Shown: in pieces, positions 1 through 64,000 of the stretch
Numbering within the stretch: position 1 is the first letter of the stretch
How the letters are laid out: each line of letters begins with the position of its first letter
Source: Methanosarcina horonobensis HB-1 = JCM 15518
Lineage (GTDB): Archaea > Halobacteriota > Methanosarcinia > Methanosarcinales > Methanosarcinaceae
Length of the DNA: 64,000 nt
Assembly: GCF_000970285.1 (NCBI RefSeq)
Contig: NZ_CP009516.1
Span: 2,211,036-2,275,035, forward strand
Direction of reading: 5' to 3'
The notes under the pieces: model-generated
The model's database searches: none
Told to the model about the DNA's origin: nothing
What the model saw: the letters and a program-made list of their open reading frames with translations, nothing else
Program-made: the position numbers and the translations under genes

Positions 1-420
1 GGAAGATGCGTCCCTGAAAGTAACCTTATCATCGTGAACTGCCACATAAACAGGGTATCTGGAAGCCCCTTTGATAACAATTGTTTCGTATCCCGAATAA
101 CGCATGGACATAGCAAGGTGGCCGCCTGCGTAGGATTCGCCCAATTCTCCGTTAAGAGGAGAACGGAATAATGCAACGGTTTTGGTGCAGGTTGGATATA
201 CACCTGATAGAGGTCCCGTACTGAGAATTATTGGCATTTCAGGATCTAGAGGTCCTGTTCCCTCTTTATATTCTTCAAGCATGAGGTTTGTGGCAACCCC
301 TATACCTCCAAGATACTTTTCATAAAGATCCGGCCTTTCTTCAATATGATAACTCTGGCTGGTCAGGTCAATATAAAGTACATTTGTAAGACCTGGAATA
401 GCATATTGTTCTGTTGTCAT
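1..420 (-). CDS. Aldehyde:ferredoxin oxidoreductase (tungsten AOR family), N-terminal part
   Basis: Reverse-strand reading from ATG at 420 gives 140 residues that run off the window edge. Seen: the N-terminal AOR pattern, with 'KYLGGIGVATNLML' near residue 36, 'ILSTGPLSGVYPT' near 65, 'ESYAGGHLAMSMRYSGYE' near 95 and 'IVIKGASRYPVYVAV' near 115. Known of the family: these cytoplasmic enzymes carry a tungstopterin and a [4Fe-4S] cluster and oxidise aldehydes to acids with ferredoxin as acceptor. The start codon overlaps the stop of the upstream ferredoxin gene (ATGA), so the two are translationally coupled and the ferredoxin is its probable electron carrier. The substrate cannot be inferred because the C-terminal half lies outside. 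Confidence 0.9.
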   Translation of the reverse strand, partial: MTTEQYAIPGLTNVLYIDLTSQSYHIEERPDLYEKYLGGIGVATNLMLEEYKEGTGPLDPEMPIILSTGPLSGVYPTCTKTVALFRSPLNGELGESYAGGHLAMSMRYSGYETIVIKGASRYPVYVAVHDDKVTFRDASS

Positions 421-935
421 TTTTCCTCCCCGGATTCCTTTTCCCCGTAAAGTTCCTTATGGGATGCAGTAGGGCTAACCGGACTTGTATCTTCGACCGG
501 GCCTGTATCGGTTACTATTATTTCTCCGCTATCTTCGACTTCAATCATTTCCAGTACATCATGGGGGCAGAATTTCGGGCAGACTCCGCAGTGTTTGCAA
601 ATAACCGCTTTTTTCTCCGCATCCAGATGGATAGCCCCCATTATGCAGGCTTCCATACAGTTTCCGCAACCATCGCAGATTTCTTTGTTAAGATCGACTC
701 CTCCCCCTTTCCGTTTTGTCAATGCGCCAAGAGGGCAGGCTCTCATGCAAGGAGGGTCTACACACGCATGACAGACAATTTGAACATAAGGAGTTTCGAT
801 TCCGCCCTTTGTCTGGATGTCAATTCGGCTGTTTTTCAGAGATATGGTGTCGTACCACGTCCTTGCGCAGGCCATCATGCAGGAGTAACAGCCTATGCAA
901 CGTGCCGGGTTTGCGACTTTTAACCTTTTTGCCAT
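417..935 (-). CDS. Four-cluster ferredoxin subunit for the AOR-type enzyme
   Basis: 172 residues with four cysteine clusters: CIGCYSCMMAC near 14, CHACVDPPCMRACP near 55, CDGCGNCMEAC near 87 and CKHCGVCPKFCP near 113. This fits four [4Fe-4S] centres, the arrangement of DmsB/HycB-like electron-transfer subunits. The last 40 or so residues are acidic, Ser/Thr/Pro-rich and probably disordered. It lies just upstream of the AOR-type gene and overlaps it by 4 bases, so it probably shuttles electrons from aldehyde oxidation. No signal peptide is seen, so a cytoplasmic role is likely. Confidence 0.9.
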   Translation of the reverse strand: MAKRLKVANPARCIGCYSCMMACARTWYDTISLKNSRIDIQTKGGIETPYVQIVCHACVDPPCMRACPLGALTKRKGGGVDLNKEICDGCGNCMEACIMGAIHLDAEKKAVICKHCGVCPKFCPHDVLEMIEVEDSGEIIVTDTGPVEDTSPVSPTASHKELYGEKESGEEK

Positions 936-1139
936 TGCTTTCCCACTCTGGAGTCCCTTTTATAAAAAATAGTTCCCTCAGTTTATATAATGTGGCATTG
1001 AAATGCCACAGCATTCGAGCACCGAATTTATTAAGATTTTAAAAACGGCAAGGATTTCCTGTGTGTAAAATTTTCTATGTAATATATTAAGGCAGTGTTA
1101 TAAGAAACCATTCCACGAATACAAATAGAAAGGTCTTTA

Positions 1140-1346
1140 TTGTCTGATCACATAAATAGGATAGCGGATTCCGGTTTGTCGAATCGCCGAAAAAATAGTT
1201 ATCGGAGATATTTGGTCTGGAAGATTCGTATGCAGCAAGATGAAATTATACAGCACAATAAAATGATGCAACAAAACAAGGTGATAATTGGCACTTTCGG
1301 CGTATTGTTTATTTTGTTAGCGCTAGTCAGTCTGTACTTGATCTGA
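1140..1346 (+). CDS. Small single-pass membrane protein (copy 1 of a local duplication)
   Basis: 68 residues starting at TTG with AAAGGT a few bases upstream. The N-terminal 45 residues are polar and basic; the last 23 (VIIGTFGVLFILLALVSLYL) form one membrane segment. The part from 'YRRYL' to the C-terminus is repeated in a shorter gene at 2075-2155. A short palindrome AACCC-TTTT-GGGT sits just downstream and may help end transcription. Function unknown. If the TTG start is wrong, an internal ATG at 'MQQNK' gives a 26-residue product that matches copy 2 almost end to end. Confidence 0.55.
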   Translation: MSDHINRIADSGLSNRRKNSYRRYLVWKIRMQQDEIIQHNKMMQQNKVIIGTFGVLFILLALVSLYLI

Positions 1347-2074
1347 CCTCAAAACCCTTTTGGGTAAGGATAGTTCAGATACAAACAAACCGTCGTAAAC
1401 ATGGAACCGGATATTTTCTATATGGTTCCATCAGTTACCTGAAGTTCATCCTGGATCTCAGGAAGTCCAAAGTTCCCTGAACTTTTCCTGACAGGTCTAC
1501 AGGTTGATAATCGTTCCAGTTTGGCCGGCCCGGCAGAGGACGTTGTAGAAAAATGGCCATGGCTTAAAATAGCGGAACATAACTCATCATTCACTTTATT
1601 CCACGCCCTGAAAAGAAGCCCCGAGAAGAAGATGTTGCTGCAAAAAAGGGTTTTAAGAGGCTGGAGGAAGGTGCAAAGACAGGAAGTATGCAGGGAAGTG
1701 TGAACCTGCAAAAGAGTAATCGTGGAGATGCCCTGAGAGACGAGGAGACGAAAAAGGATTTCATTTTTTCCTTGATTTCAGGGTACTATTTTCGAACAGA
1801 ATTTTTCCGAGTCATCGTTTTTAAGAACTGCATGTTTCAGGATCACTTTTCTGGATATAACATTTTCAGATAAAAATAGTTCAGGCTCTAAAAGCTAAAA
1901 AAAAACCGTTTCCTTACTCTTTTAAATTAGTGAACTGTACAAAAAAATTTGCCATTGAGTAAGAATAGAAAGCTTTTTATCCTTATTTTACATAAATAAT
2001 ACTGTAGATTTCGTTTTTTATAATTACAAATTGGTTATCGGAGATATTTGACAAATCTTTACAGGAAGGTTCCC
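1347..2074. other. Intergenic region between two related small membrane protein genes
   Basis: About 730 bases without a convincing gene. A plus-strand open stretch at 1521-1703 has a biased, basic composition, no ribosome binding site and no family I recognise. From about 1900 the DNA is AT-rich and carries promoter-like sequence (TTTTTATCCTTATTTTACATAAATA near 1974) for the gene at 2075. The motif TTATCGGAGATATTTG at 2035-2050 is an exact copy of 1199-1214 inside the first small gene, marking the upstream edge of the duplication. Confidence 0.5.
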
Positions 2075-2155
2075 ATGCAGCAGAATAATGTGATAGTTGG
2101 CACATACGGTGTGTTGTTTACCTTTGTTTTGATTATCGCCCTTTTGTTGTTATAA
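2075..2155 (+). CDS. 26-residue membrane microprotein (copy 2 of the duplication)
   Basis: ATG at 2075 is preceded by a strong AGGAAGGT ribosome site at 2063-2070. The product is one hydrophobic helix with a polar MQQNN head and is clearly related to the C-terminal 26 residues of the protein at 1140 (MQQN-VI-GT-GVLF shared). The frame stays open a short way upstream through 'YRRYL' shared with copy 1, but no ATG, GTG or TTG gives a longer well-placed start. Function unknown; single-helix microproteins often bind and modulate larger membrane complexes, which is inference only here. Confidence 0.5.
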   Translation: MQQNNVIVGTYGVLFTFVLIIALLLL

Positions 2156-2597
2156 CACTAAATCCCGCGGGTGTTTTTGCTACGGTTTTCGGCCTGCCCT
2201 GAAAACCGGCAATAAGAAACGAAATGGTCTGATGTTTTTTGGGCCTGTATATGAATTTATGTTTTAACTTTCCCTGTGGATCGAGTTCTTGAAAAGCTTC
2301 TGCTGAAGAAGTGGTTGAAAAGAAGGAGCTTTTAGAATCGGATCGATTTCTTTTATGAATCGGACATTTCAGAATAGCGTAGTCTATGAAAGTTCCGATC
2401 AAAACACGAAAAGATATTCAAAGTCTCTTTAGTCTGATAAATCAGCAAGTCTCAGAATATTCGTCTCAACATATTCAATTCAATAATTTTCTTCTATGCG
2501 AAATTGTTTTTTCTAGTAAAGTATTCCTTTCCTGGAAATTAATTATCTTGAGGGCTCTTTAAATGTGTGAATCAATCAGCTACATTCATTACCTGGG
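2156..2597. other. Intergenic region, no gene seen
   Basis: About 440 bases between a microprotein gene and a zinc-ribbon gene. An 89-codon reverse open stretch at 2133-2402 has no ribosome site, no recognisable motif and overlaps the end of the microprotein gene; I consider it chance. A GCCGGTTTTCAGGGCAGGCC-like palindromic patch near 2190-2215 is present on the reverse strand. Nothing else is recognised. Confidence 0.4.
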
Positions 2598-2744
2598 GTG
2601 AAACAGATAACCAGATGCGAAAACTGCGGAAAAGATGTTGAAAGCTTTATCACCATCAAAGGACAAAAATTGTGTGTCGAATGTGCCGTTAAGCAGCAGA
2701 AAGACCTTAATCCCAACAACCTGGGTTATACTGCGTATATATGA
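2598..2744 (+). CDS. Zinc-ribbon microprotein, 48 residues
   Basis: GTG start at 2598, ending TGA 2742-2744. Two CxxC pairs, CENC near residue 7 and CVEC near 26, are spaced as in a single zinc ribbon, followed by a polar tail ending NLGYTAYI. No ATG exists in the frame and a stop lies 30 bases upstream, so GTG is the only usual start; the ribosome site is poor. Short zinc-ribbon proteins are frequent in methanosarcinas and function is not assigned. It may be a nucleic-acid or protein-binding module. Confidence 0.55.
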   Translation: MKQITRCENCGKDVESFITIKGQKLCVECAVKQQKDLNPNNLGYTAYI

Positions 2745-2805
2745 CGGTCATTATTTTTGCGATCCAGGCTATAAGGATTAATTTTTAACTATCTTTTTGA
2801 TTTAT

Positions 2806-3510
2806 TCAGGGCATAATTATCTTTTCAAGATTGTCCATTAGCGTGAACATTAATTTTCTGGATTCTATAAAAAAGTCTTTTCTGTCCAGCATTTCTTCTT
2901 CTTTCTGGATATATTTTCCTTCTACAAGTTCATCCCTGCAGTTGCCTATCACATTTCTTATTGTCTGTTCGCTCATTTCCAGGTGAAACTGCAACCCTAT
3001 TACCCTGTTTTTATAAACGAATCCCTGATTTTTGCAGGCTTTGCTTTCAAAGAGTCGACCTGCTCCTGCAGGCAGACTGAAGGTATCTCCGTGCCAGTGA
3101 AATGCAGTAAACTCGCCAGGCATGCCTTCGAGGATAGAGACTTCGGATTCCTCTTCTTTGACCACAGAGACCGGAAACCATCCTATCTCCTTATAATAAT
3201 TCTTAAATACCTCCGCTTTCAGGACATCAGCAAGTAGCTGGGCTCCAAGACAAATTCCGAGGACTGCTTTACCTTTTTCAATGGATTTTTTGAGAAAGGC
3301 TTTTTCTTCTCTCAACCAGGGATATTTTTCATACTCATAAATGTTCATGGGTCCGCCCATAACTATAAGAAGGTCAAAGGCGTCGATTTCCGGAAAACCT
3401 TCGCTGTCGTACAGGTGAGTGGTTGAGAGAGTATGATTTTTCTTTTCTATCCATTTGGTAATGGTTCCGGGGGCTTCAAATTTGACGTGCTGGATGCAGT
3501 GAATTTTCAT
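2806..3510 (-). CDS. Class I glutamine amidotransferase (GATase1) domain protein
   Basis: 234 residues, the length of free-standing GMP-synthase-like GATase proteins. The nucleophile elbow is GICLGAQ with Cys87; the other triad residues are His176 and Glu178 in 'GLQFHLEM'. 'MGGPMNIYE' near 51 is the oxyanion strand. An 'HWHGDTF' motif near 138 is typical of this subfamily. The family releases ammonia from glutamine, or in related members hydrolyses gamma-glutamyl bonds. No synthetase partner is adjacent, so the acceptor is unknown. Monocistronic by its spacing. Confidence 0.88.
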   Translation of the reverse strand: MKIHCIQHVKFEAPGTITKWIEKKNHTLSTTHLYDSEGFPEIDAFDLLIVMGGPMNIYEYEKYPWLREEKAFLKKSIEKGKAVLGICLGAQLLADVLKAEVFKNYYKEIGWFPVSVVKEEESEVSILEGMPGEFTAFHWHGDTFSLPAGAGRLFESKACKNQGFVYKNRVIGLQFHLEMSEQTIRNVIGNCRDELVEGKYIQKEEEMLDRKDFFIESRKLMFTLMDNLEKIIMP

Positions 3511-3595
3511 GTTTAGTTTCCTGTGTTTAGTTTATTTTCTACTTAAAGAAATTATATAATTTTCGAGATTAAAATGATCTGATTAAAGGGATCTT

Positions 3596-4237
3596 TTACT
3601 GATTAAAAAGCTCTGATAAATTCTCTAATATTTTCACACAGGGATATTGTGAAAACTCATTTTCTTTTGTTGTTCCTGTTGTCACTGCCGCAAAATCAAC
3701 ATTTGCAGCTAAAGCCGTTTGAGCGTCTACGAGACTATCTCCGATATACAGTACATCACTCACCTGTGCTTTAAGGCTGTCAATTGCAAGTAACAACCCT
3801 TCAGGAGACGGCTTTGGCATTTTAACATCTTCTCCCCCCACAATAACATCTACTAAGTCTGAAATGCCGTGCGTGTTCAATGTCTCAACTATCCTGTAAT
3901 GATATTTTGTGGTCACGATTCCCGTGTTAATTCCATCACACTTTAACCGCTGCAGTGTACTTACCGTGTCCTCAAAGAGCACGGTGTTCTTTGACATGAC
4001 CTCATTGGCTTTTTCCCTGAATAAGTTTTTAAAACGTTTTATTCTGGCTTCATCTTTATTGCCTGTCAGCTGCATGAATGCTTCGTCCAGAGATAATCCG
4101 ACAGTTCTTTTTATGCTTTCACTGTCATATCCGGGAATTTCCATCCTGCTAAATGCGTGGTTAAAACTTGATACAATACCACAGGTCGAGTCTGCCAGTG
4201 TGTAATCAAAATCAAAAATAATGGTATTGTACTTCAA
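3596..4237 (-). CDS. HAD-family phosphatase (phosphoglycolate-phosphatase-like)
   Basis: 213 residues with the HAD motifs in order: motif I IFDFDYTLADS (Asp9 nucleophile, Asp11 acid/base), a helical cap at about 16-90, motif II 'GIVTTKYH' near 107, Lys in 'MPKPSPEG' near 145 and motif III 'YIGDSLVDAQTA' near 163. Length and cap type match phosphoglycolate phosphatase/PpaX-like enzymes. The substrate is likely a small phosphomonoester but is not determined. It stands alone between a GATase and a TPR gene in the same orientation, with gaps too large for a tight operon. Confidence 0.88.
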   Translation of the reverse strand: MKYNTIIFDFDYTLADSTCGIVSSFNHAFSRMEIPGYDSESIKRTVGLSLDEAFMQLTGNKDEARIKRFKNLFREKANEVMSKNTVLFEDTVSTLQRLKCDGINTGIVTTKYHYRIVETLNTHGISDLVDVIVGGEDVKMPKPSPEGLLLAIDSLKAQVSDVLYIGDSLVDAQTALAANVDFAAVTTGTTKENEFSQYPCVKILENLSELFNQ

Positions 4238-4493
4238 CTTCTCACCTCTGTTACTTCAACGGTTCTTAGAAGAGTCCTCGTATATTTTATATTATTCTAT
4301 ATGTTTAATCAAAGGAATTTAATGATTTTTTGCGCATATATTAAGCTTATAAAAAAAGATCCCAATTGTCCATGCTTTAACTGAGATGTAGTTTAGTTTT
4401 GCTATTTCGTCAAATTAGTGTACAATAACTGTAACAACCTCTGATTTCATATTTTTAGAGACATGACCTTAAAGATTCAGAATTTAATTATCT

Positions 4494-4521
4494 TTATAGT
4501 CCAGTTCTTATAGTCCAGTTC
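4494..4521. repeat. Two tandem 14-bp repeats (TTATAGTCCAGTTC)
   Basis: TTATAGTCCAGTTC occurs twice without a gap and a third TTATA follows, in the AT-rich stretch downstream of the TPR gene. The rest of 4238-4563 holds only promoter-like AT-rich sequence for the HAD gene and a GTTATGTTTAAT element at 4546-4557. Confidence 0.8.
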
Positions 4522-4563
4522 TTATATATCTCGGATATTAAGTAAGTTATGTTTAATGTTTAT

Positions 4564-5613
4564 TTATTCTTCATCCAGTTTGAGTTTATACAGGATAGTG
4601 TTTTTGAGATTTAAGGCATTTACATCCTTATCGTTAATTCTTAAAGCATTCTCTACCGCTAATAGTGCCTGCTTATATCTTTCGAGTTCAAAGAGAATAG
4701 ATCCTCTATTGAACCAGGCTTCAAATATGTTTGGATTTTTTTGCAGTGCTTTATCCAGCGATTTCAGGGCTTCTTCTGGTCTGCCAAGCATATAAAGAGT
4801 AGAACCTTTGAAACCCCAGGCATATGCATTCTTTGGATCAATCTCCAGGGAGTTATTAAATGCTTCCAGCGCTTCCTCATATCTGCCAAGCACATAAAGG
4901 ACAAAACCTTTATTTCTCCAGATCTCTGCGTCTTTCGGATTACTCTCAAGATCCTTGTCGAATTCCTTTAATGCTTCCTCGTACTTCTCCAGCTCGGAAG
5001 AAGATATCCCTCTACTCTCCTGTGTACTAGAATTTTTCGGGTAGTAATCAGGAGTATTACTCTTTCCTCTGGTCAGCCTCTGTTTTTCAAGAGTATGAAG
5101 CATAGTCTTATGTGACTCTATTTCAGGATCTATTGGATAGATGGCTGAGATCTCATCAAGTGCATTCAGTGCCTCCCTGTATCTTCCAAGTTTACAAAGA
5201 GCAAATGCCTTGAATTTCAAAGCATATCTATAGTTAATACCATTGATTTTTTTCCATATATCCATTTTTTCTTCAGAGATTTCTTTTGGCATAGTTTCCA
5301 GAGCGCCATCAAAGGCATCTATTGCACCATTATATTTACCGGTTTTGTAGAGAACTGTACCTTTAATCAACCACGCTTCAGTAAAATTTCTATCATCATG
5401 TATCTCTTTATTAAGGAAAGATAATATTTTTTTGATGGTTAGAGTGCTCTCGTTTTTTAATGGAAAGTGCTCATCATGCATTAAAGACTCAATAATATTA
5501 ATTATATCCAGGTAGTCTTCCCTTTGTTTATTTATTCCTGAGCCAGTAGATTCTTCTTTATATGAGCTTTTTTTTACTTGTTCAAGCTCGTATTCTTCTT
5601 CTTTCTCAGTCAT
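4564..5613 (-). CDS. Tetratricopeptide (TPR) repeat protein
   Basis: 349 residues. A charged N-terminal 55 residues is followed by two TPR-like units (about 75-110 and 130-165), a Ser-rich linker (about 185-205), and three regular tandem TPRs at about 220-330 with the W/G/Y/A pattern, for example 'IWRNKGFVLYVLGRYEEAL'. No signal peptide or membrane segment is present, so it is probably a cytoplasmic protein-interaction scaffold. TPR proteins of this kind are abundant in Methanosarcina and partners are unknown. Monocistronic, divergent from the oxidoreductase at 6100. Confidence 0.88.
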   Translation of the reverse strand: MTEKEEEYELEQVKKSSYKEESTGSGINKQREDYLDIINIIESLMHDEHFPLKNESTLTIKKILSFLNKEIHDDRNFTEAWLIKGTVLYKTGKYNGAIDAFDGALETMPKEISEEKMDIWKKINGINYRYALKFKAFALCKLGRYREALNALDEISAIYPIDPEIESHKTMLHTLEKQRLTRGKSNTPDYYPKNSSTQESRGISSSELEKYEEALKEFDKDLESNPKDAEIWRNKGFVLYVLGRYEEALEAFNNSLEIDPKNAYAWGFKGSTLYMLGRPEEALKSLDKALQKNPNIFEAWFNRGSILFELERYKQALLAVENALRINDKDVNALNLKNTILYKLKLDEE

Positions 5614-6099
5614 AATACCAGAACCTCACTAAAACACGTATCAGAAACCAATTTTCTATTTAGGAGATTTTATAAAACCCTGAGTCATTGATTTAAATCC
5701 AGATAGTTTCCTTTTAACCAGTACTCGCCCAAAACAATATATTTACAACAAAATACTAAAATATACTTTTTAAAAGCAGATCCTGGAAGAAGTGTGTATT
5801 CTTGAAATAAAAGGAAATTTTCAGTATTCAGGCTATTAATTATAAATACTATTTTTTTCTCTATACTACTCTACAAATAGAAAGGAGAAATTAAGTTAAC
5901 TTCTTTAGATCATAAATTACATATAAAATAATTCCAAACATATCCCGTGTTTAAAATACTTCATTAAGATTTCGAACATAATTTTTGTTAAAACATGTTC
6001 GGTGTATATGAAACTCTGTTGTGAGTTAAGATAATATGGTGCATTAAATGCATTAACCGAGAACTTGATTCACTGGAAAAAATAGAGGTAGTTTAGGGA
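5614..6099. promoter_or_regulatory. Divergent promoter region with an inverted repeat (CGAACAT...ATGTTCG)
   Basis: AT-rich spacer between the divergent TPR and oxidoreductase genes. An inverted repeat has arms CGAACAT at 5973-5979 and ATGTTCG at 5995-6001, placed about 100 bases before the oxidoreductase ATG and just ahead of a GTATATG element. The half-site GAACATAA also occurs upstream of genes at 34000 and 35256. The rest of the spacer shows nothing beyond TATA-like AT runs. Confidence 0.4.
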
Positions 6100-7554
6100 A
6101 TGAAGAAATATGATGTAATTGTTGTCGGGGCTGGCGTAAGCGGGCTTCTGGCTGCGCTGACGCTTTCCAAACATGGAAAGCATGTCCTTGTTCTTGAAAA
6201 GGGACGGTATCTTGGGGGAAACTGCAACAGCTACATGGTAGACGGGTATCAGGTGGACACAGGAGCACATGCGATAACCCATCTTATCGAGGGGCCTCTC
6301 CCGAGGTTGATGGATAATTACTTTGATTTTTTGCCTGTGTTTGAGGACTACGGGCACTACTATGTAAGAACTGAAAATGCTTTAATCAAGGTTCCTTCGA
6401 ACCTGAAGGACTTTGTGACTTTTGATGTGCTCCCGAGGAAGGACAGGCTTATCCTTTCACAGACCCTGACGAAAGCACTTACTCTTTCATCTTTCGGAAT
6501 AGATCTCTCGGACCAGTCGGTTTATGATTTCCTTCCTAAGAACCTTTGCAAAGATACCTATGACTTTGTGGACACTATCTCGGGTTTTCTTTCGGGAAAG
6601 TCAATGAAAGAAACCTCTGCTCAACGTATTCTCTCTGGAAGCAGTTTTGTCAGGGACAGTATTACGCAGGAGCAGTTTGACGCCATGATTGGAAAGTTCG
6701 AGCCTAAAAAACGCCAGTCCACTGAGTCTATCCTCTCGTCGATACTTCCTTACCATCTTCATGCTTCCCTTCAGGCCCGTATGGATAAAGTAGCCCAGCC
6801 ATTCACATCTCTTGAGAGGCTTGCTACAAACAAGGTAAACTATTCTCAGGGATACCCGAGAAAAGGGTTAAAAGCCCTGCTGAATGCGATCATTTATTCC
6901 TTCCCTGACACGGTGGAAATTAAAACAGAGTGTGAGGTAAAAAGCATCCTGGTGCAGGATGAGAAGGTTTCTGGTGTGGAAGCAGACGAGATCTATCTGG
7001 CTGAACTTGTTATCTATACAGGCTTTGCAACCGAGCTTCCGAAGCTCATTAAAGACCTGCCGCAGGCTTACAAAGAAGAACTCAAAGGGATTGTGCACAG
7101 TAAAAGCCTGACAATCTGGCTCGGGCTGAAAGAAGAGCTTCCCGAGTTCAACTACACAGGCTCTGAGATATGGTTTAAAGACTTTGCCTACTGGGCAATG
7201 CCAATAAGTAATTATGATCCTTCTCTTGCTCCAAAGGACAGGCAGCTTGTTGGCTTTTCCTTCGTGATAGACTCGGACCAGACCGAAGAGCATGAGCTTA
7301 AAAAAGCCTATAACACCATTTTCCGTGCCCTTCCGAATATAGAAAAATACATCGATGTGCAGCACGAGCAGATCATGATACCTGAAAAAGCCGCAGTCAC
7401 AATTAACGGAAAATTTGCGGATATCCGGACTCCGGTCAAAAACCTCTACATTGCAGGCACGGATACTGATAAACGCAGCATGGGAATTACCAGGGCATCA
7501 TACTCGATAATCGAGCTTTTAAAAATCCTTAACGAGGATGGAAACCTCCATTAA
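6100..7554 (+). CDS. FAD-dependent oxidoreductase, phytoene desaturase/CrtI-like
   Basis: 484 residues. The N-terminal dinucleotide fold is complete: VVGAGVSGLLAAL at about 8-20, ending in the ELEK-like 'VLVLEKG', followed by 'YLGGNCNSY' and a 'DTGAHAI' motif typical of the CrtI/protoporphyrinogen-oxidase/carotenoid-isomerase group. The C-terminal FAD motif is 'NLYIAGTDTDKRSMGITRA' near 450. Substrate unknown; this family in methanogens could act on isoprenoid or polyprenyl chains, but I see no isoprenoid gene beside it. The ATG is 5-6 bases after AGGTAG-like sequence. A Rieske-like remnant follows 150 bases downstream. Confidence 0.85.
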   Translation: MKKYDVIVVGAGVSGLLAALTLSKHGKHVLVLEKGRYLGGNCNSYMVDGYQVDTGAHAITHLIEGPLPRLMDNYFDFLPVFEDYGHYYVRTENALIKVPSNLKDFVTFDVLPRKDRLILSQTLTKALTLSSFGIDLSDQSVYDFLPKNLCKDTYDFVDTISGFLSGKSMKETSAQRILSGSSFVRDSITQEQFDAMIGKFEPKKRQSTESILSSILPYHLHASLQARMDKVAQPFTSLERLATNKVNYSQGYPRKGLKALLNAIIYSFPDTVEIKTECEVKSILVQDEKVSGVEADEIYLAELVIYTGFATELPKLIKDLPQAYKEELKGIVHSKSLTIWLGLKEELPEFNYTGSEIWFKDFAYWAMPISNYDPSLAPKDRQLVGFSFVIDSDQTEEHELKKAYNTIFRALPNIEKYIDVQHEQIMIPEKAAVTINGKFADIRTPVKNLYIAGTDTDKRSMGITRASYSIIELLKILNEDGNLH

Positions 7555-7705
7555 ATTGTATATTCCAGAAAAAAATCGAACTTCCTTTCTATTTCCTTTT
7601 TTATTTTTTTATTCTCCTTTTACTTTCCTTTTTTATTTTCCTTTTGAAAAGAACTTCCAAATCAAGAATGAACCCTGAATAGACATAATCTTATACTTTG
7701 GGTCT

Positions 7706-7849
7706 TTGATTACGGTGGAATGCCCTCTGGATAAGGGCAGGCTTGAAGAATTTATGCTAATATGCCCGTGTCATGGCAGAAGATTCGATATCAGGACAGG
7801 AGAGTGCCTGAATGATTCCCTTAAATTGAGGAGGTATATCGAAATCTGA
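7706..7849 (+). pseudogene. Rieske-type [2Fe-2S] ferredoxin remnant
   Basis: The frame from TTG at 7706 (stop upstream at 7676) to TGA at 7847 reads 47 residues ending 'CPCHGRRFDIRTGECL' and 'LRRYIEI', the second half of a Rieske centre (C-x-x-H then FD...TG). The first ligand pair, normally C-x-H, reads CPL, so the His ligand is missing, and the roughly 40 residues normally found before it are absent. I read this as a decayed gene. Its position behind an FAD oxidoreductase suggests a former electron-transfer partner, which is inference. Confidence 0.6.
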
Positions 7850-7931
7850 GGGTGGAAGAATAATTGAAAGTTGTCCTGAGTATAGATATCTGCCTCAAAA
7901 TATAAATTGAAGGTCTGTTGATTAGAATATT

Positions 7932-8222
7932 ATGGTTTCACAGGAGGAGACAAAAATTAACGGAAATTCTGAATTTAAGGGAATCTTAAGCCTCATTTTC
8001 GGGCTAATCAGTATATTCCTTTCTCTTTCTTTCTGGTTTGGAATAGGTAGCCTGTTTTTTACATCTTTTGCAATACCCTTTGCTTTTGCAGGTATTGTCC
8101 TTGCCAGATCCCGTCTCAAAAAGAGCCCGGATGCAACTGCAAAAGTAGGGCTTACGGCAAGCGTATTTGGCTTTCTGCTGAATATTGCATCTTTTGTCAT
8201 GTTTCTTGTCTATTTCAGATAA
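7932..8222 (+). CDS. DUF4190-like small membrane protein
   Basis: 96 residues with two or three hydrophobic segments (about 17-35, 38-57 and 75-95) separated by the positively charged 'LARSRLKKSP'. The pattern 'GILSLIFGLISI... FAGIVLARSRLKKSPDATAKVGLTASVFGFLLNI' is typical of DUF4190 domain proteins, which have no agreed function. GGAGG-like purines precede the ATG closely. It is monocistronic, ahead of the methylamine operon. Confidence 0.75.
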   Translation: MVSQEETKINGNSEFKGILSLIFGLISIFLSLSFWFGIGSLFFTSFAIPFAFAGIVLARSRLKKSPDATAKVGLTASVFGFLLNIASFVMFLVYFR

Positions 8223-8264
8223 GCCCATCTATCGTAAAGCCTGGTTACCACATTTTGCGCTGCC

Positions 8265-8309
8265 TACTGACAGCTTTTCTACTGACAGCTTTTCTACTGA
8301 CAGCTTTTC
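8265..8309. repeat. Three perfect 15-bp tandem repeats (TACTGACAGCTTTTC)
   Basis: TACTGACAGCTTTTC occurs three times head to tail between the end of the small membrane protein gene and the mtmC promoter, about 110 bases upstream of the TATA box. Identical copies imply recent slippage. The position allows an activator or terminator role, but nothing shows one. Confidence 0.9.
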
Positions 8310-8409
8310 AGTTTTTTATAAATATTATTTTTTTACATGATTTATTCTGTCTTTATTTTATATTTCTACCAAATATTATTTATAATTAGATCCTTTTTTT
8401 GCCTTTTTC

Positions 8410-8549
8410 CAGGATAAAGTATATATACTAATCAAATCCGATGGAAATCTATATATAGATTTAATAGGTAAGGAGATTCCGTTGTCCGGCAAATAGAGTT
8501 GATCCTCTGTACGGGCAAGAACTATAAAACAGAAAGAAGTGATGATGGG
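8410..8549 (+). promoter_or_regulatory. mtmC promoter and leader
   Basis: An archaeal TATA box, AGTATATATACT, lies at about 8418-8430 and a second TATATATAG at about 8451. Either leaves a leader of about 75-105 bases before the mtmC ATG. In the leader, GGAG at 8472-8475 precedes a TTG at 8482 that would read only Met-Ser-Gly-Lys before an amber codon and then TGA at 8500. Long leaders before methylamine methyltransferase genes are known; a role for this mini-frame is speculative. Confidence 0.55.
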
Positions 8550-9203
8550 ATGACAGATAGCGAAATATTTAGCAAGTTAACCAACGCGATTGTAACTCAG
8601 AACATCGCAGGATCCGCACAGTTAGCCCAGGAAGCCCTGGATGCAGGAATTCCACCTCTTGACATTATCACAAAGGGCCTTTCCCCAGGGATGAAGATCA
8701 TTGGGGATAAGTTCGAAGCCGCAGAGATCTTTCTGCCACAGATTATGATGTCCGGAAAAGCCATGAGCAGTGCAATGGAAATCCTTACTCCCGAACTGGA
8801 GAAAAATAAAAAAGAGGGAGAAGAAACCGGGCTTGCAATCACCTTTGTTGCAGAAGGGGACATCCACGACATAGGACACCGTCTTGTAACAACCATGCTC
8901 GGAGCAAATGGGTTTGACATTTTTGACCTCGGAGTAGACGTCCTTAATGAGACAGTTGTGGAAGAGGCTGCAAAGCACAAAGGAGAAAAGGTCTTACTTG
9001 TTGGGTCAGCCCTTATGACCACCTCCATGCTCGGCCAGAAAGACCTCATGGACAGGCTCAGGGAAGAAAACCTCAGGGATAGCGTAAAATGCATGTTCGG
9101 AGGAGCTCCGGTATCCGGCAAATGGATTGATGAGATCGGTGCTGACGCAACCGCAGAAAACGCTGCAGAAGCTGCAAAAGTTGCACTCAATATCATGAAA
9201 TAA
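8550..9203 (+). CDS. mtmC: Monomethylamine corrinoid protein MtmC
   Basis: 217 residues from ATG 8550. An open frame extends upstream, but this ATG gives the family's usual length and follows a purine-rich AAGTGATGATGGG. Residues about 5-85 form the B12-binding cap; the Rossmann-like cobalamin domain carries D104-I-H106-D-I-G, with His106 the lower axial ligand to cobalt, then 'VLLVGSALMTTSMLGQKDLMDRL' and 'MFGGAPVS'. It accepts the methyl group from monomethylamine via MtmB and passes it to coenzyme M through MtbA, feeding methanogenesis. It is cytoplasmic and co-transcribed with mtmB 19 bases downstream. Confidence 0.96.
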   Translation: MTDSEIFSKLTNAIVTQNIAGSAQLAQEALDAGIPPLDIITKGLSPGMKIIGDKFEAAEIFLPQIMMSGKAMSSAMEILTPELEKNKKEGEETGLAITFVAEGDIHDIGHRLVTTMLGANGFDIFDLGVDVLNETVVEEAAKHKGEKVLLVGSALMTTSMLGQKDLMDRLREENLRDSVKCMFGGAPVSGKWIDEIGADATAENAAEAAKVALNIMK

Positions 9204-9222
9204 CCCTGGGAGGCAAAAGCAC

Positions 9223-10599
9223 ATGACATTCAGAAAATCATTTGACTGCTATGACTTCTACGACAGGGCAAAAGTAGGAGAGAAGTGCACCCAGGATGAC
9301 TGGGACCTTATGAGAATCCCAATGAAGGCAATGGAGCTCAAGCAGAAGTACGGGCTTGACTTCAAAGGAGAGTTTGTCCCAACAGACAAAGACATGATGG
9401 AGAAACTCTTCCAGGCAGGATTTGAAATGCTCCTTGAGTGCGGTATTTACTGTACTGACACCCACAGGATAGTAAAGTACACTGAAGATGAAATCTGGGA
9501 TGCAATCAACAACGTGCAGAAGGAATTCACCCTCGGTACAGGCAGGGACGCAGTAAACGTAAGGAAGAGAAGCGTAGGCGACAAGAGGAAGCCAATTGTG
9601 CAGGGTGGTCCTACAGGTTCTCCAATCTCAGAGGATGTCTTCATGCCTGTTCACATGAGCTATGCTCTTGAGAAAGAAGTGGATACCATCGTCAATGGTG
9701 TCATGACTTCAGTCCGCGGGAAACCTCCTGTCCCAAAAAGCCCGTACGAGGTTCTTGCCGCAAAGACCGAAACCCGCCTTATAAAACAGGCATGCGCCAT
9801 GGCTGGAAGGCCTGGCATGGCTGTCTAGGGCCCAGAGACCTCCCTGTCCGCTCAGGGAAACATCTCCGCCGACTGTGCTGGCGGGATGACCTGCACGGAC
9901 AGCCACGAGGTCTCTCAACTCAACGAGCTCAAGATCGACCTTGACGCAATTGCAGTAATTGCCCATTATAACGCAAACAGCGACATCATTATGGATGAAC
10001 AGATGCCGATCTTCGGAGGTTACGCAGGCGGCATTGAAGAAACAACAATTGTTGATGTTGCAACCCACATCAATGCCTTTGTTATGAGCAACGCAAGCTG
10101 GCACCTTGACGGTCCTGTTCACATCCGCTGGGGTTCAACCAACACAAGGGAAACCCTTACCATTGCAGGCTGGGCATGTGCAACAATCTCAGAATTTACT
10201 GACATGCTCTCAGGAAACCAGTACTACCCATGTGCAGGACCATGTACCGAGATGTGTCTCCTCGAAGCCTCAGCCCAGTCCATAACTGACACGGCATCAG
10301 GAAGAGAAATTCTCTCTGGTGTTGCTTCTGCAAAGGGTGTCGTAACTGACAAGACAACAGGTATGGAAGCCAGAATGATGGGAGAAGTAGCAAGAGCAAC
10401 TGCAGGTGTCGAAATCTCGGAGATTAACAGAATCCTCGACAAGCTTGTTGCACTCTATGAGAAGAACTATGCAAGTGCACCGGCAGGAAAGACTTTCCAG
10501 GAATGCTACGACGTAAAGACAATTACCCCAACTGACGAATACATGCAGGTCTATGACGGAGCAAGAAAGAAGCTCGAAGACCTTGGACTTGTATTCTAA
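9223..10599 (+). CDS. mtmB: Monomethylamine methyltransferase MtmB, with in-frame amber codon for pyrrolysine
   Basis: 458 residues when the TAG at 9826-9828 (codon 202) is read through; without readthrough translation would stop at 201 residues. The frame continues unchanged and both halves match the family along their length (start 'MTFRKSFDCYDFYDRAKVGE', end 'DGARKKLEDLGLVF'). Known: in MtmB the residue at this place is pyrrolysine, whose imine binds methylamine and presents the methyl to Co(I)-MtmC. GGGAGG precedes the ATG. The gene sits directly after mtmC in one operon. pylT, pylS and pylBCD are not in this window and must lie elsewhere. Confidence 0.97.
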
Positions 10600-10617
10600 A
10601 CCGAAAATTAGAAATCA

Positions 10618-10647
10618 ACTGATTCGGGCTTTCAATCCCGGATCAGT
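10618..10647 (+). terminator. Strong hairpin after mtmB
   Basis: ACTGATTCGGG and CCCGGATCAGT pair over 11 bases with one G-U and an 8-base loop, starting 19 bases after the mtmB stop. No long T-run follows directly, although T-rich DNA comes about 25 bases later, so it may end transcription or stabilise the mRNA 3' end. Confidence 0.6.
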
Positions 10648-10728
10648 CATTTCTCTGAGAATAATCTCTCTGTGTAATTTTTTCGCTTTTCGATAGTAGC
10701 TGTTCAGGGATTAGAACAAAGTTACTGA

Positions 10729-10974
10729 TTATTTTTCTTCTGGTTCCCTGGTACAGTAATACGAATCACTAAACCCAACTCTGTTTGCAACAGGACAGCT
10801 CGAACATATGCATCCTTTTTCTTCGCTTATGTATCTGCTTTTTGGTATCGTTTCAAAGCAAAATCCACCTCTTTCTCCGCCTTCAATCCACGAAGGACAG
10901 TCAGGGCAGATACACATCTGTGTGACAATTTCTTCCTGCTTTGTAATCGGCAAAGTATGCGTAGTTCCCTCCAT
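10729..10974 (-). CDS. DUF2769 cysteine-rich protein
   Basis: 81 residues with eight cysteines in paired CxC/CxxC groups: 'CICPDCPSW' near 22, 'GFCFE' near 37, 'KGCICSSCPV' near 54 and 'YYCT' near 73. This spacing is the DUF2769 signature common in Methanosarcinales and suggests zinc or iron-sulfur binding; function is undescribed. It converges on mtmB and has its own upstream AT-rich promoter. Confidence 0.8.
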   Translation of the reverse strand: MEGTTHTLPITKQEEIVTQMCICPDCPSWIEGGERGGFCFETIPKSRYISEEKGCICSSCPVANRVGFSDSYYCTREPEEK

Positions 10975-11686
10975 ATAATTTCCCTCTGTTCCATGAGCTC
11001 GTTTTACCCAGAAATAATATTAGCCTTTATCTTTTAAAAAATCTGTCATTTGAGAAACCACAGACTTTCTTTTTCTTCTAGCCATGGCTTTCAATTCTTT
11101 TCACTTCTCTCAGGAAGAAGAGAATTCGGAACTTCGGGCACTTCAGAAAGCAAAAGTCAGTGGTGTAAAGTGCTTTAATTTCTGATTATTGTTCAGGAAT
11201 TGAGACGCCCGAGAGACCCATTGATAGCGTATTTTAGGAAGGTAGTTGAAAAGAAGAGTTTAAAGCTTGATTTAGATTGTTAAAGGTTTGCTAAAATAAT
11301 TCTGAAATTATATTTACATAGTTTGCAAATATAAAAAGTTTTTGAGTGAGATACGAGTTTTTTTTATCTCTTTTTATCTCTTACAGTATAACTTGATACT
11401 TTATTTTCTAAACTTTCAGTATAATAGTTGATTAGATTTATCTTATACAAAAAATCTGTATGAACTCCAATCTGTATTATCCTTTTCCGTATTTTATACT
11501 CTATAGATTATTTTATATAAATCCTTACGTTTTTATAGGCAGCTTGGTTTATTTTTTAATAGGGAAGAAAGTAGGTTAAGTTCCGTCAACTTATGTAAAG
11601 TTCCTTCAAGTATTGTTAAGATTCGATAAAAAATTCCTATAGATAGTTTCTACAAGTTCTGACAAACGACAGTGGGGTAGATTGTT
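10975..11686. other. Intergenic region, no gene seen
   Basis: About 710 AT-rich bases. A 33-codon frame at 11084-11185 has no ribosome site and I reject it. Between 11330 and 11560 there are several TATA-like runs, and 'AAGTTCC(G/T)TCAA' occurs twice at about 11577-11612, just upstream of the secreted-protein gene, possibly a regulatory direct repeat. Confidence 0.4.
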
Positions 11687-12250
11687 ATGAACAGAGATAA
11701 GGTTTTTTACCTGTGGATAGCCGCAGGACTCTTCATCACTCTGGCCGTGTTTCCGGCTTCAGCCGAAACAGCTACTGGAGATAGCATAATTCTTGCAAAT
11801 GAGACCGGAGAAATAAATTTCACAGAATATTCGACGACTTCGTATAATGAAACCGAGGTTATTGAAACTGAGCTGGGGCTTGGCTTCAAATTTCTTGCAT
11901 CCATGCTTCGCCTGCTTCACCTCAACCTGAATCTTATGAATGAAACTCTCAATGAGCACTCCGAGGAATATCCTTTCCTGCAGTCCACAATAGAGGGAAC
12001 GGCTACAGGTATAGATGCTGTGGATTCAGCAGTTATTTTCGTGGATGATCCCACTAACATGACTAAAGCGAATGCCACTATGCACACCTTTGATGATGCT
12101 ATTGCGGACCTGAACGCAAGCCTGGTATATCCTCAGGACATGCTGGATGCTGCAAATGCAACCCTCGGGCAGCCTGAAGCTACTACACCTATACTTGAAG
12201 ACATGTACAAAATAACAAAGGCGATGGTTACGGTTTATGACCACATTTAA
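11687..12250 (+). CDS. Secreted or membrane-anchored protein of unknown function
   Basis: 187 residues. An N-terminal signal peptide is clear: MNRDK, a hydrophobic core of about 18 residues, and a VFPASA-ETA cleavage site near residue 26. The mature part has many N-x-S/T sequons (for example NETG, NFTE, NETE, NMTK, NATM, NASL, NATL), consistent with an N-glycosylated surface protein. Heptad-like Leu/Met runs around 70-90 suggest helices. I recognise no family. It is followed by an AT-rich gap and is monocistronic. Confidence 0.75.
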   Translation: MNRDKVFYLWIAAGLFITLAVFPASAETATGDSIILANETGEINFTEYSTTSYNETEVIETELGLGFKFLASMLRLLHLNLNLMNETLNEHSEEYPFLQSTIEGTATGIDAVDSAVIFVDDPTNMTKANATMHTFDDAIADLNASLVYPQDMLDAANATLGQPEATTPILEDMYKITKAMVTVYDHI

Positions 12251-12550
12251 AATTTAACAGCTAAAAGGGGACCTGCGAAATATTATATTTTTTCGTGACA
12301 AATCCCGAATCTTCTATTTTTTGTCTTTATAATTCCTGGCCGTTCATTTTACCGGAAGATATTTTTTTGAGGAACTGAGTTTGTTTCTACCTGTTAAGCG
12401 ATCCCGCAAGGTTAAGTCCACAGCTTTTAACAAAAAACTAAAAATTTTAACTATAGTCTCTGAAAAGAGTATGAAAAGAGTATAAAACTCATACAATTGT
12501 TTTAGCGCTTCCAAGAGAACCTCAATCCTGAAAAGGGTTAACAGAATCGC

Positions 12551-12720
12551 AAATTTTTTACTGGATAACTGATCAGGTATTTTTTACCGGATAGCTGATT
12601 AGGTATTACCATCATCTCTATTCCAACCCCTTTGTTTCTTATGGAAAATTTTGAGTCAGATGTTCTACAACCATCGAAAAAATCTCAAAAATATACTCTT
12701 AGACCTCAATGAATTAAATA
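12551..12720. repeat. Dispersed noncoding repeat, copy A, with a 26-bp tandem duplication
   Basis: The block around 12615-12653 (TATTCCAACCCCTTTGTTTC then TTATGGAAAATTTTG) recurs with about 80 percent identity at 17627-17662, in the same orientation. Copy A also has two 26-bp tandem units (12555-12580 and 12581-12606, TTTTTACYGGATARCTGATY followed by AGGTAT). The remaining gap 12251-12787 holds no gene. The repeats lie just outside the debranching-enzyme gene on one side and the LLM oxidoreductase gene on the other. Confidence 0.75.
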
Positions 12721-12787
12721 ACCCTCTTTTCATCAGGAACAGTATGTTAATAGAATCAAACATTGATTAACTCCTTAATCCTGACCA

Positions 12788-14857
12788 TCAGTCTGATAAT
12801 CTAACTTCTGAACGGCCTTTTCCTACAAATACAGAAAAATTTTTATCGAACAGCCTGATGTTTTCTACACAAATGTCCTCAATTGCTGCAGGCAAATGCG
12901 AATTTATTCTTATATTCTCTTTTTTACGGTCAGGTTCCAGCCCTAAAATCAGTCGTAAAAACAATATGCTTGAACCGGCAGCCCATGCCTGCGGTAAGGA
13001 TGAGGTTGGATAGCTTACTGGAAAATCAACTTCGGATCTTTGATAACCTGCAAATACTTCGGGAAATCTATTATCGAAATATTTAGATGCTTCCAGTAGA
13101 TTTACTATTATTCTATTTGCTTCATCTCTATATCCGTACCTTATAAGCCCCTCTGCAATCAAACTATTATCGTGAGGCCATACAGTTCCATTATGATATT
13201 CTATAGGGTTATATCCTCTATCCTGAATGGATAATGTCCGAATTCCCCAGCCACTGTAAAGATGACTGCTCATCAATTGTTTAACAATAATTTCAGCCTT
13301 ATCATCATCCACTATCCCGCTCCAGAGAAGATGTCCCATGTTCGACGTCATCGAATCGATTTTTTCCTTGTTTTTATCCAGTCCAAGAGCGAAATATCCT
13401 CCTCTATCCTCAATCCAGAAATCTTTATTAAAGCGCCGTTTTAACTTTTTGACATCATTTCTTAACTTTTCTGCAAGAGCCGGATCATCCCAGACTTCTT
13501 CTGCTAGTTCAGCGAGCCTTAGCTTTGCATCATAAACATATCCCTGAAACTCAACCGTAGCTATAGGAGGTTCAGCAAGCCTTGCATTACTGAAGATCAT
13601 GCTTGTACTCGAATCTTTCCAGCAGTGATTATCAAGCCCTTCTTTGGATCTTCTCTGGTATTCTATGTATCCGTCCCCGTCCATATCTCCATAATTGTCA
13701 ATCCAGTTAAGAGCTTTTAACGCTGGCTCCTTAAATTCATTAACTAGTTCTTTATTACCTGTCCACCTAAAAGCCTCATGAAGCAGAATAAGGAATAACT
13801 GGCAGGAATCAGCAGCTCCAAAGTATGGGCTATAAGGTTTTTCTCCCAGTAGCGTTTTCTCTCCGAATCTCAGTTCATGAAGAATTTTTCCGGGTTCTTC
13901 ATCCCTAAAATCATTATATCCTTTTCCCTGAAGCCTAGCTAAATTCCTTAATGTAGTAAACGCGATATCCGGAGCAATAAAGCAGCATTGATAAGACGTA
14001 ATCAGGCTATCACGCCCAAATAAAGCCATATACCATGGCATACCTGCTGCGATTACAGGTTTATTCTCCGGGTCTAGGTAAAATCTGAGTGCAGCTAAAT
14101 CCATTAGGCTGCGTTCATATGTTTTTGATAAAATGCTGCAGTGTCCGGTTAATCTTGGGACCTGGTTTGCCCACTCCTGTAAGGGTTTATGTATAATGGG
14201 TTCATTTTTATCAAGGTCTTCGCATAAATATTCCGGCTCTTTAACTTTATCCTCCCAGACAGGCCGGATTGTCAGGCAGGTTCTCCATACACCTTTTGCA
14301 GGAATATTAATTTTAAAACTTATCTTTTTATTTTCTATTTCTGCACCTGGCTCACATTGAATTACAGTCTTCCTGCATATTCCATTAACCTGATATACGA
14401 AAATATGCTGGTTTTTTTCCGAATTAATCTCAATAACAGGTTTTCCTTCAGGACTCTGTGCTCTTTTTAACTCTATTATATCTACAAAGTCAGCATCAAG
14501 CTGTATTGATAAAGTCAGATCCACAGGCTCAGTTTTATAATTATGTATTATGATTTCTTCTCTGGCTCCGTTACCTACTGCACGTTTTCTAATAATTGTA
14601 ATAGGATGAGCTTCAAATATAGATTCGAACGGGAGAGTAGCATAATGGGTTGACCAGAAATAGTTTACTTCTTTTGCGCTCAGTATGGATAAATCCAGGT
14701 CATTTATTTTCAAAATTAGCTCTGATAAAAATCGTGTGTCCCTGAAGAAGAAACCAAGGTTACCAGTATCCTTCTGATATATATTCCCAACAGAATCTGA
14801 GATGATGAATGTTTCTCCGTTGACGATTCTTATTTCAGATTTTGTTTGATAAGTCAC
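12788..14857 (-). CDS. Amylo-alpha-1,6-glucosidase (glycogen-debranching-like glycoside hydrolase)
   Basis: 689 residues. An N-terminal beta domain at about 1-215 begins 'IRIVNGETFIISDSVGNIY' with 'GLFFRDTRFLSE'-type sequence (here GFFFRDTRFLSE), the bacterial/archaeal debranching N-domain. The C-terminal (alpha/alpha)6 barrel at about 245-660 has 'MPWYMALFGRDSLITSYQ' near 275, 'GRD' being the expected acidic site, and 'NGTVWPHDNSLIAEGL' near 570. Family members remove alpha-1,6 branches of glycogen-like or related glucans. No signal peptide: cytoplasmic. No other glycogen gene is adjacent, and the gene lies inside the repeat-bracketed block. Confidence 0.88.
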   Translation of the reverse strand: MTYQTKSEIRIVNGETFIISDSVGNIYQKDTGNLGFFFRDTRFLSELILKINDLDLSILSAKEVNYFWSTHYATLPFESIFEAHPITIIRKRAVGNGAREEIIIHNYKTEPVDLTLSIQLDADFVDIIELKRAQSPEGKPVIEINSEKNQHIFVYQVNGICRKTVIQCEPGAEIENKKISFKINIPAKGVWRTCLTIRPVWEDKVKEPEYLCEDLDKNEPIIHKPLQEWANQVPRLTGHCSILSKTYERSLMDLAALRFYLDPENKPVIAAGMPWYMALFGRDSLITSYQCCFIAPDIAFTTLRNLARLQGKGYNDFRDEEPGKILHELRFGEKTLLGEKPYSPYFGAADSCQLFLILLHEAFRWTGNKELVNEFKEPALKALNWIDNYGDMDGDGYIEYQRRSKEGLDNHCWKDSSTSMIFSNARLAEPPIATVEFQGYVYDAKLRLAELAEEVWDDPALAEKLRNDVKKLKRRFNKDFWIEDRGGYFALGLDKNKEKIDSMTSNMGHLLWSGIVDDDKAEIIVKQLMSSHLYSGWGIRTLSIQDRGYNPIEYHNGTVWPHDNSLIAEGLIRYGYRDEANRIIVNLLEASKYFDNRFPEVFAGYQRSEVDFPVSYPTSSLPQAWAAGSSILFLRLILGLEPDRKKENIRINSHLPAAIEDICVENIRLFDKNFSVFVGKGRSEVRLSD

Positions 14858-15118
14858 GGTTTTGTCCCCTCACAGCCTTAGTCATTATGAACAATGAGAT
14901 CTCTATAAATATTGAATATGCGGTGAACAGCAAAGAGGAATTCTGGTAAAAGAGTTGTACCAGCATCAAAGATTCTTTGAACCACAAGCGAGCAAATGAA
15001 CAGGCGTGCAGTCCCACTCCGTACCGCCTGTTTTGATACAGGGGCAGTAGCTACCCTTTCCGATTCATACGATAATTAAAGGATATACAGTCTCCCTAAA
15101 AAGACTCAAAGGACATAA

Positions 15119-15311
15119 TTATCTCCTTAAAATAACTCTTACAGGAGCCCCATCAGTATTTATTTTTATGGGTAGTGCAATGAGCTCATATTCTCCTGGC
15201 TCTGTATTCAGGAGATTTACCCCTTCAATAACTACAACATTATTCAGGATTCTCAGGCATTACAATTGTGCCTTCGTCTATATCGAGGCTTATATCAATA
15301 ATTTCCGTCAT
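15119..15311 (-). pseudogene. Cyclase-family (kynurenine-formamidase-like) gene with the middle deleted
   Basis: From ATG at 15311 (GGGGAG upstream) the first 23 codons read 'MTEIIDISLDIDEGTIVMPE', the usual N-terminus of cyclase/formamidase proteins, then a stop. In another frame the sequence continues as '...EGVNLLNTEPGEYELIALP' and ends 'GAPVRVILRR' at 15119, the usual C-terminus. The family is normally about 200 residues with HxGTHxD and other metal ligands between these ends; here roughly 130-150 residues including all ligands are missing. A single deletion explains it. Confidence 0.8.
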
Positions 15312-15516
15312 TCCTGATACTCCCCAACAAATCTCCATAGTAAATGTCGATCCCGGTAAAAGATAGTAAAATTGTTTAAAATCATTTAGCTGATATCAGA
15401 GATTCAACAATGACAAATGTAATAAATGAATCTCTATATAAACAGTTATTATCTTGCTTTTTATCTTAATATTTAACCTGATTTCTAAATCGAAGCAGAA
15501 GCAAGGGAATAATCTA

Positions 15517-16521
15517 ATGGGTAATATTAAGGGTAAAATTCCAGCAGCGCCAGAGGGATCAGAGAGATTAAAATGGATTGGCCCAGGCATTATCTGGATG
15601 ATCTCGGCTATTGCCACAGGAGAGCTTATTTTTACACCGAGAATATCCTCTCTTTATGGCTATGCCGTATTATGGGCACTAATAATAGCAATACTACTTA
15701 AAGGACTTATAGCAAGAGAGATCGGACGATATGCAGTTGTTACGGGAGGTTCTCTTTTACATGGCATAAAAAACCTGCCTGGACCGGAAAACTGGGGAAT
15801 CTGGCTGATTATTCTGCCGCAAATCTTTGTTGCCGTTACAACCATTGCAGGCATGGCAGGAGCAACCGGGACAGCTCTGATTCTTATTTTCCCTGGAAAC
15901 TTTATTCTCTGGAGTATCATAGCACTTATAGTTTCACTAATTCTTGTGGCTTTTGGTAAGTACAAAGCTGTTGAGTGGACATCTATTTTGATGACCGGGG
16001 TTATTGCTGTCGCCTTATTCATTGCTTCTGTATCGGTCTTCCCAGGCTTTGCAACTTTAGCTGGAGGATTATTGCCACAGTCACCTGAAAACGCAGAGTT
16101 CTCCGAGTTGCTCCCCTGGCTCGGATTTATGATGTCAGGTGCAGCGGGGCTAATTTGGTACTCTTACTGGTTATCAGCCAGAGGCTATGGTGCAGCGAAG
16201 TACACTGACCCTGATAACCCGGAGTTATTGGATTTTTCAATACTGGAAGCTGAGGACAGGCAGAACCTTAGAAAATGGGTAACTGTTATGACCGGGTCAA
16301 CAGTTGCAGCAGTAATGCTTGTTCTAATAATATTGATATCACTTATGATTCTTGGAAGCCAGCTGCTCAGGCCTGAAGGACTGGTGCCCGAAGGGCCGGA
16401 TGTCACCCGAGTATTAAGCCAGCTTCTGGGCGGAGTTTGGGGATCTGTAGGAGCCTGGCTTTTAATAGTTGCATCATTCTTTGCAGGCTATTATATTTTT
16501 GAGGAGTTTCTTATGAGCTGA
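15517..16521 (+). CDS. Nramp-family divalent metal transporter, truncated at the C-terminus
   Basis: 334 residues from ATG 15517 (AAGGGAA upstream). About eight or nine membrane segments are seen. The first segment 'GPGIIWMISAIATGELIFTP' is in the place of the Nramp DPGN motif but lacks it, as in distant Nramp relatives. 'GMAGATGTALIL' lies near 120. The protein ends abruptly after 'LLIVASFFAGYYIFEEFLMS', inside what is normally a mid-late segment; usual family length is above 400. It may be inactive or a decayed copy. It converges on the LLM gene three bases away. Confidence 0.7.
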   Translation: MGNIKGKIPAAPEGSERLKWIGPGIIWMISAIATGELIFTPRISSLYGYAVLWALIIAILLKGLIAREIGRYAVVTGGSLLHGIKNLPGPENWGIWLIILPQIFVAVTTIAGMAGATGTALILIFPGNFILWSIIALIVSLILVAFGKYKAVEWTSILMTGVIAVALFIASVSVFPGFATLAGGLLPQSPENAEFSELLPWLGFMMSGAAGLIWYSYWLSARGYGAAKYTDPDNPELLDFSILEAEDRQNLRKWVTVMTGSTVAAVMLVLIILISLMILGSQLLRPEGLVPEGPDVTRVLSQLLGGVWGSVGAWLLIVASFFAGYYIFEEFLMS

Positions 16522-16523
16522 AT

Positions 16524-17507
16524 TCAGTTGAATTCCTTTTTAATTACAGGAAGAACTTTCTCTCCAAAATCCTCTATAAATCTCTCCTGCTCAAGATTGG
16601 CATTATGCAGAATGATATTACTGAATCCAAGCTCGATATCTTTTTGAATCCACTCTATATGATTTTCCGGCTCAGAAGAAATCCTTATATGTTCGTCCAG
16701 GTCATCGGGTCTTATATATTTTGCAGCTGCATCAAACTGCTCAGGAGTATAGATCTCCTCTTCAACAATACTTTCGATAGTATTGTTTTTCCACTGCTCA
16801 TATGCTCCCTGTCGAGCTTTCTCATCGGTATTGGAATATGAAAGGTGAACCTGCAAGTACATGGGTTTGCCTTCTCCGCCGCCTGCATGAAAAGCATCTA
16901 CCATTTTCCGAAGTTTTTCATAAGGCTGAGACACCGTCACCATTCCATCTGCCCAGCCGCCTATCCATTTTGCAGTCTCAGGAGTAAGGGCTGCTCCAAT
17001 AATCTTTGGTGTAACTCCAGGTTGAACATACAGCTTTGCTTCTTCTACAGTTATGTGGGTCCCGTAATAAGTCACTGTATCTCCTGCAAACAATGATCTT
17101 ATTACTTCTACGCATTCCTGTAGCCTTTCATTTCTCTCAAATTTGGAAGGATACAAATCTCCGGTTATTCGCTCGTTTAAAGCCTGCCCGCTTCCAAGTG
17201 CCATCCAGAACCTGCCAGGAAACATTTCAGCCAGGGTCGCTGCAGCCTGAGCAATAATTGCAGGATGGTATCTCTGTCCCGGAGCGTTCACAACTCCAAA
17301 CTCAAGTGATGTAGCCTGCATGGCTGCTCCCAGCCAGGACCATGCAAAACCGTTTCCACCCTGTTCAGCCTGCTTACTGCTCCAGGGTTTAAAGTGGTCA
17401 GAAGATAAAGCTCCGGTAAATCCGGCTTTTTCAGCTAACTGAACCCAGTTTAAAAGCTCCCCGGGCCTGAACTGCTCATGAGAAACGTGATACGAAAACC
17501 CCACCAT
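16524..17507 (-). CDS. F420-dependent LLM-class oxidoreductase (G6PDH-like family)
   Basis: 327 residues, full length for the family. Markers: 'GFSYHVSHEQFRPGELLNW' at the start, 'SSDHFKPW' near 36, 'RYHPAIIAQAAATLAEMFPG' near 79, 'RFWMALGSGQALNE' near 99 and 'PKIIGAALTPETAKWIGGWA' near 170. The TIM-barrel LLM family uses F420 or FMN; this subgroup resembles F420-dependent glucose-6-phosphate dehydrogenase and mesaconyl/aldehyde reductase relatives. Methanogens have abundant F420. Substrate unknown. The gene lies inside the block flanked by direct repeats; the nearby debranching enzyme could hint at sugar metabolism, but that is weak. Confidence 0.85.
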   Translation of the reverse strand: MVGFSYHVSHEQFRPGELLNWVQLAEKAGFTGALSSDHFKPWSSKQAEQGGNGFAWSWLGAAMQATSLEFGVVNAPGQRYHPAIIAQAAATLAEMFPGRFWMALGSGQALNERITGDLYPSKFERNERLQECVEVIRSLFAGDTVTYYGTHITVEEAKLYVQPGVTPKIIGAALTPETAKWIGGWADGMVTVSQPYEKLRKMVDAFHAGGGEGKPMYLQVHLSYSNTDEKARQGAYEQWKNNTIESIVEEEIYTPEQFDAAAKYIRPDDLDEHIRISSEPENHIEWIQKDIELGFSNIILHNANLEQERFIEDFGEKVLPVIKKEFN

Positions 17508-17580
17508 AAAAATTCCTTATTACTTATTACACATAAATGTAATTGAAGGCAATAATTATCTGAGAAGAGAATAATCCGAT

Positions 17581-17730
17581 CGCAGGTTTTTTACCAAAAA
17601 ATTAATCAGGTATTGTCATATTGTCGTATTCCAACCCCTTTATTTCTCATGGAAAATTTTGGAACAGATTTTTCATGATTTCTGAAAAGGTTAAAAATAT
17701 ACCCTTAACCCTCAGCAATTAAACATTCAA
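17581..17730. repeat. Dispersed noncoding repeat, copy B
   Basis: Matches copy A at 12551-12720 in the same orientation: TTTTTACC...AATCAGGTATTGTCAT, TATTCCAACCCCTTTATTTC, CATGGAAAATTTTGG and AAAAATATACCCTTA are shared with small changes. No coding potential is seen in either copy. Confidence 0.75.
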
Positions 17731-17859
17731 CTTTTCAAAGTCGCAGACATCCTGCGTGTTCAGTTTAGATAAAGCGCATGGAAAATTTAAATTTTTAATT
17801 CTTTAAGCAGTACTTGATAAATTCAGAAAGAGTAACTATTCCGGGGAAACTGAGTATCT

Positions 17860-17912
17860 TTTCCCGACCGTTCTTGTCACGCTCCACGGAGGAGAGCGAT
17901 CTGTCCCAAAAA
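17860..17912. repeat. Dispersed repeat CCGTTCTTGTC-CGCTC-ACG-AGGAGAGCGATC, copy 1
   Basis: The stretch 'CCGTTCTTGTCACGCTCCAC' followed by 'GGAGGAGAGCGATC' recurs at 51448-51482 with four changes, and a weaker relative is at about 60057-60090. In both clear copies it is followed by TC-CAAAA and a purine-rich tail. Copy 1 directly abuts the 5'-truncated transposase remnant. Confidence 0.6.
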
Positions 17913-17947
17913 GAAGAAAATAGGAAGACAAAAGAGAAAAGCCAGAT

Positions 17948-18656
17948 AGAACATGCTCCACATTTCAACGCTCCCTCCAAGCTATTAAACAAATCTGAAA
18001 TTACACCTATCCTACATCAATTGGTATTATTATCTGCGTTACCAGTAGCAGGATTAGAAACAGATTTTGCTATCGACTCAACCGGATTTAGAATTACTAC
18101 ATTTAACGTATATACTGAGACAAAATACGGAAACGAAGGAACATAATTGGTTGAAAGCTCATATGTGTATAGGAGCGAAGACAAACATAGTAACTGCGGT
18201 TATAATCACTGATGGAAATAGTAATGATTCTCCTCATTTCTGCCCGCTGATTAAACAAACATCTTAAGGATTCACAATCAATGAAGTTTCTGCTGATTTA
18301 GCTTATTCATCAAGAAATAATCTTGAATTGGTAGATAATGTTGGAGGAACGCCGTATATTCCTTTTAAGAAAAATGCAACTGGAAAGCTAGCAGGATCGT
18401 CTATGTGGAAGAAGATGTATCATTATTTCCAGCTTAACAGAGATGAATTCTTAAAGCATTATCATAAGAGAGGTAATATTGAATCTACAAATGCAGCATT
18501 AAGAGGAAGTTTGGAGAGACTTTGAAGTCTAAAAATAGAATTGCTCAGGAAAATGAGTTATTGGCTAAGATTGTAGCTTATAATTTAACTGTGGTGATCC
18601 ATGAAATATATGAGAATGAGATTAATCCAGAGTTTTTACAAGTGAAGGGCTTGTGA
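17948..18656 (+). pseudogene. Decayed DDE transposase (insertion sequence remnant)
   Basis: Reads across two frames as a transposase C-terminal two thirds: 'FAIDSTGFRITTFNVYTETK', then after a frameshift near 18120-18146 'HNWLKAHMCIGAKTNIVTAV', a premature TAA at 18265, 'GGTPYIPFKKNATGK', 'KRGNIESTNAALRGS', a second frameshift near 18515 and 'GETLKSKNRIAQENELLAKI' to the stop at 18654. 'DSTGF', 'KAH', 'ADLAYSSR' and the terminal E-region fit an IS4/IS5-like DDE enzyme. The N-terminus and terminal repeats are missing. It cannot be active. Confidence 0.85.
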
Positions 18657-18739
18657 TGTAATTGAAAGTGGAAAATAAGTGAATTATATTGATTCTAATG
18701 CAAGTACGAGAAAAAAATGAATTAATTTTTAAAATTAAT

Positions 18740-19570
18740 TCATCTCCATTGAACATTTTCTTTTAATTCATATAAAATTGGCAACATATCTTTCATAGTT
18801 AGTTGGTTACAGCTTGAACGTTCTAAGCTTTTAAATGCATTTCTAACGATTTCGTTTGATTCTCCAAGAATATTTTGACATTTAAGTAAAGCCACTTGTA
18901 TCTCAGGAAATATCGATTTTTCATATTCACGTTTAGTTTTTTCAAAATTTTCCATCATGTTTTTTGTGTAATCATTCCAATTAATCTCGTTTCTCTCAAA
19001 TCTATTCCTTAAATCATAATCAATTGAATTGCATACCAAAAGTTGATCTAAAAAACTGTTAAGACTCCTAATCGCAATAATTAAGTCGTCAATTGTAGAT
19101 TGTTTAAAATCATCGTCTACTGAATTACTTACTGCCCTTAATTCTGCTTCTTTTTTCCATGATTGTAATACTTTTATTGTAGCCCAATCAGGCTCACTAT
19201 CTATTATTTTGTGGCATCTTAGACATAACCATATTCCATTATTTGGATGTTTTCTATCTTCCGAGTTCATTTCAGGATCTGCTCTAGGACCATTTACCCG
19301 GCTGGCCGATACAATATGGGAAGCCTGACCTACTTCGTCCCATCTATACGGATCGTTGATTTTGGGTTTTAAAGTATACCTTCTGCATGTTGGATTCGAG
19401 CAAATATAATTAACTCTCATTGCGATACTTTTTTTAGTCGCAGGAGTAAAATCATCTCGATCCTCTTTGCCCATCAAACGCGCCAACCAATCTTTTATCT
19501 TATTCAATAAATTACAGATTAATTGGAGTATGTTATCTAATTCTTTAAACAAGTATTCATTTAATCTCAT
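18740..19570 (-). CDS. HNH endonuclease domain protein
   Basis: 276 residues. Residues about 1-40 are helical; the HNH/zinc module runs from about 48 to 140: Cys57-x4-Cys62 ('YICSNPTC'), 'GQASHIVSA' with His85, 'HPNNGIWLCLRCHKIID' with Cys116, Cys119 and His120, then 'LQSWKKEAE'. The C-terminal half is charged and helical without known family. HNH proteins of this shape act as standalone DNases, sometimes in phage defence; neither target nor partner is visible. AT-rich composition and an IS remnant next door suggest horizontal gain. Confidence 0.82.
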   Translation of the reverse strand: MRLNEYLFKELDNILQLICNLLNKIKDWLARLMGKEDRDDFTPATKKSIAMRVNYICSNPTCRRYTLKPKINDPYRWDEVGQASHIVSASRVNGPRADPEMNSEDRKHPNNGIWLCLRCHKIIDSEPDWATIKVLQSWKKEAELRAVSNSVDDDFKQSTIDDLIIAIRSLNSFLDQLLVCNSIDYDLRNRFERNEINWNDYTKNMMENFEKTKREYEKSIFPEIQVALLKCQNILGESNEIVRNAFKSLERSSCNQLTMKDMLPILYELKENVQWR

Positions 19571-19680
19571 CTAAATCTGCCTCTATGACTAAAAAATAAC
19601 ATTAACTTTTTTAATATTTTATTTATTTTATAGTACAATTTGCCGACGCCTACAGAATCTCAAAAGATTAATTTTTTCAT

Positions 19681-19742
19681 TTTGCACCTAAAGTTCATAA
19701 TCTGCACCTGAACTCAGGCAAAAATAGGACTTTAGGTGCAAA
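19681..19742. promoter_or_regulatory. Perfect 14-bp inverted repeat upstream of the trp operon
   Basis: TTTGCACCTAAAGT at 19681-19694 is exactly mirrored by ACTTTAGGTGCAAA at 19729-19742. A third half-site, TGCACCTGAA, lies between them at 19703. The element ends about 20 bases before the TATA box at 19761, where an archaeal activator or repressor could act. It could instead be the terminator region of nothing obvious upstream, since the HNH gene points away. Confidence 0.6.
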
Positions 19743-19757
19743 GCCTTCTTGTCCAAA

Positions 19758-19820
19758 ACCTTTTTATACCAAGTACGTTATTAGACATTGTTGTACACAA
19801 ATATACACCAGTGATAATTA
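19758..19820 (+). promoter_or_regulatory. trp promoter: TATA box and TGTACA site
   Basis: TTTTTATACC at 19761-19770 is a TATA box. TGTACA at 19792-19797 (TTGTACACAA) lies about 28 bases downstream, at the expected transcription start. Known: the Methanothermobacter repressor TrpY binds TRP boxes with the core TGTACA in trp promoters. A site over the start point would block initiation when tryptophan is ample. That a TrpY-like protein acts here is inference; no such gene is in the window. Confidence 0.55.
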
Positions 19821-20624
19821 ATGCACGATTCTATCCTCCACATTCTCAACACAACAAAGACTCGTATCCAGGCTTTTGGACCCGATATCCATAAAGAAGA
19901 ACCGCAGCCTCAGTTCCAGAAAAGGGACTTTATTGCTGCAATTGCAGCTGCAAGGGCAGAAGGTCGGGCGCCTGTAATTGCAGAGGTCAAGCCCGCATCC
20001 CCGGGGAAGAGTTTCAGGGAAATTTCGCCGGCAGCAGCTGCTGAGCTTGCATGGGAAATGGAGGAAGCAGGTGCAGTTGCAATTTCTGTCCTTACCGAAC
20101 CGGGAGTATTTCGGGGCTCGCTCGAAAACCTGAAAGAAGTCAGGAAAACAGTGTGTCTGCCTGTTCTCAGGAAGGATTTCGTTATTGACAGGGTGCAGCT
20201 TGAAGAAGAGGGGAGCGATCTTGTGCTCCTGATTGCAGGCATCCTGGGGAAAGAACTTGGGGCATTTGTCGAGCTTGCCATTGAAAAAGGGTTTGAGCCT
20301 CTGGTTGAGGTGCATAGCAGGGAAGAACTTAAACTTGCCCTGGAAACCAGTACAAGAGTAATAGGGATAAATAACCGGAATTTCGAGACCCTTAAAATTG
20401 ACCTGGCTACCACGGAAGAGCTTGCGCCTTTTATCCGGGAATATGACCTTGACCATGGGACCAGCCACATTATTGTAAGCGAGAGTGGCATGAATAGTTC
20501 CAGTGATGTCAGGAGAGTAATGCAGGCCGGGGCGGACGCTGTGCTTATAGGGTCTGCACTTATGGAAAGCGACTCTGTTTTTGAAAAAACTAAAGAATTC
20601 GTCCAGAGCTTTTGCTGGCGTTAA
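19821..20624 (+). CDS. trpC: Indole-3-glycerol-phosphate synthase
   Basis: 267 residues, a full TrpC barrel. Seen: 'VIAEVKPASPGKSF' near 50 (the EVK-x-SPS phosphate and catalytic Lys loop), 'VLTEPGVFRGSLENL' near 92, 'VLRKDFVID' near 115, 'VGINNRNFETLKID' as IGINNRNF near 187 and 'VSESGMNSSSDVRRVMQAGA' near 220. It closes carboxyphenylamino-deoxyribulose phosphate to indole-glycerol phosphate. First gene of the trp operon, 237 bases before trpB; ATG 24 bases past the TGTACA site, so the leader is short. Confidence 0.97.
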   Translation: MHDSILHILNTTKTRIQAFGPDIHKEEPQPQFQKRDFIAAIAAARAEGRAPVIAEVKPASPGKSFREISPAAAAELAWEMEEAGAVAISVLTEPGVFRGSLENLKEVRKTVCLPVLRKDFVIDRVQLEEEGSDLVLLIAGILGKELGAFVELAIEKGFEPLVEVHSREELKLALETSTRVIGINNRNFETLKIDLATTEELAPFIREYDLDHGTSHIIVSESGMNSSSDVRRVMQAGADAVLIGSALMESDSVFEKTKEFVQSFCWR

Positions 20625-20861
20625 TAACTGCTTTTCTTTGACTTCGAGGGGTTTTCAGCCTGCAAAATAGGGTTGAAAAGTCTGTTTTCATTTCAAAACT
20701 AAGGACATAATTCTGTTTCACAAAATCATAAACAATGGGATCAGAAATTAGGAAACTAAGGGTTAATAGAACCTAAATAGAAAATTTAGGGATCAATAAG
20801 TTAGAAATCAGGGAATTACAACTCAATAAACCAGAAATCAAGAGATAAGGGAGTAATCAAA
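20625..20861 (+). other. trpC-trpB spacer with imperfect repeats
   Basis: 237 bases, the only long gap in the operon. 'AGAAATYAGGRA'-like units recur at about 20740, 20800 and 20832, and AAGGGAG precedes the TTG start of trpB. No hairpin with a T-run, leader peptide or promoter is obvious, so I read it as a drifted spacer that may nevertheless hold an internal promoter. Confidence 0.35.
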
Positions 20862-22073
20862 TTGGCAGGAACTACAATTTTAGAATTACAGGTAAAAGGA
20901 AAGTACGGGAAATACGGAGGGCAGTACGTGCCAGAAGTCCTCATGCCGGCTCTGGAAGAGCTCGAGGAAGGGTATGAGAGATACAAAAATGACCCAGAAT
21001 TTCTTGCAGAACTTGACCACTACCTGAAGGATTTTGCAGGCAGAGAGACTCCTCTTTACCTTGCCCGAAACCTGAGCAAAAAATACGGGACAAAGATCTA
21101 CCTCAAAAGGGAAGACCTTGTGCACGGAGGAGCCCACAAGTTAAACAATGCCATAGGACAGGCCCTTCTTGCGAAATATATGGGAAAAACCAGGCTGATT
21201 GCAGAAACAGGGGCAGGACAGCACGGGACTGCAACTGCAATGGCAGGGGCAAACCTGGGGTTTGAAACCGTTGTCTACATGGGAGCAAAAGATGTCAAAC
21301 GCCAGCAGATGAACGCATACAGAATGGAACTCATGGGCACAGAGGTAAAACCCGTAGAAACAGGTTCAAAAACCCTTAAGGACGCAATCAATGAGGCTTT
21401 CAGAGACTGGGTTACAAACATAGGAAACACCCACTACCTCATAGGATCGGTTGTGGGTCCCCATCCCTATCCGATGATTGTAAGGGACTTTCAGAGTGTT
21501 ATAGGGCGTGAGGTAAAGGAACAGGCAATGGAAAAAGAAGGCAGGCTTCCCGATACAATCATTGCCTGTGCAGGAGGTGGGAGCAATGCGATGGGAACTT
21601 TCTATCCCTTTATCGAAGACAGAGAGGTCAGGCTGATTGCCGTAGAAGCCGGGGGAAAAGCCTTGAAATGTACGGAAAAGGCAGCTCTTCACTCGGCTTC
21701 TCTCTGCGCTGGAGAAGAAGGGATCCTTCACGGAGCAAGGACAAAGGTCCTGCAGGATAAAAACGGGCAGATCCTTGAATCAGAATCCGTGTCAGCAGGG
21801 CTTGACTACTCGGGAGTAGGACCTGAGCTGGCTGCCCTGGCTGAAAGCGGTAGGGTTACAGCTCGTTATGTAACGGATGACGAAGCACTTGAAGCTTTTA
21901 ACGAACTGAGCCGGCATGAAGGAATCATTCCTGCTCTTGAATCTTCGCATGCCCTTGCATACCTGAAAAAAGCGTCAGAAGCAGGAGAGCTTGGAGAGTT
22001 TGTGGTAGTAAACCTCTCAGGAAGAGGGGACAAAGATCTGGAAACCGTACTGAGCCTGAAGAGAGGGATCTGA
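20862..22073 (+). CDS. trpB: Tryptophan synthase beta chain
   Basis: 403 residues from TTG 20862 behind AAGGGAG. '[20 protein letters not shown]' begins the conserved part; Lys93 in '[13 protein letters not shown]' forms the Schiff base with PLP; '[12 protein letters not shown]' near 110, '[12 protein letters not shown]' as [12 protein letters not shown] near 232 bind the phosphate, and 'LSGRGDKDL' ends the domain. This is the TrpB1 type that pairs with TrpA. It condenses indole with serine. trpA starts one base past its stop region, so the two subunits are made together. Confidence 0.97.
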
Positions 22074-22074
22074 A

Positions 22075-22893
22075 ATGAGGACTGAACTTAGGGCAATTGA
22101 ACTTAAAAGGCAAAAAATCTCCGAAAAATTCGATGAACTCAAGAAGAAAAAAGAAGGGGCCCTGATTGGCTATGTGATGGCAGGAGACCCCTCTGTTGAG
22201 GCAACCTTCGGGATTGTAAAGGCTCTGGCAGAAGGGGGAGCAGATATAATCGAGCTTGGATTCCCGTTCTCTGACCCTGTGGCTGACGGGCCGACAATAC
22301 AGGTCGCAGGACAGAGGGCACTTGCAGCAGGCATGGATATTGAGCGCTATTTCGAACTTGTCAGATCCCTTGACGTTGAAGTTCCTCTTGTGTGCATGAC
22401 ATACTACAACCCCGTGTTCAGGTACGGAGTGGAAAAATTTGTGGAAAATGCCGCAGAAGCCGGAATCAGCGGACTGATAATACCCGATATCCCGGTAGAA
22501 GAAGCAGCTGACCTGAAGACAAGCTGTAATACATATGGGCTTGACCTGATCTTTCTGGTCGCACCTACCACAACCGACGCAAGGATCCGGAAGATTCTGC
22601 AGAAAGGTTCGGGCTTTATCTACCTCGTATCAAGGCTCGGGGTTACGGGAGCAAGAGACGATGTTGCAGGCTCAACAAAAGAACTGCTTGCCAGGGTAAA
22701 GACAGATATTCCGAAAGCTGTGGGTTTTGGGATTTCGACAGGAAAGCAGGCTGCCGAAGTTAGAAAAGCCGGGGCGGATGGTGTAATTGTAGGCTCGGCT
22801 TTTGTCAGGATCGTCGAAGAAGGAAAAGACGTAAACGAAAGGCTGGAAGCCCTTGCAAGGGAACTCAAATCCGGCATACTTGAAGCAAATTGA
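22075..22893 (+). CDS. trpA: Tryptophan synthase alpha chain
   Basis: 272 residues. Catalytic Glu60 and Asp71 lie in 'IIELGFPFSDPVADGPTIQ'; 'YYNPVFRYGVEKF' near 106, 'GLIIPDIPVEE' near 137, 'YLVSRLGVTGARD' near 185 and 'GFGISTGKQA' near 220 are in the family order. It cleaves indole-glycerol phosphate to indole, which is channelled to TrpB. The N-terminus is about 11 residues longer than in enteric TrpA; a start further in is possible but the ATG at 22075 sits immediately after trpB, as expected for coupling. Confidence 0.97.
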   Translation: MRTELRAIELKRQKISEKFDELKKKKEGALIGYVMAGDPSVEATFGIVKALAEGGADIIELGFPFSDPVADGPTIQVAGQRALAAGMDIERYFELVRSLDVEVPLVCMTYYNPVFRYGVEKFVENAAEAGISGLIIPDIPVEEAADLKTSCNTYGLDLIFLVAPTTTDARIRKILQKGSGFIYLVSRLGVTGARDDVAGSTKELLARVKTDIPKAVGFGISTGKQAAEVRKAGADGVIVGSAFVRIVEEGKDVNERLEALARELKSGILEAN

Positions 22894-22929
22894 AACAGGG
22901 GGACCAAAGGAGAGAAAGGAGAGAGGAAA

Positions 22930-24042
22930 ATGAAGGAAATAAAGGTATATACTAAAAAGCTGGAGGAAGGCTGTGACCTGAGTTCAGAAGAAGCCGAAGC
23001 TGCATTGGGTGAAATTCTGAGCACAGCAGAAGATGAGGAGATAGGGGCATTTCTGCTAGCTCTTAAAGCAAAAGGGGAAAAGCCGCAGGAAATTGTTGGT
23101 TTTGTAAAGGGCATGAAAAAAGCTGGCAATACTATCAGACCAAACATGCCTTTCAGGATAGTGGACACGTGCGGGACAGGAGGAGACGGACTGAATACCA
23201 TTAACGTCTCAACTGCAGCTGCAATTGTGACTGCGGCAGCCGGGGTCCCAGTAGCCAAACACGGAAACAGGGCAGCTACCTCGATGACAGGAAGTTCTGA
23301 TGTGCTCGAAGCCCTGGGAATTAAAGTGGATCTTACGCCTGAACAGGTCAGGAAGACAATAGAAAAAATAGGTATAGGCTTCATGTTTGCCCCGGTTTTC
23401 CACCCTGCAATGAAAAGGGTTGCAGGTGTCAGGAAAAAACTCGGGGTAAGGACGGTTTTCAATATCCTTGGTCCCCTGACAAATCCGGCAGGGGCAAAAG
23501 GTCAAGTTGTGGGGGTTTTTGATAAGAGCCTCTGCGAACCCATAGCTTATGCTCTTGCAGAACTCGGGACCGAACATGCTCTGGTTGTTAATGGGGAAGG
23601 AATGGATGAAATCACAAACACAGGGGAAACCTATGTTGCGGAATTAAAGAACGGAAAGGTCTCAACCTATACACTTACCCCTGAGTCCCTTGGAATGCTG
23701 CGGGCAAATCCCGAAGACGTAAAAGGAGGTACCCCGAAAGAAAACGCAAGAGACCTGCTCTGCATCTTTAAGGGCCAGAAAGGACCTAAAAGAGATCTCA
23801 TAATTCTGAATGCAGCTGCAGCTCTTTACGTGAGCGGGATTGTTGGCTCTATCAAGCAGGCAATTCCTATTGCAGAAGATGCCATAGATAGCGGAAAGGT
23901 TATGGTCAAGTTCAACCAGTTCCGGACTTTTACCGGTAGTTTTTACGAAAAGGATAAAAAACAGGGCTCTATTTCGGGAGAAGCAGCTTTATCATCTTCC
24001 CGTATATCCATGTTAAGCCCGGCTTCCGGGGAAAAGACATGA
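22930..24042 (+). CDS. trpD: Anthranilate phosphoribosyltransferase
   Basis: 370 residues. 'DTCGTGGDGLNTINVSTAAA' near 79 is the PRPP site, 'KHGNRAATSMTGSSDVLEAL' near 110 and 'VRKKLGVRTVFNILGPLTNP' near 167 follow, as in TrpD. It joins anthranilate to PRPP. AGGAGAGAAAGGAGAG precedes the ATG. A Ser-rich tail of about 25 residues after the usual end is longer than in most relatives. The last four bases overlap trpF (ATGA). Confidence 0.97.
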   Translation: MKEIKVYTKKLEEGCDLSSEEAEAALGEILSTAEDEEIGAFLLALKAKGEKPQEIVGFVKGMKKAGNTIRPNMPFRIVDTCGTGGDGLNTINVSTAAAIVTAAAGVPVAKHGNRAATSMTGSSDVLEALGIKVDLTPEQVRKTIEKIGIGFMFAPVFHPAMKRVAGVRKKLGVRTVFNILGPLTNPAGAKGQVVGVFDKSLCEPIAYALAELGTEHALVVNGEGMDEITNTGETYVAELKNGKVSTYTLTPESLGMLRANPEDVKGGTPKENARDLLCIFKGQKGPKRDLIILNAAAALYVSGIVGSIKQAIPIAEDAIDSGKVMVKFNQFRTFTGSFYEKDKKQGSISGEAALSSSRISMLSPASGEKT

Positions 24043-24743
24043 GAACAGGATTAAAAACCAGGATAAAGATCTGCGGAATGCGTAATCCTGAGGATATAGA
24101 ACTGGCAGCACTCTATGGAGCTGATGCAGTAGGATTCATAACTGAAGTCCCTGTGGAAAGCCCGAGAAAACTCGATTCGGATACTGCTGCTATCCTTATC
24201 TCAAAAGTTCCGAAATGTCTTGATTCGGTAATGGTTATGATGCCTGAAAACTCTTCCAGGGCACTGGAACTCATTGAAAAAGTAAGACCCGACATTGTTC
24301 AGATCCATTCCAGTATGTCTCCTGTCGAACTTGAGATTATAAGGGAAAAAACGGACATTCCCATAATAAAAACCCTTTCTGTACCTGCCGGGCTTGGAGC
24401 TTCTAAAGTCCAGAGCCTTATAAACCGCCTTCTTGACGAGGTCCGCAAGCTGGAAAAAAGCGGAGTTGTAGACAGCGTACTTCTGGACTCGGGGGTTGCC
24501 GGAAAAACCGGTGGTACAGGATGCATACATGATTGGGATCTAAGCCGAAGGATTGCCGAAGAAACGGAACTTCCCCTTATCCTCGCCGGCGGGCTCAAAC
24601 CCGAAAACGTTCAGGAGGCAATAAGGGTTGTTTCCCCTTATGCTGTGGACACGGCTTCAGGGGTAGAAACTTCAGGAAGAAAAGATGCTGTAAAAATCAG
24701 GAATTTTATTGAAGAAGTGAGGTGTGCCAATGCTTTCCTTTGA
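24039..24743 (+). CDS. trpF: Phosphoribosylanthranilate isomerase
   Basis: 234 residues. 'RIKICGMRNPEDIELAALYG' near 8 supplies the catalytic Cys, 'ADAVGFI' follows, 'VQIHSSMS' near 88, 'LLDSGVAGKTGGTGCIHDW' near 148 with the catalytic Asp, and 'LILAGGLKPENVQEAI' near 180. It performs the Amadori rearrangement before TrpC. It overlaps trpD by four bases and trpE by 14-20 bases, showing tight coupling. Confidence 0.96.
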   Translation: MRTGLKTRIKICGMRNPEDIELAALYGADAVGFITEVPVESPRKLDSDTAAILISKVPKCLDSVMVMMPENSSRALELIEKVRPDIVQIHSSMSPVELEIIREKTDIPIIKTLSVPAGLGASKVQSLINRLLDEVRKLEKSGVVDSVLLDSGVAGKTGGTGCIHDWDLSRRIAEETELPLILAGGLKPENVQEAIRVVSPYAVDTASGVETSGRKDAVKIRNFIEEVRCANAFL

Positions 24744-26436
24744 CATTGGAGAAGAAGAGTTTAAGAAACTTGTTTCAGGGTTCGAAAAACCGGGCCTTGT
24801 CCAGCTCCTTGCAAAAATTAATTCCGAATATTCTCCTGCCTGTTCTCCTCTCGAGCTTTACCAGGCATTGAAAAGCTTAGGGACTGCGGGTTACTCCTAC
24901 CTGCTTGAGTCCGTGGAAAAGCAGGCAAGCAAAGCAAGATATTCTTTTGTCGGAAGCGACCCCGATGCTCTGTTGGCGATAAATGACCGGAAACTTTCCC
25001 TTGAGCTCCTGAACCCGAAAGCCTCTGCTTTCTTTGAAGAGATAGTTTCAAAAGCAAAAGAAGTATGTGCAGTCGGGACAGGAGAAGCAGGAGATAAAGA
25101 CAATGAAAATAAGGAGAGTGAAGGTAAGGAAAGTGAAGGAAAGAAAACTGCAGTGCAAACTTCCCGCAGATTCATGGCTTCAATTCCAAAAGGAAAAGAC
25201 TCTTTTGACGCCCTTCGCCTGGCTTTCCCTCCGGAAAACGGAATTGAGTTCCTCAACGCAAAACGTTTTGACAGGCAGACCTTCCTTGGAGGAGCTATAG
25301 GGTACACGGCTTATGATGCAATTTATGACAGCTGGCTTGGAACTGAGAAGGATTTTGAGTCTGAAATCCCGGAACTTCAGTACCTTCTTGTCTCGAAAAG
25401 CTTTGTTTTCGACCACCTGACTGAAGAAATCTACATTGTAGTCACTCCTTTCGTAAGGCCAGGATCGGATGCGGGCAAAGTATATGAAGAAGCTCTCTCT
25501 GAGGCAGAAAAGCTTTACTCCGTAATCAAGGAAGTTTCCCTGTCCGGAGATGCCGCAAAAGCAGCAGTTTCTGGCAAGTCAACAGTATCACAATCAACAG
25601 ATTCGGGTTCACCTGTGCAGGTCTGCAGCGCTGATCGGTCTGAATTTGAAACGTCGGTACTCCAGGCGAAAGAACACATCTTTGCAGGGGATATTTTCCA
25701 GGCTGTCCTTTCCAGAAAATGCGAATTTAAACTTGAACAATCTCCGTTCGAGCTTTATATGCAGCTCAGGTCAATAAACCCAAGTCCTTACATGTATATC
25801 TTCGAGTTCGGAGACCTGGCAATCGTAGGAGCAAGCCCTGAAACCCTGCTGACCGTACATAAGCGTACTGTTATGATAAACCCTATTGCAGGTACCTGTC
25901 CGAGAGGAAAGTCAGATGCTGAAGACGAAGCCCTGGCTTCCCACATGCTCAATGATGAAAAAGAAAGGGCAGAACATGTAATGCTTGTTGACCTGGGTCG
26001 AAATGATGTCCGCATGGTCTGCGAAAGCGGTTCTGTAAAAGTATCAGGGTTTATGAAAGTCCTGAAATATTCTCATGTCCAGCACATAGAAAGCACGGTT
26101 TCCGGGACCCTCAGATCTGAATGCGACCAGTTCGATGCCTTCAGAGCAATCTTTCCTGCAGGGACCCTGTCAGGGGCTCCGAAAATCCGGGCAATGGAGA
26201 TTATTTCCGAACTTGAAACAGCTCCAAGAGGAATCTACGGCGGCGGAGTCGGGTATTACAGCTGGAACGGAGACGCTGATTTTGCAATCGTGATCAGGAC
26301 TCTGCTTATAAAGGGTAAAAAGGCTTCGGTACAGGCAGGGGCAGGAATTGTTGCGGATTCCGATCCTGCATATGAGTTCAGGGAAACTGAGAGGAAAATG
26401 GCAGCAATGCTTGCGGCTATAGGCGGAGAGAATTGA
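24730..26436 (+). CDS. trpE: Anthranilate synthase component I
   Basis: 568 residues from ATG 24730, which is 5-6 bases after GAGGTG; a GTG at 24724 would overlap that ribosome site. 'YSYLLES' at 55-61 holds the LLES motif for tryptophan feedback, 'SPYMYIFEFGDLAIVGASPE' and 'INPIAGTCPRGKSDAED' form the chorismate site, with 'HVMLVDLGRNDV' and 'FPAGTLSGAPKIRAMEI' after it. A charged Glu/Lys/Ser insert at about 116-145 is unusual. It makes anthranilate from chorismate with ammonia from TrpG, encoded 33 bases downstream. Confidence 0.97.
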   Translation: MLSFDIGEEEFKKLVSGFEKPGLVQLLAKINSEYSPACSPLELYQALKSLGTAGYSYLLESVEKQASKARYSFVGSDPDALLAINDRKLSLELLNPKASAFFEEIVSKAKEVCAVGTGEAGDKDNENKESEGKESEGKKTAVQTSRRFMASIPKGKDSFDALRLAFPPENGIEFLNAKRFDRQTFLGGAIGYTAYDAIYDSWLGTEKDFESEIPELQYLLVSKSFVFDHLTEEIYIVVTPFVRPGSDAGKVYEEALSEAEKLYSVIKEVSLSGDAAKAAVSGKSTVSQSTDSGSPVQVCSADRSEFETSVLQAKEHIFAGDIFQAVLSRKCEFKLEQSPFELYMQLRSINPSPYMYIFEFGDLAIVGASPETLLTVHKRTVMINPIAGTCPRGKSDAEDEALASHMLNDEKERAEHVMLVDLGRNDVRMVCESGSVKVSGFMKVLKYSHVQHIESTVSGTLRSECDQFDAFRAIFPAGTLSGAPKIRAMEIISELETAPRGIYGGGVGYYSWNGDADFAIVIRTLLIKGKKASVQAGAGIVADSDPAYEFRETERKMAAMLAAIGGEN

Positions 26437-26469
26437 GCTGAAATAAAAGGCTTCAGGAGGGATCTTCAG

Positions 26470-27072
26470 ATGAAAATAGTTTTCATAAATAACAAAGATT
26501 CTTTTGTATGGAATCTTGTGGATTATATCTCATATTTCGAAAAAGATACTCTGGTTCTTCCCAATACGGTTACTCTGGAAGAGTTAAGGGAAATAAAACC
26601 TGATGCGCTGGTAATTTCTCCGGGACCCGGAAATCCTTCTGACCCGAGGGATATAGGAAACTGCCTGGACATAATCAGGGAAATGGGTAGGGAAACTCCC
26701 CTTCTCGGAGTCTGCCTTGGGCACCAGGCAATCAACGTGGCATTCGGCGGACCTGTCAGGAGATGCAAAGTAGGACCTGTGCATGGGAAAAGTTCAAAGA
26801 TATGGCACACGGAATCGGCTCTCTTTACAACACTCAAAGAGCAGTTTGATGCAGGCCGCTACCATTCGCTTGAGATTGGTGAGCCAGCTCCGGGAATAAA
26901 GGTCACTGCTCGTGCAGAAGACGGAACAATTATGGCAGTAGAACATTCAGAATATCCCATCTACGGCCTGCAGTTCCACCCCGAATCGGTACTTACTCCA
27001 GAAGGTTTAAAAATAATAGAAAGATTCCTGGAAATCTCAAGGAACTTTAAGAAAAGACAACCGGCTGTTTGA
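26470..27072 (+). CDS. trpG: Anthranilate synthase component II (glutamine amidotransferase)
   Basis: 200 residues, the size of free TrpG. 'ISPGPGNPSDP' near 49, nucleophile Cys82 in 'GVCLGHQAI', 'VGPVHGKSS' near 101, 'RYHSL' near 130, and His170/Glu172 in 'GLQFHPES'. It supplies ammonia to TrpE. Last gene of the operon. After its stop, a 'GTTTGAAACAGCC' / 'GGCAG' rich stretch and T-rich DNA at 27140 may end transcription; the following gene converges. Confidence 0.97.
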   Translation: MKIVFINNKDSFVWNLVDYISYFEKDTLVLPNTVTLEELREIKPDALVISPGPGNPSDPRDIGNCLDIIREMGRETPLLGVCLGHQAINVAFGGPVRRCKVGPVHGKSSKIWHTESALFTTLKEQFDAGRYHSLEIGEPAPGIKVTARAEDGTIMAVEHSEYPIYGLQFHPESVLTPEGLKIIERFLEISRNFKKRQPAV

Positions 27073-27179
27073 AACAGCCATGAATTTTTTCTGCCTGTTG
27101 GGCAGAGAAATTTGTCCGTAATTATCAGGCAGCGAATCCGTTTTTCTTTAGTTAGCTGCCTTCTATATGCATTTAATTG

Positions 27180-27929
27180 TTACTTTCCTTTTCCAGAAGT
27201 CCCGGTTTCAGGTTCTTCTTCCTCTGCCTCTTCTTCGAAGAATTCTTCTTCCGTGAACTCTTCGTTGGGTCTGCTGCCTCCATAGCCTGCAGGCTGAAGG
27301 TTCTGCATGTCTGAGAATTCGCTTAACGTCTGGGAGATAAGCTGGGGGTATTTAACAATTTGTTCCCTGGGAATGAATCCATTGTCTTCAGAGAGCTTTA
27401 TAATACTTTCCCTGGCAGCTTTTGCTGCGCTGCTAAGCTCATCAAGTTGTTTTTTGCCTGCAAGATAGCCGATCTCTTCAAGTGACATTGTTGTCCAGAG
27501 GGTTACGACCTCCATCCTTTTTTCAACAGCTCCTCGCCCTATCACTTCGAGGGTGTTAACAGCTTTTTCTGCAGTTTCGGGCATGTCAGCCTGTGAGGCT
27601 CCCTTTCCAATTTCCTGTACAGCTTTTGAGAAAGACCAGAGGGCATTAGAGTAGCCTTTTTCTATGGAAGGACTTGCAAGTGTATCAACGGCTTCTACCG
27701 CACCAGACGCAACGTTTCCAATCCGTTTCTGAACAGCTTTGTTGCCGATATTTCGGAGTGAAATGGCAATTCTTTTTAAATCGGTCTCAAAATCTGCGTT
27801 GAGTAGTTCTTCCCCTAGTTCTCGAAGGTACTCTATATACTGAAGGGCATCATATTCGTTTTGTTCCCTTACCGCTCTTTCTCCAGATTCGCCAAGTTCA
27901 ATAGCTTTTTGTTCGTTCAGTGAAAACAT
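27180..27929 (-). CDS. Helical-repeat paralogue 1 of 5, with an acidic tail
   Basis: 249 residues; start 'MFSLNEQKAIELGESGERAV' matches the N-terminal cap of the other four paralogues ('NE..A...G...V'). Units ending in '(I/L)G..A' recur about every 36 residues: 'LRNIGNKAV', 'VQEIGKGAS', 'LEVIGRGAV', 'LEEIGYLAG'. The last 30 residues are almost all Glu with a basic end, absent from the others. GGGGT precedes the ATG; a TATA box (CTATATAAATAG on this strand) lies near 27990. Predicted cytoplasmic, HEAT-like scaffold; function unknown. Confidence 0.82.
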   Translation of the reverse strand: MFSLNEQKAIELGESGERAVREQNEYDALQYIEYLRELGEELLNADFETDLKRIAISLRNIGNKAVQKRIGNVASGAVEAVDTLASPSIEKGYSNALWSFSKAVQEIGKGASQADMPETAEKAVNTLEVIGRGAVEKRMEVVTLWTTMSLEEIGYLAGKKQLDELSSAAKAARESIIKLSEDNGFIPREQIVKYPQLISQTLSEFSDMQNLQPAGYGGSRPNEEFTEEEFFEEEAEEEEPETGTSGKGK

Positions 27930-28442
27930 ATTTAAACCCCTTTCCAGTCAAATCCTGTAAAAAATGCTCGATTTAAGAATTTAACTATTTATATAGGAAT
28001 ACCCTGATATTAGTCTTCCTATATTTTTGGAAATTTGTAAAGAGTTTTAAACTTTTATATCACGATTTCACATCGTCATGAATTTTTATAAATAAAATTT
28101 ATATTCTTCTGACTGAAAAGATTTCGAAATAATTAATCAAAACAGTCAAACATTGTTATTAAAGGAAAAGAGTTAAATACATTTCCTATATAATATATAT
28201 CATATGAATATAAACTTCTGCGGGTTTCTGGCATATTTACCCGTATGAATACCAACAACACACCTCCATGGAAAGGGAAAGGGTTTACTCCTTACCTTTC
28301 CCCTTCCAGCATAAACCTTTTTAATATTTCTTAAAGAACGATATCTGGACAGATATTAAAAAGGAATAAGCATCTATCGGATTCAACTTGATAAAGAGCG
28401 ATAGATAGTTGTTTTTATACCCTGACAGCTTTTCTAATGCAG
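27930..28442. other. Intergenic region with a long GA/CT hairpin
   Basis: GGAAAGGGAAAGG at 28270-28282 pairs with CCTTTCCCCTTCC at 28295-28307 (one mismatch, 12-base loop). Reading the reverse strand, it lies about 135 bases past the stop of paralogue 2 and 340 bases before paralogue 1, so it may end or process the paralogue-2 message. The rest is AT-rich promoter DNA of paralogue 1. Confidence 0.55.
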
Positions 28443-29042
28443 TTAGAGATCTTCCATCAGTGCAGCTGCATTTATTGCAGCTGTTTCAAGGCCTGCGTCT
28501 GTAGCGCATCTTCCAATGTCTCTGATTAAAGAAAAAAAGTCTTCATTGAAAGTTTCAGACTCATTTCCAAAGTCTTTGCAAAAAATGTGAAGTTCCTTTA
28601 AACAAAACTGGCTTGTAATAGCTTCTTTTTCCATTCCCTGCCTGATAGCTTCTTTTCCGACTTCTTTCATGGAGATAGCTATCAATCTGAGAGAAAAAAG
28701 AGTTTTTATCTCAGCTGTTTTTTCCCCCAGAGCCTTAAGAGCAAAAAGGATATCGAGCACAGCTTCATTTTCTCCATTTCTTGCCGCTTCCTGCCCGATC
28801 AGCCCTAGAGAGGCAGTCGCGTTAAGGACACTCGAGTTCATATTTCCCTCAGCCGCAGCTAGTCCCAGAGATTTTATGCATTCAATTGCTCCATCTGCCG
28901 TTTCTTGCAAGATGGTACCTGAAAAAAACTTTATCCCAACTTCAGCCAGCTCATCTATTATCGCGAGAAGTCGGGTTTCATCTCGAGTCCTGACCGCTTC
29001 AAGTCCGGGCTCAAGCAGAAGGAAATTTTCCGTTAAAATCAA
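28443..29042 (-). CDS. Helical-repeat paralogue 2 of 5 (short form)
   Basis: 199 residues starting at TTG 29042 after a strong GGAGGT. The sequence 'LLEPGLEAVRTRDETRLLAI' aligns to the paralogue cap; then 'LGLAAAEGNM', 'LGLIGQEAARNGE', 'LKALGEKTA', 'MKEVGKEAIRQGME' and 'IRDIGRCATDAGLE' mark about five units. It lacks the last units and C-terminal domain of the 278-295 residue paralogues. The ribosome site lies within a 10-bp inverted repeat at 29046-29094, which may hide it. Confidence 0.8.
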   Translation of the reverse strand: MILTENFLLLEPGLEAVRTRDETRLLAIIDELAEVGIKFFSGTILQETADGAIECIKSLGLAAAEGNMNSSVLNATASLGLIGQEAARNGENEAVLDILFALKALGEKTAEIKTLFSLRLIAISMKEVGKEAIRQGMEKEAITSQFCLKELHIFCKDFGNESETFNEDFFSLIRDIGRCATDAGLETAAINAAALMEDL

Positions 29043-29045
29043 ATT

Positions 29046-29094
29046 TAACCTCCAGTTTCACAGCCATTTTCACAATTTATGAACCTGGAGGTTA
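29046..29094 (-). promoter_or_regulatory. Inverted repeat that can sequester the ribosome site of paralogue 2
   Basis: TAACCTCCAG (29046-29055) and CTGGAGGTTA (29085-29094) are exact reverse complements separated by 29 bases. On the reverse strand the downstream arm contains the GGAGGT that precedes the TTG start of paralogue 2, so pairing would block translation initiation. No ligand-binding domain is recognised in the loop. Confidence 0.5.
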
Positions 29095-29302
29095 TTACTT
29101 TTTCGTATTTCTCCTGTATATACTCATTAACCTAAAAACCGGACGGAAAAAGTTGAAATTGGAAGATAAATATGTTGAAAAATTGGAAGGTAAATATGTT
29201 GAAAAGTATGTTTTGAAACGATATGATATATAAAAAGATTAAAACAAGTATAAAAAATAGGAAAAAAAGCAAAAAAAATGGAATTTTAATGGGCTCTTCG
29301 TG

Positions 29303-30190
29303 TTACAGATTTGAATAAACCTTTCTCTGCAGTTCCTTTATCTCCTGAAGTTTCTCTGTGTTTTCATCGCTTTCTGCGACGTCTGTGAGTTTAAAGCTGT
29401 CAAGTGCCATTTCCGTAACAATGGGAGAATTGGTCAGGGATTTTTCTTCAGCCTGAACTTTTAGTGTTTTAAGAGACCACTGGCTCTGAAGTGCAGCTTC
29501 ACGAAGTCCGTTCTTTAAAGAAATCTTTCCTGTATCTTCAATTGAAAGAGCTATCGAGCTCAGGGCTTCATCAAAGTATTTTTCTGCAGCAATCCTGCCT
29601 GTTTCTTCAAGCAGCAGAAGAGTGCTGATAGTTTCAGTCTCAAGACCTTCGGAGGCTATTTTTTTTCCAACTTCTCCCAGGCAGGTTATTGCGTTGAGCA
29701 AGGCCTCTTCCATATCCTGTGCGGCAGCAGCAGACCCGATATCTCTTAAGAGCAGAGAAAAAGCAACCATTTCCTCCCGATCTTTCTTTTCTGGAGAGGA
29801 AAAGTTCCAGATTTCCATCAGGGTTGTGGCAGCTACTTTTGAACCTGCTTCAAGCGAACTTGAAGCTGCTGCTCTTCCGAGTTTCCCTGTTGCTACCATT
29901 GCCCTGTTCAGAGCTGATTTATATCCTTTTTTTGCGGCTGCTTTTGCCAGTTTCCCGAAGGCAAGGACTGAGTTGATAGTAACAAGTTCCATACCTTCCT
30001 GTGCAGCTGCCTGTGCAATATCCGAAATTGATAGGATAACCCTTGAAGCATCTGCCTCTTCGTTTTCAGATAGGAAACCTTCTGCGATTCCCGTAAGGGA
30101 ATCCAGGGCCTGGAAAACCCTGCTCTCGTTTCGTTCCTCAACTGAGGATAAACCTACGTCAACTGCCTCTGCTTCGTTTAATGTTATCAT
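29303..30190 (-). CDS. Helical-repeat paralogue 3 of 5
   Basis: 295 residues. Cap 'MITLNEAEAVDVGLSSVEE'; repeats 'ISDIAQAAAQEGME', 'FGKLAKAAAKKGYK', 'TGKLGRAAASSSLE', 'LRDIGSAAAAQDME', 'LGEVGKKIASEGLE', 'LEETGRIAAEKYFD' and 'IEDTGKISLKNGLR', about 36 residues apart, each likely a helix pair. A C-terminal region 'EKSLTNSPIVTEMALDSFKL' is shared with paralogues 4 and 5. Strong Ala/Glu/Leu content, no Cys or His cluster and no membrane segment. GGGGAAAAAAG precedes the ATG. Function unknown. Confidence 0.85.
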   Translation of the reverse strand: MITLNEAEAVDVGLSSVEERNESRVFQALDSLTGIAEGFLSENEEADASRVILSISDIAQAAAQEGMELVTINSVLAFGKLAKAAAKKGYKSALNRAMVATGKLGRAAASSSLEAGSKVAATTLMEIWNFSSPEKKDREEMVAFSLLLRDIGSAAAAQDMEEALLNAITCLGEVGKKIASEGLETETISTLLLLEETGRIAAEKYFDEALSSIALSIEDTGKISLKNGLREAALQSQWSLKTLKVQAEEKSLTNSPIVTEMALDSFKLTDVAESDENTEKLQEIKELQRKVYSNL

Positions 30191-30605
30191 TCTTTTTTCC
30201 CCTCTCTATCAGTCTATAGCAATTTAAATTTCAAACTGACTTTTTTGCAAATTTATACAATCATTATGTCTAATTTTTTATGCTATTGTTGCCAGTTTAA
30301 GCGATTATAGAGCATGAAATAATTGGGTGGAATAGAACTGTTACTGGGAAATATTGACTGGACTGCCTGGCTTACTTTATGAAATTAGGAGATTATTAAG
30401 TGTTGCTATTTTGTAATGGAGATTCTATTTATAAAGCTTCTCAGGCTTTGGGCTATCGATGAGCCTGAAAAACTATTTTTTTCATAGAGAAAAAAAACTG
30501 CTTTAAAAGTACAGGAGAACAGGCTTCAGCTGAAAAAAAGGAAACATTGAATTTTATGAAAAATTGAAATTAAGGGTTGTAAGCTCCCTTTTGAGACAAA
30601 TCGAA
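30191..30605. other. Intergenic region between paralogues 3 and 4
   Basis: About 415 AT-rich bases. A TCAGGCT...AGCCTGA inverted repeat (7-bp arms, 14-base loop) at about 30448-30475 lies some 130 bases past the stop of paralogue 4 and could be part of its 3' end. The promoter of paralogue 3 probably uses TTGTATAAATTT near 30250 on the reverse strand. No gene is seen. Confidence 0.4.
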
Positions 30606-31439
30606 TTATTCAAATGATTCAGCTTCGTGGACGTACTCAGAACTATTAAAGGTTTCAATAGAAAGCTTTGTCACAAGCATATAACTTACGAGAAACTTTT
30701 CTTTAGGTTCAAGCATTATCGTTCCAAGTGCATCAGCAGCCTTTATAATGATATTTTCAAAGTTTCTAAAGTCAGTTTCATGAAACTGATATTCAGAAAA
30801 AACAGGTACATGCTGGTAAGAATGGATCTCTCCCCTGTGTTCCATAAGGTGCGTCAGGATGCTCTGGAACTCTTCAGATAAAAGAGGCGCCTCCATGCCC
30901 TGGGTAGATAAGAACATGCCTGAACCGGGAGAAAAAAGTCCTCCGTTCTCCGGAACCCTGATGATCTGCTGCCTGGATGTTTCTTTTCCTATAGCTCCTA
31001 TGGCAAGAGAAGAAACAAGAGATTCCCTTTTCAGGTTGTGAAGAGATGCAGAGTTTGCAATCTCTCCAAGATATGCAACTGCAATTCTGACTGCCGCTTC
31101 CATCTCCTGTCCAACTGCGGACCTTCCAACTGCACAGAGAGAGTAAATAATGCTTAAACCGGTGTTAGACATTTTCTGCTCTCTGGCAGCCTCAGCCATC
31201 CTTCCCAGAGAGACCAGGGAGATTAGAACTCCAAGCTCCATTTTTTGAAGAGCAGCGGCATTTCCAATGTCTCTTATGCTGATAATAGTTCTCTTTGCGT
31301 CAGGTTCAAGCCCTTTATTTATATATTTCGTCCCCTGCTCTGTTAGAAAATCTATGGATTTTAACACACCCAGTTCATTATTATCTTTGACAGAGCTCAA
31401 GCCAAGGTCTATTGCCCCGGTTTCATTTAAAATAGACAT
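30606..31439 (-). CDS. Helical-repeat paralogue 4 of 5
   Basis: 277 residues from ATG 31439, preceded by GGGGTG six bases away; the frame is open to 31508 but the extra 23 residues have no match in the family. Cap 'MSILNETGAIDLGLSSVKD'; units 'IRDIGNAAALQKME', 'LGRMAEAAREQKMS', 'LCAVGRSAVGQEME', 'LGEIANSASLHNLK' and 'IGAIGKETSRQQ'. The later half replaces repeats by a Gly/Ser/His-rich linker ('NGGLFSPGSGMFLSTQGME') before the shared C-terminal domain. Function unknown. Confidence 0.83.
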   Translation of the reverse strand: MSILNETGAIDLGLSSVKDNNELGVLKSIDFLTEQGTKYINKGLEPDAKRTIISIRDIGNAAALQKMELGVLISLVSLGRMAEAAREQKMSNTGLSIIYSLCAVGRSAVGQEMEAAVRIAVAYLGEIANSASLHNLKRESLVSSLAIGAIGKETSRQQIIRVPENGGLFSPGSGMFLSTQGMEAPLLSEEFQSILTHLMEHRGEIHSYQHVPVFSEYQFHETDFRNFENIIIKAADALGTIMLEPKEKFLVSYMLVTKLSIETFNSSEYVHEAESFE

Positions 31440-31605
31440 TCGGAACACCCCATTTAGATTCTTTACTTCCAGAAAGGTGATCTCGACATGAGATAGCCTT
31501 ACCGGCACTCAAACCTCTTCGTTATAATACAATTAGTTTTTATGTAATTCAGGCGCTCGTATGAGTTTTGCCTGGACTGCTTCATTCAAAACCCAAAAGA
31601 GTTTT

Positions 31606-32481
31606 TCAATCAATATAAGTAAACTTTCTTTTTCCTCTAAAATTTTTATTTAGCTTTTCTTCCAGTTTCTCGAGGCCTGCACTGTCAAAACGCATGAGAG
31701 CTATTTCGGCTATGATGGATGCACTCACAAGATAGCGATCTTCCGCATCAAATTTGATTACCTCAAGGGAATAAACTGCCTGAAGTAGTGCCCTTTCAAG
31801 TCCCTGCCTATCGGCAGCCCTTCCAATATCCCCGAGTAAACGGGCACTGGTATCAGCAGTTTCTTTCAGGTTCTTTTCAATTGCTCCTGTTCCTATTTCC
31901 TGTAACAGAAGTTCAGCGTTTAACGTTGCATCTTCAAAGTTCTGGTTTGCGGCTACTTTCCCTGTTTCCCCGAGTAAAGCTACCGTACTGTTTGCAACCT
32001 CCCCCAGGCTCTGTTTTGTAAGGCTTTTTCCAATCTCCCCAAGAGCGAAAATGACTGCTATTATTTCTTTTCGGGTTTTTGTGAAGGCTGCAGTATTTCC
32101 CATCTCTCCCAGACAGGAAGCTGCAGTTTTTGCCGGGACTTCCATTCTTTGCCCTGCTGCTGTCTTTCCGATTTCACCAAGGGCGAGAGCGATACTCACA
32201 AGAGCATTTTCCAGCCCGCGTCTGCAAGCTTCTTTTGCAGCAGGGGTAAAAAGCAGAATGGCATTTGTAACAACCATCTCCTGCCCTGAGAGAGCCGATG
32301 CTGTTCCTATCTCTTTCATGTATTCAATTAATCTTTTAGTATCGCCTTCCAGTCCTTCGTTTGCGTATCTCACTGCAAGTCCTGATAGGTAGTAAAGGAT
32401 CTCAATTACACTGGCTTCGTCCTTCTCATCTACTAAAGCCAGCCCTATCTCTAACGCCTCGTTTTCATCAAGCGGTAGAAT
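31606..32481 (-). CDS. Helical-repeat paralogue 5 of 5, with an irregular start
   Basis: The shared cap is present in frame ('LDENEALEIGLALVDEKDEA') but no ATG, GTG or TTG precedes it; the frame opens after a TGA with ATT at 32481, eight bases after GGGGG, giving 291 residues like paralogue 3. An ATG at 32488 is in another frame and stops after six codons. The first standard start inside is GTG 32373, which would delete the cap. Units include 'LGEIGKTAAGQRME', 'LGEMGNTAAFTKTR', 'LGETGKVAANQNFE', 'LQEIGTGAIEKNLK' and 'LGDIGRAADRQGLE'. Either ATT is used or the gene has a frameshift. Confidence 0.75.
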   Translation of the reverse strand: MLPLDENEALEIGLALVDEKDEASVIEILYYLSGLAVRYANEGLEGDTKRLIEYMKEIGTASALSGQEMVVTNAILLFTPAAKEACRRGLENALVSIALALGEIGKTAAGQRMEVPAKTAASCLGEMGNTAAFTKTRKEIIAVIFALGEIGKSLTKQSLGEVANSTVALLGETGKVAANQNFEDATLNAELLLQEIGTGAIEKNLKETADTSARLLGDIGRAADRQGLERALLQAVYSLEVIKFDAEDRYLVSASIIAEIALMRFDSAGLEKLEEKLNKNFRGKRKFTYID

Positions 32482-32967
32482 CCTTCATGCCCCCAGATTC
32501 TCTCTTAATTAAGTATGGATATGTGAGGATATTAGCTTTGTCATAAAGGAGATAAGAAAGGCATCGAAAAATTCTGCTATTTTCCTTTAAGGAAAGAAAT
32601 AAATTGCTTAATCCTGCTGAATATTAGTAAGTATGTATCAGAATGGGCAAATCGTTCAGAACCAAAAATTATAAATAGAATTATACGGTAGTAAGATACC
32701 GGTTGCTTACGAGAAAATCAAAGCCTCATTTCACACACACACGAGAATCGAAACGATTACTCTAGAAGGATAGGTTTCATCCCTTCTTCCTGTCCGTTCC
32801 TAACGTTGGCTCGTGAGCAACTACCCTCTCCATCTTTTCTTCAAGACTTCTCAAGGTCTGAGGCTTCAACTTGCGTTCACTTTTAACCCTGCTGCATTTC
32901 GTAGATATGCCACTCCTGCAGGCATGAGCAAATTACCAAATTAACCTGGAGCTCTGCCCACAAATTA
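32482..32967. other. Intergenic region before the hairpin array
   Basis: About 490 bases. It holds the promoter of paralogue 5 (AT-rich, reverse strand) and, from 32700, DNA of higher G+C than its surroundings, with 'ACACACACACG' and 'CGAGAATCGAAACGATTAC'. 'GTTGCTTACGAG' at 32702 and 'GGCTCGTGAGCAAC' at 32809 can pair over a long distance (TTGCTTACGAG with CTCGTGAGCAA). Together with the array below this may belong to one structured RNA. Confidence 0.35.
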
Positions 32968-33117
32968 GTCCTCTTGAGCGCAGCGAAAAGGACATCGAAC
33001 TGTTGCGACCATATCGCAACTCCCAGAAAATCTATGATTTTCTGTGATCCCGAAACGAAACTCGGGAAGGACAGCACACTGCAGAGCCGCAACTCTGCTG
33101 GCGAAGCATTTACATGC
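32968..33117. repeat. Array of six consecutive short hairpins
   Basis: In 150 bases: GTCCTCTT/AAAAGGAC (32968-32993), GTTGCGA/TCGCAAC (33002-33020), CAGAAAATC/GATTTTCTG (33024-33044), CCCGA/TCGGG (33049-33066), GCAGAG/CTCTGC (33081-33098) and GCAT/ATGC (33106-33117). The second, third, fourth, fifth and sixth are perfect; loops are 3-10 bases and spacers are 3-14 bases. It ends about 80 bases before the cyclophilin gene. It could be a structured noncoding RNA, a long 5' leader, or a cluster of palindromic repeat elements. Confidence 0.65.
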
Positions 33118-33199
33118 AAGGCGAGCATAAAGTGCACAAAAGCCGACAAAAAGACAGGCACACATAGAAATTAGATTAAAAGACGAAAGAGGAACAGAA

Positions 33200-33667
33200 A
33201 TGGCTGTATGGAAGGGAAAGAAAGTGGTTTTGCACACCACTATGGGTGATATTACCATCGAACTTTTTGAGGATATGCCGATTACGGCGGGGAACTTTGC
33301 AAAACTCGTGGACCAGGGTTTCTATGATGGCGTGATTTTCCACAGGATAATTGACAAATTCATGATCCAGGGCGGAGACCCTACAGGAACAGGCATGGGC
33401 GGGCCAGGCTATGAAATCCCTGACGAGTTCACAAAACACAACAGGAACGACAGAGGCACGATTTCAATGGCAAATGCAGGTCCGAACACAGGTGGAAGCC
33501 AGTTCTTTATCAACCTTGTAAATAACAACTACCTTGACAAAATGCATCCTGTCTTCGGAAAGGTTGTGGAAGGCATTGATGTTGTCGATGCCATGGGTAA
33601 GGTAAAGACCGACCGACAGGACCGTCCGAAAACAGAAGTTAAAATCGTGAAAGCTGAACTGGTCTGA
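33200..33667 (+). CDS. Peptidyl-prolyl cis-trans isomerase (cyclophilin)
   Basis: 155 residues, a minimal cytoplasmic cyclophilin. 'GVIFHRIIDKFMIQGGDPTG' near 45 carries the catalytic Arg and Phe, 'GTISMANAGPNTGGSQFFI' near 92 the Gln and Phe of the proline pocket, and 'LDKMHPVFGKVVEGIDVVD' near 113 the His. It speeds proline isomerisation during folding. GAGGAACAG precedes the ATG. There is no signal peptide. The gene is monocistronic, downstream of the hairpin array. Confidence 0.97.
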   Translation: MAVWKGKKVVLHTTMGDITIELFEDMPITAGNFAKLVDQGFYDGVIFHRIIDKFMIQGGDPTGTGMGGPGYEIPDEFTKHNRNDRGTISMANAGPNTGGSQFFINLVNNNYLDKMHPVFGKVVEGIDVVDAMGKVKTDRQDRPKTEVKIVKAELV

Positions 33668-33999
33668 AGAATTAAGTAATTGTTAAAGCAGGAACTATTA
33701 AATAAGGAAGGGATTATTGAAGAAGTTCGGAAGAGAAAACAATTTTCAATATTAGGAATAACTTCAACTCAAATTTAACTTATAATCTGTCGTTTTCCAG
33801 AAATCTAATTCCTTCACTTATTTTTTTCTGAGTCCACAATTCATAAATTGTTTTTTTCAGTACTTTTGGTTTAACTTAATTTTTCGTTTTCCTTTTTGAA
33901 TTATTCTTAACTTCTCAACCGTTATGTTTAATCGAACATAACGTTATTATAGTTTGTCCGCATTAAATGGCAAAGTGAGGATCACAGGAGCGAAAAACG
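33668..33999. promoter_or_regulatory. Intergenic region with a 9-bp inverted repeat (CGTTATGTT...AACATAACG)
   Basis: CGTTATGTT at 33920-33928 and AACATAACG at 33935-33943 are exact inverted arms with a 6-base spacer, close to a TATA-like TTATTATAG at 33944 and about 57 bases before the next gene. This has operator geometry. The half-site GAACATAA recurs upstream of the RNR gene (35162) and the oxidoreductase gene (5974). The rest is AT-rich with no gene. Confidence 0.5.
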
Positions 34000-34263
34000 G
34001 TGTTTGAAAACAAGCTGTCAGTCCCCGAAACCTGGCGGAGAAAAGTAACTCTTCTTTCCTGGGCCTTATCTCTTCTCAGGGAAAAGAAAGTCTTCTATTT
34101 TGAAACCCTTGCTCCAGGAACAATAAAAGAGAATACCGGAAACTGTTATTTCCTGAAGGACATCGGGATCGGAGAGAAAGTTAAGCTCTGCTACAAAGAA
34201 AATATGACATGGATAGACACCGTTTTTTCTACTTTAATCCAGCAGGGATGGTACACAGGATAA
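34000..34263 (+). CDS. Hypothetical protein, 87 residues
   Basis: Start GTG at 34000, with ACAGGAGCG 12 bases before it. The product 'MFENKLSVPETWRRKVTLLS' onward is mixed alpha/beta with a Lys-rich middle ('EKVKLCYKENMTWID') and no signal peptide, membrane segment or known motif. I do not recognise the family. It sits between an operator-like inverted repeat and an HTH gene, so it may be regulated. The 254 bases that follow hold no convincing gene. Confidence 0.55.
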   Translation: MFENKLSVPETWRRKVTLLSWALSLLREKKVFYFETLAPGTIKENTGNCYFLKDIGIGEKVKLCYKENMTWIDTVFSTLIQQGWYTG

Positions 34264-34517
34264 TGATCCTTTCCCTTTTCGGGGATGAGATTTTACGGGT
34301 GGTCATTGGCAAGCCTGGGAATTTTGAATTGGAAAGGGGATACTGATCCATGCTGCAAGCGAGTTGACGTAAGCCTTTCCACCTCCCGATTAACAGGTAG
34401 TCCGAAAACTTGCTTTATCCTGTGCTCCTCAAGTAAAGACAAAAAGGTTGGGCTTGGGAAGTCCAGATTTGCCCAGATTAGCTTTAACGAAAGCAAAACT
34501 CCTTAAATAGTGGTTTT

Positions 34518-34925
34518 ATGGTAGATTCTATTCATGAAATGATCAGAGCAAGCTTCAGATGCGAGGACATGGTAAAATGTGTGCTCGGGTTGAAAGCTCT
34601 TGATATCGAAGCATACAAGGTTTTACTCATGCACGGTTCTACTACAACTGACAGGCTTGGGGAAATTCTTAACAGGGAGAGGAGTACTGCATATCGTTCT
34701 CTACAGAATCTCATAACATGTGGAATTGTTTACAGAGAAACGAAATCTATCGAGACTGGGGGACACTATTATGAATACACAGCCATCGAACTCTGGGAAA
34801 TGAAACAGATAGTAAAAAAGAACGTTGATGAATGGTACTGCCAGATGAACGAAATGGTTGATAAACTGGATGATAAAATATGTGCCCTTATCTTGAGAAT
34901 GGACAATGAGAAAACACAGATCTAA
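34518..34925 (+). CDS. HTH transcriptional regulator (TrmB/MarR-like winged helix)
   Basis: 135 residues. 'VLGLKALDIEAYKVLLMHGS' starts the winged helix near 22; 'TTDRLGEILNRERSTAYRSL' near 43 is the helix-turn-helix; 'GIVYRETKS...GGHYYEYTA' is the wing. A C-terminal helix of about 40 residues probably dimerises. The domain order fits the short TrmB-like regulators of archaea; effector unknown. The next gene downstream is class II RNR, 330 bases away, a possible target. Confidence 0.8.
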   Translation: MVDSIHEMIRASFRCEDMVKCVLGLKALDIEAYKVLLMHGSTTTDRLGEILNRERSTAYRSLQNLITCGIVYRETKSIETGGHYYEYTAIELWEMKQIVKKNVDEWYCQMNEMVDKLDDKICALILRMDNEKTQI

Positions 34926-35255
34926 GAATAGGTTTATTGAGAAATCTTGACTCTATAAAGTCTTTATAAAATCTTAATCCTGTGATATCTTCTGCCTGCT
35001 CTTTTCTAATACTTTTTTCAATCAGGTTCCGTAGTCTTCTCTAATATATTTCCATTTTATTTTTTAAACATTATTTATATAGTTCTTTCTCACCTTAATT
35101 TCTGATAATAACTTCTCATCTTATTTTCGGAAACAATGATAAAAAAATCCCGCATAATATTGAACATAACTTCTACATTGGACGTGATTTTTTTTATAAA
35201 AGACTAAAGCCTGCTAATATTCGGGATTGCTGAGTATTCGGGAGAAACGATTTTT
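34926..35255. promoter_or_regulatory. RNR upstream region
   Basis: 330 AT-rich bases. GAACATAAC lies at 35162-35170, the same half-site as in the inverted repeats at 33920 and 5973. TTTTTTTTATAAAAG at about 35189-35203 is a likely TATA element. 'TATTCGGGA' occurs twice (35218 and 35235) just ahead of the GTG start; the second copy carries the GGGAG ribosome site. Confidence 0.45.
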
Positions 35256-36923
35256 GTGTCGGAAACTAAAGAAGGATTGGACTTACTGGCAGCTGAGACT
35301 CTTAGATCCAGATACCTTCGGGAGGGAGAAGAGGACTGGAAAGACGTCTGTGAGAGGGTAGCAAAAGCAGTTGCAACAACCACGGAGGAGTACACTGAAT
35401 TTTTTAATCTTATGAATAGTAAAGTCTTTCTCCCGAGTTCCCCAACCCTTATGAATGCAGGAACAGCTTCAGGGCAGCTTTCAGCCTGTTTTGTCATACC
35501 CGTGGAGGATAGCATAGAAGAAATATTCGATTCTGTCAAGACCGCTGCCCTTATACAGAAGACCGGAGGAGGTACAGGTTTTAATTTCTCAAAAATCAGG
35601 CCAGATGGTTCTCCTTCTGCCTCAGGTACCGGTACTGCGAGCGGTCCCGTAGCTTTAATGGGTCTCTTTAATCAGGCAACTGAGATAGTAAAACAGTTCG
35701 GGAGAAGAAGAGGCGCCAATATGGGGATACTTGATATTTCTCACAACGATATTATTCCTTTCATCAGAGCAAAACGCACGGAGGGTATTCTGAGTAATTT
35801 TAATATCTCTGTAATGATTCCTGATGCTTTCATGAGTCTGGCTGACGAAGGCAGAATGAATGAGATATGGAACTCAAAAACAGGCGCAAAAGTCGGAGAG
35901 ATATTTTCAGAGGTTGTTGATGGAATCTGGAAAAACGGGGAACCTGGAGTTCTTTTCTATAACCGCATAAACAGGGACAACTTCACCCCTTCACTTGGAG
36001 ATATCCATGCCACAAACCCCTGTGGAGAGGAACCTCTCCTGCCTTTTGAATCCTGCAATCTGGGTAGCATTAACCTTTCCCTTTTTGTTGAGGACGGGAA
36101 AATCAACTGGGACTCTCTCAGGGAAACAGTCGGAAAAGCTGTCCGTTTCCTTGATAATGAAATCGACGTAAATGTCTATCCTGTCCCGAAGATTGGGGAA
36201 GCAACCAGAAAGACAAGGAAAATCGGGCTAGGAGTTATGGGTTTTCACGATATGCTTTTGAAACTTGGACTGCCCTATAACTCAACAGAAGCTCTCAAGC
36301 TTGCAGAGAAACTTATGGGGCAGATTAACTGGGCTGCGGTCCGGGAGTCAAGAAAACTTGCGGCAGAAAAAGGATCTTTTCCGGAACATGAAAACTCCAT
36401 ATGGAAACTTCCAATGAGAAATGCCACGCTGACCGCAATTGCCCCTACAGGCACCATCAGCATTCTAGCCGGCTGCTCTGCAGGAATTGAGCCTGTTTTC
36501 AGCTGGGTTTACAGGCGTACCCGGACGGTGGAAAAAGAATTCATGCTTGTTCACCCGCTCTTTGAGGCACATTTTAAGCCAAAGCTTTCAGAATCAGATT
36601 ACAGCTGGCTCCTTGAACATGTCTATACTCACGGCACCTTGAAGGACATAAAAAACTCAAAAGTAGTGAGCGGAGAAGAAAAAAGGCTATTCAGGTCAGC
36701 CCTTGATATTAGCTGGAAAACTCATATTGACATACAGGCAGCCTTTCAGCGCCACTGCCATGCAGGAATCTCAAAGACTATCAATATGCCTGCAAATACG
36801 AAAAAAGAAGATATCGAGAAAGCTTTGATTTATGCGTGGAAGCAGGGGTTAAAAGGACTTACAATTTACAGGACCGGAAGTAGACAGCATGTAGTTCTCA
36901 GCTTAAAGAAATCCCAGTTTTAA
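35256..36923 (+). CDS. nrdJ: Class II (adenosylcobalamin-dependent) ribonucleotide reductase
   Basis: 555 residues from GTG 35256. 'FLPSSPTLMNAGTASGQLSA' near 58 with Cys78, 'QKTGGGTGFNFSKIRP' near 101, and catalytic N254-x-C256-x-E258 in 'ATNPCGEEPLLPFESCNLGS' are the B12-dependent NrdJ pattern; 'NATLTAIAPTGTISILAG' follows near 390. It reduces ribonucleotides to deoxyribonucleotides using a cobalamin radical, independent of oxygen. The C-terminus stops at 'GSRQHVVLSLKKSQF', without the Cys-pair tail and zinc motif that many NrdJ proteins use for re-reduction. No second subunit is nearby. Confidence 0.92.
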   Translation: MSETKEGLDLLAAETLRSRYLREGEEDWKDVCERVAKAVATTTEEYTEFFNLMNSKVFLPSSPTLMNAGTASGQLSACFVIPVEDSIEEIFDSVKTAALIQKTGGGTGFNFSKIRPDGSPSASGTGTASGPVALMGLFNQATEIVKQFGRRRGANMGILDISHNDIIPFIRAKRTEGILSNFNISVMIPDAFMSLADEGRMNEIWNSKTGAKVGEIFSEVVDGIWKNGEPGVLFYNRINRDNFTPSLGDIHATNPCGEEPLLPFESCNLGSINLSLFVEDGKINWDSLRETVGKAVRFLDNEIDVNVYPVPKIGEATRKTRKIGLGVMGFHDMLLKLGLPYNSTEALKLAEKLMGQINWAAVRESRKLAAEKGSFPEHENSIWKLPMRNATLTAIAPTGTISILAGCSAGIEPVFSWVYRRTRTVEKEFMLVHPLFEAHFKPKLSESDYSWLLEHVYTHGTLKDIKNSKVVSGEEKRLFRSALDISWKTHIDIQAAFQRHCHAGISKTINMPANTKKEDIEKALIYAWKQGLKGLTIYRTGSRQHVVLSLKKSQF

Positions 36924-37132
36924 ATTTCTGAAATTTGAGGCCTTAAAATTTAAATTGTCTAACGGGATACTCTGAATTACGGGCTTCGATTGCAGGATAA
37001 AATAACTTCTGTTACTATAAGATAAAAATAAGTTTGTTATTAAGCTTTTAAATTTTATTACTAAGTGTTATACCACTGGAATTGCAGTTATCTTACTAAA
37101 AATATATATACATTCGCGCCCCCTGATATAGC

Positions 37133-38098
37133 ATGACTGCTGCCCCCAAACATCACCTTGAATTGCTAACCGCTTGCGTTATTTATGGTACTGTCGGAAT
37201 TTTCATGACATTGCTCGAGGATATGTCTGTAGGATCTATTATCTTCTACAGAGTCCTTTTCGGACTTTCAGCCATATTATGTTACCTTGCAATTACCGGA
37301 AATCTCAGTCAGCTTGCCTTGAAACGGAAGAAAAGGTATCTGCTTCTTCTTGGAATTCTATATGTTTCGCAGATGTTTTCCTATTATACTGCAATCCGAT
37401 ATCTGGGGGCTTCTTCTGCTGTCCTTCTTCTGTACACCGACCCTATATACCTTACCTTCCTTGCACCTGTCCTTCTCGGGGAAAAGAATACCGAAAAGAC
37501 CATTCTTGCTCTTTTCCTGGGCCTGATAGGTGTATTCTACGTAACAAGACCTGAAGGCGGCTTTGAACAGCTTGCGTTTGGAAGCAGCTATCTGAAAGGT
37601 GTAATTTTCGGGCTCGTGGGGGGCCTTTTCAGCAGCGGAGTCATAATATCTGTCCGCTATCTCAGAGACGAGTATAACGGCCTTACTCAGCTGGTCTGGC
37701 AGAGTGTAATCAGTCTGGTCTTCCTGTCACCTTTCGCAATATCCGTGCCAGGGCAAGTACTCGCTGAAAACCTTTATATCCTGATGCTTTTCGGGATCCT
37801 GATTACAGGTGTAGGTGCAGTGTTCTATATAAGAGGGGTTGCAGGTGTAAGTGCAATTACAGGCAGCATTCTTACCCTTCTTGAGCCCGTTTCCTGTATC
37901 TTTTTCGACTACACGGTACTGGGAAGCCCGGTGCACAGTGGAATGCTTACAGGTTGCTTCTTTATCCTTGCAGCAGCAGTTGTGGTAAGCCTTGATAACT
38001 CTATTTTTCTGAGAAAGCTGATCTTCGGGGAAAAAACGTTCTCGAGCAAAAAGATATCGTTCTGGAAAAAAGAACTCCTAAGGCCACAGGGAAAATAA
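37133..38098 (+). CDS. EamA-family (DMT superfamily) transporter, copy 1
   Basis: 321 residues, ten predicted membrane helices in two EamA halves (about 8-140 and 155-290). Half 1 contains 'LLTACVIYGTVGIFMTLLED', half 2 'GLVGGLFSSGVIISVRYLRD'. 'LEPVSCIFFDYTVLG' near 258 is the typical last-but-one helix. Family members export amino acids or metabolites; the substrate is unknown. A TATA box (AAATATATATAC) lies only about 27-30 bases before the ATG, so the mRNA is probably leaderless. A close paralogue follows 112 bases downstream. Confidence 0.88.
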   Translation: MTAAPKHHLELLTACVIYGTVGIFMTLLEDMSVGSIIFYRVLFGLSAILCYLAITGNLSQLALKRKKRYLLLLGILYVSQMFSYYTAIRYLGASSAVLLLYTDPIYLTFLAPVLLGEKNTEKTILALFLGLIGVFYVTRPEGGFEQLAFGSSYLKGVIFGLVGGLFSSGVIISVRYLRDEYNGLTQLVWQSVISLVFLSPFAISVPGQVLAENLYILMLFGILITGVGAVFYIRGVAGVSAITGSILTLLEPVSCIFFDYTVLGSPVHSGMLTGCFFILAAAVVVSLDNSIFLRKLIFGEKTFSSKKISFWKKELLRPQGK

Positions 38099-38210
38099 AC
38101 CCTCCTTCTTTCTTTTTTTCATTTGTCATTCCCGGTAAAAATCAAGTTCTTAATAAACCCCTTTCCCCGTTTCCAAAAAATATATATCTTCAGTATTTTA
38201 TTTCTCAAAT

Positions 38211-39128
38211 GTGCCAGTTAAGGGAAACTCTTTCAAGCCTTACTCCGAGGTCATAACAGGTAGCGTTATTTACGGTACCATAGGAGTTTTTCTCGACAGG
38301 ATCCAGGACATGTCAGTGGGATCCGTTTTATTTTGCCGGCTCTTTTTCGGTTTATGTATGATTTTCTTTTACCTGCTATTGAGTGGAAGTCTGGGGCAGT
38401 TAAGGCCAGGCAGGAACAGAAAATACCTTCTCCTGCTGGGTTTCCTTAATGCGGTAACAGGCATATGTTATTTCTCGGCTATAAGGTACAGCGGAATTTC
38501 TATTGCTGTACTGCTCCTTTATACAGCTCCCGTATATGTGAATCTGCTTGCTCCTGCAATCCTCGGAGAGAGAAACAGTAGCAAAGGCCTTCTACCTCTT
38601 ATCCTTTCGGTTTCAGGGGTATTGCTTATTACCCGTCCCGGAGAAGTTCTGGTTAGTCTGAGTACGGGCTCTGATTTTGTTAGAGGCCTGTTCTTCGGCT
38701 TGGTCTCAGGGCTTTCTTTCGGCACAACTATAATTATAATCCGTTATCTGAGGCACGACTATACAGGGATCTCCCAGACTTTCTGGCTGACCGGAATAAG
38801 TCTTCTCTTTATGCTGCCGTCCGCATTTTTAACCCCGGCTTCGGTCTTCTCCAGGAACTTCAATACTCTGTTTCTCTTTGGTTTGACAATTACCTTTGCT
38901 GCCATTCTCTACCTCAGAGGAATTTCAGGCATAAAGGCACAAACAGGCAGCATTCTTGCTCTGCTCGAACCTGTATCAGGAATCTTCTTTGATACAGTGG
39001 TCCTTAAAAACCCTATTTATATCTCTACCTTTCTGGGCTGTGTGCTTATCCTTTCAGCGGCTTATCTTGTGAGCAAGAAAGGGAGAGAAAGCAGGAATCT
39101 GCCAGCAGATTTCCCGTCAGTACCCTGA
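38211..39128 (+). CDS. EamA-family (DMT superfamily) transporter, copy 2
   Basis: 305 residues from GTG 38211, with the same ten-helix layout as the upstream copy ('VITGSVIYGTIGVFLDRIQD' against 'LTACVIYGTVGIFMTLLED'). 'LFFGLVSGLSFGTTIIIIRY' begins the second half and 'LLEPVSGIFFDTVVL' lies near 255. A TATA box AAATATATAT lies about 30 bases before the GTG, again implying a leaderless transcript and separate control. It arose by tandem duplication and divergence. Substrate unknown. Confidence 0.87.
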   Translation: MPVKGNSFKPYSEVITGSVIYGTIGVFLDRIQDMSVGSVLFCRLFFGLCMIFFYLLLSGSLGQLRPGRNRKYLLLLGFLNAVTGICYFSAIRYSGISIAVLLLYTAPVYVNLLAPAILGERNSSKGLLPLILSVSGVLLITRPGEVLVSLSTGSDFVRGLFFGLVSGLSFGTTIIIIRYLRHDYTGISQTFWLTGISLLFMLPSAFLTPASVFSRNFNTLFLFGLTITFAAILYLRGISGIKAQTGSILALLEPVSGIFFDTVVLKNPIYISTFLGCVLILSAAYLVSKKGRESRNLPADFPSVP

Positions 39129-39284
39129 CCAGCTTTATCAGTTGTATCTTTTTGAAGCAGTGCTATTATCTGGAATAATACAGGCCGTTAATTTTATATA
39201 AGTTGTCTGCACCTCTGCCCAAAAGCTCTTTACTTAAGAACCCCTCTATTTTTAATATTAAAGTTCTGAAAACGCAGGAAAAGC

Positions 39285-39968
39285 ATGACAGACAGAAGCC
39301 CAATTATAGAGCTTAAGAACCTGACCAAAGTTTACAAAAACGGAGTTGAATTTCGCGCTCTCGACAGTGCAAACCTGAGAATTAAAAAAGGGGAATTTAT
39401 TGCGATTGTAGGTCCTTCTGGTTCAGGCAAAAGTACACTTATGCATCTCATAGGTCTGCTGGACACGCCCAGTTCAGGAACTCTCCTTATAGACGGTAAC
39501 GATGTGACAAAAATGTCGGATAAGGAGCGTTCCGGAATGAGAAATAGGATGCTAGGCTTTGTTTTCCAGTACCACCACCTGCTTCCCGATTTCACAGCTC
39601 TGGAAAATGTAATGATGCCGCTTTTGATTGCAGGAAAGAGCAGAGAGGAAGCAAAGGTCACTGCCGAAAAACTTCTAAAAGAGGTTGGGCTTGAAGACAG
39701 AATGGATCACAGGCCAGGAGAACTTTCCGGAGGGCAGAACCAGAGGGTCGCAGTAGCACGGGCTCTTAGCTGTTCTCCGGCAATTGTGCTCGGAGACGAG
39801 CCTACAGGCAATCTTGATACGAAAACAGGAGATTTGATATATGAATTGCTCCGCAGGCTGAACAAAGAATATAATCAGACTTTTATTGTGGTAACCCATA
39901 ATGAGGAGCTTGCTGGAAAAGCCGATAGAGTTGTCAAAATTATAGATGGAAAAATAACTGATCAGTGA
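39285..39968 (+). CDS. ABC transporter ATPase (MacB/LolD type), no permease adjacent
   Basis: 227 residues. Walker A GPSGSGKST at 43-51, Q-loop 'VFQYHHLLPDFTALENVMMP' near 92, signature 'LSGGQNQRVAVARAL' near 143, Walker B 'AIVLGDEPTGNLD' near 163 and H-loop 'IVVTHNEEL' near 200. The sequence type is that of LolD/MacB/FtsE-like ATPases, which work with FtsX-fold permeases. None is encoded here; the next gene, 9 bases on, is a PPC-domain protein. It may serve a permease elsewhere. Confidence 0.93.
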   Translation: MTDRSPIIELKNLTKVYKNGVEFRALDSANLRIKKGEFIAIVGPSGSGKSTLMHLIGLLDTPSSGTLLIDGNDVTKMSDKERSGMRNRMLGFVFQYHHLLPDFTALENVMMPLLIAGKSREEAKVTAEKLLKEVGLEDRMDHRPGELSGGQNQRVAVARALSCSPAIVLGDEPTGNLDTKTGDLIYELLRRLNKEYNQTFIVVTHNEELAGKADRVVKIIDGKITDQ

Positions 39969-39977
39969 GGGGGAAGT

Positions 39978-40433
39978 ATGGAGTACGCGAAAGGAAGGAT
40001 AGGAAGGGTCTTTACCGTCAGGGTTGATCACGGGGATGACCTTATTCTGGAACTCATCAAACTTGCAGAACTGGAGAAGATCGAGTCGGCTGTGTTTATG
40101 CTGCTTGGTGCGCTGAAGGAAGGAAAACTTGTTGCAGGTCCGAAAGAAAACAGAAGACCCCCGGAACCTGTCTGGACCAGCTTTAATGATGCTCATGAAA
40201 TTCTCGGGATAGGAGATATTTTCCAGGAGAATGGAAAGCCCAAAATTCATCTTCATGCGGGAACAGCCCGGGGAGACAGTATTAAACTGGGATGCCTGAG
40301 AGGTGAAAGTGAAGTTTTTATGGTTGTCGAGGTATTCATTTTCGAGCTGGAAGGAATTTCTGCCAGAAGGGTAATGGATACTGAGCAGGGCTTTGCTCCT
40401 GTGAGCTTTATGCAGATCCCTGATCAGGAATAA
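39978..40433 (+). CDS. PPC/DUF296-domain protein
   Basis: 151 residues, a single PPC (plant and prokaryote conserved, DUF296) domain. 'GRVFTVRVDHGDDLILEL' near 9, 'SAVFMLLGALKEGKLVAGP' near 38, 'EILGIGDIF' near 72, 'IHLHAGTARGDSIKLGCL' near 88 with the His-x-His that binds metal in structures of the family. Plant relatives are AT-hook DNA-binding proteins; prokaryotic ones form trimers of unknown role. GGGGGAAG precedes the ATG, and it is likely co-transcribed with the ABC ATPase 9 bases upstream. Confidence 0.88.
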   Translation: MEYAKGRIGRVFTVRVDHGDDLILELIKLAELEKIESAVFMLLGALKEGKLVAGPKENRRPPEPVWTSFNDAHEILGIGDIFQENGKPKIHLHAGTARGDSIKLGCLRGESEVFMVVEVFIFELEGISARRVMDTEQGFAPVSFMQIPDQE

Positions 40434-40603
40434 TATTTCCAATAGAGTATGAGTTATAATATGGCTCGGGAATTGAGTAGTTAAAGCTGAAAATGATTTA
40501 CGGAAAAATCAGATCTGGCAGATTCCCTTACATCCATTTTTAAGAAACTTATTTCGTAAACTTAATTTAAACTTAGTTGCTGTGAGTTTAATTTCCAGTA
40601 AAC

Positions 40604-40993
40604 TTAATTTTGCAGGATAATCTCCAGTTCCCTTAGCCTTTTGAGTGCGATTATTTTCTCTTTATTATCTTTTAAAAACTCTTCTTCAAGGATATGTATT
40701 ATTTGGGGGAACGGTACGGTTAACTGATAGTATTTTACAGGTCTGCCTTTTCCTTTATTCTTCTTTTCAGACCTTTCATCTACCCAGCCTCGATCCCTTA
40801 GAGGGCGCATGGCTACACTCACCTCAGGCTGCCTGAGTCCGGAAACAAGTTCGATATGAAGAGATCTGAGTTCCTTGCAGTCTTTTAAACACACGATCGC
40901 GGTGGCCTCTGTCCTCGGGAGTCCCAGGCTCTGGAGCATGTCAATAATTGAATACTCTTTTTCGGTTAAATTAACTGGAGAATCTTCGGTCAT
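40604..40993 (-). CDS. Winged-helix transcriptional regulator
   Basis: 129 residues. 'EYSIIDMLQSLGLPRTEATA' near 13, 'LHIELVSGLRQPEVSVAMRP' near 44 is the helix-turn-helix, 'LRDRGWVDERSEKKNKGKGR' near 64 is a basic wing, and a C-terminal helix 'ILEEEFLKDNKEKIIALKRL' likely dimerises. This matches the predicted MarR/ArsR-like regulators frequent in methanogens. Divergent from enolase; target unknown. Confidence 0.78.
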   Translation of the reverse strand: MTEDSPVNLTEKEYSIIDMLQSLGLPRTEATAIVCLKDCKELRSLHIELVSGLRQPEVSVAMRPLRDRGWVDERSEKKNKGKGRPVKYYQLTVPFPQIIHILEEEFLKDNKEKIIALKRLRELEIILQN

Positions 40994-41675
40994 CGAGAAT
41001 GAATAATACTTTCAGGTTTATATATTTTATGTAGATAAAATTATTTTTTTAAATAAACTGATTATTGTCAGTAAGTAAAAAAAGCATCTAACCCTAGTAA
41101 GGCTTTTTTTCTGGAGTTTTTGTATAAAAGACTGAGGGAACAAATCTCCAGAAAAAAATAAGCTTTGTAGTTCTAACCAAAACCTTTAAAGCAGGTGTTT
41201 ACAGGAATAAGACACCTCTAAGCAGAAAATAGACTTCCCGGAAGTAAGAATATATGCTCTGCCACAACAGGATATTAAAGTTACTAAAAGCCGGAAATAA
41301 GCACCTTCGATAAATGAATACCGGCTTTAAGCGCATTAGCTTTAAGTGCACTAATATCTTCAACTCTTTAAACGGGGAAGACCCGCTCTAAAGATGAAAG
41401 AGTCAATTCTTCAAAATAGAACTTCTTAAAAAATGAGACTCCTTAAATATTACTGCCCTGAGATAAACAGGTTGTTGAATGCATGAAAAAAGGGGGTGTC
41501 TTCTGTAAGAAGTAAAAGAATAACTCAGGTAAATTTATTCATTTGAACCGGATAAAGAATTAAATACCATTCGGACATGTAACGCTTAGATTAACTGACG
41601 CTTAGATTAACTAAAAGTCAAGTTCAAATAACAGAATATATGTATAGATAGTCAGAGATTAGAAAGGGTGAAATT
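40994..41675. other. Intergenic region between a regulator and enolase
   Basis: About 680 bases without a gene. AAAAAAAGC (41077-41085) and GCTTTTTTT (41102-41110) form a hairpin ending in a T-run, terminator-like on the plus strand though no plus-strand gene precedes it. Near the enolase gene, two near copies of 'ACGCTTAGATTAACT' (about 41581-41612) and a TATA-like ATATATGTATAG (41636) may control enolase. Confidence 0.45.
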
Positions 41676-42962
41676 ATGTCGTATATCGGTTTACAGCAGG
41701 ATTCTGGAGAATATAAGATCCAAAAGATACATGCTCGGGAGATCCTGGACTCAAGGGGAAATCCCACAATTGAAGTTGATGTGTTTACACCTAAGGGATT
41801 TGGCAGAGCAAGTGTTCCTTCAGGAGCTTCCACAGGTACGAATGAAGCCCTTGAACTGCGCGATGCGGACCCTAACAGGTACGGAGGAAAAGGAGTCCTG
41901 ACTGCAGTCAAGAACGTAAATACCATTATCCAGAAGGAACTGCTTGGACTTGATGTGCGAAACCAGCGGGAAATCGATGAGCTTATGATCGAACTCGATG
42001 AAACCGAAAACAAATCGAACCTCGGAGCAAACTCCATTCTTGGCGTATCCATGGCGGTTGCAAAGGCTGCAGCAGATTCCCTTAACATGCCCCTTTATCG
42101 CTATTTCGGCGGTTCTAACGCTTTTACCCTTCCAGTGCCCACAATGAATGTCCTGAACGGAGGCAAACACGCAGGAAACGAGCTTGCAATTCAGGAGTTC
42201 ATGATTCAGCCCAAAGGTGCTGAAACCTTCTACGAAGCCCTTCAGATCGGGGCTGAGATCTATCATATTCTCGGGAAGTACCTTGAGAAAAAGTATGGAC
42301 GCTCTTCTACAAATGTAGGCTACGAAGGCGGATATGCTCCTAAAATGAGCGAATCCACAGAAGCCCTTGATGCTCTCGTACACGCAATTGAAGAAGCAGG
42401 CTATACCGAGTCCGAAGTCACAATAGGACTTGATGCCGCAGCAACCGAATTCTATGAAGAAGAGTTCTATAATATTGACGGGAAAAAACTGGCTGCCCCT
42501 GAACTGCTTGACTACTATGTCGAACTTGTAAATTCCTACCCCATCCTTTCTATCGAAGATCCCTTCTACGAGGAGGCTTTCGAAGACTTTGAAGCCCTTA
42601 CCAATGAACTCTGGGATACTATCATTGTAGGTGACGACCTCTTTGTTACAAACATTGAAAGGCTTTCAAAAGGTGTGGATATGGGAGCAGCAAATGCCCT
42701 TCTTCTCAAAGTTAACCAGATCGGTTCAATCTCCGAGGCTTTTGATGCCGCAAGCATGGCTTCCAGAAACGGCTACACCGTAATCGTAAGCCACCGCTCT
42801 GCCGAAACCGAAGACACCACCATTTCAGACCTGGCAGTTGCAATAGGAGCAGAAATGATCAAGACCGGAGCTCCAGCACGTGGCGAGAGGACTGCAAAAT
42901 ACAACCAGCTCCTTAGAATAGAAGAAGATCTGGGTGAAGTTGCACATTATGTGCAGCTCTAA
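41676..42962 (+). CDS. eno: Enolase (phosphopyruvate hydratase)
   Basis: 428 residues, full length. 'IHAREILDSRGNPTIEVDVF' near 19, 'SGASTGTNEALELRD' near 49, 'PVPTMNVLNGGKHAGNELAI' near 151, 'YEGGYAPKM' near 207, metal ligands in 'TIGLDAAATEFY', 'SIEDPFYEEAF' and 'VGDDLFVTN', and 'LLKVNQIGS', 'VIVSHRSAETEDTTISDLAV' at the phosphate site. It interconverts 2-phosphoglycerate and phosphoenolpyruvate, here mainly for gluconeogenesis. GGGTGA precedes the ATG. Monocistronic. Confidence 0.98.
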   Translation: MSYIGLQQDSGEYKIQKIHAREILDSRGNPTIEVDVFTPKGFGRASVPSGASTGTNEALELRDADPNRYGGKGVLTAVKNVNTIIQKELLGLDVRNQREIDELMIELDETENKSNLGANSILGVSMAVAKAAADSLNMPLYRYFGGSNAFTLPVPTMNVLNGGKHAGNELAIQEFMIQPKGAETFYEALQIGAEIYHILGKYLEKKYGRSSTNVGYEGGYAPKMSESTEALDALVHAIEEAGYTESEVTIGLDAAATEFYEEEFYNIDGKKLAAPELLDYYVELVNSYPILSIEDPFYEEAFEDFEALTNELWDTIIVGDDLFVTNIERLSKGVDMGAANALLLKVNQIGSISEAFDAASMASRNGYTVIVSHRSAETEDTTISDLAVAIGAEMIKTGAPARGERTAKYNQLLRIEEDLGEVAHYVQL

Positions 42963-43344
42963 TCCTTTTTTTAAGGCAGCTTTCTAACTTTTTTATTCAT
43001 TTTTAGTTTTTTATTCACTTTGTATCGATTTTCTGATTCTTTCCGATTCTTGGTCGTATCCCCAAGTTATTGAACTGGAACTCTGAAAGTTAATTCCATT
43101 AAACTCCATATATGATCAGTTAATTTTTCTGCCATTGCTGGAGTTCTCTGGAATCATTTTTCCTTTTTCAGAGTCAATTTTTAATTTTAGAGAGTCATGA
43201 GGCTTTATAAAATATACCATGCCTGAAAGAAATCAAGAGTTTTCTGATGCATTTTCATATTTTTACTAAAATATAAACATAATCCCATATCGTTATCAGT
43301 CCTCAGGACGGGGAAGAAGGGTTCATTCATCTTTACAGGCATAA
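42963..43344. other. Intergenic region after enolase, no gene seen
   Basis: About 380 AT-rich bases. TCCTTTTTTTAAGG just after the enolase stop is a weak terminator. Nothing else is recognised before the coding-like fragments that start at 43345. Confidence 0.4.
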
Positions 43345-43527
43345 ATCTGCTTTGATTGCCGAAAAAAAGGGGCTATAGCCGTATCCCCCCAATATCTGGG
43401 TCAGGCTGCTCTGGAATATTGGGACAATGCCGAAAGTGTTTTCCTCCAGGGAGTTGATCCTGCAGCTGAAGAGAGTGTTATCCGGGTTTATTTTTTTCTT
43501 TCAAGCGCTGGAGAATCGCGTAAGTAA
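43345..43527 (+). pseudogene. Possible gene fragment, plus strand
   Basis: A 60-codon stretch without a start codon reads 'GAIAVSPQYLGQAALEYWDN', 'AESVFLQGVDPAAEESVIRV' and 'YFFLSSAGESRK'. It has ordinary amphipathic helical composition and codon use like neighbouring genes, but I recognise no family. It points towards the reverse-strand fragment that follows 25 bases on. It may be chance. Confidence 0.3.
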
Positions 43528-43552
43528 GGATCTTACTACCGTTTTTAGGATC

Positions 43553-43795
43553 TTAACGTTGAGCTTCTTCTTTTGCCGCAATGACACCCTGTACAAGTGC
43601 TTCGCGCACATTGGGGAAACTGCCATCGATAATAGGCACATGTGTGAGATTAGGTTCTTCGGTTACCTGAAGCATTGATATTTTAGATCCATAACATCGA
43701 ACTACGGTTCTGACGAACTCGACCCATCCGGTGGCATCCCCACTCTTCGATATGTATGAGAGCGCCAGATTCAGCTCTCTTTCTTTACAAATATC
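43553..43795 (-). pseudogene. C-terminal fragment of a TIM-barrel-like (glycosyl-hydrolase-like) protein
   Basis: The reverse frame from 43795 to the stop at 43553 reads 80 codons including 'SYISKSGDATGWVEFVRTVV', 'RCYGSKISMLQVTEEPNLTH' and 'PNVREALVQGVIAAKEEAQR'. 'Y...I..LQVT.E.N.T' followed by 'DG...N.REALV.GV.AAK' is the style of a TIM-barrel strand with Asn-Glu-like end, as in glycosyl hydrolases, though the usual N-E reads E-E. There is no start codon or ribosome site and the upstream part is missing. I judge it a remnant. Confidence 0.55.
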
Positions 43796-43999
43796 TTAGA
43801 CCTGATATCTCATTAATTGAACTAGTTAGAAAATAATTGGGCAAATTCAAAAACCCAAAATTTAACTCTTGAATCTTAATTTCTAATAGTCGATCAAATT
43901 TATGATCACGGAAGCAGTCCAGAAGACTCTCTATAATTAGAATAAAATAGCTTTTGAGACAGGCTCTTAAACAGATTCTATTTTTTGGTATTTTGGTTT

Positions 44000-44812
44000 T
44001 TAAATAATTCCTATCATTTTCAGCCCCACATAGAACATAAGGAGTACAAAAAGGTGCTTCAGGTACTCGGGATTTACCATATGGGCAATCTCAGCTCCTT
44101 TTCTTGCTGCAAGAAAACCGGGTACTGCCAATAAAACCCAGTTAAGAAGATTAATATATCCTACGGAATAAGGAGGAAGTTCAGGCTGACCCCAGCCGTT
44201 AACTATATACCCCAGTGATCCTCCCAAAGATGTAAAAATTATTACTGCAGCTGAGGTTCCTATGGCTTTCAGCATATCAAAATGCAGGAAGATCAGCATA
44301 ATTGGAATTCCGATTACTCCTCCTCCTATCCCGAGAAGTCCTGAAAAAAAGCCTATAAGAATACCGGCAAGAACATAAGAGAGTTTGTTGGAGCTTATTT
44401 CTTTTTTTTCACTTACAGCCGGTGTTGTATAAGTTCTGAGTGCTCCCAGTATGACCACGACCCCAAAAATTGTGCTCAGTACGGATGCAGGGAGATAAGA
44501 AGCAACTGCTGCACCCCCAAAGCTGGCAGCTGACCCAAAAACACCCATCAGTGTTGCTTGCCTCCAGAGTACTGCCTGTTTTTTCTGGTACTTTAAGGTA
44601 ACACTTATGGCATTTAAAAGGACCACAAAAAGGCTTGTCCCGAGAGCCACTCTTATAGCCAGATCGGGGTCAAGTCCCGTTTCCTGCAAAAGCCAGTACT
44701 GGACAGGGAATATGATAAAGCCTCCTCCCACACCCAGAAGGCCTGAAATAGTGCCTGTAAAGGCGCCTGTGAGAAGGAGGATTCCAATGTAAAGGGGTTC
44801 TGCAGGAGTCAT
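44000..44812 (-). CDS. TauE/SafE-family sulfite/anion exporter
   Basis: 270 residues with eight membrane helices in two repeats: 'GTISGLLGVGGGFIIFPVQY' near 20 and 'GFFSGLLGIGGGVIGIPIML' near 156 are the paired G-L-L-G-(V/I)-G-G-G motifs of the TauE/SafE family. Relatives move sulfite, sulfonates or other anions; the substrate here is unknown. A palindrome ATGAAAGT-N10-ACTTTCAT at 44857-44882 lies 45 bases upstream of the start and could be an operator. Monocistronic. Confidence 0.9.
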   Translation of the reverse strand: MTPAEPLYIGILLLTGAFTGTISGLLGVGGGFIIFPVQYWLLQETGLDPDLAIRVALGTSLFVVLLNAISVTLKYQKKQAVLWRQATLMGVFGSAASFGGAAVASYLPASVLSTIFGVVVILGALRTYTTPAVSEKKEISSNKLSYVLAGILIGFFSGLLGIGGGVIGIPIMLIFLHFDMLKAIGTSAAVIIFTSLGGSLGYIVNGWGQPELPPYSVGYINLLNWVLLAVPGFLAARKGAEIAHMVNPEYLKHLFVLLMFYVGLKMIGII

Positions 44813-44980
44813 TTCCAGAGTCTGTTTTTGTCTATTTTCCAGTTCTTTTATTTGGCATGAAAGTGCTTTTAAGTACTTTCATTTTTTTGGGCCTGTTATT
44901 CGAAGAGTTTCATGTTCGTTTTCTGGGTTTAAGGACAGGTTTCAGATTTCCTTTTACATGAAATTTGGAGCTCATTTAAG

Positions 44981-45217
44981 TTAACAATATCGTGCTGAAA
45001 ATACGCAGTGCTGCCACTGATAGTAATATGGAAAAACCCTGAACTTGCAGAAAGGTCGTACTTGAAAGGATAAATCATGGATTAAGAGGGGGATCGTTTT
45101 TCTTAAATAATTTGCCCCTGAAAGCCTGTCTATCTCTTTCTTCAGGATATCTGAGTATTTCTCTTCATCCAAGTTGTCTAGAGTGCTTGTGATATAAACA
45201 ATATCTGCATATTCAAG
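44981..45217 (-). pseudogene. Possible gene fragment, reverse strand
   Basis: The reverse frame, opening after an amber codon at 45218-45220, reads 'LEYADIVYITSTLDNLDEEK' and 'YSDILKKEIDRLSGANYLRK' and then loses coding character before the stop at 44981. The first 45 residues look like real protein, but no family is recognised and no start or ribosome site is convincing; an internal ATG at 45172 would give 63 residues. Probably a remnant. Confidence 0.3.
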
Positions 45218-45421
45218 CTATTTACTTATTTTAAAACAGGATCTCTATCTTAGTTTTCATCCCATTCCCTGCGTAACAAATATTTAAAATGAGTTATAAG
45301 TTATTAGCCAGAAGTAGGTTTACAAATTATTTATCTTTACAAAGCATCTGTTACAACTATTCATAGCAACAATACCGGGTTTATAACTTATTTGTCACAA
45401 CCAGGCTAAAGAGGCACTTTT

Positions 45422-46075
45422 ATGATCAAAATCGAGTTACACGGCACATACAACATTTACTATGCAATCAAAGGCATGCGAAACCCCATGAATTCCTGGC
45501 ATCTGATGGACAGCAGTGAGCCCGATCAGGCAGGAAACTGCACACTCGGGGAAAAGGACCTTAACCTGGCCCAGCGCCTGACCCTTGCAGGAAACGAACA
45601 CGGCAAGTTTCTGAGGTTCATTACAGTCTGCTTTGACCTCACGGCTCCCCTCTACTGGTGGAAAGAGTTTGATACTTATAAATTTACGGAAAAGAATTCA
45701 ACCTCAACAATGCACAAGCTGACAAGTAGAGACCTTGCTCCTCACGATTTTTCCTTTGACACGATAACGGAATACAGGAACGCCCAGATCCGGCACCTCA
45801 ATGATCTTATCAAAGCCTACAAATCCCGCGAGGGAGACAGTGAAGAGGACAACGCTTACCGAAAAGCAGTCTTTCGGGAACTTGTCCAGGATCTTCCGAG
45901 CGCTTACATGCAGAAAAGGACAGTCACAACGAACTACGCCGAGCTTAGGAACATTTACTTCCAGCGCCGCCACCACAAGCTTGATGAGTGGAGGGATTTC
46001 TGCGGCTGGATGAAAGAGAAACTTCCTTATGCTGAAGAGCTTATCTGCGTGGAAAAGGATGAAAACGAAAATTAA
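45422..46075 (+). CDS. Conserved hypothetical protein, possibly ThyX-like
   Basis: 217 residues with no signal peptide or membrane segment. 'IYYAIKGMRNPMNSW' near 12, 'DLNLAQRLTLAGNEHGKFLR' near 46, 'ITVCFDLTAPLYWWKEFDTY' near 67, 'KNSTSTMHKLTSRDL' near 91 and 'KRTVTTNYAELRNIYFQRRH' near 161 are features I associate with phage and clostridial proteins distantly resembling flavin-dependent thymidylate synthase (ThyX). The ThyX signature RHR-x7-S is not present intact, so catalysis is uncertain. The gene has its own promoter region and a clear terminator. Confidence 0.65.
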   Translation: MIKIELHGTYNIYYAIKGMRNPMNSWHLMDSSEPDQAGNCTLGEKDLNLAQRLTLAGNEHGKFLRFITVCFDLTAPLYWWKEFDTYKFTEKNSTSTMHKLTSRDLAPHDFSFDTITEYRNAQIRHLNDLIKAYKSREGDSEEDNAYRKAVFRELVQDLPSAYMQKRTVTTNYAELRNIYFQRRHHKLDEWRDFCGWMKEKLPYAEELICVEKDENEN

Positions 46076-46103
46076 AAGATAATATTTAAAAAACAGTCAC
46101 ATA

Positions 46104-46131
46104 CAGGGTTTTAAAAACCCTGTTTTTTTTT
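46104..46131 (+). terminator. Hairpin with T-run after 45422-46075
   Basis: CAGGGTT pairs with AACCCTG around a short TTAAA loop, immediately followed by nine T residues. It lies 29 bases past the stop, and the convergent gene at 46188 may share it. Confidence 0.75.
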
Positions 46132-46187
46132 CAAGTTCTTTTAAACCCCTTTTTCTCCAACTCTTTTTACTAAAAGACGGAAAATAA

Positions 46188-46421
46188 TTACGCTGCAATG
46201 TCAAAAGGATAAACTTCATTCCATCTATCACCAGTAATCGAACTTATCCCTCCTTCTTCTAACCTCATCTGCATTATGTCCCCTTCCAATCTGATTGTTA
46301 TGAGGTCTCCACTTTCGTAATAATCACATTTGACAGAAGAAGAATTTCCATAGTGCAGGATGGCAGTACCGCAGTCATACAAAACGAGATAGTCATTTCC
46401 TGATTGGAATTTTCGTTTCAT
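46188..46421 (-). CDS. Hypothetical protein, 77 residues
   Basis: The product is beta-rich ('DYLVLYDCGTAILHYG', 'DLITIRLEGDIMQMRLEEGG') with no known motif, signal peptide or membrane segment. The ATG at 46421 follows AACGGAGACC, a fair ribosome site. It converges on the gene at 45422. Composition and the good start support a real gene, but the family is unknown to me. Confidence 0.6.
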   Translation of the reverse strand: MKRKFQSGNDYLVLYDCGTAILHYGNSSSVKCDYYESGDLITIRLEGDIMQMRLEEGGISSITGDRWNEVYPFDIAA

Positions 46422-46649
46422 GTGTGGGTCTCCGTTATTTAGAAATTTTTATAATATTTTGACTAGTATCCATACCATAAGTTATAAAAATTAATTATAT
46501 TGTTATTGTTATACTTCTTTATTAATTTTTTCTTTCTGTAAGTTTTTCCTCCAATTCTTTGCCTGGACTGCAGTTCCCGCTGGCTAATCCAAAAGTAAAA
46601 CAACCGTTGAAGTTAAGTTTGGATTTTATTTCCAATTGAATACAATAAT

Positions 46650-47184
46650 CTTTTAATTGAGATCCCGATTTTGCAGTTAAAATCTCTGAACCCGGAAAAA
46701 AATGTCAAAAGGATTTTCTGGCTCAGTTTCGGGCTGACAATCTTCATTTACCTGATGCTGGCAGTCACAAGTATGGGGGCTGATGCAGCCGGCGTTCCTC
46801 TCTCCAGAGCGTCAGGGCTTGTGGAACTCATTAAGTTCACCCCTCCGGAAAACCTGCCCATCTGGCTAATGGCAGTAGTCATCGTTGCCAATGTAACCTG
46901 CTGGAACTTTGCTTCAAGCCGGCTTATCCACGCATCCGGGAAAGAAAAAGTGCTCCCGGCTTACCTGGGAAAACTCTCGAAACGGGAACAGCCAATGGCA
47001 AGCATCCTGAGTATGTATACGGCTTTCCTTCCTTTCCCTTTCCTTCCTGATTTCAGGATTCACCTGGAGAATTCTCTATTCTGTTGCCCTTACAGGAATC
47101 GGGTACTATGGTTTTGTCAGAAAGACTGCAAAGCAGAAAGACAGGGAGGAAAAAGCAGCTTATACAGATTATTCAGACCTGTAA
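46650..47184 (+). pseudogene. Decayed APC-family permease, paralogue of the next gene
   Basis: The N-terminal half is missing. The frame from 46671 reads 'LNPEKNVKRIFWLSFGLTIF' through 'WNFASSRLIHASGKEKVLPA' and 'LGKLSKREQPMASILSMYTA', matching residues about 220-335 of the intact permease at 47403. A deletion and frame change follow, and the true C-terminus continues in another frame as 'FTWRILYSVALTGIGYYGF' to TAA at 47182, matching 'FTWKIVYPVFLIGFGYYRF' of the neighbour. It is the remnant of a tandem duplication. Confidence 0.85.
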
Positions 47185-47402
47185 CCGAATCTTTAAATCT
47201 TAATCCGTAAATTTACGGTTAAATTTAAACTTGCTTAAACTTTCAGTTTAACGCTTTCAGTCTAATATTTTCAGCTTAACCTTTAGCTTTAGAGTTTAGC
47301 CTTTAACCGGGTTATTCTTTACTGGCAAATATATAAATAGTGAAAAATATATTTGCTGATGAATTTAGTGGAAGCATCTATAAAGAGTATAAATGAGGAA
47401 AA

Positions 47403-48740
47403 ATGAGAAAACTAGAAAAGACAATCACCCTCAGGAGAGGCCTGGGGCTTGCAATCTGTATGCTTGTAGGGACAGGAATTCTGGCGCTGCCGGGTCTGGC
47501 ACTTGATGCCGGGAGTCCCTATGAAGCAGTTCTTGGCTGGTTCCTTATTGCCCTTATTGCAGTGCCTCTTATTCAGATCTGTGCCCGCCTTGGCCTGAAA
47601 TTCCCTTCAACCGCAGGACTTGCCGGATATGCCGAAGAAGCCGTAGGTCCCTGGGGAGGGTATGCGGTCTCGTATCTTGTAGGCGGGTCTTTCTTTTTCG
47701 GGCTTCCTGCCGTTGCTCTTATTGGCAGCGAATATATGAAACAGCTTTTTAGCCTGTCCGAATCAGGGGCAGTTATTTTTGCAGTCCTTCTTATAACATT
47801 GATGTTTATCTCAAACCTTGCAGGAATGAGAGCCATTTCCATAATCAACTATGCAGCTCTGGCTGTGCTCTTCCTGCTTACAGGGTTGCTTATAATTTTT
47901 AATCTTGATTTCTTCGGTTCAGGGCTCGAGGTTGCCAGTGAAGCTCTCAGGGGCAGTGAAAATATAAACCTGGACCTGGGAAATATCTGGAAAGTTGCTG
48001 CCCTTCTTTTCTGGGCATTCCTGGGCTGGGAAAACCTCTCTTTTTCCCTGGGGGAGATAAAAGAACCCGAGAAAAACGTGCCTCTACTTTACTGGCTGAG
48101 TTTTGCCCTTGTGACATCTATCTACATTGTCCTTGCGCTTATCATCGCAGGAGCAAGCGTTGCAGGTGTGCCTCTTCAGGGAGCTGCCGGGCTTTCCGGC
48201 CTTGTCCTTTTTACGCCCGGAGGAAGCCTGCTCATATGGCTTATGGTAATAGTTATTGCAGCGAACGCCTGTTCCTGGAACTTTACTGCAAGCCGCCTGC
48301 TTTATGCCGGAGGCAGGACAGGTGCTTTCCCTGGTGCTTTTGGTAAGCTTTCAAAGAGAAATATCCCGGTATCCAGCCTTGTGGGACTGTATGTCCTGTC
48401 AATTTTACTTATACTCGGAACTTACATTTTCAAAATTCCGGTATCAACAATGATGCTGCTTGTAAATCAGAACTTTGTTTTCCTCTATGCCTTTATCATT
48501 CTCGCTTACTGGAAAACCGAAACTGGCCGGCAGAAGTGGGTCTTTTCAGTTCTCGCGCTCCTGTCTCTGGGTTTTCTTATCTCGGGCTTTACGTGGAAAA
48601 TCGTTTATCCTGTCTTCCTGATAGGGTTTGGATATTACAGATTTATTGGGAAAAGAAGTTTGGATAAAACCAATAAACAAGGAAAAGAAATTATAGTTCG
48701 GGAAGATGCTCAGGAACTTCCTTATCCTATCAGGCATTAA
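47403..48740 (+). CDS. APC-family amino acid permease
   Basis: 445 residues with twelve predicted membrane helices. 'RRGLGLAICMLVGTGILALP' near 12 is the unwound first helix with the G-T-G-I substrate loop. 'KFPSTAGLAGYAEEAVGPWG' near 64, 'WAFLGWENLSFSLGEIKEPE' near 205 and 'WNFTASRLLYAGGRTGAFPG' near 297 complete the YjeH/APC pattern. It probably takes up or exchanges amino acids; the substrate is unknown. A decayed copy lies just upstream. A TATA-like AATATATAAATAG is present about 75 bases upstream of the ATG and GAGGAA precedes it. Confidence 0.88.
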   Translation: MRKLEKTITLRRGLGLAICMLVGTGILALPGLALDAGSPYEAVLGWFLIALIAVPLIQICARLGLKFPSTAGLAGYAEEAVGPWGGYAVSYLVGGSFFFGLPAVALIGSEYMKQLFSLSESGAVIFAVLLITLMFISNLAGMRAISIINYAALAVLFLLTGLLIIFNLDFFGSGLEVASEALRGSENINLDLGNIWKVAALLFWAFLGWENLSFSLGEIKEPEKNVPLLYWLSFALVTSIYIVLALIIAGASVAGVPLQGAAGLSGLVLFTPGGSLLIWLMVIVIAANACSWNFTASRLLYAGGRTGAFPGAFGKLSKRNIPVSSLVGLYVLSILLILGTYIFKIPVSTMMLLVNQNFVFLYAFIILAYWKTETGRQKWVFSVLALLSLGFLISGFTWKIVYPVFLIGFGYYRFIGKRSLDKTNKQGKEIIVREDAQELPYPIRH

Positions 48741-48912
48741 GGAACATTACAGGAACTGTTTGAGCACTGCAATTTTCGGAACTCCCGTAAGAAGAAAAGG
48801 ATAGATGGTGTTTATAGCTGCCACTACCTATTTTAGTGTTGAAAAAGTAGTAATATGGGTCTTTTACATGGCTTCAACCCTGTGTAAATGATACCAAACA
48901 AAAGGAGGCAGA

Positions 48913-49041
48913 ATGGATTCATCCACATGGATAGTGGCATTAATTATAGTTCTGGTTTCCCTGAGATTGGTTAATGCTAACCTTAGAGAAATCGAATATG
49001 TCATTGTCCAATTAAACAGGATCCGTCAACGTTTTAAGTGA
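48913..49041 (+). CDS. 42-residue membrane-associated microprotein
   Basis: ATG at 48913 follows a near-perfect AAAGGAGG at 48901-48908. The product 'MDSSTWIVALIIVLVSLRLV' continues with a polar, basic tail 'NANLREIEYVIVQLNRIRQR'. One helix of about 16 residues is hydrophobic. An 8-bp inverted repeat, ATCCGTCA (49021-49028)/TGACGGAT (49042-49049), spans the stop codon and GTTGAAG/CTTCAAC (49057-49076) follows, so the message may end there. Function unknown. Confidence 0.65.
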   Translation: MDSSTWIVALIIVLVSLRLVNANLREIEYVIVQLNRIRQRFK

Positions 49042-49159
49042 TGACGGATAGGGTAGGTTGAAGCTTAACCTTCAACTTATCCACCTGTTAGATAGATATT
49101 TAATGAATCAAACACTTTATTGTATATGTGGATGGCATCTAAGTTGCCTCTAAGGGACA

Positions 49160-49206
49160 CTTCCCTGTAAACGGTTGAACTTGCGGAAGCATGGTTTGCA
49201 GGGAAG
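49160..49206. ncRNA. Long-stem hairpin, candidate structured RNA element
   Basis: CTTCCCTGTAAAC (49160-49172) pairs with GTTTGCAGGGAAG (49194-49206) over 13 bases with one G-U; the 21-base loop is GC-richer than its surroundings. It stands alone in the 362-base gap before the SET gene. It is not a tRNA, as no acceptor or T-arm is present. The remaining gap shows only promoter-like AT-rich DNA. Confidence 0.45.
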
Positions 49207-49403
49207 GGGTCTTAATTCTACTTCTCTACTCTATTTCATCCGGAGAATACTGACTTCTGGGTATAATTTATCGAATAACCCCGTAAAAATTCCCGGATAT
49301 TATCCATAAAGATTTTCTCGACAGAAACTTTTAAATTCTTTGCCTTCTGAAAATAATGCAATAGTTCCCAGGCAATTTAGAATATGTACAGGAGCCTGAT
49401 CAA

Positions 49404-49790
49404 ATGACATTAATATGTGTTAAAGACGCACCAGGCAAAGGTAGAGGCGTATTTGCACAGAGAAATCTTAAAAAAGATGAAGTAATAGAAACCTGCCCGG
49501 TCATCGTCCTCCCCCCCGAAGAAGTAAATACTCTTGAGCTTACCCAGCTTTATAATTACTACTTCGCGTGGGGAGCCGATTCAAGAGAAGCAGCGATTGC
49601 TTTGGGTTATGGATCCCTTTATAACCACTCATACACCCCAAACGCAAAATACCAGAAAGACTTCAGCAACGGCCTTTTAAAATACGTTTGCATAAAAGAT
49701 ATCCAGAAAGATGAGGAAATCACCATAAACTATAATTGTGACCCGGAAGACAGAACCCCTGTCTGGTTTGATATTGTGAGCCAGAACTGA
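49404..49790 (+). CDS. SET-domain lysine methyltransferase
   Basis: 128 residues, an isolated SET domain. 'APGKGRGVFAQRNLKKDEVI' near 9 is the SAM-binding start, 'GYGSLYNHSYTPNA' at 68-81 holds the N-H-S-x-x-P-N pseudoknot motif, and 'EEITINYN' at 104-111 the catalytic Tyr. Known: the Methanosarcina mazei SET protein methylates a lysine of the chromatin protein MC1-alpha. This protein has the same minimal layout and may do likewise. Monocistronic. Confidence 0.92.
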   Translation: MTLICVKDAPGKGRGVFAQRNLKKDEVIETCPVIVLPPEEVNTLELTQLYNYYFAWGADSREAAIALGYGSLYNHSYTPNAKYQKDFSNGLLKYVCIKDIQKDEEITINYNCDPEDRTPVWFDIVSQN

Positions 49791-50056
49791 TTTTCTCTGG
49801 TTTCATATGATGATATGATTTCAGTTGTTTTTTAATTTTAATTTTAATTTTTACTGTTTTTTATTTTTTTAATTTTTCTAACTATATCAAAAATTGCACT
49901 TAGCTGTTTTTTCGCATTGTGCTGAAGGTCAAGAGGATAATCCGTAACATGACCTTGTAAGTAAAGCTTATAGTTGTAGAGGCTGTTCAGGTATAAAAGG
50001 TTAAAAAGACAAACCAAAAGACTTTGAGTTCTAAATTTTTTGTTTAGGGGTTAAAA

Positions 50057-50875
50057 ATGGAAGATACGCTTCTCACTGTTTTTCGGTTAAGCCTGTTCGA
50101 AACCCTTTGCGTCACAGGCTCTCTAATCCTTATCGGCATGATACTGGGCATTATAGAGAACCGAGCTAATTATTATGTCCAGAGCGTCTTTGGAATGAAA
50201 GGAATCATAGCAACAGCCTGGATCGGCACCCCGATTCATGAATCCGGCCACCTACTCATGTGTTATCTTTTCAAGCACAAAGTAAGCGAATTCAAGCTAT
50301 TTACCCTGAGGCCCAGGGACGGAGTCCTTGGGTACGTTAATCACAGCTGGAACTCAAAAAGTCTCTATCAGAACATAGGGAACTTTTTCATAGGTATGGG
50401 TCCGATCTTCAGCGGAACACTTGCCATGATCCTTGGAATGTACCTGTTCCTGCCAGATTCCTTTTCCATATTTTCAAATTATCTGACTCTTGATTCCGGT
50501 CAGCCTGGCTCTCAGACGTTAGCGAATATTTTCTTGCTGACAACCCAGCTTTTTAAAAGTATTTTTTCAGCAGAAAACCTGGCTTCTCTTAATTTCTGGA
50601 TTTATTTTGCTCTAGCGATCTCGATCTCTTCCCACATAGCCCTTAGTAAAGAAGATCTTAAAGGAGCAGGGAGGGGGCTGGTCACAATATTCGTGTTTAT
50701 TTCGCTGATAAATATGGTTGCTTTGATGCTTAATATCAATTTTACCGGCTTTTTTACAGGTATTCTATCTCTGAATGTTTATCTACTTGCGTTTTCAATG
50801 GTTTCGGTCATGTTTTCTTTAATAAGGCTGGTTTTAAGTGCTTTTGTTTACTCTCTTGCGCACAAAGTCGCGTGA
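50057..50875 (+). CDS. Polytopic membrane protein with HExxH motif (putative metalloprotease)
   Basis: 272 residues, six or seven membrane helices (about 15-33, 45-62, 105-130, 170-195, 207-230 and 238-265). 'GTPIHESGHLLMCYLF' places HESGH at 61-65 at the start of a helix, as in M50-type intramembrane zinc proteases; a third ligand (N/D-x-x-P-G) is not clear. 'HSWNSKSLYQNIGNFFIGMGPI' may be the substrate groove region. Protease function is inference. AGGGGTTAAAA precedes the ATG. It is followed by a YdjM-like gene. Confidence 0.72.
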   Translation: MEDTLLTVFRLSLFETLCVTGSLILIGMILGIIENRANYYVQSVFGMKGIIATAWIGTPIHESGHLLMCYLFKHKVSEFKLFTLRPRDGVLGYVNHSWNSKSLYQNIGNFFIGMGPIFSGTLAMILGMYLFLPDSFSIFSNYLTLDSGQPGSQTLANIFLLTTQLFKSIFSAENLASLNFWIYFALAISISSHIALSKEDLKGAGRGLVTIFVFISLINMVALMLNINFTGFFTGILSLNVYLLAFSMVSVMFSLIRLVLSAFVYSLAHKVA

Positions 50876-51025
50876 TGTACACCGGCCACTCATTCTTTTT
50901 TGGGTATAGAACTATGCGAATGTAATATTTTAGCCTTGATGCACCAGAAAATAGAAATAAGTAATGAAATATAAAATAGAAGGAAAATAAAAAGAAAAAT
51001 AAAGTAGAAGTCAAGAAGGAATATC

Positions 51026-51394
51026 ATGACGGGTCGGAAAATGCATATGAAAGCAGGACTTCTGGTATCATTTTTCCTCATCTATGACCTGATTTCAAAG
51101 GGGTTTATCCTCAGCTTAGAATTTCTTCCTGTAGCTCTGGTAGCCTCAGCCCTTGGGTCTGTACTGCCTGATGTGCTCGAGCCTCCCAGAAACCGTCGCC
51201 ATAGAAAGTTTTTCCATTCGATTTTTTTCCTGGCACTGCTACTGATGTTTCTGGAGAATATCTATACGGTACTTCTAACTGGCGATCTGGCAGACAAAGT
51301 TACCTTTGGTCTCCTTTTTGCAGGAGCGGGATATACTTCCCATCTGGTGCTAGATGCGCTTACGCCTGCGGGACTTCCGATTGTGGGGTTGTAA
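51026..51394 (+). CDS. YdjM/DUF457-like membrane-bound metal-dependent hydrolase
   Basis: 122 residues. 'MHMKAGLLVSFFLI' near 6, 'LGSVLPDVLEPPRNRRHRKF' near 43 and 'HSIFFLALLLMFLENIY' hold the D-x-x-E-P...R-x-x-H-R...H-S pattern of the YdjM family, and 'YTSHLVLDALTPAGLPIVG' near 103 the closing H-x-x-x-D-x-x-T. Three or four helices. Relatives are predicted phospholipase-like hydrolases. A start at ATG 51041 is equally possible. GGAATATC precedes 51026. Confidence 0.78.
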   Translation: MTGRKMHMKAGLLVSFFLIYDLISKGFILSLEFLPVALVASALGSVLPDVLEPPRNRRHRKFFHSIFFLALLLMFLENIYTVLLTGDLADKVTFGLLFAGAGYTSHLVLDALTPAGLPIVGL

Positions 51395-51445
51395 GTGAAT
51401 TTGAGTTAATTTTGAACCTAACAACCACATTCGCTATACAAAACC

Positions 51446-51500
51446 GTTCTTGTCCCGCTCGACGCAGGAGAGCGATCGTCTCAAAATATTGAAAAAGCAA
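51446..51500. repeat. Dispersed repeat, copy 2 (ACCGTTCTTGTCCCGCTCG...)
   Basis: Matches 17860-17912: CCGTTCTTGTC, CGCTC, ACG, AGGAGAGCGATC and a following TC-CAAAA then purine-rich tail are shared. It lies 50 bases past the YdjM-like gene in a 667-base gap (51395-52061) that has no gene I trust. Confidence 0.6.
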
Positions 51501-51957
51501 AAATAAGAGTTGAAATAGCAAACTTACAAAGTGAAAAAGCTAAGTTCCCCTTCAGGATGTAAATAGGTTAAAACTCTGTGAAAAACACTTCTTTTCAAGT
51601 TTCTTCTTTAAACTCAATTTTCTTTATGTTCTTACTTTTTGACAGAGCCGCCAGACAAACTGGCGGAGACATTTATATCTACCAGAACTCAGAAAAGTTT
51701 TCGGAGTTTAGAACAGTATTTGTCTGGAACGGGTTGATCCGTATTCGATGCAGCGTAGAGAGAAAACTGAGATATTTCTTTTTTGATTCTGTAATAAATA
51801 TACCGCTAATCAGGGACCAGCTACCTATGAGGAATCGAGTATATGGAAATGCTCTCAAATAAAGCAACAGGAGGATCACTGTTAAGCTTTAATCTTTCCA
51901 ATATTTAACAGTAAACTATAATCTTGATTTACTGTAAAATTTTGGTCTTTACAGTAC

Positions 51958-52031
51958 TTTACAGTAAATAGCTTTACAGTAAATAGCTTTACAGTAAATA
52001 GCTCGTTCCTTTACAGTAAATTGCTCATTCC
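51958..52031. repeat. Tandem 15-bp repeats of a palindromic core (TTTACAGTAAATAGC)
   Basis: TTTACAGTAAATAGC occurs three times without a gap (51958-52002), then TTTACAGTAAATTGCTC at 52010. The core TTTACNGTAAA is near-palindromic and inverted or partial copies (TTTACTGTAAA at 51929, TTAACAGTAAAC at 51905) lie upstream. A row of palindromic sites could bind a regulator, but the position is between gene 3' ends, so slippage is as likely. Confidence 0.75.
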
Positions 52032-52061
52032 TGCTTTTTAATCTTATAATAAAGATATAGA

Positions 52062-52529
52062 TTAAAATCCGCTTTCTTTCCCTGTCATCTTCTCAACCTC
52101 GATCTTAATTACGCACAGCCTGTTAACCTTCCATTCTTCAAATTCAAACGGCCCCTTTTTTCCGTAATGTTCGGAAAGCACGGTAAGTCCCTCAACTTTT
52201 TCATTGTAATCCTCCAAGAACTTTGCCTGCCCGTGTCCGATAACACTTCTGTAGCGAACATTGTACTTGCAGGGGTCGTCGGCAGTGATAAGTTCGATTT
52301 CGGAGGCTGCTTCGAAACAGATCCTGGGGTTCTTTTTAAGGATCTCAATTTTCTCACCTTTCCGGGAGCTGTGAAGATAGATGACGTTTTCCTTATAGCC
52401 GAAGGACATAGGGACGATGTATGGAGTTTCGGCATCAGAAAGGGCGAGGCGGAGGAATTTTGCTTTTGAAAGGATGGCTTCGATTTGCTGTCTGTCAGAG
52501 ATCAGTTTTTGGCTTCCCATGCTATTCAC
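52062..52529 (-). CDS. Pyridoxamine 5'-phosphate oxidase-like flavin-binding protein
   Basis: 155 residues. 'RLALSDAETPYIVPMSFGYK' near 27, 'IYLHSSRKGEKIEILKKNPR' near 51, 'ICFEAASEIEL' near 71 and 'YRSVIGHGQAKFLEDYNEKV' near 93 are the split-barrel pattern of NimA/PNPOx-like proteins that bind FMN or F420. Possible roles are antibiotic or nitro-group reduction. A decayed near-copy lies at 55018-55288, beyond the acetolactate-synthase-like gene. The start is ATG 52529 or 52520. Confidence 0.85.
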   Translation of the reverse strand: MNSMGSQKLISDRQQIEAILSKAKFLRLALSDAETPYIVPMSFGYKENVIYLHSSRKGEKIEILKKNPRICFEAASEIELITADDPCKYNVRYRSVIGHGQAKFLEDYNEKVEGLTVLSEHYGKKGPFEFEEWKVNRLCVIKIEVEKMTGKESGF

Positions 52530-52872
52530 CTGAAAGAGATAGTTTGTGAAAAATTCTATAAAATTTACTAAACTGATAACTTTTCATTTATATTTAATAT
52601 ATTACATGTAAAACAATGTCAGAATAGACAGAAAAACCCATGGCAACCCTTAAGTATAATATTTTCCCTTTACTTTTTAATGTTAAGTTCTACCACAAAC
52701 TACACGGAATCCAATTTACCCGTATCCGTACCTGTATCCGTAGTAGCTGTAGTGGTAGTACTATTCGCTTGAGCAAGAAAAAGAAACCATTCTGGCTCAA
52801 GTGTGCTGTTTTTGGTTATTATACTGAATAGTGCGTCCTGTGCCAGTTTTGTTTCTTTCCGGGAGTTTTAAG
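52530..52872. promoter_or_regulatory. Divergent promoter region ahead of the TPP enzyme
   Basis: AT-rich at 52560-52620 (promoter of the reverse flavin-binding gene). CTTGAGC (52768-52774) and GCTCAAG (52795-52801) form a 7-bp inverted repeat 72 bases before the TPP enzyme start, and TTATTATACTGAAT at 52816 is a possible TATA element. 'CCGTATCCGTACCTGTATCC' near 52720 is a short imperfect tandem repeat. Confidence 0.4.
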
Positions 52873-54594
52873 ATGAAAGAAATGAATGGAGCAGAAGTCC
52901 TGATTAAGTGTCTGGAGGACCTTGATGTTAAACACATCTTTGGCTATACGGGAGCAGCAATACTTCCGGTATTTCATGCCCTCAGGCATAGTGATATTGA
53001 GATTATAGTTAATTCCAACGAGCAATCGGCAGCATTCAGCGCAGCAGGTTATTCACGGTCAAGTAACCGGGTAGGTGTAGCTATAGTCACATCAGGACCT
53101 GCCATAACTAATACGCTCACCAGCGTTGCTGACGCTTATGGGGACAGCATTCCCCTGCTTGTATTTGCAGGGCAGGTCCCTGAGCATAAGATAGGCACCG
53201 ATTCCTTCCAGCATATTAACGTCAAAGGTATCTTCAGGGATGCAGCCAAAAAGGTCATACAGCTCTCCAATGATGATGACATAGAAACCATAATCAAGGA
53301 TGCCTATTACTTTGCAAAGTCCGGAAAACCCGGGCCTGTTGTCATAGATTTCCCCCTCGACAAACAGACGAAAAATCATGAGTATTATGGTATGAACATC
53401 ACAAGGTTTGAAGGAAGTTATCACGATGACAGGCATCTGTCTGAAGAACAATGCAAAGATTTTTTTAGACTGTTGCTCAACTCCAGAAGACCCCTGCTCT
53501 ATCTTGGAGGAGGTCTGAACTCGGAGCCCGGAAGCCGTGCTGTCAGGGAATTCAATGGGCTTTTCGGAATACCTTCTGTCAATACACTCATGGCAAAGGG
53601 TGTCGTTGACGAAAGAGATGACCTGAACCTGGGAATGCTGGGAATGTTCGGTACACCGTATGCTAACATGCTCATACAGGAGAACGACTTCTTCTTCGCT
53701 ATCGGGGTAAGATGGGATGACCGGGTTGCGGAAAAGGTTGGATTTGCAATAGGCACCGACATAGCTTACATTGATATTAATCCCGAGAAAATGCATCAGA
53801 TAAAAATCGAGCGCAGTCCTAAATTCACATTCATAGGGGATGCCGCCACAGCGCTCCGCGATCTGCTGAACTATGCCAGGAAGCATGATATCTATCTGGA
53901 TATTCGGGAATGGCAGATGCGTGCAAGAGACCTGAAAAGGTCGTGGCCTCTGGATTACAACAGGACATCCGAATACATACAGGCTGCTGAGGTCATTTCA
54001 ATGCTTGCAAACTATGTTGACGGAAGCACAAAGATAACCACTGGTGTAGGCAACCACCAGATGCTCGCAGCACAATACCTGCCAATGTACTGCCCAAAAT
54101 CTTTCATGACTTCGGGCTCCTTCGGCACAATGGGTTTTTCCATGCCCACAGCAATCGGCGTCCATTATGCAAACCCGCATTCAGGAATCATAGCAATCGA
54201 TGGTGACGGCAGTCTGAGGATGAATCTGGGAGAACTGCATACTATCGTATCGCTGGACCTTCCAATCAAGATACTCATGCTGAACAACAGAAGCGATGGT
54301 ATGGTCCAGAACTTGCAGGATACAGCTTATGAAGGGACACGCACAGGAACGCAAAGGCCAAAAGATGTGAATTTTGCAGAGATTGCAAGGTCATTTGGTT
54401 TCAGTTGCGCAGAGAGGGTGAGCAGCAGAAATGATTTGAAAGAGAAAATGGAAGCATTTATGAATGCAGACGGACCTTGCTTCCTGGAAGCTTGCACGGA
54501 CAGGGAAGAGATCCTGTATCCGAAGGTTCCGGCAGGGGGGTCTTATAAAGATATGATTCTGGGCCCTTACATAAAATCAACTCGACTATCTTAA
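52873..54594 (+). CDS. Thiamine-diphosphate enzyme, acetolactate-synthase large-subunit-like
   Basis: 573 residues from ATG 52873 behind CCGGGAG. N-terminal PYR domain: 'DVKHIFGYTGAAILPVFHAL' near 17, 'NSNEQSAAFSAAGYSR' near 43 with the Glu that activates TPP, 'FQHINVKGIFRDAAKK' near 108. Central domain from about 190. C-terminal PP domain: 'GSFGTMGFSMPTAIG' near 415 and 'IAIDGDGSLRMNLGELHTI' near 437, binding Mg-TPP with 'LNNRSDGMVQ'. No small regulatory subunit is adjacent, so it may be a catabolic synthase or another 2-oxoacid enzyme. Confidence 0.9.
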   Translation: MKEMNGAEVLIKCLEDLDVKHIFGYTGAAILPVFHALRHSDIEIIVNSNEQSAAFSAAGYSRSSNRVGVAIVTSGPAITNTLTSVADAYGDSIPLLVFAGQVPEHKIGTDSFQHINVKGIFRDAAKKVIQLSNDDDIETIIKDAYYFAKSGKPGPVVIDFPLDKQTKNHEYYGMNITRFEGSYHDDRHLSEEQCKDFFRLLLNSRRPLLYLGGGLNSEPGSRAVREFNGLFGIPSVNTLMAKGVVDERDDLNLGMLGMFGTPYANMLIQENDFFFAIGVRWDDRVAEKVGFAIGTDIAYIDINPEKMHQIKIERSPKFTFIGDAATALRDLLNYARKHDIYLDIREWQMRARDLKRSWPLDYNRTSEYIQAAEVISMLANYVDGSTKITTGVGNHQMLAAQYLPMYCPKSFMTSGSFGTMGFSMPTAIGVHYANPHSGIIAIDGDGSLRMNLGELHTIVSLDLPIKILMLNNRSDGMVQNLQDTAYEGTRTGTQRPKDVNFAEIARSFGFSCAERVSSRNDLKEKMEAFMNADGPCFLEACTDREEILYPKVPAGGSYKDMILGPYIKSTRLS

Positions 54595-55017
54595 GAACCA
54601 TGTTCTGGAACCGCAGGGGAAACCGAAAACAGAGTTTCAATCCCGTAGATTTGGGAAATCCGGGAAACGGCAACTCGAAGCTTTCAGAATCCCCGAAAAA
54701 CCTGATTCCCGAGAGACCTGGTGCGGCTCGAAGCATACCTCTTTTTTGGGTGGGGAAGCTTTACGCAATTTAATTTGGTGCCTATCCGAAAAGTCAATAA
54801 TGGCATGTTGTAAAGTTACAATAGGTCTAATGATTTTAAGAAATTTCAGACAAGCCGATTTTGTAATGCGTTGAATGAATGTGATTTAAGTAATAACCCT
54901 TTGTATTTCTCTCAGAATTTTATAACTGCGTGTTCTGGTTGGCGCATAGTTTTCAGTAATATAATTAATTAGCGATTTCATCTCTTCATGCTGCAAACAT
55001 TGAACATATTTATCTTA
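54595..55017. other. Intergenic region, no gene seen
   Basis: About 420 bases past the TPP enzyme. The first 130 are GC-richer with short palindromic pieces such as TTTCGG/CCGAAA-type pairs but no clear terminator; the rest is AT-rich. A reverse 92-codon open stretch (54458-54736) overlaps the TPP gene and looks like a shadow. Confidence 0.35.
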
Positions 55018-55288
55018 GCTTGCAGGGCTGTCGGTAGTGATAAGTTCAGTTTTGGCGGCTGCTTCGAAACAGACCCTGGGATCTTTTTAAGGATCTCAAT
55101 TTTCTCGCCTTTCCGGAAGCTGTGGAGATAGATAGCGTTTTCCTTATAACCGAGGGACATGGGGACGATGCATGAGGTTTAGGCATCGGAAAGGGCGATG
55201 CGAAAGAAATTCACTTTCACAAGGATATCTTCTATTTGCTGTTTGTCGGAAATGAGTTTCTGTCAGAAATGAGCTTCTGGCTTCCCAT
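55018..55288 (-). pseudogene. Decayed copy of the PNPOx-like flavin-binding gene
   Basis: From ATG 55288 it reads 'MGSQKLISDR' as the intact gene at 52062-52529, then a 17-bp tandem duplication (AGAAGCTCATTTCTGAC / AGAAACTCATTTCCGAC on this strand) shifts the frame. Matching continues as 'SLGYKENAIYLHSFRKGEKI' with an in-frame TAA in place of a Glu codon and a one-base deletion after 'EILKK'. Similarity ends near 55018, so the C-terminal third is missing. Confidence 0.9.
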
Positions 55289-55497
55289 TATTTTCACCCT
55301 GAAGAGACTGTATACTTAGGAATACTCTACATTGATAAAAAGAGCCACAATTTGATAAAGGACGTTAATCTATTGATAGCTTTTAATTTATTGATAACTC
55401 TTCTTTTTTATTTAAATAACCACATGCAAAACGTTCTGAGACTAAATGAAACGGTTTTTATAGTTAACAGCTCTTAAACCTACACTGGAGCAATAAA

Positions 55498-55596
55498 ATG
55501 AGCGCAAAACAAATTATCTGTGCAATTCTGTCCATTGTTGTCTCTTTACTAATCTTAATCGGCATCTTCACCTATGTACCTAATCCTTTTACGTAA
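55498..55596 (+). CDS. 32-residue membrane microprotein
   Basis: ATG 55498, GGAG eight bases before it. 'MSAKQIICAILSIVVSLLIL' then 'IGIFTYVPNPFT' is one membrane helix with a short Pro-containing end. No similar gene occurs elsewhere in the window and function is unknown. An AT-rich promoter region with TTTTTATAG at about 55455 precedes it by the distance expected of a short leader. Confidence 0.5.
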   Translation: MSAKQIICAILSIVVSLLILIGIFTYVPNPFT

Positions 55597-55683
55597 ACTG
55601 TTTCTTAAAAAAAGGAAAAATTTTCTAAGCTCAGGTTTAATGTCTTTTCTTACGTTTACTATATCTCTTTTTTTTGTAAGAAT

Positions 55684-56472
55684 TCAGAGCTCATTGTATT
55701 CCGTGAATTTCCTGAGCTTGTAATCTGCTGAGCTATATATTACATGAACAACCTTGCCATTAAGGGTCTGGTTGGTCTGCTCAATACAGTAGCTTGTCGT
55801 GTATCCGATATCGATGTTTCCTAGAAGCACATTTTCCCCGGAAGTAATGAGAGCCCGGCTGTCCTCTATGCCTGCAACCTTTCCTCTGTAGTTGCTTATG
55901 GGAGCTCCTTCTACAGTATAAAAGCCATTTTCATTTTCCATTATGGTTTTCGGGATGGAGGTTTCAACCTTATCAAATTCAAGCTCAAAGACCTGCCCCC
56001 TAAGGTAGAGCTTTATGGCTCCGTCTGCTGCAGCTTTTTGAAATGCTTCGGGGCTTACAGTCACAGTATCGAAATCGTTGAAAATCTCTGAAAAATGGAG
56101 GGAGTCTTTGTCGAATTCGACCTCTTCAAAAACCGGATCTTCCCTGGAAGGATATTTTTCATAACCCGAGGGTTCCAGCCGGTAGAAAATCCTGGGTACA
56201 GGATCCGTAATAGGACTCATAATAGGGAATTCAGGTCTGTACACAACCTTTTCTTTGACTTCGGCAACGGTTTTATCTTTCCCGGCAGCCTCAGATTTTA
56301 CAGTGGTTTCAGCTACAGCTTCTCCTCTTCCATTCTTCCCAGAAAACTCCTCCTCTTCAGAAATGTTACTCTTACTTACCTTTCCCTCTTTTTCTTCAAG
56401 GTCCGAGCAGCCCGAAACGATAACGATACAAAAAATTATGAGAGTAAATAGCACCACACATTTTAATTTCAT
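55684..56472 (-). CDS. Lipoprotein of unknown function
   Basis: 262 residues. Signal sequence 'MKLKCVVLFTLIIFCIVIVS' with lipobox VSGC, Cys22 the lipidation site; a charged Ser/Glu/Lys linker to about 75; and a folded part with 'PEFPIMSPITDPVPRIFYRL' and 'YLRGQVFELEFDKVETSIPK'. No family is recognised. It would be anchored outside the cytoplasmic membrane. The next gene on this strand upstream (56620-59902 pair) ends 148 bases before its start, so it could be co-regulated. Confidence 0.78.
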   Translation of the reverse strand: MKLKCVVLFTLIIFCIVIVSGCSDLEEKEGKVSKSNISEEEEFSGKNGRGEAVAETTVKSEAAGKDKTVAEVKEKVVYRPEFPIMSPITDPVPRIFYRLEPSGYEKYPSREDPVFEEVEFDKDSLHFSEIFNDFDTVTVSPEAFQKAAADGAIKLYLRGQVFELEFDKVETSIPKTIMENENGFYTVEGAPISNYRGKVAGIEDSRALITSGENVLLGNIDIGYTTSYCIEQTNQTLNGKVVHVIYSSADYKLRKFTEYNEL

Positions 56473-56619
56473 GAAACCTCCAGAGAAGGTTGTGATTAAT
56501 TTTACAAAGTATTATGTAATCAAACTATTTGCTATTATCGAAAATTTTTCCGTATAGATGAAGATAATGGGAATAAATATTCAACCACTGGAGAAAACGA
56601 GATAGGTTAAAAAGCAATC

Positions 56620-58272
56620 TTAAGCAATATTCATTTGTTCGAGCTCATCACTCTTTGCTTTTACTTCCACAAGGCTTACAACCCCTTCCTCTCCTTCTCG
56701 GCTCATCTCCATTTCTACCCGATACGTGTAGTCCGAGATTTCCGAAAGCCCTCCTGCTCCGCTGCCCCCAACTATCAGAGAATAGACTTTTGCGTTGTAT
56801 TTCTTTTTTGCCTCTTCCCAGCGAGCAAGGACCAGCTCATCAGAGATTTCGGACTTCCCGTCAGTGATAAAAAGCAGGTCTGCTCCCTGAAAGTCTTTTT
56901 CCTTAAGGGATTTAAGGCCTGAAGCAAGCGCGGTGTTGAAATCCGTCCCGCCTCCAAAGGTGTACAGGAGGAAATTAAGGAATCTTTCTGACATCCTTTT
57001 TTTGCTGCTGAGCTCTATTTCCAGGTGCTGGCTTGTGGATGCAAAAAGAATAACCTTCATATCCCGATGCTGAGAGAGCATTAGTTTTGCCATCGCAAGC
57101 ACTGCAGACTTTGCAAGGGTCTGAGAAGTCCCGTGCATGGAACCCGAGGTATCAACGAGCGCAATCATAGGTCCTCTGGGTTTTATGCGAGGAGGACCTG
57201 TATAGTGTTTGCCGAGTAGCTGATAACTCAGGAGTTTTCCCTCAAGCATATCAGCATAGAATTTTCGCTTCAGAGCCGGATTAAGGAGCTTTGCAGCTTC
57301 CATGGGCAGAAGATTATTTATCGAATCTGAAAATCGTACAGTCTGGATCCGGTTTTTTCCAAAAGGAGAATAGCGTATGCGGGCAGCCGGAGGATCAAAT
57401 TCCCGCCTGCCTATAAAATTTATGATCTTCCTGAGGTCTGGATTTTTTTCAAAAAAAGCCGAATAATTTTTCAGCATTTTGAGCTGGACATAGAAAGGCT
57501 CTCTTTTAAGCTCTTTTACGGAATAGCTCCAGTTCCTACCAGGAAAAAGGAGGGCAAGGGTATCAAAAAGATCCAGGTTTTCTTCCATTTCAGAGATGAA
57601 CTCCTGCATTCTGCAGTATAGCCCTTCCAGCATTCCGTCAAGAAAAGTCTGGCATCCGTCCTTCTGCATTAGATTAAGGATAGCTTCGTAAATATTTGAT
57701 TTTCCTGCAACCGAAGCAGGGAACTGAGCACTCCGGGATAATGAGTCCTCTGAACTCCCGCCTGCCCAGAGAAGAACGGTCTGTTTAAGGAGTTTTTCAA
57801 ATTCCCTGAGAATAGCTTCGGTTTCGGCATCAAGCCCTTTTAGCAGACCTGTTTCCGAATCCCTGTCCCTCACTGCTGAGAAACGTTCCATCAGGTCGTA
57901 GATAAGAGGGAGAAGAAGTTTAAGGCATGCAACTCCTGCTCCTCGGCTCCTTTTTGCAATCTTTTGAAGTCCGGGCCATGGTCTTGAGTTTCTAAGAGTA
58001 AGAAAGATAGGGTAAAATGCCCCTAAAAGCCCTATAAACCTTTCAGTGTCTTTAATTTCATACGGCTGCTCAAAAAGGATTTCAAAGGCAATGATTTCTG
58101 CTATTTTCTCGCGCAGAGGTCTGGGAATCGTGCGGGGGTAGGCAATGGTGCTCCTCAGCTCTCCTTCCAGCAGGGAAGCTGTCTGTTTCTGGACAGAAAG
58201 CGCTTCATGCCAGAATCTGTTTCTGGAAAAAAAAGAGTAAGATCCTTGAGGGGCACTATCCAGATTGTTCAA
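56620..58272 (-). CDS. VWA-domain protein, ViaA/CoxE-like
   Basis: 550 residues. The N-terminal 340 residues are helical; the C-terminal von Willebrand A domain has the MIDAS 'ALVDTSGSMHGTSQTLAKSA' near 370, 'VILFASTSQHLEIELSSKKR' and 'FGGGTDFNTALASGLKSL' with the MIDAS Thr/Asp, and 'ADLLFITDGKSEISDEL'. This order (helical part, then VWA at the C-terminus) is that of ViaA, the partner of the MoxR ATPase RavA. The matching ATPase gene is 37 bases upstream in the same direction. Cytoplasmic; likely a metal- or protein-binding co-chaperone. Confidence 0.86.
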   Translation of the reverse strand: MNNLDSAPQGSYSFFSRNRFWHEALSVQKQTASLLEGELRSTIAYPRTIPRPLREKIAEIIAFEILFEQPYEIKDTERFIGLLGAFYPIFLTLRNSRPWPGLQKIAKRSRGAGVACLKLLLPLIYDLMERFSAVRDRDSETGLLKGLDAETEAILREFEKLLKQTVLLWAGGSSEDSLSRSAQFPASVAGKSNIYEAILNLMQKDGCQTFLDGMLEGLYCRMQEFISEMEENLDLFDTLALLFPGRNWSYSVKELKREPFYVQLKMLKNYSAFFEKNPDLRKIINFIGRREFDPPAARIRYSPFGKNRIQTVRFSDSINNLLPMEAAKLLNPALKRKFYADMLEGKLLSYQLLGKHYTGPPRIKPRGPMIALVDTSGSMHGTSQTLAKSAVLAMAKLMLSQHRDMKVILFASTSQHLEIELSSKKRMSERFLNFLLYTFGGGTDFNTALASGLKSLKEKDFQGADLLFITDGKSEISDELVLARWEEAKKKYNAKVYSLIVGGSGAGGLSEISDYTYRVEMEMSREGEEGVVSLVEVKAKSDELEQMNIA

Positions 58273-58309
58273 AAAACCGGCTGAGCCTTCCGTATCAACA
58301 CCTCATTAC

Positions 58310-59902
58310 TCATCTGAGTTTGAACCTGGACCCGAGTCCTTTCATGAAACCACCGGTACTGCTGCCGGAATCAGGCAACTGAACTTTTGCTTCCAATTTT
58401 GCGGTATGAACATCGGGAAGAGAACCGGAAGATGATGGTTTTACGGACCTTGATTCCATTGGCCTGTCCTTTCTATTTTGCAAGCCAAGGAGTTCCCTGA
58501 TTTCATTTATGAGTTCTTCAGTACCTGACATCTGTATGTTTCCTGTATCGTGCAGGAGCAGGGCTTCATTCCTGTCAGCAGTTGAAAGCCAGATGTTTGC
58601 ATCCATCAGGTTTCTGAGCAGCTCTTTTTCTTCCTCAAGATGCTGTTTTACTCTATTTACCCTGTCAGCAAGGGCTTCGAATTCCTTTTCAAAAACTTCT
58701 CTCTGGGTTTGAGAGAGAGTGTTTTTCTTTCCCGAACCCTCATGAAGAGAATCAATTTCCTTTACCAGGTTATCATAAGGATATATCCTCGAATTTCCAT
58801 CCTGTCTGAGAGTATAGCTGTGGTTCGGGCAGGCAGCATGGTGAAGCTCCAGATTCTCTCTCAGCTTAAACTCTTCCCCGCAGCTGTCGCAGACTACTCC
58901 AACAGAAAGTTCGTTTTTTAGGGCAATACTGAGGGCTGTCTTCAGGTCCTCAGCGTCCAGGCGGAGTTTTTCCGTGTTCGTGCCGCCGGAAACAACGAGT
59001 TTAAAGACCGTTTTCCTGATGGTTTCTCGTTCTTCCGGAAGGTTCCAGAGCATGTGCTGGAGCAAAAGGGCCATTGTCCTGTCAACAGCCGGACACCCGC
59101 TGCTGCAGGCTGCAACCTTCAGGACCTGCACAACTCTTTTCCAGCGCCGGTCCGAAATCTCGATTTCCTGCAGCTGGAGGTTTTTCCGGAGTTCCGTGAC
59201 TATGACTTCAACATCAGGGTCGACAGGCAGAGAATTTGATCTTTTGCGGAGCCTATCGATTTCTGAAACCTGAATGCTTGCCGCAGGCCTGAAGTCATCA
59301 GGTTCTCTAAAAAGAAGATTTTTGAAATTTTCATCATCCTGAATATATGAGAGCCTGTATCTGAACAGAAAGCGGTCATAGAGGGCTTCCAGACTTTCAT
59401 CCTCTTCCGGAAGCTCGTTTGAAGCCCCGAAGACCGATAGCAGGGGGACATCAACTATATCCCGCCCGTTATGATACTTTCTTTCATTCAATATGGTCAG
59501 GAGGCTATTGAGGATAGCGCTGCTTGCCTTAAAGATCTCATCCAGCAAAGCAACATGGGCTGTCGGGAGGCAGCCGTTAATGTTTCTCCTGAACTCGTCT
59601 TCTTCAAGGGCTTTTAAGGAAAGAGGCCCGAAAATCTCTTCAGGGGTAGAAAAGCTGGTCAGGAGGTAATTAAAAAAGTTCCCGCCTTCGATTGTCTGGC
59701 AGATGCTTCTTGCAAGCTGGGTTTTTGCTGTACCGGGAGGTCCTAGAAATAGAAGGTTTTCGCCTGAAAGTACGGCGAGGAGAGAGCCGTTAATTTCGGC
59801 TTCACGTTCTTTGAAGTAGTCTGTAAATTCGGATTTTATATCGAGGAGAGTTTCTTTCAGGTTTAAACCTCCCGGTTTGTAATAGACATGAGGCAGTTCC
59901 AC
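58310..59902 (-). CDS. MoxR-family AAA+ ATPase, RavA-like
   Basis: 530 residues. Walker A GPPGTAKT at 54-61, Walker B 'VALLDEIFKASSAILNSLL' near 117, sensor 'VFGASNELPEEDESLEALYD' near 158 and arginine finger 'DRFLFRYRL' near 178. After the lid, a zinc-finger-like 'CDSCGEEFKLRENLELHHAACPNH' region near 340 (C-x2-C...H/C) is an addition. The C-terminal 130 residues include a coiled coil 'EKEFEALADRVNRVKQHLEE'. RavA/ViaA-type pairs insert metals or remodel complexes; the client is unknown here. First gene of the pair. Confidence 0.88.
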   Translation of the reverse strand: MELPHVYYKPGGLNLKETLLDIKSEFTDYFKEREAEINGSLLAVLSGENLLFLGPPGTAKTQLARSICQTIEGGNFFNYLLTSFSTPEEIFGPLSLKALEEDEFRRNINGCLPTAHVALLDEIFKASSAILNSLLTILNERKYHNGRDIVDVPLLSVFGASNELPEEDESLEALYDRFLFRYRLSYIQDDENFKNLLFREPDDFRPAASIQVSEIDRLRKRSNSLPVDPDVEVIVTELRKNLQLQEIEISDRRWKRVVQVLKVAACSSGCPAVDRTMALLLQHMLWNLPEERETIRKTVFKLVVSGGTNTEKLRLDAEDLKTALSIALKNELSVGVVCDSCGEEFKLRENLELHHAACPNHSYTLRQDGNSRIYPYDNLVKEIDSLHEGSGKKNTLSQTQREVFEKEFEALADRVNRVKQHLEEEKELLRNLMDANIWLSTADRNEALLLHDTGNIQMSGTEELINEIRELLGLQNRKDRPMESRSVKPSSSGSLPDVHTAKLEAKVQLPDSGSSTGGFMKGLGSRFKLR

Positions 59903-60194
59903 TGTGAGATAACTGTGAGATAATTTTGAATTAAAAGAGTTTTTCAGGGCTGTTTGCTAAGTCTTTAATCTAATTATATTTTAAGGCTTTCAATTATATG
60001 TTTCCGCCTTAACTCCGCCAGGAAAATTGCGGCTCATGATGTAATCGCAACAGCCCGCTTTATCCTGCTCGATGAAGGAGATTGATCTTTCTGAGAAGGC
60101 CGAAGACTTTAAGGCAAGGAGGAATAAATTAGACATGCCGATTTTTTGTCCAGCATGTCTTCGTCAATATTAGTGGCCTCACTCTTCAGGGAGC
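59903..60194. other. Intergenic region with a weak dispersed-repeat match and a hairpin
   Basis: About 290 bases. 'CGCTTTATCCTGCTCGATGA' followed by AGGAGATTGATC at 60057-60090 is a diverged relative of the repeats at 17860 and 51446. AGACATGC (60131-60138) and GCATGTCT (60153-60160) form an 8-bp hairpin. No gene is seen. Confidence 0.4.
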
Positions 60195-60457
60195 GAAAAA
60201 CGAAGACGACCTTATAGCTGGGGTTTACCTGGATAATGTTCAAAACAGTATAAATTCAGGGAAATATTCTGTCGAATAATTACTATGGAATTTACCTTAA
60301 AAAATCACGTAAAAATTTGTTAAGCGAAAAATCAGGTATTAAATTGATCAGTTCCAGGAGAAACAGTTTATCCAATAATTTTATTTCTGATAATGAAAGA
60401 GGAATCTTTATAGGCCTCTATTCTAAATTTTTGGAATGCTTAAGTGATTATTCTTAA
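60195..60457 (+). pseudogene. Parallel beta-helix (NosD-like) protein fragment with a frameshift
   Basis: Reads 'GVYLDNVQNSINSG' in one frame and, after a shift at about 60263, 'NILSNNYYGIYLKKSRKN' then 'KLISSRRNSLSNNFISDNER' and 'GIFIGLYSKFLECLSDYS' to TAA at 60455. The N-N-x-(Y/F)-(Y/I)-G-I-x-L spacing of about 22 residues is the repeat of right-handed beta-helix (NosD/PbH1) surface proteins common in Methanosarcina. Only about three turns remain, without start or signal peptide. Confidence 0.7.
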
Positions 60458-60664
60458 CAGGGTGATAATTTCAGGGTCAGGGAAGGAATTTTTCAGTTCT
60501 CTCTTCACGCGCTGCATGAGCTTGATCCGCCTGCCAGCTGGTAAAAAATAATCTGCAAACCAATTCTTAATTTCAGATACATATTTCAGGATAAATTCCG
60601 GAATAAGCAGGCAAATTTTGTTGATGGATATTTTTAAATAGTATTGCATCATCTCGAGTATCAT
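60440..60664 (-). CDS. Doubtful hypothetical protein, 74 residues
   Basis: Reverse ATG at 60664 without a ribosome site. The product is basic and has a hydrophobic middle ('ISINKICLLIPEFILKYVS') and 'LMQRVKRELKNSFPDPEIIT'. It overlaps the end of the beta-helix remnant by 18 bases. No family is recognised; it may be chance in AT-rich DNA. Confidence 0.25.
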   Translation of the reverse strand: MILEMMQYYLKISINKICLLIPEFILKYVSEIKNWFADYFLPAGRRIKLMQRVKRELKNSFPDPEIITLLRIIT

Positions 60665-60773
60665 ACGTTTGTTGATTTTGCATCAATAAGAATTCTAACT
60701 ATCTATCAGTACGATTGAAATTTAACCTATACAAAAGTATCACCAGTTCTTGCTCGTAAATACTGGAGGAAAC

Positions 60774-61259
60774 ATGGATCCTGAATGTGCTAAAAAAGTG
60801 AGGCTGATGGATCTTGAGTTCCGAGTACTTCACAATAAATTATTTGAAGATCGGTTTTTTCAAAAAATAGCCGCCTCTCAAAACTCCGAACTCAAGGAAC
60901 TTAACAAAAACCAGCCTCTCGTTATCATGATAATAGGATCGGTAAAGGAAATCATGCCTTCTACTATCGGAACGTATGTGGGAATGGACCGGAGTAGTCT
61001 TTCACGAATGGTGGATTCCCTGGAAGAGAAAGGATTTGTCAGGAGAAAAAACGATCCTGAAGACCGGAGAAAAGTCCTTATTTCCCTGACTGAAAAAGGA
61101 GAACGGTGCTATGATTTCCTTAATAGAAAATCTGAGGAAATGGCTGCCGAAATCCTGGGATTGGTTGAAGAGCAGGACTTGAGAGATTTCGAAAAGGGTC
61201 TTGAAACAATGCTGCGAGTCCTGAGAAAAATCGATTCTGCAATGGAAAGTAGAAAATAA
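60774..61259 (+). CDS. MarR-family transcriptional regulator
   Basis: 161 residues from ATG 60774 with GGAGGAAAC directly before it; a longer frame from 60750 lacks a ribosome site. 'QPLVIMIIGSVKEIMPSTIG' near 49 begins the winged helix, 'VGMDRSSLSRMVDSLEEKGF' near 72 is the helix-turn-helix, 'VRRKNDPEDRRKVLISLTEK' near 92 the D-x-R wing that defines MarR. Terminal helices dimerise. It is followed by a TrmB-like regulator and an RND-type exporter, so it may control drug or lipid efflux, a usual MarR role; this is inference from order. Confidence 0.92.
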   Translation: MDPECAKKVRLMDLEFRVLHNKLFEDRFFQKIAASQNSELKELNKNQPLVIMIIGSVKEIMPSTIGTYVGMDRSSLSRMVDSLEEKGFVRRKNDPEDRRKVLISLTEKGERCYDFLNRKSEEMAAEILGLVEEQDLRDFEKGLETMLRVLRKIDSAMESRK

Positions 61260-61363
61260 GCAGGGAGCCGGAAGCCTCGAAGCCCTGGAGTGAACAATAA
61301 CCGGAATTAACGCCGAATCAATGTAAAACTTTTATTTTTAACTTCTTTTCCTGAGGAAAAAGC

Positions 61364-61723
61364 ATGACTCTGAAACTTATCAATAACCTGCAGAAACTTG
61401 GCTTTACGGAAAATGAGGCCAAGATCTATGCTTCCCTTGTCTGCATAAAAATGGCAACTGCAAGGGAAATCTATGAAATAAGTAGGGTCCCCAGACCCAA
61501 GGTGTACAAAGTTTTGAGAGGAATGGAAGAGAAAGGGTACGTACAGATAATTGAAGGAGAACCGATTCATTTCAGTTGTATACGTCCGAAGGAACTGATC
61601 TCAAGAATCAGGACCGACTTTTTGCTCTCTCTTTACGAGACATTCTGTGGACTCCATGCCCTGAGCCCTGAAGGGAAATTCATCGGTTCCGGAGAATCTG
61701 CGGAACCTGGGATGGGGTGTTAA
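61364..61723 (+). CDS. TrmB-family regulator, short form
   Basis: 119 residues. 'INNLQKLGFTENEAKIYASL' near 5, 'ATAREIYEISRVPRPKVYKV' near 32 (helix-turn-helix) and 'RGMEEKGYVQIIEGEPIHFS' near 52 (wing) are the TrmB DNA-binding domain, followed by 'IRPKELISRIRTDFL'. The usual sugar-binding C-terminal domain of about 130 residues is absent; a Gly/Glu tail ends the protein. It may respond through a partner or be a truncated copy. ATG is ten bases after CTGAGGAAAAA. It lies 105 bases past the MarR gene. Confidence 0.85.
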   Translation: MTLKLINNLQKLGFTENEAKIYASLVCIKMATAREIYEISRVPRPKVYKVLRGMEEKGYVQIIEGEPIHFSCIRPKELISRIRTDFLLSLYETFCGLHALSPEGKFIGSGESAEPGMGC

Positions 61724-62050
61724 AAAAGTTTCAAGACAGTTTTCAGGTACTTTTCAAGCTATTTTTGCATCAAATCCGGCTATAGCTATTGCTATGGTAA
61801 CATTTGTCCCGGGATTATAATGCAAAGATACTGGATGAAAAATACGAACTGGAAACTGAATGGTTGAGAAAAGAAAGTGGTTGAAAAGTAAAATGCTGGG
61901 AAAAACTTGACTGAAAAACAGACTTGATTAAAAAATAAACCTTACTAAAAAACAAACCTAATTAAAAAACAAGTCTCCTAAGGGGGATTCCTTATAAAAA
62001 ATGTCTTTGAAAAACTGGGAATTTTTATCCAGAACAACCGTTCAGTCATA

Positions 62051-64000
62051 ATGGCTGTCATATTTTTACTGGTTCTGCTATCCTTCCAGGCTGCTCAGTA
62101 TATCGAAATGGCATCCGGAACCGAGACTCAGGTGTCGAAGGATTCGCAGCTGTACAAGGACTATGACCATCTTTTCCTTAACACCTTCAGTACTGAAAAC
62201 GTTATTGTGATGGTTGAGGGAAATGATGTGAAAACCAAAGAGCTCATGAAAGCTGCTGACAGGCTGGATCAGCAGGTCTCGCTAATTCCTGGTGTTACTT
62301 CGGTTTCAAGCCCGGCATCCATCCTGAAGCAGATTAACTATGCGAAGTCCGGGAGGTTAAATGTTCCCGATTCCGAACGGGAAATCCAGGAGATGATGGA
62401 GAGCTACCCGGAATATTTTGAGTCCCTTGTGCTTGATGAAACTCACATGCTCACGGTCATTGAAATTGAAGGGAGCAGTACTAACCAGCAGCAAGAAGAC
62501 ATTATCAATAATATAAAAATATCATCAGATGAAGCCGATTTCCCTCCAGGATATAAAATTATTATAACCGGCAGGTCTTCTCTGATGCTTGACATCCAGA
62601 GTGAAATGGGAAAAAGTATGGGTTTGTTGCTCGGAATCGCCGGAGCCCTGATGGTAGTCGTGCTTTTCCTTGTGTTCAGGCATGTCAGGTGGGGGCTGCT
62701 TCCGCTCCCTGTCGTACTCCTGGGAATAGTATTTACTTTTGGGATCATGGGATATACAGGTGTTCCCATGACAATGGTTTCAATGTCTGCTTTTCCGGTA
62801 CTGATCGGGATAGGAATTGACTATGCTATTCAGTTCCACAACCGGATGGAAGAAGAAATCAGGTGCGGTAGAACTTCTTCACAGGCCCTTGTCTCTACAG
62901 TTAAGAATACCGCACCCGCCGTGCTGATCGCTCTTGTAATGACAGCGCTAGGTTTTGTTTCGCTTTTCACTTCTGTTGTCCCCATGATCCAGGACTTCGG
63001 AAAACTCCTGCTCATCGGGGTAATCATGTGTTACATTGCCTCTCTCTTTTTCGGGTTGATAACCCTGTATGGTTTTGACTGGATAGCCCGGAAAAATCCA
63101 TACGGGCTATTCAGGAAGAAAGATGAGAAAAACGGTATAGCAGGCGAAAACAGCAAAAATGGGCAAAAAGCAGACCTGGAAAACCCAGTATGTGCAGGAG
63201 ATATCCCTGTGCATGAACCGGGAGTAATTGAAAAAACCCTGAAAAAACTCACAGGTATTACTCTCAAGTATTCCACAGTGATTCTTGTTATATCTTTTTT
63301 GACCTGCTGTGCCGGAATTTATGCTGACCAGTCAATTCCTATCCAGACCGATACTAACTCTATGATTCCACAGGACATGCCTTCCCTGATCAACTATAAA
63401 CACATGCAGAATATCATGTCGGGTTCAGGAGACCACCTTAACGTCATCCTGAGAGTTGATGATGCAAGCGACCCGGAACTTCTGGAGTGGATCGATGAGT
63501 TTTCCCTGCATGAGGTTGAAAACAGAGGGCACATTTACGGTGCTTCAAGCATAGTGGATCTTGTAAAGGAACAAAACGGCGGGACAATTCCGAAGACCTC
63601 AGAGGAAATAAAGGCAATATATGATGACATTCCAGCCAGCCAGAAACAAAAGTACATTGAAGGAGGTCAGCTGCTTCACATTGATCTTGATATAGGGACC
63701 GCTATGGCCGACCTCGAAATTACGGGAATCGAGGAGCTTCGAAATATTGTCCTGCAAGATATTCAATGGATGCAGCCGCCACCCGGAGTTTCTGTTACAA
63801 TTACGGGCAGCTCGGTGGTTATTATCGATATGATTGACGGGCTTACGAACGGCCGGAGCCAGATGACCCTGCTTGGTGTTTTGCTGGTACTTATGGGCCT
63901 CCTGGTTGTTTACAGAGATATCGTAAAAGCTCTTTCTCCTATTATCCCAATGCTTGTAGTAATCGGCTGGTCAGGCCTTGTGATGTCCGCTCTGGATATT
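62051..64000 (+). CDS. RND superfamily exporter, HAE3/MMPL type (3' end outside the window)
   Basis: At least 650 residues, open at the window edge. A first helix 'MAVIFLLVLLSFQAAQYIEM', an outer domain of about 170 residues, then five helices with 'VPMTMVSMSAFPVLIGIGID' and 'YAIQFHNRMEEE' (the G-x-x-x-D-Y proton path), 'TALGFVSLFTSVVPMIQDFG', a second outer domain with 'QTDTNSMIPQDMPSLINY' and a new helix set near 63870. This is the two-fold HAE3 layout; relatives export lipids or amphiphiles. In-frame sequence 'IKNVFEKLGIFIQNNRSVI' precedes the ATG from 61994 without ATG, GTG or TTG, so the true start may be irregular. Confidence 0.9.
   Translation, partial: MAVIFLLVLLSFQAAQYIEMASGTETQVSKDSQLYKDYDHLFLNTFSTENVIVMVEGNDVKTKELMKAADRLDQQVSLIPGVTSVSSPASILKQINYAKSGRLNVPDSEREIQEMMESYPEYFESLVLDETHMLTVIEIEGSSTNQQQEDIINNIKISSDEADFPPGYKIIITGRSSLMLDIQSEMGKSMGLLLGIAGALMVVVLFLVFRHVRWGLLPLPVVLLGIVFTFGIMGYTGVPMTMVSMSAFPVLIGIGIDYAIQFHNRMEEEIRCGRTSSQALVSTVKNTAPAVLIALVMTALGFVSLFTSVVPMIQDFGKLLLIGVIMCYIASLFFGLITLYGFDWIARKNPYGLFRKKDEKNGIAGENSKNGQKADLENPVCAGDIPVHEPGVIEKTLKKLTGITLKYSTVILVISFLTCCAGIYADQSIPIQTDTNSMIPQDMPSLINYKHMQNIMSGSGDHLNVILRVDDASDPELLEWIDEFSLHEVENRGHIYGASSIVDLVKEQNGGTIPKTSEEIKAIYDDIPASQKQKYIEGGQLLHIDLDIGTAMADLEITGIEELRNIVLQDIQWMQPPPGVSVTITGSSVVIIDMIDGLTNGRSQMTLLGVLLVLMGLLVVYRDIVKALSPIIPMLVVIGWSGLVMSALDI

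Follow-up and report, generated by a model that had tools for sequence, protein, structure and literature searches.

A family of 23-residue-repeat proteins in Methanosarcina related to the cytoplasmic domain of DUF2254-type membrane proteins

Five neighbouring genes of the window (the whole stretch of 64,000 nucleotides of the Methanosarcina horonobensis genome that was analysed), together with two genes elsewhere in the genome, encode a genuine, conserved and so far undescribed protein family, P1 to P7. It belongs to a known structural class, the alpha-solenoids, and has an unusual unit, a 23-residue repeat. Halobacteriota have DUF2254-type membrane proteins whose entire cytoplasmic domain is homologous to the soluble family, and all seven family members are under purifying selection. 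On balance, we favour the reading that the paralogues of this soluble solenoid family, related to the DUF2254 cytoplasmic domain, are non-enzymatic adaptors, each with its own protein partner.

Genes and repeat unit

The five genes are located on the reverse strand between trpG on one side and sRNA154 and a cyclophilin gene on the other, separated by gaps of about 120–510 bp. P1 (positions 27180–27929, 249 amino acids) consists of a 23-residue-repeat solenoid and an acidic tail, and P2 (28443–29042, 199 amino acids) is a short member with a TTG start; both are supported by their open reading frames and by clades with 100/100 support, P2 also by gene order. P3 (29303–30190, 295 amino acids) is an open reading frame modelled with 13 helices. 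P4 (30606–31439, 277 amino acids, read from the ATG at 31439) contains a Gly/Ser/His-rich insert that replaces the later repeats, and P5 (31606–32481, 291 amino acids) was delimited by comparison with its orthologues, starting at a conserved ATT codon. The initial annotation had described five reverse-strand paralogues with a common N-terminal cap (NE..A...GL..V), a C-terminal segment shared by three of them and differing tails. The open reading frames agree with its coordinates, the cap is present in all five proteins, the shared C-terminal segment is that of P3, P4 and P5, and the differences are the acidic tail of P1 and the insert of P4. The complete genome (5.02 Mb) contains two further members, P6 (at 2521559) and P7 (at 3549504), and the seven proteins can be aligned along their whole length. 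All are acidic (pI 4.5–5.2), which argues against nucleic-acid binding, although a role with nucleic acids or small ligands is still conceivable. The acidic tail of P1 (27180–27270), which is probably flexible, contains a linear motif, NLQPAGY..PNEEFTEEEFFEEE, kept in 8 genomes, and this motif is a candidate for a second binding element.

In each of the seven proteins, self-alignment autocorrelation scored against 200 shuffles has its maxima at 23 and 46 residues (z reaches 9.2 and lies at 4.6–8.2 for 23 residues), and most of them show an additional peak at 69 residues. The 36-residue unit proposed in the initial annotation was rejected, as the autocorrelation at 36 residues is at or below chance in P1 to P7 (z between −2.9 and +1.0). 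In most members the signal at 23 residues is about as strong as that at 46, so adjacent antiparallel helices have equivalent sequences, unlike the helix pairs of HEAT and TPR proteins. An iterated position matrix identifies 54 units in P1 to P7, with the consensus QGMEEAAxxAIxSLGEIGKAAAE. The AlphaFold2 model of P3, calculated with 66 family sequences as input, has a mean pLDDT of 94 and a pTM of 0.91. It contains 13 helices, mostly of 20 residues and connected by 3-residue turns, with one helix for each 23-residue repeat. The predicted structure is thus an alpha-solenoid of tandemly stacked antiparallel helices with short turns, the solenoid fold that the initial annotation had named as support for its reading. 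In structure comparison with Foldseek, the best matches were designed proteins with circular tandem or helical repeats (PDB entry 7rdr and the DHR series), chain 7rdr_A being first with a query TM-score of only 0.53; these proteins are synthetic, and the matches neither imply an evolutionary relation nor carry functional information. A natural one-helix repeat would be of use for studies of solenoid evolution and for protein design.

P1 to P7 stay below the cut-off of every Pfam and NCBIfam model and no convincing sequence match to the family was found among PDB chains, in agreement with the earlier suggestion of an undescribed family: the repeat is missing from these three resources, and it is present in every Methanosarcina genome searched. 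The anti-phage defence profiles of PADLOC do not match P1 to P7. A mobile or viral origin was rejected, since P1 to P7 have no match in PHROGs and P3 has none in phage and plasmid collections.

Conservation and the upstream regions of P5 and P1

Members of the family are present in all of the 31 genomes of the genus that were searched, typically with 7 or 8 matches per near-complete genome (where a match may cover only part of a gene), and strong matches also come from two sister genera. In a maximum-likelihood tree of 66 proteins, in which P7 is represented by one row only, P1 to P6 form clades with 100/100 or 100/99 support. Sister-genus members lie inside each of these six clades, so those duplications predate the genus; judging from the sequences, the orthologue groups already existed when Methanosarcina separated from its two sister genera. 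Between this genome and G001, dN/dS ratios are 0.09–0.23 for all seven members (0.09 for P1, 0.21 for P2). The genome census and the comparison of neighbourhoods also support the idea of lineage-restricted paralogues with conserved gene order.

P5 has no ATG, GTG or TTG start that preserves its conserved N-terminus, and the first canonical start would remove 36 residues. Orthologues point to a conserved ATT (32481–32479), located after GGGGG, as the start, which fits the end coordinate of 32481 given in the initial annotation. An in-frame TGA lies just upstream, in most species a stop is found two codons upstream, and in L053 (genome G029) the start codon at about the same place is GTG. Translation of P5 therefore appears to start at a non-AUG (AUU) codon, and such unusual initiation could be put to the test here in an archaeon that is genetically tractable. 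An explanation by a frameshift or by a sequencing error was rejected because the ATT and the upstream stop recur in many species, and a short open reading frame overlapping P5 (MKDSTA) was discarded as not conserved. At the start position of P4, three other species (L046, L053 and L037) have ACG with a stop directly before it.

The P5 leader (32482–32545, reverse strand), delimited by orthologue identity, contains the motif AAAGCTAATATCCTCAC, which is unique in the genome, and the GGGGG. Its identity to orthologues is 78–91% in the region from −1 to −75, compared to about 44–53% further upstream. An RNA hairpin in the leader was rejected, as the consensus energy is only −2.9 kcal/mol. Upstream of P1 there is another conserved block (27986–28017, reverse strand), made up of a ATATAGGAAG.CTAATATC core followed by TATATAAA; it is unique in the genome and nearly invariant in 9 genomes, including the sister genus. 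The P1 element and the P5 leader have CTAATATC in common, which is not a clear genome-wide motif, and a regulon sharing it was rejected (8 genome matches versus 5 for the reversed control).

Divergent from P5 lies the gene for sRNA154, a small RNA known to be regulated by nitrogen (32700–32833, forward strand; Rfam RF02906, 156.9 bits against a cut-off of 88), and between the two there is an exact NrpR-type operator, CGGTA-N6-TACCG (32686–32701). Allowing up to one mismatch, the operator has 2 matches in the window versus 0.26 expected, and the exact form is retained in 7 of 12 clusters. sRNA154 is found beside P5 in five other clusters (L045, L046, L048, L051 and L054), one of them in a sister genus. 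In Methanosarcina mazei, sRNA154 is located between MM3337 and MM3338, and the flanking proteins were called only conserved and hypothetical (PMC3177094); sRNA154 has been described as the central small RNA of nitrogen metabolism (PMC11549558). The arrangement here resembles the M. mazei locus in combining small RNA and operator, both of which adjoin P5, and the literature found describes no role for the flanking proteins. P5, and with it P4, could take part in the response to nitrogen limitation through a regulatory region shared with sRNA154, controlled by NrpR or at the level of translation via the leader and AUU start. The divergent arrangement around an exact operator, retained in several species and the sister genus, and the conserved leader and start codon of P5 are in line with this. 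However, the operator touches the start of sRNA154, about 205–220 bp away from P5, and may serve only the small RNA; P5 persists where the operator has been lost (G007 and G029), and the other six members do not have such a neighbour. We consider a role in nitrogen limitation rather unlikely, and the region common to P5 and sRNA154 is a testable case of possible nitrogen control. Between sRNA154 and the cyclophilin gene, a segment (32883–33161) stands out from the neighbouring sequence by its higher G+C content and is possibly a decayed element.

Relation to DUF2254-type membrane proteins

A phylum-wide search revealed the repeat in longer proteins, most of their open frames encoding about 350–680 residues. 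Most of the long relatives read have an N-terminal DUF2254 membrane domain (PF10011, above the cut-off), and the membrane relatives contain about four transmembrane segments. When 84,980 species were scanned by pattern, only archaeal records came back, from ANME-1/Methanophagales, Methanoperedens, Methanolobus, Methanococcoides, Methanothrix, Methanoregula and Methanocalculus. DUF2254 proteins with C-terminal repeats occur in the first six of these groups. When the profile of the soluble family is aligned with the entire post-membrane part of the relatives using hhalign, the probability is 99.8 with an E-value of 1e-27 over 273 columns, so that the homology extends over the full cytoplasmic repeat domain and links the soluble proteins to a membrane family found in methanogens and in anaerobic methane oxidisers. 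In the model of L065 (pLDDT 85), the 23-residue helical period continues after the membrane helices. The DUF2254 proteins and the soluble family thus share, end to end, a domain with the same period, and they differ in the N-terminal membrane domain, which is absent from P1 to P5. No 19-residue window of P1 to P7 exceeds 1.6 on the Kyte-Doolittle scale, hence no transmembrane segment is present, and a DUF2254 match is found neither in these proteins nor in the whole genome. As the relatives have the same repeat domain fused to DUF2254, P1 to P5 look like soluble forms of the cytoplasmic domain. In the simplest history, the Methanosarcina lineage would have kept or duplicated this domain without its membrane anchor. 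The genes next to the membrane relatives vary between lineages; a conserved neighbour was rejected, as no gene is common to all lineages. Three other proteins (L076:6954–8549, L079:3200–4909 and L077:2567–4306) combine the repeats with another multi-pass membrane domain, one that no Pfam model matches, and this second membrane type occurs in genus g7.

The soluble proteins might be regulatory subunits or decoys that dimerise with the cytoplasmic solenoid of membrane DUF2254 proteins and modulate it, considering that the homology spans the whole cytoplasmic domain and that membrane versions with such repeats exist in some Methanosarcina (837 amino acids in G007, 611 in G020). Yet this genome and G001, without a DUF2254 match, keep all seven soluble members, which makes such a role quite unlikely.

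HEAT and PBS-lyase HEAT-like repeats are also alpha-solenoids of short helices, with weak similarity to the family around LGxIGxxA, and one remote membrane-bound relative (L081, 35.7 bits) passes the HEAT_PBS cut-off. To this extent the term HEAT-like, used in the initial annotation, holds loosely; P1 to P7 all stay below every HEAT cut-off (PF03130, PF13646). The best score is the weak match of P5 (15.1 versus 20.9 bits), the sole one reported among the seven. HEAT units are pairs of helices, with a two-helix unit of about 30–47 residues, whereas here each unit has a single helix and the period is 23 residues. In spite of the P5 and L081 matches, it is very unlikely that P1 to P5 are ordinary HEAT or PBS-lyase HEAT repeat proteins.

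The adaptor reading is moderately supported by the combination of the 23-residue period in all seven proteins, the predicted one-helix model and the homology to membrane relatives. The low dN/dS ratios, the old orthologue groups, the stable separate loci and the P1 tail motif also count in its favour. Alpha-solenoids usually bind proteins or peptides. Along the face of the solenoid, each paralogue probably binds a partner protein of its own, non-enzymatically, and the number of repeats, the insert of P4 and the acidic tail of P1 would set the specificity for the partner. A wider proposal is that the archaea have an uncatalogued class of one-helix 23-residue-repeat adaptors, both anchored and free, of which the seven free Methanosarcina paralogues have dedicated partners and P5, beside sRNA154, is translated from an AUU start under leader control; as a whole, we regard this as doubtful.

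Gene order and the tryptophan neighbourhood

In the gene order across the genomes read, no neighbour gene is common to the whole family, and no universal partner emerges when soluble and membrane relatives are considered together. P5 and P4 stand in tandem in all clusters read, with P4 always directly downstream of P5. In several species, P2 was not found within the cluster. P1, P6 and P7 retain their own separate loci in most genomes examined. P6 keeps a DUF711 neighbour in most genomes, often together with an ACT gene. P7 keeps an HTH-LSM group, and in most, not all, species a TrpP-like ECF transporter is located beside it. The initial annotation had proposed alternative scaffolds with separate expression; the loci of P1, P6 and P7 make this plausible, P5-P4 is the only constant tandem, and the genes are probably mostly expressed separately with the exception of this pair.

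A functional tie of the family to tryptophan is attractive in this genome, where the cluster lies next to the trp operon, P7 has a TrpP-type ECF transporter facing it and P6 is near a gene for PRA isomerase. In most genomes P1 and trpG converge, also where P3 to P5 have moved away. The tie is highly improbable and the linkage was rejected: the TrpP and PRA isomerase neighbours are not kept across species (P7 is without TrpP in G003 and G029, and PRA isomerase is absent near P6 in every other region examined), so the association is weak, P1 is away from trp in G007, P3 to P5 are elsewhere in several species, and P1 and trpG are convergent, not co-transcribed. The S component of the ECF transporter facing P7 (L010:6539–7072) resembles TrpP, its score of 26.5 bits falling slightly short of the cut-off (27.2).
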